From the NCBI GenBank assembly GCA_020852405.1, contig JADZAX010000101.1:1-35573 (forward strand): DNA of 35,573 bases. Reading direction: 5' to 3'. Every line of letters starts with the position of its first letter. The stretch's first letter is position 1. Both the position numbers and the translations under genes were made by a program. A model generated the notes under the pieces. That model was not told the origin of the DNA. It worked only from the letters and a program-made list of their open reading frames with translations, and made no database searches. Positions 1-35,573 of the stretch are shown in pieces. Source of the DNA: Verrucomicrobiales bacterium. Lineage in GTDB: Bacteria > Verrucomicrobiota > Verrucomicrobiia > Verrucomicrobiales > DEV007.

Positions 1-2163
1 GGCGCGGGCGAGGCTGGTGGTGAGGGCGGCTTCGTCGAAGGGGGCGAACTCGAGTTCGGGCAGGGTGGCGTGGACGAGGTTCACGCGGGCGATGAACTGC
101 TTCAGCCGATGATCCATCAGCGGCAGGTCGAAGGCCCCGGCGCGGTGGGCTTCGGCGAGGCAGCGTCCGCTGGCGATGGGATCGAGGTCGCGCTGCTGGG
201 ACTTTTGCTCGATGACGAGATCGCGATAGCGCGTGAGCTTCATGGCGGCGACGCGCTTGTTCTGGGCATCGAATAGATGCTCCACGGTGGTGCTCAGATG
301 CTGGGGAAACATCTCGGCGATCCACGCGGGCTGCACGGCGGTGGCGAGGCTGAGCAGGGTCTGGCGCGACGGGGTTTCGCGCAGATTGGCGGCAACGAAA
401 TAAGCGGCGTCGGTCACCACGCTTTCGCGCACGAGCTCGCCTTGGCGTTGATCGGTGAGATCGCACTCGGGCTTGCCGGGAGTGCGGCGTTTGGCGAGTT
501 GATCGACGAAGCCGGCCATGAGGCAGCGCAGCAGGGCTTCGTCGTTTTTAGCTGGGCTGGCGGGTGCGGCATCACGGTCGTAGAGGCGCTGCTGGTGGGC
601 GGCTTGCAGGATCTGCTGGCAGGTCTGCTCTACCTGGCGGGCGACTTGGGCGTTGATGCCGTAGCTGCGGCAGCGCTCAAAGCTGAAGCCGTTCGCTTTG
701 GCGAAGTCATAGGCTCGCATCAGCGTGATGAAATCAGAGTCCGCGCTGTCCTCGAACATCTCGCGGGCGGCTTTGGTTTGCGCATCATCGCGATCCAGCC
801 GAGCGAGCAAATCGCGACCACTGACCAACGCGGCGCACAAGGCGGCATCGGGAACGCAGCCACGCTGGCTGGCCTCGATCACCATGCGCGAGTAGCGCGG
901 GTGCATCGGCAGGCGCAGCATTTGGCAACCGATGGCCGTGAGCTCGGTACCGAGCAACGCCCCGAGCATCGTGAGCAGACGCTCAGCACGCACGACGGCC
1001 TGCGGATCGGGTTTGTCCAGCCAGTCAAACGTAGCCGCCTCCCGGATCCCGAGCGAGTGCAGCAGCAGCACGACTTCGGCGAGGTCGCTGCGCTGGATCT
1101 CCGGCGTATTGCGTTCCTCGCGGCTCTTGTGGCCGATGGCGGTCCACAGGCGATGACAAGTGCCCGGCGCGGTGCGTCCTGCACGGCCTTTGCGCTGATC
1201 CGCACTGGCCCGGCTGATCGGCTCCAGCAACAGCGTGCCGATGCCGCGCTCCGCATCGTAACGGGCCACCCGGGCGACGCCGCTGTCAACGACATGGCGG
1301 ATGCCGTCGATGGTGATGCTGGTCTCCGCGACGTTGGTGGCGACGATCACTTTGCGCAGCGCGTTCGGAGCAAACGCGCGGTCCTGTTCCTGCGGTTCCA
1401 GTTCGCCATGCAACGGGATGCAGGCCACGCGCTCCCGCGTTCTCAGCCCGCGCAAGGCATCCAGCGTGCCATTGATCTCGCCGCGCCCCGGCATGAAGAC
1501 GAGGATGTCGCCGGGCGACTCGTCATGGAGGATGCGCTCGACGGCCTCCGCCGCTTGCACCGTGATCGGTCGCTGGTCGGGGAGCTTCAGATAGCCCACT
1601 TCCACGGGATAACTTTGCCCCTCGGAAACGAGGATCGGACATTGATCCAAATACGCCGCCACCGGCTCCGTATCCAACGTGGCCGACATCACCACCATCG
1701 CCAAATCCGGCCGGTGTGTCTGCTGCAAATGTTTCACCAACGCCAGCGCGACATCGCTGAGCAAGTTCCGCTCGTGGAACTCATCGAAGACCACTGCCCC
1801 GATGTTCTCCAATGCGCGATCATCCTGAAGCCATCGCAGCAGAATGCCCTCCGTGACAAAGCAAATGCGAGTCCCCACGCTCGTGTGGTCATCAAACCGA
1901 ATCTGATACCCGACCTCAGCGCCGAGCTTCCCCTCACGTTCCCAAGCCACCCGCGTCGCCACCGAGCGGGCCGCCACCCGCCGGGGTTGCAGCACCACGA
2001 TCATCTTCTCCCCCGCGATCCCCGCATCCAGCAGCATCTGCGGCACCTGCGTCGTCTTCCCCGAGCCTGTGGGGGCCACCAGCACCAGGCGATTGCCGCC
2101 TTGCAGCGTGCGCAGGAGGTCGGCGTGAATTTTCCAAATGGGGAGCGCGGTGGAGTCAGGCAT
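1..2163 (-). CDS. hrpB: DEAH-box ATP-dependent helicase, HrpB-like (3' end truncated by window edge)
   Basis: Reverse-strand frame open from ATG at 2163 to base 1. Reads MPDSTALPIWKIHADLLRTLQGGNRLVLVAPTGSGKTTQVPQMLL (Walker A), VVFDEFHERN (DEFH box), VVMSATLDT, QRKGRAGRTAPGTCHRLW (motif VI). Not in the supplied ORF track because it has no stop in the window. Confidence 0.92.
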   Translation of the reverse strand, partial: MPDSTALPIWKIHADLLRTLQGGNRLVLVAPTGSGKTTQVPQMLLDAGIAGEKMIVVLQPRRVAARSVATRVAWEREGKLGAEVGYQIRFDDHTSVGTRICFVTEGILLRWLQDDRALENIGAVVFDEFHERNLLSDVALALVKHLQQTHRPDLAMVVMSATLDTEPVAAYLDQCPILVSEGQSYPVEVGYLKLPDQRPITVQAAEAVERILHDESPGDILVFMPGRGEINGTLDALRGLRTRERVACIPLHGELEPQEQDRAFAPNALRKVIVATNVAETSITIDGIRHVVDSGVARVARYDAERGIGTLLLEPISRASADQRKGRAGRTAPGTCHRLWTAIGHKSREERNTPEIQRSDLAEVVLLLHSLGIREAATFDWLDKPDPQAVVRAERLLTMLGALLGTELTAIGCQMLRLPMHPRYSRMVIEASQRGCVPDAALCAALVSGRDLLARLDRDDAQTKAAREMFEDSADSDFITLMRAYDFAKANGFSFERCRSYGINAQVARQVEQTCQQILQAAHQQRLYDRDAAPASPAKNDEALLRCLMAGFVDQLAKRRTPGKPECDLTDQRQGELVRESVVTDAAYFVAANLRETPSRQTLLSLATAVQPAWIAEMFPQHLSTTVEHLFDAQNKRVAAMKLTRYRDLVIEQKSQQRDLDPIASGRCLAEAHRAGAFDLPLMDHRLKQFIARVNLVHATLPELEFAPFDEAALTTSLARA

Positions 2164-2192
2164 GAAGTGGGGAATGGACTTACATAGCAGGC

Positions 2193-3449
2193 TCAGGTTT
2201 TGTCGTCCTCCCATTGTTCGATCCTGCGAGCGATAAAATCCCTCTCGGCGGGGAGTGTCGCGAGGTTTCCAGCTTGGCGGAAATGCGTGAGCGCCACAAG
2301 CGGGTTGCCAAGTTCGGCGGCGAAGGTGCCCCGGATGACATGGAACAAGTGATACGACTCCAGCCGGCTCCGATCCTTAATGGCGTCGAGCGCTTCCATC
2401 CCGGCTTTCGGGCCATTCACGCGGGCGACCGCCACCGCTCGATTCATGGCGGCGACGGGCGATGCCTTGAGATTGAGAAGTTGATCGTAGAGCGCGAGGA
2501 TGCGCGGCCAGTTCGTGCTGGCTTCATCGGACGCGGTGGAGTGGCAGGCGGCGATCCCGGCTTCGAGATGATACTCGCTGATGGTATCGCCCTGCGCCGC
2601 GTGACCGAGGCATTGGATGCCGCGATGGATCATCGATTGATCCCAGGCGCTGCGATTCTGCTCGTGAAGGCGCAACAGGTTGCCCGCGTCATCGGTGCGA
2701 GCGAGGAGTCGCGCGCCATTGAAGAACATGAGCGCGAGCAGGGCGAACGCGCGTGGCACCTGGGTGGCCGGATGCTCGGTGAGGAGCGTGACGAGGCGGA
2801 TGGCCTCATGGCAGAGATCCTCGCGCACGAGACGGTCCCCGGTGCTGGCTTTGTAGCCTTCGTTGAAAAGCAAATAGAGCGTGCCGAGAACGCCGTCGAG
2901 CCGCTCCGGCAGATGGGCGGGCTCCGGCACGGCGAAAGGCAGGGCCAGTTCCCGGATGAGTTGGCGCGCCCGCACCAGCCGCTTGGCGATGGCGGACTCG
3001 CTGGTGAGGAAGGCCGCGGCGATTTCCCCAGGGCCGAGTCCGCAGAGGGTGCGCAGGGCCAGCGCCGTCTGGGCTTCCACGGAGAGCTGCGGATGAAAAC
3101 AGACGAACATCAGGCGCAGGGTGTCATCCGCGAAGGTGTCGTATGTCTCATCGACGGAGGTGGAAAGCCAACGCTCATGTTCCGCGGCGATGCTGCCCTG
3201 CTTGGTGTTCCATCGTTGCTGGCGTCGCAAATGATCGAGGGCGAGGTTCTTGGCCGTTCGCGTGAGCCATGCGGCGGGGTTGTCGGGCACGCCGCGATAG
3301 GGCCAGGTTTGCAAGGCGCGGACGAGCGATTCCTGGACCACATCTTCGGCGAGTTGCAATTGATGCGTGCCGAGGTGCGCGGTGAGCGTGGCAACGAGAC
3401 GGGCGCCTTCCTGGCGAAAGAAATGCTCGGTGACTTGGGTGGGGTTCAT
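2193..3449 (-). CDS. ECF sigma factor with DUF6596/TPR-like C-terminal extension (ECF42-type)
   Basis: MNPTQVTEHFFRQEGARLVATL..., AEDVVQESLVRALQTWPYRGVPDNPAAWLTRTAKNLALDHLRR (sigma region 2), LGPGEIAAAFLTSESAIAKRLVRAR (region 4), YLLFNEGYKAS (DUF6596 hallmark). Start trimmed from ORF 2193..3710; ATGA overlap with upstream gene. Confidence 0.9.
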   Translation of the reverse strand: MNPTQVTEHFFRQEGARLVATLTAHLGTHQLQLAEDVVQESLVRALQTWPYRGVPDNPAAWLTRTAKNLALDHLRRQQRWNTKQGSIAAEHERWLSTSVDETYDTFADDTLRLMFVCFHPQLSVEAQTALALRTLCGLGPGEIAAAFLTSESAIAKRLVRARQLIRELALPFAVPEPAHLPERLDGVLGTLYLLFNEGYKASTGDRLVREDLCHEAIRLVTLLTEHPATQVPRAFALLALMFFNGARLLARTDDAGNLLRLHEQNRSAWDQSMIHRGIQCLGHAAQGDTISEYHLEAGIAACHSTASDEASTNWPRILALYDQLLNLKASPVAAMNRAVAVARVNGPKAGMEALDAIKDRSRLESYHLFHVIRGTFAAELGNPLVALTHFRQAGNLATLPAERDFIARRIEQWEDDKT

Positions 3450-3964
3450 GCAGAGACCTTGGAGGCGAGTTCTGCAAGCTTGGCCACGGTGTTCAGGTTG
3501 CGCCCGGTCCCGGTCTTGGCAGCGGGAATGACGAGCTTTGAGGAACCCAGACCTTCGGGATAGTGGACGTAGATTTCGCGGTGGCCAAGCTTCAGTTCCT
3601 CCCGCTGCCGGCCTTTGAGATGCTCGAGGGCAGCCAAGGGCGGGCAATCGTGCAGGAAGTGAACCATCACCCGGCTGGCGGGGGCATCTGGAAATGGATT
3701 GGCTTGCCACACGTCATGCAACTCTGCGGCGGTGCGAACGAAGACCCCGACAGCTTTTCCCATGTAGAGTTGCAGTCGCGCTTCCAGGGCGGCTCTGATC
3801 ACTGGCGCGGAAGTCTTGGACCCAAAGACGACGTTGCCGCTGGCGATATAAGTCTGGACCTGGGTGTGCCCCTCGGCTTCGCACATAGCCTTGAGTTCTG
3901 CCATGGGCAGCTTGCCTGTGCCACCAACATTGACGGCACGGAGGAGTGCGACAAATACCGGCAT
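3446..3964 (-). CDS. DUF1697 domain-containing protein
   Basis: MPVFVALLRAVNVGGTGKLPMAELKAMCEAEGHTQVQTYIASGNVVF is typical of DUF1697. Confidence 0.88.
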   Translation of the reverse strand: MPVFVALLRAVNVGGTGKLPMAELKAMCEAEGHTQVQTYIASGNVVFGSKTSAPVIRAALEARLQLYMGKAVGVFVRTAAELHDVWQANPFPDAPASRVMVHFLHDCPPLAALEHLKGRQREELKLGHREIYVHYPEGLGSSKLVIPAAKTGTGRNLNTVAKLAELASKVSA

Positions 3965-3971
3965 GATGAAG

Positions 3972-4547
3972 TCAGTGAAGCTTTTCGCCGCGCTTCAGCA
4001 TTTCGAGCAATCGCTCGAATCGTCGCGCCCTGGTCTCGGGTTTCTTGGCGGTCGTGAGGCGGAAGTAGATGGCATAGCGGTTGGCAGTGTTGAGCGTGTC
4101 GAAGTAGGCCTTGGCTTCGGCATGCGCGCGCACAGCCTCAAGGAAATCCTCGGGCAACTCATGGGTCCTCGAGGAATGATACGCCTGTTCCCAGCGGCCA
4201 TCGGCTTTCGCGGCATCGACAACGGCCTGGCCTGCGGATTGCATCCGGCCTTCGTTGGTGAGGCGCTCGATGTGGCCGATGTTGATCTTTGACCACACGC
4301 TGCGCGGGCCGCGCTTGGTGAATTTCTGCAGCCAATACTGGGCATCGTGGCTCTTCTTTTGTCCGTCGATCCAGCCATAGCAGAGCGCTTCGTCCAAGGC
4401 CTCCGCGTAGGTAATGCTGGCGATCCCGCTGTCCTTCTTCGCGAGTTGCATCCAGATGCCCTGGTGCTTCGCATGGTTCGTTTTCAACCAACGTCGAAAC
4501 GCCGCGGCGCTGGCGAAGGGCACGATGGGTTGTTCTTCGATAGGCAT
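3972..4547 (-). CDS. YdeI/OmpD-associated family protein
   Basis: FRRWLKTNHAKHQGIWMQLAKKDSGIASITYAEALDEALCYGWIDGQKK signature of the YdeI family. Confidence 0.88.
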   Translation of the reverse strand: MPIEEQPIVPFASAAAFRRWLKTNHAKHQGIWMQLAKKDSGIASITYAEALDEALCYGWIDGQKKSHDAQYWLQKFTKRGPRSVWSKINIGHIERLTNEGRMQSAGQAVVDAAKADGRWEQAYHSSRTHELPEDFLEAVRAHAEAKAYFDTLNTANRYAIYFRLTTAKKPETRARRFERLLEMLKRGEKLH

Positions 4548-4550
4548 GGG

Positions 4551-5039
4551 TTATTGCGATGCTGCGGCTTTGAGTGTGGCGATGTCGAGTTTGGTCATGG
4601 TCAAAAGGGCACGCATCACGCGGGCGCTCACGGCTGGGTCTGCGTGGGCCATCAAGGAAGCGATTTCCCGTGGAACGACCTGCCAGGACAGGCCGAACTT
4701 GTCCTGCAGCCATCCACACTGCTGAGCTTCTTCTGGAGCATCAACTGTCAGCTTTGACCAGTAGCTGTCAATCTCCTCCTGGGTGTCGCACATCACTTGA
4801 AGCGACACGGCGGCAGTAAATTTGAACTGCGGTCCTCCATTCAGGGCCGTGTAGGTCTGACCTTGCAGCTCAAAGGCAATACTCAGCACGGTTCCCGCAC
4901 GACCCAGATGCGCCGGATGCTCAGACTCGGGATAGCGGGAGATTTCGAGAATGCGTGAATCGGGGAAGACGCCCAGGTAAAAGGCAACGGCTTCTTCGGC
5001 ATTCGTGTCAAACCAGAGGCAGGGAGTGACTTTGCTCAT
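4551..5039 (-). CDS. VOC family protein (PhnB-like)
   Basis: MSKVTPCLWFDTNAEEAVAFYLGVFPDSRILEISRYPES; C-terminal WQVVPREIASLM as in PhnB-like VOC proteins. Confidence 0.88.
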   Translation of the reverse strand: MSKVTPCLWFDTNAEEAVAFYLGVFPDSRILEISRYPESEHPAHLGRAGTVLSIAFELQGQTYTALNGGPQFKFTAAVSLQVMCDTQEEIDSYWSKLTVDAPEEAQQCGWLQDKFGLSWQVVPREIASLMAHADPAVSARVMRALLTMTKLDIATLKAAASQ

Positions 5040-5057
5040 GATGATGCGACGTTCCGG

Positions 5058-5498
5058 TTAGTCGGATCCATTGCTGTGAGCGAGCACGGTCTCGAGACGG
5101 TCGAAGTTCTCTTCATTCGCCTTCAAGATCATTGAGAGCAACGCAGCAAGCACTTTGGCGTCATCAAAGGTTGCCACCCAGTCGACATGTGTGCCATCTG
5201 GCACATCGGTGAGCGTGATCGTCATGGTGAAAAAGGGCGCGCAGTCGTGCCGCATCTCGAGGCACTCGTCGGTCACGATGCGACGGAAGATCCACAGGTT
5301 GTCGTAGTTCCCGCCATCGGGTCCACACATCGTGAATTGCCAGCGACCACCCTCGCGAAACTCGAACTCCTGGAAGGTATTCGTGAAGCCGGCAGGACCC
5401 CACCAAGCGGCCAGGCTGGCCGGATCACGGTGCGCGGCGAAAACTTGGCTGCGCGGAAAGGGCACGATCCGATGACTATGAAACTGGGCGTCATGCAT
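5058..5498 (-). CDS. SRPBCC (AHSA1-like) domain protein
   Basis: MHDAQFHSHRIVPFPRSQVFAAHRDPASLAAWWGPAGFTNTFQEFEFREGGRWQFTMCGPDG. Start trimmed from ORF 5058..5783; overlaps upstream gene by 8 nt. Confidence 0.87.
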   Translation of the reverse strand: MHDAQFHSHRIVPFPRSQVFAAHRDPASLAAWWGPAGFTNTFQEFEFREGGRWQFTMCGPDGGNYDNLWIFRRIVTDECLEMRHDCAPFFTMTITLTDVPDGTHVDWVATFDDAKVLAALLSMILKANEENFDRLETVLAHSNGSD

Positions 5499-5991
5499 CT
5501 GGTGAAGAGGTTTGGCCAACCAGTTCGACGAGCTGATCGAAGGCCTTGTTCCAACCGTCGTGAAACCCCATCGCGGCGTGTTTCTCGCAGGCTTCCTTGG
5601 TCCAGTGGCGGGCTTTGGCCGTGTAGCGGGTACCCCCACCCGGCAGGGCTTCGAAGGTGAGGATGCCGACGAACATGAAATCAGGGTTCGGCTCCCAATC
5701 GGCAAAGAAACAGTCCGTGAAGACGAGCTTTTCGTTCGGAACGACTTCGAGATAGACGCCGCGATTTGGAAACCGCTCGCCATCAGGGCCGCAGATGATC
5801 ATGCTGTTGAAGCCGCCGGGGCGCACATCGAGCTGCACATCGCTGACATACCAGGGCCTCGGACAGAACCATTTCGGATAGGCTTCCGGATCGGTCCAGC
5901 CCGCGAAGAGCTTCTCGGGGGAAACGTGGGTGTCGCGGGTGATGACGATTTCGCGTTCGGAGAGCGGCGAGGGAGCGGTTGATGACAGCAT
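5491..5991 (-). CDS. SRPBCC (AHSA1-like) domain protein
   Basis: REIVITRDTHVSPEKLFAGWTDPEAYPKWFCPRPWYVSDVQLDVRPGGFNSMIICGPDG. Confidence 0.88.
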   Translation of the reverse strand: MLSSTAPSPLSEREIVITRDTHVSPEKLFAGWTDPEAYPKWFCPRPWYVSDVQLDVRPGGFNSMIICGPDGERFPNRGVYLEVVPNEKLVFTDCFFADWEPNPDFMFVGILTFEALPGGGTRYTAKARHWTKEACEKHAAMGFHDGWNKAFDQLVELVGQTSSPDA

Positions 5992-6018
5992 ATGATAATT
6001 GAGAGGAGGAGAATGACT

Positions 6019-6483
6019 TTAGCTTTGCAGCGCACGGATCAGCTCCGTGCGATAGGTGGCCGGATCAGGGTGGGACTCCGGGCCTTTCGCGAAGACTTGC
6101 CAGAAGTCGGTGGCGGGTTGGAGTCCTTGAGCTGCGATCCATTGCATGAACTCGGGCCATGCTTCGGAAAGCTGTTCGTAGTCGCCGACGAGCACGGCTT
6201 TCGCGGCGCGAAACGCTGGACGTTCGCTCGCGATAACGCGACCATTGGGAGTCACCGGCTTCGAAGTAGGCACCCCTATCTCGAAATCGAAATGCGTATC
6301 CGGCGCAGCGAAGTGATGATCGAATAACGGCCCCGTGGGCGCGATGCCTTGCCTACCCAGCTCCTCAAAAAGCTCGGTCACTGCGGGGCCGAAATACTGT
6401 GGGCATTCCTCGCAAGGGATGTGAAGACGAATCACGGCCGTGGTTTGCGGCGTTACGTTGATGAGTTCAGGTGTTTCCAGCAT
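6019..6483 (-). CDS. GyrI-like / AraC effector-binding small-molecule binding domain protein
   Basis: ELINVTPQTTAVIRLHIPCEECPQYFGPAVTELFEELGRQGIAPTGPLFDHHF; stand-alone effector-binding fold pattern. Confidence 0.8.
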   Translation of the reverse strand: MLETPELINVTPQTTAVIRLHIPCEECPQYFGPAVTELFEELGRQGIAPTGPLFDHHFAAPDTHFDFEIGVPTSKPVTPNGRVIASERPAFRAAKAVLVGDYEQLSEAWPEFMQWIAAQGLQPATDFWQVFAKGPESHPDPATYRTELIRALQS

Positions 6484-6495
6484 GATCGCGATGAA

Positions 6496-6924
6496 TTAGG
6501 CTTTGGCTTCGGGAATGGTGACCATCCAGTGAATCCCAAACGCGTCCGTCACCATGCCGAAGCAGGGCGACCAAAAGCTCTTACCGATCGGCATGGTGAT
6601 GGTGCCGCCATCGGCGAGAGCGCTGAAGGCACGCTGGGCTTCGGCTTCATCGGGCATAGTGAGCGACATGCAGTGACTGTTTTTGCCAGGCTCTTCGTCG
6701 CAACCGTCCGAGCCCATGAGCACGCTGCTGCCGATGCGAAACGCGGCGTGCATGATCTTTTCCTCCCAGCCATCGGGCACCATGCCTGGCGGCGGTGGTT
6801 CGGGTGCCTCCTGGTAGCGCATCAGCATGACAACTTCGGCACCGAGATGCCTCGTGTAGTAGTCGAGAGCGGCCGTGCATTTGCCGCCAAAAAAGAGGTA
6901 AGGCTGAACGTAGGGTGATGTCAT
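6496..6924 (-). CDS. VOC family protein (PhnB-like)
   Basis: MTSPYVQPYLFFGGKCTAALDYYTRHLGAEVVMLMRYQEAPEPPPPGMVPDGWEEKIMHAAFRIG ... FGMVTDAFGIHWMV. Confidence 0.9.
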   Translation of the reverse strand: MTSPYVQPYLFFGGKCTAALDYYTRHLGAEVVMLMRYQEAPEPPPPGMVPDGWEEKIMHAAFRIGSSVLMGSDGCDEEPGKNSHCMSLTMPDEAEAQRAFSALADGGTITMPIGKSFWSPCFGMVTDAFGIHWMVTIPEAKA

Positions 6925-7038
6925 GGCGGTGGAGTGGTGGATTGATGTTTGATGAACAAGGATTGACGATTGAAGAAGGATAGGAACTCTCTGTCGTGCG
7001 TGGGGGGAGGCTTGGTAAGGTGGAAAAAGCGAAGGCGA

Positions 7039-7437
7039 TCAGGATTGATCGGCAGCCTTCACTTCGGCCATCGGTCGGCAGAGGTCGGCAATCGGACGCA
7101 CCTCGATCTGAGCTCCGTGGGCGAGGATGGGGCAGGCCCCGGCGATTTCCAACGCGGCATCCATCGTATCCACGCCGAGCAGGAAATAGCCGGCGATGGC
7201 TTCCTTCGATTCAGCGAAGACGCCATCGGTGACTGCGGCTCCGCGCGTGCCGGAGACCAGCTTGCCTTCTTCCATCAAGGGCTGCGCACCCCGCAGGATG
7301 CCTCGTGTGTTGAGGTCTTCAACCCAGGCGTAAAAGTCGGTCATGACGCGCTGAAGTTCGCTCGGCGACATGCCGTGATTCCAGTGCGTGCCGCGCACAA
7401 AGAGAAGGTGTTCGTTGGTGGGCTGTTGGGGGTTCAT
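7039..7437 (-). CDS. YciI family (DGPF domain) protein
   Basis: HLLFVRGTHWNHGMSPSELQRVMTDFYAWVEDLNTRGILRGAQPL...VTDGVFAESKEAIAGYFLLGVDTMDAALEIA. Confidence 0.87.
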   Translation of the reverse strand: MNPQQPTNEHLLFVRGTHWNHGMSPSELQRVMTDFYAWVEDLNTRGILRGAQPLMEEGKLVSGTRGAAVTDGVFAESKEAIAGYFLLGVDTMDAALEIAGACPILAHGAQIEVRPIADLCRPMAEVKAADQS

Positions 7438-7441
7438 GGCG

Positions 7442-7828
7442 TCATTGCTGGGAGTGCAGGCCGATCATGTTGCCTTCGGTGTCACAGACGAGGGAGCAGA
7501 AGCCGTAGTCGCCGATGGCAAACTTGTCCTGATGGATGCGGCCACCATTCGCGGCGGCGCGAGCAGTTTCAATGGCGCAGTCAGCGCAGGAAAAGTAGAT
7601 GATGGTGCCACCACCACCAGAGTCTTTGTCTGCCATCTTCACAAGGGCGCCGGAGGCTCCCGGAGCCGTCATTTCCATGGGGAAGGCCCACATCTCAATG
7701 GGAAGTCCCGCGGGACTCGGGAGGTGCTGAAGCGTGACCTGGAAAGTCTCCTCATAGAAGGCTTTGGCTCGCTCGATGTCTTGCACATAGAGTTCGAACC
7801 ATCCGACGGGATTGCGTAATGTATTCAT
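7442..7828 (-). CDS. VOC family protein (glyoxalase-like)
   Basis: MNTLRNPVGWFELYVQDIERAKAFYEETFQVTLQHLP...GNMIGLHSQQ. Start trimmed from ORF 7442..7873. Confidence 0.88.
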   Translation of the reverse strand: MNTLRNPVGWFELYVQDIERAKAFYEETFQVTLQHLPSPAGLPIEMWAFPMEMTAPGASGALVKMADKDSGGGGTIIYFSCADCAIETARAAANGGRIHQDKFAIGDYGFCSLVCDTEGNMIGLHSQQ

Positions 7829-7878
7829 GGTGTGTGTGGATCTTGAGGGTGAGAATAATGTTGAATGATTCAATGGGG

Positions 7879-8268
7879 CTATCGACCTGCGGTTTCCGTG
7901 GTGACGGTGTCGACCGCACAGCGCGCTGGATCGAGCGGACGGATTTCATAGAACAAACCGCACTTCAGGCAGGGATTGCCCGCTGCAATTTGCGCGGCTT
8001 CTTCGAGGGTGTCGGCCACGATGAACCAGTAGCCGCCGACGGCTTCCTTAGCTTCACCGAAGGGGCCGTCGGTCAGGAGGCTGTGCTTGGACACGGTCGC
8101 TCCGGTGAGCCCGAGTCGGCTGCCCATCTTCATTTTGCCAGCCTCGATAGCACTGGTGAGCCAGACGTAGAAGTCGTCGATGGCTTGCTGGATGTCGGTT
8201 GGGGAAACGTCTTTGTCCCACTGGCCGCGGGAGATAACGAGATAGTCGTGCTCGGTGTGCGTATTCAT
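7879..8268 (-). CDS. YciI family (DGPF domain) protein
   Basis: MNTHTEHDYLVISRGQWDKDVSPTDIQQAIDDFYVWLTSAIEAGKMKMGSRLGLTG...LTDGPFGEAKEAVGGYWFIVADTLEEAAQIA. Start trimmed. Confidence 0.87.
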   Translation of the reverse strand: MNTHTEHDYLVISRGQWDKDVSPTDIQQAIDDFYVWLTSAIEAGKMKMGSRLGLTGATVSKHSLLTDGPFGEAKEAVGGYWFIVADTLEEAAQIAAGNPCLKCGLFYEIRPLDPARCAVDTVTTETAGR

Positions 8269-8320
8269 GGTGGTCGTTCCAGCGGGGTTGGGCATCTTCA
8301 GACGAAAATGGGACTGGGAA

Positions 8321-8692
8321 TCAGTGAGAAACGATGGTTTTGAAACCACCGAATGACATGCGCTTGGAGTCGAAGATTTGGCCCGACTCGCCACACAGAC
8401 CGGCTAGCCTTTCGTCGGCCATGATGGCGGCGTTGGCAGCATCACGCGCGGTGCGGTCAGCAAAGACTGCCCAGGCGAAGATGACGGTCTCGTCCTCCTT
8501 TGCCGCTGCGGTCTCGACGAATGAGCGGCAGAACTCCGCTCCCAAATCATCTATGGCACACTCCGTGTATTGCAACGCTCCGTGCTCCAGCCAAATAGCG
8601 CCAGCCTGCTCAGCGATCTTGCGATAGTCCTCGAGTCTGGCTTTGGGGACGGGCAGGAGAAAGCCGTCGATGTATGTTCCAGGCGTTTTCAG
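8321..8692 (-). CDS. DUF1428 family protein with apparent CTG start
   Basis: Frame continues upstream of the predicted TTG start at 8575 with strong family sequence: (L)KTPGTYIDGFLLPVPKARLEDYRKIAEQAGAIWLEHGALQYTECAIDD. No in-frame ATG/GTG/TTG between the upstream gene's stop and TYIDGF; CTG at 8692..8690 follows CACACACC, where neighbouring genes have ATG. Confidence 0.78.
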   Translation of the reverse strand: MKTPGTYIDGFLLPVPKARLEDYRKIAEQAGAIWLEHGALQYTECAIDDLGAEFCRSFVETAAAKEDETVIFAWAVFADRTARDAANAAIMADERLAGLCGESGQIFDSKRMSFGGFKTIVSH

Positions 8693-8712
8693 GGTGTGTG
8701 ATTGGTGAATCG

Positions 8713-9249
8713 TTATTTGGCGGGCGTGCTGGTGACGAGCGTGTCGAGATCAGCGAGACCCTTTTCAAACTGTGGGCCGCACATGGAATCGCAGTCCATG
8801 AAGATGCTCATCAGGCGCCCCATGAAGTTGCTTTTGCCATACATGGACCATGTGACCGTCGTTTTGTCGCCCTCCGGCTTGAAGCTGTAGTCAACGGTGC
8901 TGACACCTTCCAGGGGCTCAATCCAGTCCATACGCAGGCGGATGAGTTCGTTTGGCGTGCTCTCGATGATGGTGGCCTTGCCTTTGCCGGTCGCTTTGCC
9001 CGCCCAGGTTGCCACCGCATCGACGCCTGCTTCAGGACCGGTGTATTCGGTCTTCGCGGTGGGATCGAGCTTCAGCCAGGGATTGAACTCATCGAACTTT
9101 TTCGGGCTGTTGAACCAGCCGAACAACGCCTCAGGCGGCGCCGCGATGGTGAGACTGCGCTCCACGCGGAAATCCGGCGATTTGAACGCGGCGACAACGA
9201 GGATGATGGCGATAATGGTGACGAGGCCGAGGAGGATTTTTTTGATCAT
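8713..9249 (-). CDS. SRPBCC family protein with N-terminal membrane anchor
   Basis: MIKKILLGLVTIIAIILVVAAFKSPDFRVERSLTIAAPPEALFGWFNSPKKFDEFNPWLKLDP. Start trimmed from ORF 8713..9306. Confidence 0.87.
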   Translation of the reverse strand: MIKKILLGLVTIIAIILVVAAFKSPDFRVERSLTIAAPPEALFGWFNSPKKFDEFNPWLKLDPTAKTEYTGPEAGVDAVATWAGKATGKGKATIIESTPNELIRLRMDWIEPLEGVSTVDYSFKPEGDKTTVTWSMYGKSNFMGRLMSIFMDCDSMCGPQFEKGLADLDTLVTSTPAK

Positions 9250-9306
9250 GGGGTGTGTGGTTGGCTGTGGGGAATCGAGTTGCAGCGTGGCGCGAGTTCC
9301 GCCCAA

Positions 9307-9837
9307 CTATCTGCGCGTGAAAATGACAGGAGGACCGCAGGGAGTGCTTTTTCCATTGTCCCAGGAAACGCCTTCCAGCTTGAAGTGGTTCCGATCAATG
9401 AAAGTGTAGGTGGCTCCGTGCATGTGCTTGTCTTTCGAGACGTTCAAGCCAGGAGTGGACACCAGATCAAAGGTTAGTGAGTCCGTCGTGCTCTTTGTGA
9501 GCATCATTCTCGGCTGGTTTCGCAGCATGCAGTAGTGCGTCATCATGAGCTTGCCTTTCACATCGTGATAGATGCTCAGCATCTCCATTGGTGTGCCTTC
9601 GGCGAATCGCTCCTCAATCACCGAATCACCGGCGATGAGGCGAAACTCAGTGTTCATTTTCCCCATCATCGGCGAATCAGCCGTCCACTTGCCGACCAGT
9701 GACTTCATCCGCTCGAAAGCGGCTGATCCCTGATAAGGAGGCATTTCACTACAGGCTGCCTGGTTGGTCCTGGCAGTCTGACATGCCGGGAGCCCCACGA
9801 GGGCGAAGATGGAGAGGATGAGCGCTTGCTTGATCAT
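9307..9837 (-). CDS. DUF1579 family putative lipoprotein
   Basis: MIKQALILSIFALVGLPACQTA lipobox (LPAC); FERMKSLVGKWTADSPMMGK...HDVKGKLMMTHYCMLRNQPRM. Confidence 0.78.
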   Translation of the reverse strand: MIKQALILSIFALVGLPACQTARTNQAACSEMPPYQGSAAFERMKSLVGKWTADSPMMGKMNTEFRLIAGDSVIEERFAEGTPMEMLSIYHDVKGKLMMTHYCMLRNQPRMMLTKSTTDSLTFDLVSTPGLNVSKDKHMHGATYTFIDRNHFKLEGVSWDNGKSTPCGPPVIFTRR

Positions 9838-9898
9838 AGTGGCGTTCGGTTGGATGGCTGAATGTGACGATTCAATGAGAGCGGCAAAGTTCAACCGT

Positions 9899-10303
9899 TC
9901 AGGCTTTCGGCGGCATCGCGCTCATGTGGAAGAGTTCCCAGCAGTGGCCATCGGGATCGGCAAAGCTGTGCTGATACATGAAACCGTAATCCTTTGGCTC
10001 GGCATACATGGAGCCGCCAGCAGCGACTGCTTTCGCGACCAGATCCTCGACTTGCTCACGACTATCGCAACTGAGGCAGTTCAGCACTTCCACGGATTTC
10101 TTGGTGTCGCAGATGGTCTTCGGTGTGAATTGGAGGAACTTGGGATGCGTGAGCACCATGACGTGGATATGCTCGTTGATCACGATGCAAGCCCCCGTAT
10201 CATCGCTGAACTGCGGATTGTGCGAGAAGCCTAGCGCCTCGAAGAAAGCGAGGGATCGCGGGAGGTCCGCGACGGGGAGGTTGATGAAGATTTGGGTGTT
10301 CAT
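9899..10303 (-). CDS. VOC family protein (glyoxalase-like)
   Basis: MNTQIFINLPVADLPRSLAFFEALGFSHNPQFSDDTGACIVINEHIHVMVL...YQHSFADPDGHCWELFHM. Confidence 0.92.
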   Translation of the reverse strand: MNTQIFINLPVADLPRSLAFFEALGFSHNPQFSDDTGACIVINEHIHVMVLTHPKFLQFTPKTICDTKKSVEVLNCLSCDSREQVEDLVAKAVAAGGSMYAEPKDYGFMYQHSFADPDGHCWELFHMSAMPPKA

Positions 10304-10325
10304 GGAGTGAAGTGTTCCAATTACC

Positions 10326-10352
10326 GACGAACAAGGTTGCGCGCCAAGGACA
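10326..10352 (-). promoter_or_regulatory. Candidate ECF-type promoter upstream of the small-gene cluster
   Basis: On the minus strand TGTCCT (10352..10347), 17-nt spacer, CGTC (10329..10326), 23 nt before the first ATG (10303). Motif match only. Confidence 0.35.
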
Positions 10353-10603
10353 GGGAGGACAAATTTTCTGAAAAAAAGGAATGCCGGAGGCTAACTATAG
10401 CCACACCGCAGGTCTACAAAGGTGACAAAGTAGCTGCAGACCCGAAATTGGCGAGATTTTCCTATCCGAATCGGCAACCGACTCTGCACCAAGTTTGCCC
10501 GGTCGCTCAAAGGTCACACGCGGGGACGGCGCGCGTTTGGACCGGTCTCCTGTTGAACTGCGGGGCCCAACTGGGTGGGCTTTCGTTCCTCGGCGGTTGT
10601 GTC

Positions 10604-12085
10604 TCACTCGGCAGCAGGCGGACGAAATCGCTCGGCGATCCGTTCCACGCCTCCGCGTTTGCCAGCCACTGGCTCGAAGTTTTTGGTGGCTGCATTCCAT
10701 CCCGTCTGTGTTGGATATGGATAAATCGGCATCTCCCATAGAGTCTTGCCATTCTCTCCATGCCGCCCCAGCAACGCAAAGGGCGCAGTGCCGGTCTCGC
10801 GCCAGGAGCGCACGGCGTCGAGGAGGTTTGGCGGCTGATTGATGCCAGGGCCACCTCCGTGGGCCAGGCCGGGGACGACGTAGAAACGGAAGAAGGACTG
10901 CACCGGATCGAGTCCGCCGAGGCGCTCGATGACGCGCTCGTAGTAATCAATCGAGGCGTGGTAGGGCACGACGGAATCGGCGGTGCCGAGCGTCATGATC
11001 AGCTTGCCGCCGCGCTTGGCGAAGGCGCTGAGGTCAGGATTCTCCGCGCTGAGATAGGGCGCGAGTGTGGCGGTGTAGGTGTCGATGTCCGCGCCGAAGT
11101 TGATCTCATCCAACGGCTTGTCTTTGCCGAAGACCCAGTTGAAGAGATAGAGGTGTCCGTGCGAGGCCCCGATGGAACTGCCGAGCGGGATGCCGTTGAA
11201 GAGGCGCTCACCAGTCACGGCGTGGCGTGGACCGTCGAAGAGTTTCCGCAAGGCCGCGGCGTGTTCGTCGGTGAGGGTGGCGTCCTTTTTCCGCGCCAGC
11301 GCGATGACGGCCTCGAAGTCCTGCGCGGAGCAGCGAGGATCGGAGACGAACTTGCCAGCCACTGCGGGGATTTCGCTCGCCGCCATGAACTCATTCGCGG
11401 CAGCCATGACGCTGGCGTCCTGCTCCTTCGTGAAGGGGCACTTTTTCAGAATCTGATCGTTCCAGAGGAAGTAGGCGTGCAGCGGTGTGCGGCAATGCGC
11501 GGCGACGGCAGCCGAGATGCCATCGTAATCCTCGGGATAACGTTGCGCTTCCTGCAAGGCCTGCTGCCCCCCGGTCGAGCCACCGCTGAAATACGAAAGC
11601 TCCGGATTTTTGCCGTAATGCGCCCGCACGATCTGCTTGCCCACGACCGTCATGAGATGAGTGGCACGGAAGCCGAAGTCCTTCCACACTTCCGGATTGC
11701 CGATGCCGGAGTCGGGATTCGGCGCGGTGCCCATGTCCGTCGTCGCCACGGCGTATCCACCGGCACTCGCGGCTGCCAGACTGCCGGAATTGATGTGCCC
11801 GGCCGCGCCGCCATTGCCGAGTCCGAGAAAGCGGGCGTTCCATTGGTTGGCATCGGGCAGCCAGACTTCGACGTTGATGTTTGAGCCCTTCGCAGGATGG
11901 AGCACCAGCTTCACGACCGTCTTCGTGGCGGTCGCATCGCGCTCCACCAGAGTGATCGTTCCGGCGTCGATCTTCAGTGCCCGCAGAGCAGCCAGCTTTT
12001 CATCGCCGCGTTGCTGCGCCTCACCAAATGCGGGAACAGAACAGAGCAACAGGGCGAGGCAAAAGGATTCGATTTTTCTGTTCAT
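10604..12085 (-). CDS. Tannase/feruloyl esterase family alpha/beta hydrolase, secreted
   Basis: Signal peptide MNRKIESFCLALLLCSVPAFGEAQ; NARFLGLGNGGAAGHI, GYAVATTDMGTAPN, YFSGGSTGGQQALQEAQRYPEDYDGI, GTADSVVPYHASIDYYERV, YVVPGLAHGGGPG. Confidence 0.9.
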   Translation of the reverse strand: MNRKIESFCLALLLCSVPAFGEAQQRGDEKLAALRALKIDAGTITLVERDATATKTVVKLVLHPAKGSNINVEVWLPDANQWNARFLGLGNGGAAGHINSGSLAAASAGGYAVATTDMGTAPNPDSGIGNPEVWKDFGFRATHLMTVVGKQIVRAHYGKNPELSYFSGGSTGGQQALQEAQRYPEDYDGISAAVAAHCRTPLHAYFLWNDQILKKCPFTKEQDASVMAAANEFMAASEIPAVAGKFVSDPRCSAQDFEAVIALARKKDATLTDEHAAALRKLFDGPRHAVTGERLFNGIPLGSSIGASHGHLYLFNWVFGKDKPLDEINFGADIDTYTATLAPYLSAENPDLSAFAKRGGKLIMTLGTADSVVPYHASIDYYERVIERLGGLDPVQSFFRFYVVPGLAHGGGPGINQPPNLLDAVRSWRETGTAPFALLGRHGENGKTLWEMPIYPYPTQTGWNAATKNFEPVAGKRGGVERIAERFRPPAAE

Positions 12086-12342
12086 GGGGTCAGGCAGGTT
12101 CTTGCTGAGTTTCCGGCGGCGCCAAAAGCCGTCGATCCGCCAAGAGAAGATCGGGACGCTCGAGTGATAGCCGAAATGCCGGACGCTGGCAACTCTTGCC
12201 TGCGCCGCCCTCCAAGGGTTCTGGCGCGGATGGTGGGGAATTGGCAGGAGAGAGAGACTCCGGCGAAGGGAGTGCTATCGCGACTTGAACGGCGGGTCGG
12301 ATTGGCGCAACGGTTCTTCGTTTGATCCCAGCGCGGCCTCAC

Positions 12343-12909
12343 ATGAAAATCCCACCAAAGAAGTTGTCAGCCACCCAACGCGAAGACCTGCTCAGGACCT
12401 TGAAGGCCCGCTTTGAAAGCCACCTGAAGCGACATCAAGGCATTGCGTGGGCGGAAGTCCAAGCCAGACTCGAGATCCAGGCTGCCAAGCTGTGGTCACT
12501 TCATGAAATGGAACAGACCGGCGGGGAACCGGATGTGGTGGGCCTGGATCGTCACACGGGCGAATACCTCTTCTTTGACTGTTCCGCTGAAACTCCCAAA
12601 GGCCGCGTCAGCGTCTGTTACGACCGCGCAGGCTTGGAATCCCGGAAAGAACACCAACCAAAAACCACCGCCATGGATCTGGCCGCGGACATTGGGATCG
12701 AGCTTCTCACGGAGGCGCAGTATCTGGACCTGCAGAGTTTGGGAGACTTCGATACGAAAACATCGAGCTGGGTGAAAACCCCGTCCGAGATCAGAGAACG
12801 TGGCGGCGCGCTCTACTGTGAGCGTCGCTACGGCCGGATCTTCGTGGGGCACAACGGTGCCCAGTCTTATTATGCCGCGAGAGGATTCCGTGGCTGGCTC
12901 ATGGTGTGA
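12343..12909 (+). CDS. DUF4256 family protein
   Basis: LKARFESHLKRHQGIAWAEVQARLEIQAAKLWSLHEMEQTGGEPDVVGLDRHTGEYLFFDCSAETPKGRVSVCYDRAGLESRKEHQP. Confidence 0.85.
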   Translation: MKIPPKKLSATQREDLLRTLKARFESHLKRHQGIAWAEVQARLEIQAAKLWSLHEMEQTGGEPDVVGLDRHTGEYLFFDCSAETPKGRVSVCYDRAGLESRKEHQPKTTAMDLAADIGIELLTEAQYLDLQSLGDFDTKTSSWVKTPSEIRERGGALYCERRYGRIFVGHNGAQSYYAARGFRGWLMV

Positions 12910-13109
12910 AACACGTCGCTCCAGGCCCCTTGCTGCTTTGGCAGATTTTGGGGTCGGAGGGTATTTGTCGGCGAGAGCCTGCGCGATGCTTTTGGCTTCC
13001 CCCTCCCCTCTCCACAGAAGATTCGTCATTGCGCCGATGGAAATCGTGGCCCACATCACTCCAGTCCGGATGCCCATTCCTGAGCGCCGATCACCCTACT
13101 GAGTTTGCC

Positions 13110-13598
13110 ATGAAGTCACTTCCCTTTTTCTTGAGTTCTGCCCTCCTCCTGCTGCTCGCGGGCTGCAAAACTACCCCGGCGACACCGGACGTTCCGCCTC
13201 CGGCGATGCAGCCGTCCCTGCCGCAGCCGGGAGTCGCAAGCAGTGATGGATTCGTGACCACCGCGAGCGGCCTGAAATACCGGGTGCTGTCATCCGGTGC
13301 CGCCAACGGGCGTTCGCCCAGCCTCAGCGATTCGGTGACGGTGCATTACCGTGGAACGCTGAACAATGGCACCGTCTTCGACAGTTCCTATGATCGAGGT
13401 CAGCCGACGACCTTTGGGGTCGGGCAGGTGATTCCCGGTTGGACAGAGGCGCTCCAACTCATGAAACCGGGCGACAAGTGGCTGCTTCACATTCCCTCCC
13501 GTCTGGCCTATGGCAGCCAATCGGTTGGCAACCAGATCCCGCCTAATAGTGACCTGATCTTCCAGGTCGAATTGCTGCAGATCGCGGGTGGTCGCTGA
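13110..13598 (+). CDS. FKBP-type peptidyl-prolyl cis-trans isomerase, putative lipoprotein
   Basis: Lipobox LLLLLAGCKTT; TASGLKYRVLSSGAANGRSPSLSDSVTVHYRGTLNNGTVFDSSYDRGQPTTFGVGQVIPGWTEALQLMKPGDKWLLHIPSRLAYG. Confidence 0.93.
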   Translation: MKSLPFFLSSALLLLLAGCKTTPATPDVPPPAMQPSLPQPGVASSDGFVTTASGLKYRVLSSGAANGRSPSLSDSVTVHYRGTLNNGTVFDSSYDRGQPTTFGVGQVIPGWTEALQLMKPGDKWLLHIPSRLAYGSQSVGNQIPPNSDLIFQVELLQIAGGR

Positions 13599-13650
13599 GG
13601 AAACCGGGGCCGAGAGCCCCATCATCGGAAACCCGACGAACTCTTGACTC

Positions 13651-13683
13651 AAAACGCCCCGGACCTGCCTGGGATCCGGGACG
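13651..13683 (-). terminator. Candidate rho-independent terminator for katG
   Basis: Minus strand CGTCCCGGA..TCCGGGGCG hairpin (one mismatch) followed by TTTT; lies between convergent FKBP and katG. Confidence 0.45.
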
Positions 13684-13707
13684 TTCTGGCAAGTCTAGAT
13701 ACGGAAA

Positions 13708-15900
<2,193 letters not shown>

Positions 15901-15927
15901 TCAGTGGTGGGGTGACGGAAAGAGAAC

Positions 15928-15981
15928 GGGTAAGACACCAGTGATACGAGCCAGCGAACAGGCTGGTTTCAAATCTTACCC
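15928..15981 (-). promoter_or_regulatory. Candidate structured leader/operator between divergent katG and DUF1592 gene
   Basis: GGGTAAGA (15928-15935) pairs perfectly with TCTTACCC (15974-15981), enclosing CCAGC-GAACAG-GCTGG hairpin (15951-15966). Confidence 0.35.
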
Positions 15982-16102
15982 CCGGGGAGGTCTCCCGTCC
16001 AGAGATGGTTCCCGCCCAGACGTTGCCGCGGACCCGGCGCAATTCCGACCAAGAAATGGAGGCTCCTTCGTGATAGGGTGCCCCGCCGAACAGGAAACTC
16101 GA

Positions 16103-18058
16103 ATGACAGTCCCCGGAATATTCAGCAGTGGCGGAATCGCCCTGACCCTCTTCGCCTTTGCGATCGCGGCGCCCCCGGAATGTCTGGCGGAGCCGGCCGA
16201 CGATAGGGATTTTGCCGCGCTCCAGGCCAACGCCCAAAAGTCCTTCAAAGACGAGGTCACTCCTTTTGTCACGACCTATTGCCTGGACTGTCACGGCAAC
16301 AAGAAAAGCAAGGGAGGCCTCAATTTCCAACCAGCCCTCAAACATCCCGGAGACTCGGCCTCCAGCAAACGGTGGATGCAGGCCTTCGTGAATGTGAGCG
16401 CCCATGACATGCCGCCGGAGGAAGAAGACAAGCAGCCAACGGAGGAAGAACGCCAAAAGTTTCTCGACAGCATTGGCCAGATCAAATTTCTCAGCCCGAA
16501 GGATCCCGGCCCGTTTGTGATCCGTCGCCTGACCAAGGTGGAATATGGCAACACCCTGCATGGTCTCTTCGGAGTGGATCCGGCGGTCGCCCAGGAATTG
16601 CCGGACGAAGTCTTTGGCGAGGGGTATCTCAATACCCTCTCCCCTCTTCAATCGGAACAGTATCTCGCGATCGCCAATGAAGTCCTGGACCGGATCCTGG
16701 CACCCCAGGATGCGCCCCCCACAGCAGTGCAGCAGCGCCTCTTTGGAGCAGAAATGCCCAAGCCGGGGACCGATATCCGCGCGGAAGCCAAAAAAGTAGC
16801 CCGCTCGCTGGCCCGGAACGCCTATCGCCGCCCTCCCTCCGAGGAGGAACTGGAGGTACTGCTTGGCGTATTCGACCTGGGCCGAGCCAACCATCTCCCC
16901 TACCCTTCCGCCTTGCGGCTGATGCTCAAAGCGGTCCTCGTTTCTCCCCAGTTCCTCTACATCACTCCCGCGAAAGAAACCGGGACCGGCCAGACGATCG
17001 TTCCTTTGGATGACCATCAACTGGCGTCTCGGTTGTCCTACCTGTTATGGGCGACCATGCCGGATGCGGAGTTGTCCGCGCTGGCCGATGGCGGCACGCT
17101 CCATGAACCGACGGTGCTGAAGGCGCAGGTGAAGCGGATGCTCCTGGACCCGCGTTCCCGGGCCTTGTTTGATGGGTTTGGCACGCAGTGGCTGGGACTG
17201 GGAGACCTGCAGAGCAAGACCTTCGACACGGCCAAGTTCCCACAAATGACCAGCGCCCTGCGAATGGCAATGGTGGAAGAGGCACGGCTCTTCTTTGACA
17301 GCATCGTGCGTGAGAACCGGTCGGTGGTCAGTTTCGTGGACGGCGACTACACCTTTCTCAACGGAACCCTCGCCGCCCTCTACGGTCTCGAAAAGACCGT
17401 CACCGGACCGAAGATGCGCCGGGTGACGCTGACGAATGCCAATCGGGGAGGAATTTTGGGAATGCCCGGCATTCTGGCGACAACCTCCTTCCCCAACCGC
17501 ACCAGTCCCGTGAGGCGGGGGGTGTGGGTGCTGGAGCAGGTCCTGGGAGAACGCGTGCCGCCTCCCCCGCCGAATGTGCCAGCCCTGGAGAAACAGGATC
17601 AGAAGAAAGTCGCCAATCTGACCCTGCGTCAGCGCACCGAACTGCACCGCACCAACACCGTGTGCGCCAACTGCCACAAGATCCTCGATCCCATCGGTTT
17701 CGGTCTGGAAAACTTCGATGCCATCGGCCGTTGGCGTGACCAGGACGATACGGGCGGCGCGATCGACGCGGCCGGCGAGCTTCCAGGAGGCAAGCATTTC
17801 TCGTCCCCCCGGGAGCTGAAAGCGATCATCGCCGGACGAAAGGACGCACTGGCGCGCAACCTCACGGAGAAGCTCCTGGCCTATGCCTTGTGTCGCCAAC
17901 TCGAAGGCCATGACGAGATCGTGGTGGATCGCCTGATGGCAACCGTCGCCAAGGACGGCTATCGTATGCAGACGGTCATCTCCGAAGTGGTCACCAGTTA
18001 TCCCTTCCTCAATCGTCGCATTCCCGAAACCGCCACCTCTCCGTCCCATGCGAAGTAA
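16103..18058 (+). CDS. DUF1592/DUF1588-type planctomycete-like cytochrome domain protein
   Basis: CxxCH motifs [16 protein letters not shown] and [97 protein letters not shown]. Confidence 0.92.
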
Positions 18059-19430
18059 CTTCCTCATCGATCGCCGCACCTGTCTGAAAGGCGTCGGCGC
18101 ATCCCTCGCCCTGCCGCTTCTGGAAACCATGGGCTGGGCCGAATCCGCCAAAGGAAAATCGTTCCAGCCACCGGTCCGCCTCGGATTCATGTACATGCCC
18201 CACGGGGTCATCATGGATCAGTTCTGGCCCAAAAATCCAGAGAGCTTCCTGTCGGCACCGCCTCCGGCCCTCGAATCCCTGCGTCCGGTCCTCGACCGGT
18301 GTCTCCTGATGAAGGGCATCTCCGGCGTGCCGATCGCCCCCTTCAATGGCGCTCCCCACGCGCTCGAACTTTCGACCTGGCTCACGGCGGCCCTGCCGGA
18401 TGCCGCCACCCGGAACCAGATCAACATCGCGATCTCGGCGGATCAGATCGCGGCCAACTATGTCGGAGCTCTGACGTCATTGCCATCGCTGGAGTTGGCC
18501 ACCATGCCGCAGACGCACAAAGAAAATCAGGAGGGGCTGAATGAAGGGTATTACTCGCACTGCAGCTTCCGCTCGCCGACCCAGGCGGTCCCCGCCGAAA
18601 CCAATCCCCGCAGCGTGCTGAACCGCCTCTTCGGCACGTCCGACAAACCCGGACAGGTCACGGCTACGGATCCGCTCGACCGGAAGATGTTGGATCTGGT
18701 CATCGGCGGCGCCAAGGATCTGCGCCGGAAGCTACCCCAGGACGACCAGCACAAACTGGATGAATACCTCGACAGCGTGCGCGCCGTGGAGCGCCGCATC
18801 GCCGCCATCGAATCCCGCCAGAAAGAGGCCGCATTGGAGAAGGCCGGCGTCAGCAGCAGCAAGCGTCACGCCTCCGATTCCCAGCCCATCGAGATCAAGA
18901 TTCCCGAGGGAGACAAGCGCAGCGATTACATGCAGGTGATGTGCGACCTCAACGTGCTCGCGTTCCAGACCGACACCACCCGCGTCAGCACCTACATTGG
19001 CTCCACGCCCAACGGCGTTTCCTATCCGGAACTCGGATTCAAAGACGAGCATCATTCGCAGACCCATCACAACAACGAGGCCGAGAAAGTCCGCAAAGTC
19101 GCCGCCATCACCAAGTTCAACATCGACCAGTTCGCCCACATGGTGAACCAGATGGCCAACCTCCGCGAAGGCGACGGCACCCTGCTCGACAACTGCATCA
19201 TGGTGTGGGGTTCCGGCCTCGAGGACGGCAACAAGCATAGCCGGGGAAATCTGCCCTTCATCGTCGCTGGCAAAGGCGGAGGCTCCCTCCATACGGGCCG
19301 GTTTTTGCCCGATACCAAGGGCAATCAGGGAGATCTGCTGACCACGCTGCTGGCGTGTGCCGGCGTGCCTCTGGACCGGCCGATCGGCATTGCGACGAAG
19401 CAGATCACGGAGATGAAGGCCGGCATTTAA
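18048..19430 (+). CDS. DUF1552 domain-containing protein, Tat signal
   Basis: [23 protein letters not shown] twin-arginine signal; [22 protein letters not shown]; overlaps upstream DUF1592 gene by 11 nt (known pair). Confidence 0.93.
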
Positions 19431-19635
19431 CCGGGGCTGAAACCGCCTGCCGTTGCCCAAGCTTTCAAACGGAACAGTTTCTGCCCAACATCCCTTGGCG
19501 CTGCGAGGAACAGGCGAGGAAAGGAAGATATGGCAAATCCGTTCCAGCAGGAATCCGTGACAGTTAAACCTGCTCCGCAGTCGGAATAGGCTTGCCCTAG
19601 ACGATTGCTCAGGGTTCATCTAAGAGAAGCTCCCC

Positions 19636-20814
19636 ATGAAAAAAACATCCCCCAAAAAGTCGACCGCTGCGGCAGCGGCACATAAAAAGCGCCAAGCCAC
19701 GACACGAAAATCCGGCCGCGGCAGGACAGCCAGCGGGGACGTCTCTCCCGATACCACCGTCCAAGGCATCGAGACCTTCTCCATCTCCGAGTCCACCGCG
19801 GCGGCACGCGAATCGAAGACCGCGGCAGTCTCGGACATTCTCCACACGGCCGCCACCACCGGCATCGAGAATCTCTCCAAAACCCTCGAAGTCATTCTCG
19901 AAGGAGCCTCTCCCGACGACGTCCTCGCGATCGGGCATCTTCTTTCCAAACACGTCACCGCTGCCAAGGGATTCCGCCGCGACCGGTCCGACTTCGAACT
20001 TTCCGATGACTGGAGGGAGGGCGCATACCCCTATAAAAACCTCATGTCTCGCCGCAACTACGAGCGGGAAAAATACCGTCTCCAGGTCGAGTTGCTCAAG
20101 CTCCAAGCCTGGGTCCGCGCGAGCGGGCAGCGGATCGTGATCCTCTTCGAAGGACGAGACGCGGCGGGGAAAGGCGGCGCTATCAAGCGTTTCATGGAAC
20201 ATCTCAATCCGAGGGGCGCCCGAGTCGTCGCCCTTGAGAAACCGACCGAGGAAGAGCGTGGCCAATGGTATTTCCAGCGCTACGTCGAACACCTCCCGAC
20301 GAAGGGCGAGATCGTGATGTTCGACCGCTCCTGGTACAACCGGGCGGGCGTCGAGCGGGTCATGGGATTCTGCAGCGACGAGGAGTATGTCGAATTCATG
20401 CGCCAGGTCCCCGAGTTCGAGCGCAACCTCGCGCGCAGCGGCATCCATCTCATCAAGTTCTGGTTCTCGGTGAGCCGCAAAGAGCAGCGTCGCCGCTTCA
20501 AAGAGCGCAAGTCGCACCCGTTGAAGCAGTGGAAGCTCTCCCCCGTCGACCTCGCCTCCCTCGATAAATGGGATGAATACACCGTCGCGAAGGAGAGCAT
20601 GTTCTTCAACACCGACACCGCCGACGCCCCATGGACCGTCGTGAAGTCCGATTGCAAAAAGCGCGCCCGGCTCAACGCCCTGCGCTACATCCTCCACAAG
20701 CTGCCCTACAGCAAAAAAGACACGAAGCATATCGGCTCAATCGACGCCCTCCTCGTGGGGCGAGCCAATGTCGTCTACGAACGCGGCGAAAAAGAGGTGA
20801 ACGCCGTGTTCTGA
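19636..20814 (+). CDS. ppk2: Polyphosphate kinase 2 family protein with basic Ala/Lys-rich N-terminal extension
   Basis: RIVILFEGRDAAGKGGAIKRFMEHLNPRGARVVALEKPTEEERGQWYFQRYVEHLPTKGEIVMFDRSWYNRAGVERVMGFC; KKRARLNALRYILHKLPY. Confidence 0.96.
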   Translation: MKKTSPKKSTAAAAAHKKRQATTRKSGRGRTASGDVSPDTTVQGIETFSISESTAAARESKTAAVSDILHTAATTGIENLSKTLEVILEGASPDDVLAIGHLLSKHVTAAKGFRRDRSDFELSDDWREGAYPYKNLMSRRNYEREKYRLQVELLKLQAWVRASGQRIVILFEGRDAAGKGGAIKRFMEHLNPRGARVVALEKPTEEERGQWYFQRYVEHLPTKGEIVMFDRSWYNRAGVERVMGFCSDEEYVEFMRQVPEFERNLARSGIHLIKFWFSVSRKEQRRRFKERKSHPLKQWKLSPVDLASLDKWDEYTVAKESMFFNTDTADAPWTVVKSDCKKRARLNALRYILHKLPYSKKDTKHIGSIDALLVGRANVVYERGEKEVNAVF

Positions 20815-20981
20815 AGGCTCCCGAGGTTCCGATAAACGCTTCCTAAACGCCCCCCCAGTTGGATTGCACTCCCGACGGCCCTTGCCTCGCGACAGGAACG
20901 AGAGACCAGACCACCGACGCGTCCATTGACTATCCCTCTGCACAGCGGAGAGTCGTGAAGATTTCAATCCTTAAAACTCCC

Positions 20982-21737
20982 ATGAACCTGCGCCCCCTCC
21001 TCCTGTCCTGTTCCGTGCTCTCCGTCTCCTCCTTTGCCGCTGACACTCCGAAATTGCCGCGCATTCCCTCCAAGCCGATCGCAGAAAAGAAGGAACTTCT
21101 CTTCTCCGACGATTTCGCCGGCGCGACACACGATGCCAAATGGCACCGCGTGGTGGACACCTTCGCGTTTGAGGACGGGGCATTGAAGGGCACCCAGACC
21201 CGGGTCAAAGATGAGCCCTCCAAGGATGGGAAATCCATCATCACGGCCCACGCGGCGGTCTACGGGCTGGAACTTCCCACCCAGGACAGCGTGGTCGAGG
21301 TCAAGATGCGTTTCGACGGCTGCACTATGATGGATGTCGAGTTCGATGACCGCAAATACACCGGTTCCCATTACGGCCACCTCTGCCGCGCCCAGGTCAG
21401 GCTCGACAAAGTCACGATCATGGACGAGCGGGAAGGCAGCCAGAACGAAGTGATCAAGGCAATGCGGACGGATCCCGCGAAGAAGGACGAGGTCGCCAAA
21501 ATGATGGCCGGCAAGAGTGCGACCTTCCCGGTCAAGCTGGAGCCAAACAAGGCTTACACCGTCCTCGTTGAAACGGTCGGTGAGGAAATGCGGGTCTCGA
21601 TTGACGGAAAAGCCGTCGCCTTCCTCAAATCAGCCGGCATCGGTCACGCGACCAAATCCAAGATCGAACTCGGGGTCGCCGGGCAGAGCGGTTGGTTCGA
21701 TGATATCAAGGTCTGGAATGCGGCACCGGTCAAGTGA
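20982..21737 (+). CDS. Secreted LamG/DUF1080-like domain protein
   Basis: Signal peptide MNLRPLLLSCSVLSVSSFAAD; KKELLFSDDFAGATHDAKWHRVVDTFAFEDGALKGTQ; ends GVAGQSGWFDDIKVWNAAPVK. Confidence 0.75.
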   Translation: MNLRPLLLSCSVLSVSSFAADTPKLPRIPSKPIAEKKELLFSDDFAGATHDAKWHRVVDTFAFEDGALKGTQTRVKDEPSKDGKSIITAHAAVYGLELPTQDSVVEVKMRFDGCTMMDVEFDDRKYTGSHYGHLCRAQVRLDKVTIMDEREGSQNEVIKAMRTDPAKKDEVAKMMAGKSATFPVKLEPNKAYTVLVETVGEEMRVSIDGKAVAFLKSAGIGHATKSKIELGVAGQSGWFDDIKVWNAAPVK

Positions 21738-21767
21738 CGCGGCCTCCGGCGACTGGACACCGTCCCA

Positions 21768-21800
21768 CTGTGGGATTCAGGGCTCGAGCCCTTCCCACAG
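21768..21800. terminator. Candidate shared hairpin between convergent LamG-like genes
   Basis: CTGTGGGA-TTCA-GGGCTCGAGCCC-T-TCCCACAG; spans the stop codon of the minus-strand gene. Confidence 0.45.
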
Positions 21801-22454
21801 TTTGATGTCATCGATCTGACAGGTGCCGAAGTCGACGGCCTTGAAATCGATCTGGGTCTGCCCGGTCATGTCGATGTTCGTGCTTTCGAAGCGGTGCTTT
21901 TTGCCGTCGATCGAAAGGAGGAGCGTGCCTTTCTTCAACTCCATGGCCACGTCGTGCCATTGATTGAGGGTGAAAAGCGGCTCCACCATCGGTATCGATT
22001 CGACATTTTTCTTGATCGTCAGCTTCGTGGCCTTTTCGCTGAAGATGATGGTATGAATGTGGTGACCGAGATCGAACAGGGGGAACCCTTTCTGGTAGGT
22101 CTTGGCATCGTAGCGCACCCGCATCGTGCAGACGAAATTCTCCGGGACCATCTTGAGCCAGATCACCGGTTTCAGGCCCGCATGGGAGGGATCATTACTC
22201 GCCTTTTTCTTTTCCTGAAACTCCTTGGATGATTCGCTGCCGGTCAGCACTCCGTCCTTGATCGCCCAGGTGGTATTCTGCCGGATTTCCCAAAAATCGG
22301 CATTGAGAGGCCCATCAAAACTGTCCTGATAAACCAGCTTGGTGCTCCGGAACAACTCAGGCTGGTATCCCGGAGTGTCAGCGACCAGCCAGGCCGCCAA
22401 GGAAAGGGCCAAGCAGAAAACGGGGAATCCGACGAAACGGGGCTGATTGTTCAT
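21777..22454 (-). CDS. Secreted LamG/DUF1080-like domain protein
   Basis: Signal sequence VGFPVFCLALSLAAWLVAD; TKLVYQDSFDGPLNADFWEIRQNTTWAIKDGVLTGSES; ends FGTCQIDDIKLWEGLEP. Confidence 0.75.
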   Translation of the reverse strand: MNNQPRFVGFPVFCLALSLAAWLVADTPGYQPELFRSTKLVYQDSFDGPLNADFWEIRQNTTWAIKDGVLTGSESSKEFQEKKKASNDPSHAGLKPVIWLKMVPENFVCTMRVRYDAKTYQKGFPLFDLGHHIHTIIFSEKATKLTIKKNVESIPMVEPLFTLNQWHDVAMELKKGTLLLSIDGKKHRFESTNIDMTGQTQIDFKAVDFGTCQIDDIKLWEGLEP

Positions 22455-22717
22455 GATGATCCGGTTGATTGGGCCCCTTTATACCGTGCCTACCCCTCAT
22501 TGGCAACCCTTCCCGGAGGCCGCCAGAAGGCAGCCTTCCCTTTGGTTTTCGCGACCGCAGTTCCGTGGTCCGAGCCGCCAGTCCTGCGCCACAACCGGCA
22601 AATGATCAATGCGATGACTCACGTGATCGTGGATCTGTGGCAACCGAAGGGCGGGTTTAAGCTGGGCAGGTCCGGGATCCGTGCCCGTGGCTGAGCCGGC
22701 CTGAGGACCCGCGGGCC

Positions 22718-22744
22718 TTCCGGACAACCCCAGGTTGTCTGGGA
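22718..22744. other. Strong stem-loop upstream of interrupted gene
   Basis: TTCCGGACAACC-CCA-GGTTGTCTGGGA, 12-bp stem with two G-U type wobbles, 3-nt loop; no following T tract. Confidence 0.45.
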
Positions 22745-22782
22745 TCACCCCACCTTGAACCGGTTTCCCTGAGTTTCCCGTC

Positions 22783-23520
22783 GTGCCCCGCCCTTGCTGC
22801 CATCTTTACTTGAGTCCTGTCCGGACGGCATTTTGCTGCCTGATGATGCTGGTCCTTGGGGCGGATCAGACCATGCCTGGGGAGGCGCCACCGGGCGTGG
22901 GCTCGCCCATCCTTCCGGAGCCGTTGACGGAGGCGGACTTTGCCGCCTTGAAAGGGAGTTCACCGTTCGGCCGTTCCATTGGCCTCTCCCAGTCGCTGGT
23001 CCTGACCGGGGTGGCCCAGATCGAGAATGATGTCTTTGCCACCCTTTTCGACCTCTAAACCCGGGAATCCTACACTGTTTCCAAAGATGCCAATCCCCTT
23101 GGCTGGCAGTTGGTGGGCGTCAAAGGGGATCGTGCGGATCTCGAAACCCTCACGGCCCAGATCAACGTGGCCGGCAGCGGGGTGGTGTCCATCCGATATG
23201 AGAAGATCCCGCGCAGCCGAGGGCCAAGAGCTGGAGGAGGGTCAGGACCTTCTGGCGGAGGGGATCCGGGAAACCTGACGCCGGAACAGCTCGACGAGGC
23301 CAAGAAGGCCGCGGTGAATTATCGGGAAGGCTACAGCAGCGATGGATATCCCCGGCAACCTCCCCCGGAAATCGTGCAGAAACTGTCAAAGCTGTCCGTC
23401 CAGCAACGCGAAGACCTCAACCGGCAGATGATCGACCTGCGGAACCGGGGGATGGGAATGGAGGACCGGCGGAAATTCTATGAGAAGATGGTCGACAGGT
23501 CGCTCCAGGGAGGTCGATAG
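22783..23520 (+). pseudogene. Secreted hypothetical protein interrupted by in-frame TAA at 23056-23058
   Basis: ORFs 22783..23058 and 23110..23520 are in the same frame; the reading between them is open: ...LTGVAQIENDVFATLFDL*TRESYTVSKDANPLGWQLVGVKGDRADLETL.... Confidence 0.72.
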
Positions 23521-23800
23521 GCAATCCCACAGTCGTGATCTGTTCAAGAATGGGATCCGGGTCACCGAGAGGGGTGCAGGCATAAGCGCTCTCTCCCCGA
23601 CGGCTGATGTTGCCAAAATCCGTCCCGCAGCCAGGGACAACTTCAGGGTCCGGTTAGCTCCCCCATCGCTTCCGGGGAGCGGGTTCCATTTGCACTTCCG
23701 GTATGGGAAAATACTTGCCAAAAAGCCCATCGCTGCGGCATCCTTTTTCTTGCGACCCATGCCCAGAAACGGCCCCCTCGACATTGGATTTCCCTCGCGT

Positions 23801-24559
23801 ATGAATCCCAACACGACTCCCCGGTCCTCATCCCGGCCCCACGAAAGGTGGTTTTACACGATCGCAGCGATCACGCTGCTTGGGTTCACCCTCATCGGCT
23901 TCCGGATGTTCTACCTGCAAGGCAACGCCTTTCCCGGTCGTCCCCTTCCGCCGCCGATTCGCCCCCTGCTGATCACCCACGGTGTTTTGATGACGGCCTG
24001 GATGGTGCTTTCTGTGATCCAACCCCTGCTGGTCGCCACGCGCCGCAAGCGGGTCCACATGATGCTGGGACGATTCGGAGCTCTGTTGGCAGCCGCGTTG
24101 GTCGTGGTCGGCCTGCGCGTCGGTATCGAGGCAACGCGGGTGACACCCCCTGACTTGCAGCGGTTTGGACTGGTCACGAAACAGTTCCTGGCGGTGCCGG
24201 TGGGCAGCATCGTCCTTTTCGGCGGCTTCGTGCTGGCGGGAGTGCTCTACCGACGACGCCCCGAAATCCACCGACCGATGATGCTGCTGGCTTCGCTTTC
24301 GATTCTGTCCGCCGCGCTGGCCAGGATCCCAGTGCTGAACCAATGGTATGTCGGAACGCGGCTCGAAACTTTTTTCACGGCCTTCCTTGTCATGGTGTTG
24401 CTCGGCATGCTCCTGGTGGCCATCAAACTCCTTCTCACCAGAAAGTTCGACCGTTGGTTTGCGACCGGTTTCACTCTCCTCACGGCCAGTAGCGTGATGA
24501 TCTCACTCGGAGCCAGAACCCAGATTTGGGATCAAATCTCGTCGTTTCTGCTGCGCTGA
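23801..24559 (+). CDS. Multi-pass membrane protein
   Basis: Several hydrophobic segments; HERWFYTIAAITLLGFTLIGFRMFYLQG; LLITHGVLMTAWMVLSVIQPLLVATRRKRVHMMLGRFGALLAAALVVVG. Start trimmed from ORF 23480..24559. Confidence 0.82.
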   Translation: MNPNTTPRSSSRPHERWFYTIAAITLLGFTLIGFRMFYLQGNAFPGRPLPPPIRPLLITHGVLMTAWMVLSVIQPLLVATRRKRVHMMLGRFGALLAAALVVVGLRVGIEATRVTPPDLQRFGLVTKQFLAVPVGSIVLFGGFVLAGVLYRRRPEIHRPMMLLASLSILSAALARIPVLNQWYVGTRLETFFTAFLVMVLLGMLLVAIKLLLTRKFDRWFATGFTLLTASSVMISLGARTQIWDQISSFLLR

Positions 24560-24587
24560 CCTCCCGAAAAAACTCTGCCGTTTGCGG

Positions 24588-24626
24588 GGCTCGTCCCTCG
24601 AAAGCGAGAAGACCTGTCCCCGAGCC
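24588..24626. terminator. Candidate stem-loop between convergent genes
   Basis: GGCTCG..CGAGCC enclosing CTCG-AAAG-CGAG; an A6 run (24577-24582 area) would give a T run on the minus strand. Confidence 0.35.
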
Positions 24627-24682
24627 AAAGCTCCGGCAGGTCATTCGTCTGATCACATCACTGTTGATCCATCCCAAAAGTC

Positions 24683-25279
24683 TCAGCGACGCAGAAACCA
24701 GCCAGTGAGGCTCATGCGGGATTTCACCGTTGGCAGAACCTCATGCCAGTGATCACCAGCCAGAAAGCAGACCAGAGTGCCCATCCGTGGCTCGATCAAC
24801 ACAAAGCCACCTGCATAGTCGCCTGCGGTGGTCCAGAGCTTGAGTTCGCCTCCATCTCCCGGTTGCCATCCCTCATTCAAGTAGAGGATGGTCGTGATGA
24901 TGCGGTCGCTCGATCCCGCGTGGCAGTCGAGGTGGGCTTTGTAGAAGCCTCCCTCGGGAAACCTGGCGAAATGCCCCTCGAACGTGAACAACCCGAGAAA
25001 AAACCGCTCATTCAGCGCCAACCTGAGTATCTCCAACCAAGCCAGGTAAGCCTGTTGCACCTGTGAATCCCCCTCCTCCCTGAGCCAGCGCACTTCATCC
25101 CGCCGGATACCATCGCGAATCTCGAGCCCCGATCCCTTTCCCACCCCTGCGCGTTGCAAACCTCCAGCACGATCAACAATCAGGCATTCCTGCCCCAAAC
25201 GCAGCGAATCGGACTCCGACCGGCATTCAGGCATCACCCCCCAACCGAAAAGTGCCATGTGATCAAGGAGCGCCAGCAT
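24683..25279 (-). CDS. 2OG-Fe(II) oxygenase (prolyl-4-hydroxylase-like)
   Basis: GLFTFEGHFARFPEGGFYKAHLDCHAGSSDRIITTILYLNEGWQPGDGGELKLW (HxD) and DHWHEVLPTVKSRMSLTGWFLRR (distal His/Arg). Start trimmed from ORF 24683..25615; exact start uncertain. Confidence 0.87.
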   Translation of the reverse strand: MLALLDHMALFGWGVMPECRSESDSLRLGQECLIVDRAGGLQRAGVGKGSGLEIRDGIRRDEVRWLREEGDSQVQQAYLAWLEILRLALNERFFLGLFTFEGHFARFPEGGFYKAHLDCHAGSSDRIITTILYLNEGWQPGDGGELKLWTTAGDYAGGFVLIEPRMGTLVCFLAGDHWHEVLPTVKSRMSLTGWFLRR

Positions 25280-25379
25280 CCTCCAACGAGACTGTGTCCC
25301 TCCCCAATAGCCAGCCCTTTCTTTTACGCACCCCAAATCATTGGACACACGGACTGGCCATAGCCTGGGCCTCCCGCTC

Positions 25380-26396
25380 TCAGGCCGTGGCGATGACCGC
25401 ACTTTGGGCGGTCGGGGGCAGAGGATGCAGTTCCGCCCCGAGAAACCCGGCCTCTTGCAACATGGCCCGGTATTCATTGAAGGTGTAGGCATCGCCTTCC
25501 GGGGTAGTGCCGAGCATGACCAAGCTGAATCCCGCGGAGGACGGAGGAGTAACCCGGTCCTCATTGGGAACGAACTCCACGATGACCACCTGCCCCCCCG
25601 GCCGAAGCGCGGCATGGATCCGCCGCAGGAAATCCGCGCACTGGGTGGCGTTGAAATGATGCAGGAAATTGGGAATCAGCACGACATCGTATTCCGAACC
25701 GAGATCAACCGTGAAGGCATCGCCCACGATTTTGCTGAAACGCCCGGCAATCCCGGCGGCCACCGCATTCTCCTCGGTGATGGCGAGCACCGCCTCCCAG
25801 TCCAGGGCCACGAGGTGACAGCGTGGCTGTTTTTGGGCCATCGCAATGCCATAGGCTCCATGGCTCGCCGAAATATCCAGCACCCGGGTGTCCCGTGAGG
25901 AATCCAGCGCAACCAAGTCCGCGGCCCCTTGCGCGGCGGGGCCCATCATCGGCCCCATGGCCCGGGCGAATTCGATCCAAGCCGGATGATCAGGGGCGGT
26001 GGTGCCATGTTCGGAGGAATGAAGACGACCACTCCGGATCGTCGAGGCAAGGTCGCCGAAGGCCTCGGTGAGACCAGGAGCGAGGAGAAAATTCACCGCC
26101 CCGCCGAAATAGGCCGGGGAGCTTTCATCAAGAAACACGGCGGACGAGGGCGTCAACGCATAGGCCGATCCTGCTTTGGTGAGGAATCCCATGATCACCA
26201 AGTTGTCGCTCAGAATGCGGATCCCACGCTCGGGACATCCGCACTTGGAGGCGATGTCGCCGGCGGTCGAGGGATTGGCACCAATCGCGGTGAAAAGTCC
26301 GAGGTCGATCGCGGCTTTTAACGCGGCTGTCTTTTGGAAAGCATTGATCGTTTCGAAAAAAAGCTGGGGCGAAGGTGGCGCGTCGGAAGGTTTCAT
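25380..26396 (-). CDS. SAM-dependent O-methyltransferase-like protein
   Basis: Dimerisation-like N-terminus FFETINAFQKTAALKAAIDLGLFTAIG; VLDISASHGAYGIAMAQ; DVVLIPNFLHHF; ALRPGGQVVIVEFV. Confidence 0.9.
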   Translation of the reverse strand: MKPSDAPPSPQLFFETINAFQKTAALKAAIDLGLFTAIGANPSTAGDIASKCGCPERGIRILSDNLVIMGFLTKAGSAYALTPSSAVFLDESSPAYFGGAVNFLLAPGLTEAFGDLASTIRSGRLHSSEHGTTAPDHPAWIEFARAMGPMMGPAAQGAADLVALDSSRDTRVLDISASHGAYGIAMAQKQPRCHLVALDWEAVLAITEENAVAAGIAGRFSKIVGDAFTVDLGSEYDVVLIPNFLHHFNATQCADFLRRIHAALRPGGQVVIVEFVPNEDRVTPPSSAGFSLVMLGTTPEGDAYTFNEYRAMLQEAGFLGAELHPLPPTAQSAVIATA

Positions 26397-26515
26397 GGTC
26401 AGGCATTATACCGTTGGCGAATCGTCCCCGCCAGCCCGGCTTCTTCGCGATCAGACGCATCCTAATGTGCCGTGGTGCTTGCCGTGAAGGCCGCTCCGCG
26501 CCAAAGTGGCCCCGT

Positions 26516-26974
26516 ATGAAACCAATTGATGGCCATTTTTTGATCAGACCGGAGGATTTGTTTTGGAGGCCTTCCAACATGATGCGGATTCCCAATGCGG
26601 ACTATCTGGAACGGACCGGCAGTGAACTCCTGGGGGCACGCTTGTGGAGATTGCCTCCCCACAGTGCCAACACCCTCCACCGGCATGTCCTTGCGGAAGA
26701 ATTTTATTTCGTCCTCGAAGGCGTGGGGCGGATCCGGTTGGAGGAGGAAACCCTGACCGTCCCCCGCTATGGAGGCGTCTTGATTGGTCCCCAACAACTG
26801 CGTCAGGTCTTCAATGACACGGATGAGGAGGTTCTTTGGCTCATCATCGGAGCACCGGATGCAGAGTTTCCTCCCGGCGAGCCGCCGGATTTCTCCCAAT
26901 ACTACCCGGTGGATCCCACGCAGTTGCCCCCGGAACTCGAGGGAACGATTTGGCCTCCCACCATCCCCGAATGA
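26516..26974 (+). CDS. Cupin domain protein
   Basis: RLPPHSANTLHRHVLAEEFYFVLEGVGRIRLEEETLTVPRYGGVLIGPQQLRQVFNDTDEEVLWLIIGAP. Confidence 0.9.
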   Translation: MKPIDGHFLIRPEDLFWRPSNMMRIPNADYLERTGSELLGARLWRLPPHSANTLHRHVLAEEFYFVLEGVGRIRLEEETLTVPRYGGVLIGPQQLRQVFNDTDEEVLWLIIGAPDAEFPPGEPPDFSQYYPVDPTQLPPELEGTIWPPTIPE

Positions 26975-27042
26975 CCGTTTCCTCAGCAAAGAGTCGGAGA
27001 GATTACTTGAGTTTCTGCCAGTCCGGCTCTTGGGTGCTTCCC

Positions 27043-27381
27043 ATGAGCCAGCCCACTTGTCCGATGTGCGAAATGACCGAGATCCTGACCTTTCCCGGCC
27101 GCTTGGAATGCCTGACCTGCGGTCACGAATGGCCGATCGAGAATCAGGAAGACGCCGACGCGGGCCGGATCGTCAAGGATGCCTACGGCAACGTCCTTTC
27201 TGATGGAGACCTCGTGGCCATGATCAAAGACTTGAAACTCAAGGGCTCGTCTCAGGTGCTGAAAATCGGCACCAAATCCGGACCGATCCGGCTCGTAGAT
27301 GGGGATCACGAAATTTCCTGCAAGATGGATGGCATCGCGATCGGTTTGAAAGCCTGCTTTGTGAAAAAGGTGAATGGGTAG
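27043..27381 (+). CDS. PhnA/YjdM-like zinc-ribbon protein
   Basis: MSQPTCPMCEMTEILTFPGRLECLTCGHEW...VKDAYGNVLSDGDLVAMIKDLKLKGSSQVLKIGTKSGPIRLVDGDHEISCKMDGIAIGLKACFVKKV. Confidence 0.93.
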   Translation: MSQPTCPMCEMTEILTFPGRLECLTCGHEWPIENQEDADAGRIVKDAYGNVLSDGDLVAMIKDLKLKGSSQVLKIGTKSGPIRLVDGDHEISCKMDGIAIGLKACFVKKVNG

Positions 27382-27515
27382 CCTGCATCCGACCGGAGCA
27401 AGGTCTGCTGAGAATGCCGTGGCACTGCGACAACCTGCCCGTTAGCTCCCGCCCGGATTCAAAGGCCCCAATAAAGATTGCCCCCGGCAACGCCTCCCGG
27501 TAGGATGTCGGACGC

Positions 27516-28274
27516 ATGATCCGGGATCTTCACTGCCACCTCAGCCAATCCCTCCCCGGAGATTCCCCGGCGGAGAAAGCTCGGCACCTCATCAAGGTAG
27601 GCCAGCGCCTCGGAATCGGTCATTTTTGCCTGTTCATGGGCTACCCCTTCCTGACGAATCCCTCCCCCGAGGATCTGCGACGCCAGAATGACCAGGTTTT
27701 GGAGGCGGTCACCGCCCATCCCGACTATCTGACCGGGTTTGTCTATCTGAGTGGGGAACATGTCGCCGCCAGTCTCGAGGAGCTGAACCGCTGCGTCAGA
27801 GATGGTCCGATGCGGGGCATCAAACTGTGGGTGGCGCGACGGTGCAGCGATCCCGCGATGGATCCCATTTTCCGCCGGGCGGAGGAGTTGAACGTCGTAG
27901 TCTTCCAGCACACCTGGCTCAAAGTGAGCGGCCAACTCCCCGGGGAAAGCACCCCCGACGACGTCGCCGCTCTGGGAGCCCGGTTCCCGGGGATGAAACT
28001 GATCTGCGGCCATTCCGGAGGGGACTGGGAGCGTGGCATTGCCGCGATCCGGCAGCATCCCCAGATCCATCTCGGGATCGGGGGATCCGATCCCACTGCC
28101 GGGTTTGTCGAGATGGCGGTCCGGGAACTCGGCGCGGCCAGGATCGTCTGGGGAAGTGACGCCCCGGGGCGAAGCTTTGCCTCACAACTCGCCAAAGTCA
28201 CCGGCGCCCCTATCGATGAGGCCGCAAAGCGTCTCATCCTGGGAGACAATCTGGCCCGCCTGCTCCAACCATGA
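27516..28274 (+). CDS. Amidohydrolase family protein (TIM-barrel metal hydrolase)
   Basis: MIRDLHCHLSQ (HxH), VVFQHTW, LICGHSGGDWERG, IVWGSDAPGRSF ligand motifs all present. Confidence 0.9.
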   Translation: MIRDLHCHLSQSLPGDSPAEKARHLIKVGQRLGIGHFCLFMGYPFLTNPSPEDLRRQNDQVLEAVTAHPDYLTGFVYLSGEHVAASLEELNRCVRDGPMRGIKLWVARRCSDPAMDPIFRRAEELNVVVFQHTWLKVSGQLPGESTPDDVAALGARFPGMKLICGHSGGDWERGIAAIRQHPQIHLGIGGSDPTAGFVEMAVRELGAARIVWGSDAPGRSFASQLAKVTGAPIDEAAKRLILGDNLARLLQP

Positions 28275-29110
28275 ACCGACGCCATCTATTGTCCCTGCCA
28301 CTCGCCGGACTGGCGGCCACTCCGGTGAGGCTACCGGCTGAAAACCGGCCAGCCCCCCTTCCTGTGGTGGACACCCAGGTGTGGCTTGGGCAGCATCCCT
28401 GGAGGAATCTTGCAGAACTATCGTTCCCTGCAGCATCGGGCGTTACCGAGGCGTGGGCCGGGAGTTTTGAGAGCTGGCTGCACCGAGATCTGGATGGAGT
28501 CAATGCCCGGCTCTCGGAGCGGTGCCAACGATTGCTCGGTCCGGCACGCCTGCGGGCATTTGGAGCGGTGGATCCCACCAGAAGCGGTTGGCAGGAAACC
28601 CTCCGACGCTGCGCGAAGGATCACGCCATGCCCGGGCTCCGTCTCCTTCCCGGTCCTCATGGCTATGATCTGGAGCATCCAGCGTTGGTCGAATGCCTCG
28701 AGGCAGCGGCAGAGGCGCGTCTCCTCGTGCAACTGGTAATCCGCCTCGAAGATGCCCGGACCCTCGCCCAGGTCAGCTGGAAGGAAGTCTCGCCCGCTCC
28801 CCTGCCCGCTCTGATGCGGCCCGGCTTGAGAGTCCAGTTGCTCAATGCGCTCCCCTCCATTGGCGATCGGCTCCTTCAGAAGAGACTCGTCGAAGCGGGG
28901 ATCCGATTTGACCATGCCATGCTGGAAGGGATCGCAGGGGTCGCCCAGTTCGAAGAAAAACTGCCGGGAGCCCTGCTGTTCGGCAGTTACGCGCCCTTTT
29001 TCATCGCCGAGTCAGCCCATTTGAAACTGGTCGAATCGGCCCTGCCTGCCACCACGATGAACGACCTTTGTTGGAGACGTGCCGAGGCCTGGTCTTCACA
29101 CCTGCCATGA
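28271..29110 (+). CDS. Secreted amidohydrolase-like protein lacking metal ligands
   Basis: MNRRHLLSLPLAGLAATPVR signal; VVDTQVWLGQHPW replaces HxH; LLFGSYAPFF replaces GSDAP; ATGA overlaps with both neighbours. Confidence 0.75.
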   Translation: MNRRHLLSLPLAGLAATPVRLPAENRPAPLPVVDTQVWLGQHPWRNLAELSFPAASGVTEAWAGSFESWLHRDLDGVNARLSERCQRLLGPARLRAFGAVDPTRSGWQETLRRCAKDHAMPGLRLLPGPHGYDLEHPALVECLEAAAEARLLVQLVIRLEDARTLAQVSWKEVSPAPLPALMRPGLRVQLLNALPSIGDRLLQKRLVEAGIRFDHAMLEGIAGVAQFEEKLPGALLFGSYAPFFIAESAHLKLVESALPATTMNDLCWRRAEAWSSHLP

Positions 29111-32106
29111 ACCTGATCCGATTCCTTGTTTTCTGGGGAGCCCTCATGGTTCCGGGATTTCCAGCGTCCGCCGAGGATCCCAGCCCCCCGTTTCCGCCGA
29201 TCCCTCCCCGTTCGCCCGATGACGCGGCGACTGCTTTCCAGGTCGGGCAGGGGTTTACGATGCGGCTGCTCGCCGCGGAACCGATGGTCACGGATCCGGT
29301 CTCGGTGACCTACGACGAAGCGGGGCGCGCCTATGTGGCCGAAATGAACGACTATCCCTACACCGATCCGGCCCAGCACCGCCCCAACCTGGAGAATCCC
29401 ACGGATGCGCCGATCGGTCGCATTCGTCGTCTAGTGGACACCGATGGAGACGGGGTCTTCGACCAATCCACGGTCTTTGCGGAAGGATTGTCCTGGCCCA
29501 CTGGGATGGCCTGTTGGAAGGGAGGAATTTTCGTCATCGCCACGCCCGACTGGTTGTATCTCAAAGACACCGATGGGGATGGGCGCGCCGACCAGAGGGA
29601 GCGGGTTTGGACCGGCTTCCGCAAATACAATGTCCAGTCGGTGGCGAACAACCCGGTGTGGGGGCTCGATCATCGTATTTATCTGGCAGCAGGGTCGAAC
29701 GGAGCCAGCCTGCTCCACCCCGGGACTCAAGGGCCGCCGTTGAAAGTGATCCGGGCCGATGTGTCTTTCGATCCGAGGACCGGGGATGCCCGATTGGAAT
29801 CCGGGGGAGCCCGTTTTGGACACAGTTTCGACGATGCGGGAAACCGGTTTGTCTGCAACATCCGGAATCCGGCCCAGCAAGTCCTGTTTTCCCCGCGCGA
29901 TCTGGGGTCGGTGACGTTCCTTCCCTCCCTTCCCGCGCTTCACGATGCGGCGCTTTCCGGCGACAGTCTGCCGGTCCACCGAATCAGTCCGCCAGAGACG
30001 TGGCGGGTCGTGCGCGCGGAACGTTGGGCTCGCACCCTCGAGGGGCGCTATCCCCGCAGTGAACTGGTCGGCTCCGGGGTGGTGACCTCCTCCTCCGGCG
30101 TCACTCTCTACCGGGGAGATGCCTATCCTGAAACGTTCCGCGGCCAAGTGTTTGTCGCCGATGTTGCGGCCAACCTGTTTTACCGGCTTGGCTTGCGCCG
30201 TCAGGGCTGCACCTTCACCGCGCACCGGCTCGATGAAGGGGTGGAATTCTGCGCCAGTCAGGACATCTGGCATCGACCGGTGAATTTCACGAACGACCCC
30301 CAAGGCTGCCTGACGGTGTCGGACATGTACCGCGAAACCATCGAACATCCGTGGTCGATCCCGGATGACCTCCATGCCAGGCTGGATCTCCGAAGGGGCA
30401 TGGACCGGGGACGTCTCTGGCGTCTGGAACCTCCGGCGTATCAATCCCGCAAAGTCAGTGATCTGGGCAGCTGCGATACCGAAGCTCTGGTGGCCCTTTT
30501 GGCCCATCCCAATGCCTGGCACCGGGAGACGGCGCACCGATTGTTGTTTGAACGTCAGGATGCCGCCGCGGTGCCCTCCCTGCGCCAGCTTCTGGAACAC
30601 AGTCCGTCCGCGCTGGGACGGCTGCATGCTATGTGGTCGCTCCATGGCCTTGGCGCCCTGACCGGCCCTGATCTGATCACCGCCATGGACAAACGCTTTC
30701 CGATAGTGCAGGAGAATGCCCTGCGGCTGGCGGCGGAATTTCCCGAAGCCACGGTGCTGCAGGGCCTGATTCTGGACACGGACCCGCTCAACCATCCGGC
30801 CCCGGCGGTCTTTCAAGCCCTGTTAACCGCCAAGGTTCTGGGGTTGTCGAACCACCCCACCGCCCCTGCATTCTTCGCCTCCGTCGCGGCAGTCGATCAA
30901 CCGTGGCTCAACGAGGCCCTCCTCTACGCTTCGGGAGGCCGCTTGGACCTGCCCTGGCCCATCAAGCCTGCCGATCGACCGGACAGTCCCCTGCTCCGGC
31001 TGAGGGCTTTCGCGCTGGCGCGGATCCCGGACCCAGGCGAAGCGGGACGCCTCTGCCACGCGATCAATGGCGCCCTGATGACTGCCGAAGACACTGCCGG
31101 GCCGGCACCCGCTGCCGCGCTGATGGCGTTGGCGGCCTTGAGCGAGGGCCTTGGACCGGACCAGGATGTGTTCGCTTTCAGCGAGAGCCGGGGAGTCCGG
31201 GATCTCAAACAGCATGCGTTGCCCGGCATCTCCTCACTGGTCAGCGATCCCTCATTGACCGTGGACTCCAGGGCCAGCCTGCTGCCCCTGCTTCGTTTTG
31301 CTCCCGTGTCGGAAGCCGTCCAAAGCCTCTCCGGGGTGGTTTCGCAGAGCAAGGAGACTGAAATGGCCATCGCAGCCCTGCAGGCCCTCGCCATGCTCCC
31401 GGGCCAGGAACCGGCCCTCGCCGTGGAACGTCTCTGGCCCGCCTTGACCCCCGCTTTGCGGAATGCGGCTCTGGAAGTGTGGTTCTCCCGGGAAGAACGA
31501 ATGCCGGCCTTGTTGAGGGCCGTCGAACAGAGACTGGTTTCGCCGGTCCACCTGTCCGCAACCCGTCGCGAGGCGGTGCTGACCCATCCGGACCCCGCCA
31601 TAGCCGATGTCGCGAAGACTCTGTTCGGTGGCGCCCGCCCCAGGGACTCAGTCATCAAACAATACTCCACGTCCCTTGAAACCCGGACGCTACCGGGTGA
31701 TGCGGCCGCCGGACTGATACTGTTCCGCCAATGGTGCAGCGCCTGCCACCGCCGCCAGGATGAGGGCACCGCCACCATCGGCCCCAATCTGGCAACCGTG
31801 CAGGCTTGGACGGAAGAGCAGATCCTCGTCAATATTCTGGATCCCAGCCGCGAAGTCGCCTCCGAGTTTGTGGAGCATCTCGCGGAATTAAAGGACGGCA
31901 AAACGGTCAGCGGAACCCTGCTGAGTGAGTCGGATTCCGGTCTTCTGATCAGGCAGTCGGACGGCACCAAGGTCAGCCTGCTCCGGAGTCAGCTCAAACG
32001 ACTCGTCACCTTGGGTGTCTCCTTGATGCCCGAAGGGTTTGAATCGGCATTGCCTCCCGGGCAAATGGAGGACCTGATCGCCTATCTCAAAAGCCCGCTT
32101 CCCTGA
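29107..32106 (+). CDS. PVC-type membrane-bound dehydrogenase with HEAT-like region and C-terminal haem-binding domain
   Basis: FTMRLLAAEPMVTDPVSVTYDEAGRAYVAEMNDYPYTDPAQ; GRIRRLVDTDGDGVFDQSTVFAEGLSWPTGMACWKGGIFV; WCSACHRRQDEGTATIGPNLATV (CxxCH); SGTLLSESDSGLLIRQSDGTKVSLLRSQLKRL. Confidence 0.94.
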   Translation: MNLIRFLVFWGALMVPGFPASAEDPSPPFPPIPPRSPDDAATAFQVGQGFTMRLLAAEPMVTDPVSVTYDEAGRAYVAEMNDYPYTDPAQHRPNLENPTDAPIGRIRRLVDTDGDGVFDQSTVFAEGLSWPTGMACWKGGIFVIATPDWLYLKDTDGDGRADQRERVWTGFRKYNVQSVANNPVWGLDHRIYLAAGSNGASLLHPGTQGPPLKVIRADVSFDPRTGDARLESGGARFGHSFDDAGNRFVCNIRNPAQQVLFSPRDLGSVTFLPSLPALHDAALSGDSLPVHRISPPETWRVVRAERWARTLEGRYPRSELVGSGVVTSSSGVTLYRGDAYPETFRGQVFVADVAANLFYRLGLRRQGCTFTAHRLDEGVEFCASQDIWHRPVNFTNDPQGCLTVSDMYRETIEHPWSIPDDLHARLDLRRGMDRGRLWRLEPPAYQSRKVSDLGSCDTEALVALLAHPNAWHRETAHRLLFERQDAAAVPSLRQLLEHSPSALGRLHAMWSLHGLGALTGPDLITAMDKRFPIVQENALRLAAEFPEATVLQGLILDTDPLNHPAPAVFQALLTAKVLGLSNHPTAPAFFASVAAVDQPWLNEALLYASGGRLDLPWPIKPADRPDSPLLRLRAFALARIPDPGEAGRLCHAINGALMTAEDTAGPAPAAALMALAALSEGLGPDQDVFAFSESRGVRDLKQHALPGISSLVSDPSLTVDSRASLLPLLRFAPVSEAVQSLSGVVSQSKETEMAIAALQALAMLPGQEPALAVERLWPALTPALRNAALEVWFSREERMPALLRAVEQRLVSPVHLSATRREAVLTHPDPAIADVAKTLFGGARPRDSVIKQYSTSLETRTLPGDAAAGLILFRQWCSACHRRQDEGTATIGPNLATVQAWTEEQILVNILDPSREVASEFVEHLAELKDGKTVSGTLLSESDSGLLIRQSDGTKVSLLRSQLKRLVTLGVSLMPEGFESALPPGQMEDLIAYLKSPLP

Positions 32107-32159
32107 AAATCCTCCCCGGCAGGAAAAGGTCCCTTCCCCCGTCCAAAAGGGTGCGTTTT

Positions 32160-32290
32160 CCAGTTTTTCGGACTTTATTGGTACCAGAGTTTTCAAACAC
32201 TTGTTTTCAAAATAACGAAGGGATAATTTATAATTATCGTTACCCAATCAAGTTCGCACTCATTGAATATCAATGCAATGTAATCGCACC
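32160..32290. other. AT-rich repeat-dense island between convergent genes
   Basis: Direct repeat GTTTTCAAA (32189-32197, 32203-32211); inverted repeats GATAATT-TAT-AATTATC (32222-32238) and CATTGA-ATA-TCAATG (32261-32275). Confidence 0.6.
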
Positions 32291-32556
32291 CCAAAACAGC
32301 CCCACAGGCGGCGCCTGGAAGAAAAGAGGGAACTCCATCCCCGGAAGGGGGTCCGGCGCAGCAGAAGGCATCCTCGGGCGTTTTTGAGACCAGCGCCGAC
32401 CGTCGCCATTTTCCAGACCGTAACGAATCGCTTTTAACTTATGCCCTGGCTATTTTGCCCTGCAAGCTGTGCGCTCATAGTGGCTTCGTTGCATTGGTTA
32501 CCGTATCGGCGGCCTGCCATACTAAGCCTTGAGAATTTGGAGAAATTGAAGCCACC

Positions 32557-32575
32557 CCCCCTTCTTCAAAGGGGG
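32557..32575 (-). terminator. Candidate terminator hairpin downstream of OFA small-subunit gene
   Basis: CCCCCTT-CTTCA-AAGGGGG, 7-bp perfect stem, about 10 nt past the minus-strand stop at 32586. Confidence 0.45.
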
Positions 32576-32585
32576 AGGAGGAAAC

Positions 32586-32729
32586 TCAATGCTGAGGTTT
32601 GGGAAGGACCGCCGGAGAGTGAGTGGATTCTTGGAAAAGCGGCAGAGCCTTTTTCACGGAATCCGTCAGCCCCCAGGCGAGAGGCAATCCAACAAGCAAC
32701 CAGGCGAGCAATACTTTGGCGGTAGTCAT
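32586..32729 (-). CDS. MFS (OFA-family) transporter small subunit, 47 aa single-TM protein
   Basis: MTTAKVLLAWLLVGLPLAWGLTDSVKKALPLFQESTHSPAVLPKPQH; ATGA overlap with OFA stop; matches the small protein commonly encoded after OFA transporters. Confidence 0.78.
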   Translation of the reverse strand: MTTAKVLLAWLLVGLPLAWGLTDSVKKALPLFQESTHSPAVLPKPQH

Positions 32730-34048
32730 GGCGTTTCTTCGGATTTCAGATGGTGCTTCGATGCCACGGGGCGCACTAGAAGGTTGCAAATGAGGCCCAC
32801 CAGCAGGAGTCCACACATCAGGTAGAAAGTGCCATTGTAAGCCTCGGCTTTGGGGATCCCCGCTGCGATCCGCCTTTCATAAAGACCATTGATGAGACCG
32901 GGACCAATCAGGGCGGCTGCCGACCAGGAAGTGATCAAGCGCCCGTGAATGGCCCCCACTTCATACGTTCCGAATAGATCCCGCAGATAGGCCGGAATGG
33001 TGGCAAATCCGCCTCCATACATGGAAATGATCAGGGCGGTGAAGATCACAAAAAGCGTCCGGTTCTGTGTCGCCTGAGTCCAGGGCAGCATCGCATAGAG
33101 CACGATACCGAGCACAAAATACAAGGAGTAAACCGTTTTGCGGCCCGTGAGGTCGGAAATGGAGGACCAGGCAAACCGGCCTCCCATGTTGAAGATCGAG
33201 AGCAATCCGGTGAAACCCGCCCCGATCGCCGCTCCGACCCCAAACATCTGTTGGGTCATGTCCGAAGCCTTGCCCAAGATCCCGATTCCCGCGCTCACAT
33301 TCATGCACAGCACCATCCAGAGCAGCCAGAACTGAGGAGTGCGCCAGGCCGTGTCAACGGAGACCTGGGCGCGGGTCACCAACGGTTTGACATGTTCCGA
33401 AGGTTCCCAGCCGGCGGGTTTCCAATGGGGCGCCGGGACCCTGACCAGCGCCGCCCCAAAAAACATCGCCACTGTATAGCAGGCCGCCATCGTCAGCAGC
33501 GCCCCCACCGCGCCCGTGCCTCCACCGGCGGCGAAGTGGTTCATCAGGTTGCGCGCCAACGGCGCCGCGATCAGCGCGCCTCCCCCGAAACCCATGATGG
33601 CCATCCCGGTGGCCATCCCGGGCCGGTCCGGGAACCATTTCACCAGAGTGGATACCGGCGCGATGTAGCCCAACCCCAAACCGACGCCTCCAAGGAGTCC
33701 GTATCCCCCCAGGATCAACCAGAGCATCTTCAATTTCACGCCCAACGCCGTGAGAGCCAGGCCACCGCAAAAACAAAGCCAGCTGGCAATGATGGTTTTG
33801 CGAGGACCGGAATGTTCCACCCATTTGCCGAAGAAGGCGGCGGAGATCCCGAGCATAGCCAGAGCGATCGAGTAGGCCCATTGGATCTTCGAAACAGGCA
33901 CCCCGAGCTCGGTGCTCAAGGGTGAATTGAAGACACTGAAGGCATAGACCTGCCCGATGCACATGTGCACGGCGATCGCCGCGGGGGGCACCAGCCAGCG
34001 TGCATAATAGGCCTGGGCCACCGTGGATTCGCGGGAAAGAAATCGCAT
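32726..34048 (-). CDS. OFA-family MFS transporter (oxalate/formate antiporter-like)
   Basis: ARWLVPPAAIAVHMCIGQVYAFSVFNSPLSTELG; GGVGLGLGYIAPVSTLVKWFPDRPGMATGMAIMGFGGGALIAAPLARNLM; WLLWMVLCMNVSAGIGILGKASDM. Start trimmed. Confidence 0.93.
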   Translation of the reverse strand: MRFLSRESTVAQAYYARWLVPPAAIAVHMCIGQVYAFSVFNSPLSTELGVPVSKIQWAYSIALAMLGISAAFFGKWVEHSGPRKTIIASWLCFCGGLALTALGVKLKMLWLILGGYGLLGGVGLGLGYIAPVSTLVKWFPDRPGMATGMAIMGFGGGALIAAPLARNLMNHFAAGGGTGAVGALLTMAACYTVAMFFGAALVRVPAPHWKPAGWEPSEHVKPLVTRAQVSVDTAWRTPQFWLLWMVLCMNVSAGIGILGKASDMTQQMFGVGAAIGAGFTGLLSIFNMGGRFAWSSISDLTGRKTVYSLYFVLGIVLYAMLPWTQATQNRTLFVIFTALIISMYGGGFATIPAYLRDLFGTYEVGAIHGRLITSWSAAALIGPGLINGLYERRIAAGIPKAEAYNGTFYLMCGLLLVGLICNLLVRPVASKHHLKSEETP

Positions 34049-34156
34049 GATCGTTGAGACAAAATGAAACTCGCGCCTTCCGGAACATCTGCCGGGGAAC
34101 GGATGAGGGATCGTTTTACCCAATGCCAGGAGCGTCCGGCAAGCCAAAAGATGCCC

Positions 34157-34198
34157 GATTTGCGCGCGCGGCGGATGAAAGCACGCAAATCTGTGCTT
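34157..34198. promoter_or_regulatory. Overlapping inverted repeats in divergent OFA / sugar dehydrogenase intergenic region
   Basis: GATTTGCGCGC..GCACGCAAATC (34157-34191, one mismatch) and AAGCAC..GTGCTT (34179-34198) share sequence. Confidence 0.4.
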
Positions 34199-34288
34199 GC
34201 GGGAATTTTTCCTTCTCGTTACGATTCGTTTCCAGCCCGGTTTTCCGGCCCCCATTCTATTCCATCCAGCGGAAACCCAAGACCACCC

Positions 34289-35573
34289 ATGAAACTCACC
34301 CGTTTATCGTTCATCCTGCTCGCCTTGGCGGGACTTGCATTCTCAGCCTCAGCCGAGGAAGGCAATACCGCCCGCCCCGGTGGCAAACTGCCCAAGGACG
34401 TCAAAGTGGCCCTGGTCAAAGTGGCCGGGGACTTTGTTGATCCGGTCAATGTGGCGGTTCCCCGCGACGGCTCGGGCAGAGTCTTCGTCTGTGAGCGCCC
34501 GGGAGTGGTCCGCATCATCAAGGACGGGAAAGTGCTCCCCAAACCGTTTCTCGACATCCACGAAACAGTCGTCAGTTCCTTCCTCGAACAGGGCCTGTAT
34601 GACATCGAGTTCCATCCGGATTTCAAAACCAACGGGAAATTCTACATCCACTACTCCGACATGTGGTTCAACGGGGACTCCTTTATTGTGGAATACAAGG
34701 TGTCGGCAAAAAACCCTGACAAAGCCGATCCCGACAGTGCCCGGGTCATCATGCAGATCGAGCAGCCCTACGCGAACCACAACGGAGGCGAGCTCGTTTT
34801 CGGACCCGATGGCTATCTTTATATCGGCAGTGGTGACGGCGGATGGGAGGGCGACGTCCTCAATGCCGGCCAGGATCTTACCACCCCGCTTGCCAAGGTG
34901 CTCCGGATCGATGTCAATACCAGCACGCCGGACCGGGCCTACGGCATTCCTGCGGACAATCCGTTGGTCACTCCCAAACAACTGATGGTGCTTTTCGGAG
35001 TCAGCGAAGAAGCTTTCAACAAGATCCATCCCACCGCCCGCCCGGAAATTTGGGCCTATGGTCTGCGCAATCCCCTGAAAATGCAGTTCGACCGTAAAAC
35101 CGGCGACCTTTACATTGCCGATGTGGGCCAGAACCATTGGGAAGAAGTCAACATGCAGCCTGCGGGAGCCAAAGGCGGCGAGAATTACGGCTGGAAGTTC
35201 ATGTGTGGCACCCAACCCTTCCCCCTGCCGATCGATGCCGCCGGCAAGCCGCTCCCGGAAGCGGTGAAGAACGCTCCACGGGTCGGTCTTCCTCCCATCG
35301 CGGAATACAGCCACGTCGATCAGGGCAACTGCGTCGTCGGACTCGGCATTTACCGGGGAGAAAAATACCCCGCTCTGGATGGTGTCTACTTTGTCGGTGA
35401 CTGGGGATCGGGCATATTGTGGGGACTGGCCCGCGACGCCAGCGGCAAGTGGCAGATGGAGCAACTGCTCGACACCAAAATCAAGTTCACCGGAGCCGGT
35501 GAAGCCGAGGACGGACCCATCTACGTGACCAACGCGACCGCCAATTACGGCGGACCGGTCGACCCGAACGTCA
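34289..35573 (+). CDS. PQQ-dependent sugar dehydrogenase (glucose/sorbosone dehydrogenase-like), truncated by window edge
   Basis: MKLTRLSFILLALAGLAFSASAEEG signal; DPVNVAVPRDGSGRVFVCERPGVVRIIKDGKVL; GLYDIEFHPDFKTNGKFYIHYSD; ELVFGPDGYLYIGSGDGG; EIWAYGLRNPLKMQFDRKTGDLYIADVGQNHWEEVN. Frame open to the window end, so absent from the ORF track. Confidence 0.94.
   Translation, partial: MKLTRLSFILLALAGLAFSASAEEGNTARPGGKLPKDVKVALVKVAGDFVDPVNVAVPRDGSGRVFVCERPGVVRIIKDGKVLPKPFLDIHETVVSSFLEQGLYDIEFHPDFKTNGKFYIHYSDMWFNGDSFIVEYKVSAKNPDKADPDSARVIMQIEQPYANHNGGELVFGPDGYLYIGSGDGGWEGDVLNAGQDLTTPLAKVLRIDVNTSTPDRAYGIPADNPLVTPKQLMVLFGVSEEAFNKIHPTARPEIWAYGLRNPLKMQFDRKTGDLYIADVGQNHWEEVNMQPAGAKGGENYGWKFMCGTQPFPLPIDAAGKPLPEAVKNAPRVGLPPIAEYSHVDQGNCVVGLGIYRGEKYPALDGVYFVGDWGSGILWGLARDASGKWQMEQLLDTKIKFTGAGEAEDGPIYVTNATANYGGPVDPNV

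Follow-up and report, generated by a model that had tools for sequence, protein, structure and literature searches.

We consider it probable that genes A and B of the window, the stretch of 35,573 nucleotides of Verrucomicrobiales DNA analysed here, encode an obligate heterodimer of two paralogues, in which A would be the catalytic subunit and B a structural subunit without metal ligands, and that in pairs of the window type B would carry A through the twin-arginine (Tat) pathway. The reading is built on the computed ligand loss of B, its fold, its origin in a single duplication, purifying selection, the co-occurrence and linkage of the two genes, a gene fusion, and Tat signals that are mutually exclusive within pairs.

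The pair lies on contig G000:C101 of a source genome of 648 contigs and 5.1 Mb that is 83% complete, and the coordinates of its features are collected in Table 1. The stop codon of gene A overlaps the start of gene B in an ATGA, and the start of gene C falls within the stop codon of gene B, again as ATGA; from these two overlaps we take A, B and C to be a tight operon. Gene A begins with MIRDLHCHL, has no signal peptide and carries the motifs DLHCH, FQHTW, CGHSGG and GSDAP, and the motifs of gene B are DTQVW, LVQLVIR, QLLNALPS and GSYAPFF, behind a leader of Tat type (MNRRHLLSLPLAGLAAT). A preliminary description of this DNA, made by a model from the letters, had given both reading frames with their overlap and motifs, and all of these were found as it had them. 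Gene C matches TIGR02604/TIGR02603 and has a Sec-like N-terminus; from its haem motif and leader, its product would be expected to be exported as well. Directly upstream of A on the same strand is a PhnA (YjdM) domain protein (26836-27381), with no link to the pair shown. On the minus strand of the window, an O-methyltransferase reading frame (25380-26396) overlaps a 2OG-Fe(II) oxygenase reading frame (24683-25615) by more than 200 bases, and the true start of the oxygenase is probably further in.

Table 1. Features of the A-B-C locus in the window; ligand roles are predicted from sequence motifs.
Feature	Position	Strand	Description
Gene A (P0001)	27516..28274	+	252 aa, Amidohydro_2 enzyme, full ligand set
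A beta-1 D4-L-H6-C-H8, HxH metal ligands	27525..27539	+	From sequence
A His132 (QHTW)	27909..27911	+	Motif-order counterpart of ACMSD His177
A His166 (CGHSGG)	28011..28013	+	Motif-order counterpart of ACMSD His228
A Asp215 (GSDAP), metal ligand	28158..28160	+	
Gene B (P0002)	28271..29110	+	279 aa, amidohydrolase paralogue without ligands
B Tat-type leader MNRRHLLSLPLAGLAATPVRLPAEN	28271..28345	+	Cleavage site approximate
B beta-1 D34-T-Q36-V-W38	28370..28384	+	Stands where DxHxH is expected; DxN in the family
B Val156, probable counterpart of A His132	28736..28738	+	Register set manually
B Arg163, EDxR loop	28757..28759	+	Invariant, 102/102 B proteins
B Asn192 (LLN)	28844..28846	+	Replaces the GHSGG histidine
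B Tyr240 (GSYAPF)	28988..28990	+	Replaces the metal-binding Asp
Gene C (P0003)	29107..32106	+	999 aa, DUF7133 and c-type haem domain (CxxCH)

Gene A matches the Pfam family Amidohydro_2 (PF04909) with E=1.6e-22 and, judged from its motifs, has the metal set of the amidohydrolase superfamily (HxH, His, His, Asp). The putative correspondence of His132 and His166 to ACMSD residues follows motif order, with the ligand list taken from PMC11650718. In the pairs that we call type I, A precedes B and keeps all ligands: every ligand motif is present in 15/15 type I A proteins (alignment A2) and in nearly all of a wider set, in which the partial or variant rows include L095, L102 and L121. The same set, when sought in the window B and in the family alignment of 102 B proteins, was found to be replaced throughout. 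At the first HxH position the aligned proteins have Asn in 97 cases, Gln in 3 and His in 2; at the position equivalent to A H166 they have Asn in 86 and Gly in 13; and at the strand-8 Asp position they have His in 64, Tyr in 25 and Asp in none. On these sequences the ligand loss is a property of the whole B family and not a matter of chance, and B would be metal-free. The loss of all recognisable ligands that had been claimed for the partner of A is thus found in the window and across the 102 aligned proteins. Rare remnants are present, for example DTHVH in L190 and DCHVY in L111, which fit the descent of B from a ligand-bearing ancestor; in the former protein (L190:3937-4707) the motif stands at beta-1 and may be what is left of the HxH of that ancestor. 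The residues D34, W107, R163 and P242 are invariant in B and R124, H130, Y132, E160, D161 and E219 nearly so, and these conserved residues would sit largely at the C-termini of the strands.

B itself matches PF04909 at E=1.7e-5, its 25.2 bits falling a little short of the gathering cut-off (26.4), and 95 of the 102 B-family members match this model at E<=1e-3. When the family profiles of A and B are aligned with each other (hhalign), the match spans their whole length (246 columns, E=1.1e-18): DTQVW falls opposite DLHCH, QLLNALPS opposite the CGHSGG strand, and GSYAP opposite GSDAP; the beta-5 register, A H132 against B V156, is a manual reading of that alignment. AlphaFold2 modelled the window B from the 102-row alignment with a pLDDT of 91.2 and a pTM of 0.87, and a Foldseek search of B against the PDB returned amidohydrolase-type decarboxylases (isoorotate, gamma-resorcylate and 5-carboxyvanillate decarboxylases and ACMSD) with probability 1.00 and E-values down to 1.5e-10. 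B is therefore predicted to have the homologous amidohydrolase TIM-barrel fold. Structure prediction had been proposed as a check, on the ground that a second protein of another fold would overturn the idea; AlphaFold2 and Foldseek returned the TIM barrel, in agreement with hhalign. A tree was built from 52 A, 52 B and 3 outgroup proteins. Every B lies on one side of one branch (SH-aLRT 99) and every A on one side of another (84), and by this topology one ancient duplication separates B from its paralogue A. The A and B distances across 92 pairs correlate (r=0.84), as expected of genes inherited together. For close pairs dN/dS is 0.11-0.20 in B and 0.06-0.14 in A, which marks B as constrained and functional, evolving somewhat faster than A.

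Pairing of the two genes was followed in several sets of genomes. Among 57 related genomes, A and B occur in the same 18, with a weak A-like match only in 1 further genome. Among 384 genomes of the class, the 27 with B (E<1e-80) are the same 27 that have A (E<1e-90), to which G362 is added, where B is in pieces adjoining its A. A search of a contig collection gave 301 relatives; the 80 loci retained from these represent Verrucomicrobiota, Planctomycetota, Acidobacteriota, Hydrogenedentota and others. Over all fetched loci, some of them duplicate copies, there are 126 B domains, with A directly upstream in 102, directly downstream in 9, fused in 1 and no such neighbour in 14; that is, A adjoins B in 112/126, in either gene order. 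Several of the 14 are at contig ends, and the genomes that were checked for an apparently orphan B have A elsewhere. In a few lineages or genomes A and B are at separate loci, and the tandem A-B arrangement recurs in a more distant group that belongs to another family of the class. To the question whether the ligand-less members are always paired, the answer is that the pairing is close to obligate. The constant partner of B is the Amidohydro_2 paralogue A and not an aspartate transcarbamoylase.

A second kind of pair is not visible from the window alone. In type II pairs the order is B' then A', and A' is also without HxH and Asp: the HxH has become Tyr and Thr/Leu and the Asp has become His in 8/8, while both other histidines are retained in QHTW and CAHAGGEW, so neither subunit has the usual metal site. 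Type II loci, with GSH at strand 8, are L055, L058-L063, L068-L070, L097, L125, L145 and L150; at L145 the A' gene lies about 1.9 kb from B' and is read from the other strand. At L097:4980-6779, B' and A' form a single open frame with a TTG start and a Tat-like leader. The full-length B'-A' fusion is present in 11/17 genomes searched in the Gimesia genus group, with 61-100% identity (genomes with the fusion include G431, G432, G435-G441 and G444), and a type I A-B pair is encoded separately in the fusion-bearing genomes.

B bears the Tat leader in the window and in almost every verrucomicrobial pair of type I or type II; A in those pairs starts near beta-1, type II A' being slightly extended at its N-terminus. 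Several Planctomycetes and Acidobacteria have the signal on A instead, with a B that lacks a leader. The loci with a Tat leader on A are L082, L086, L088, L094, L095, L098, L099, L104, L109, L110, L112, L116, L121, L139 and L193, the cases of L095 and L121 being the least convincing; an example of their leaderless B starts is MIIDVNVNLSRWPF. Signal states were assigned by motif and manual curation for 92 pairs that entered a tree: 49 have the signal on B only, 13 on A only, 30 on neither and 0 on both. Independence would give about 7/92 pairs with both, with the reservation that the pairs are related by descent. One locus (L076 and L195) that seemed to have a signal on each partner was rejected, as its A starts at MEIWD, and the A 'signal' of L199 as well as L102 and L196 were left out as ambiguous. 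The A-borne signal requires 5 changes on the tree, at least 3 of them forced by well-supported branches. The source genome has a TatC above the cut-off (G000:C382), and the window pair has the single twin-arginine signal expected of a hitchhiking pair, on B only. Hitchhiking accounts directly for the one-signal pattern, which is not explained if A and B are exported or retained independently of each other, and a co-export of A and B through Tat would be expected from these sequences. About a third of the pairs bear a Tat signal on neither partner, and the family therefore has some role besides co-export. The signal peptide that had been described as gained by B is indeed there in the window, as a Tat leader, but it is not general, since many planctomycete, acidobacterial and more distant B proteins lack one. 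The suggestion of a secreted pseudoenzyme or metal-free binding protein paired with an active enzyme agrees with the fold, the ligand loss and the obligate pairing with a ligand-complete enzyme; it was incomplete in that A has no signal of its own there and exported pairs carry one Tat signal, on either B or A and never on both, which is easier to explain by the two leaving the cell as a heterodimer than by a binding protein secreted on its own.

For a model of the complex, in-frame A-B neighbours were read through with stop codons as glycine, and 10 such linked rows were aligned with 34 single A and 34 single B sequences placed on their correct halves; alignment A4, made of fusion and single rows, was dropped because its B rows landed on the A half. 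AlphaFold2 of the linked A-B chain of L050, which belongs to the window's family, gave a pLDDT of 92.3 and a disordered linker at 267-287, with a pTM of 0.91; pTM is not an interface score, and the chains are joined by the read-through linker. Two equal domains without a defined packing are expected to give a much lower pTM, and on that ground we read the model as a confident heterodimer. That the related enzymes are dimers may bias the network towards dimer packing. Together with the B'-A' fusion, the linked model suggests that A and B form a physical complex.

In the mechanism that we propose, A would be the metal-dependent catalytic subunit, and B an ancient duplicate that has lost all metal ligands, is probably catalytically silent and has become the structural partner, keeping A in a dimer of the kind that related decarboxylases form from two identical subunits. 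In window-type pairs, with the only Tat signal on B, the folded A-B would be exported with A as the hitchhiker, and in exported versions generally one partner would bring both through Tat; in the window, the complex, once exported, would be located together with the haem protein of gene C. A strongly conserved pocket side in B (D34, R124, H130, Y132, E160, D161, R163, E219) is not obviously needed by a purely structural subunit, and it is possible, at rather less than even chances, that there is a composite or second active site, in which the B pocket does metal-free chemistry, binds substrate or donates an Arg to A. The conserved pocket motifs of B (DxN, RLHPxxHxY, EDxR, LLN, GSH/Y), with their invariant and near-invariant residues predicted largely at the strand C-termini, speak for this, as do the type II pairs: with HxH and Asp gone from A' and QHTW and CAHAGGEW kept, such pairs would still need to bind or convert something in the absence of the usual metal set. 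A further point in its favour is ACMSD, a dimer in which the neighbouring subunit contributes the catalytic Arg239 to the active site (PMC11650718). However, this Arg lies 11 residues past His228, and a search of B for a trans-acting Arg at the ACMSD position found no invariant Arg at that offset, the invariant R163 and near-invariant R124 being elsewhere in the sequence. The fuller version, a composite A-B site with essential B residues and type II pairs as exported heterodimers working without the superfamily metal centre, we regard as unlikely.

That A and B share an operon and a pathway and form no complex, with A acting as an enzyme in the cytosol and B exported on its own as a binding protein, would agree with the signal states of the window pair and with the few genomes in which the genes are at separate loci. 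But elsewhere it is A that bears the signal and B that lacks it, or a single Tat signal precedes a B'-A' fusion, so compartments would need to be swapped or shared, and the linked model packs confidently; we consider this account quite improbable. The loss of every ligand and the faster evolution of B might suggest the decaying product of a tandem duplication, yet such decay is refuted by the dN/dS of 0.11-0.20 and the invariant residues in a single clade across several phyla, the strong set moreover having no genome with A but without B, and we give it practically no weight. The obligate heterodimer with a ligand-less structural B is the reading that we prefer.

Several known systems resemble parts of this arrangement. 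The amidohydrolase-type decarboxylases of PF04909 (ACMSD and the gamma-resorcylate, 5-carboxyvanillate and isoorotate enzymes) are the best PDB matches of A and B in sequence and fold and share with A the fold, motif layout and predicted metal ligands. Unlike A-B they are homo-oligomers with the full ligand set in every subunit; one A-B subunit has no ligands, and a Tat signal is often present on one of the two. The closest precedent for an inactive subunit of the amidohydrolase superfamily working with an active enzyme is the inactive dihydroorotase (pDHO) that the aspartate transcarbamoylase of Pseudomonas needs (PMC7053772); there the active partner is a transcarbamoylase of unrelated fold, whereas in A-B the active partner is B's own paralogue, and many of the pairs would be exported. 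For hydrogenases and formate dehydrogenases it is established that a folded heterodimer passes through Tat on a single signal, by hitchhiking (PMC10924467), and NiFe hydrogenases, formate dehydrogenases and PaoABC have, like A-B, one twin-arginine signal and a partner without it (PMC10924467, PMC4273604). These are redox cofactor enzymes of unrelated subunits, in contrast to the paralogues A and B, between which the signal moves across lineages. The FAD glucose dehydrogenase (PMC6719666) co-exports its catalytic subunit with a hitchhiker partner, as proposed for A-B, but it is a redox enzyme with a non-homologous partner. Inactive amidohydrolase subunits and Tat hitchhikers are thus each known; no description of their combination, nor of the A-B pair, was found in the literature searched, most subscription papers being outside its coverage.

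The genes around the pair, at 50 loci, gave no clear clue to a substrate when one was sought. Upstream genes are mixed, and among the 50 downstream genes (alignment A6) 12 are DegT/DnrJ/EryC1 aminotransferases and 11 DUF7133 haem proteins, two classes that may point to two different pathways.

When the B proteins were compared with NCBIfam, no family model matched them, only a Tat-signal domain model. An annotator guided only by homology and leader would take B for an amidohydrolase and A for a cytosolic enzyme, and both are probably wrong. The present reading gives this widespread, unannotated family a testable role, that of a pseudoenzyme maintained through obligate pairing with its own active paralogue, and a Tat signal that is on either partner and never on both would offer a natural comparative test of hitchhiking outside the redox enzymes.
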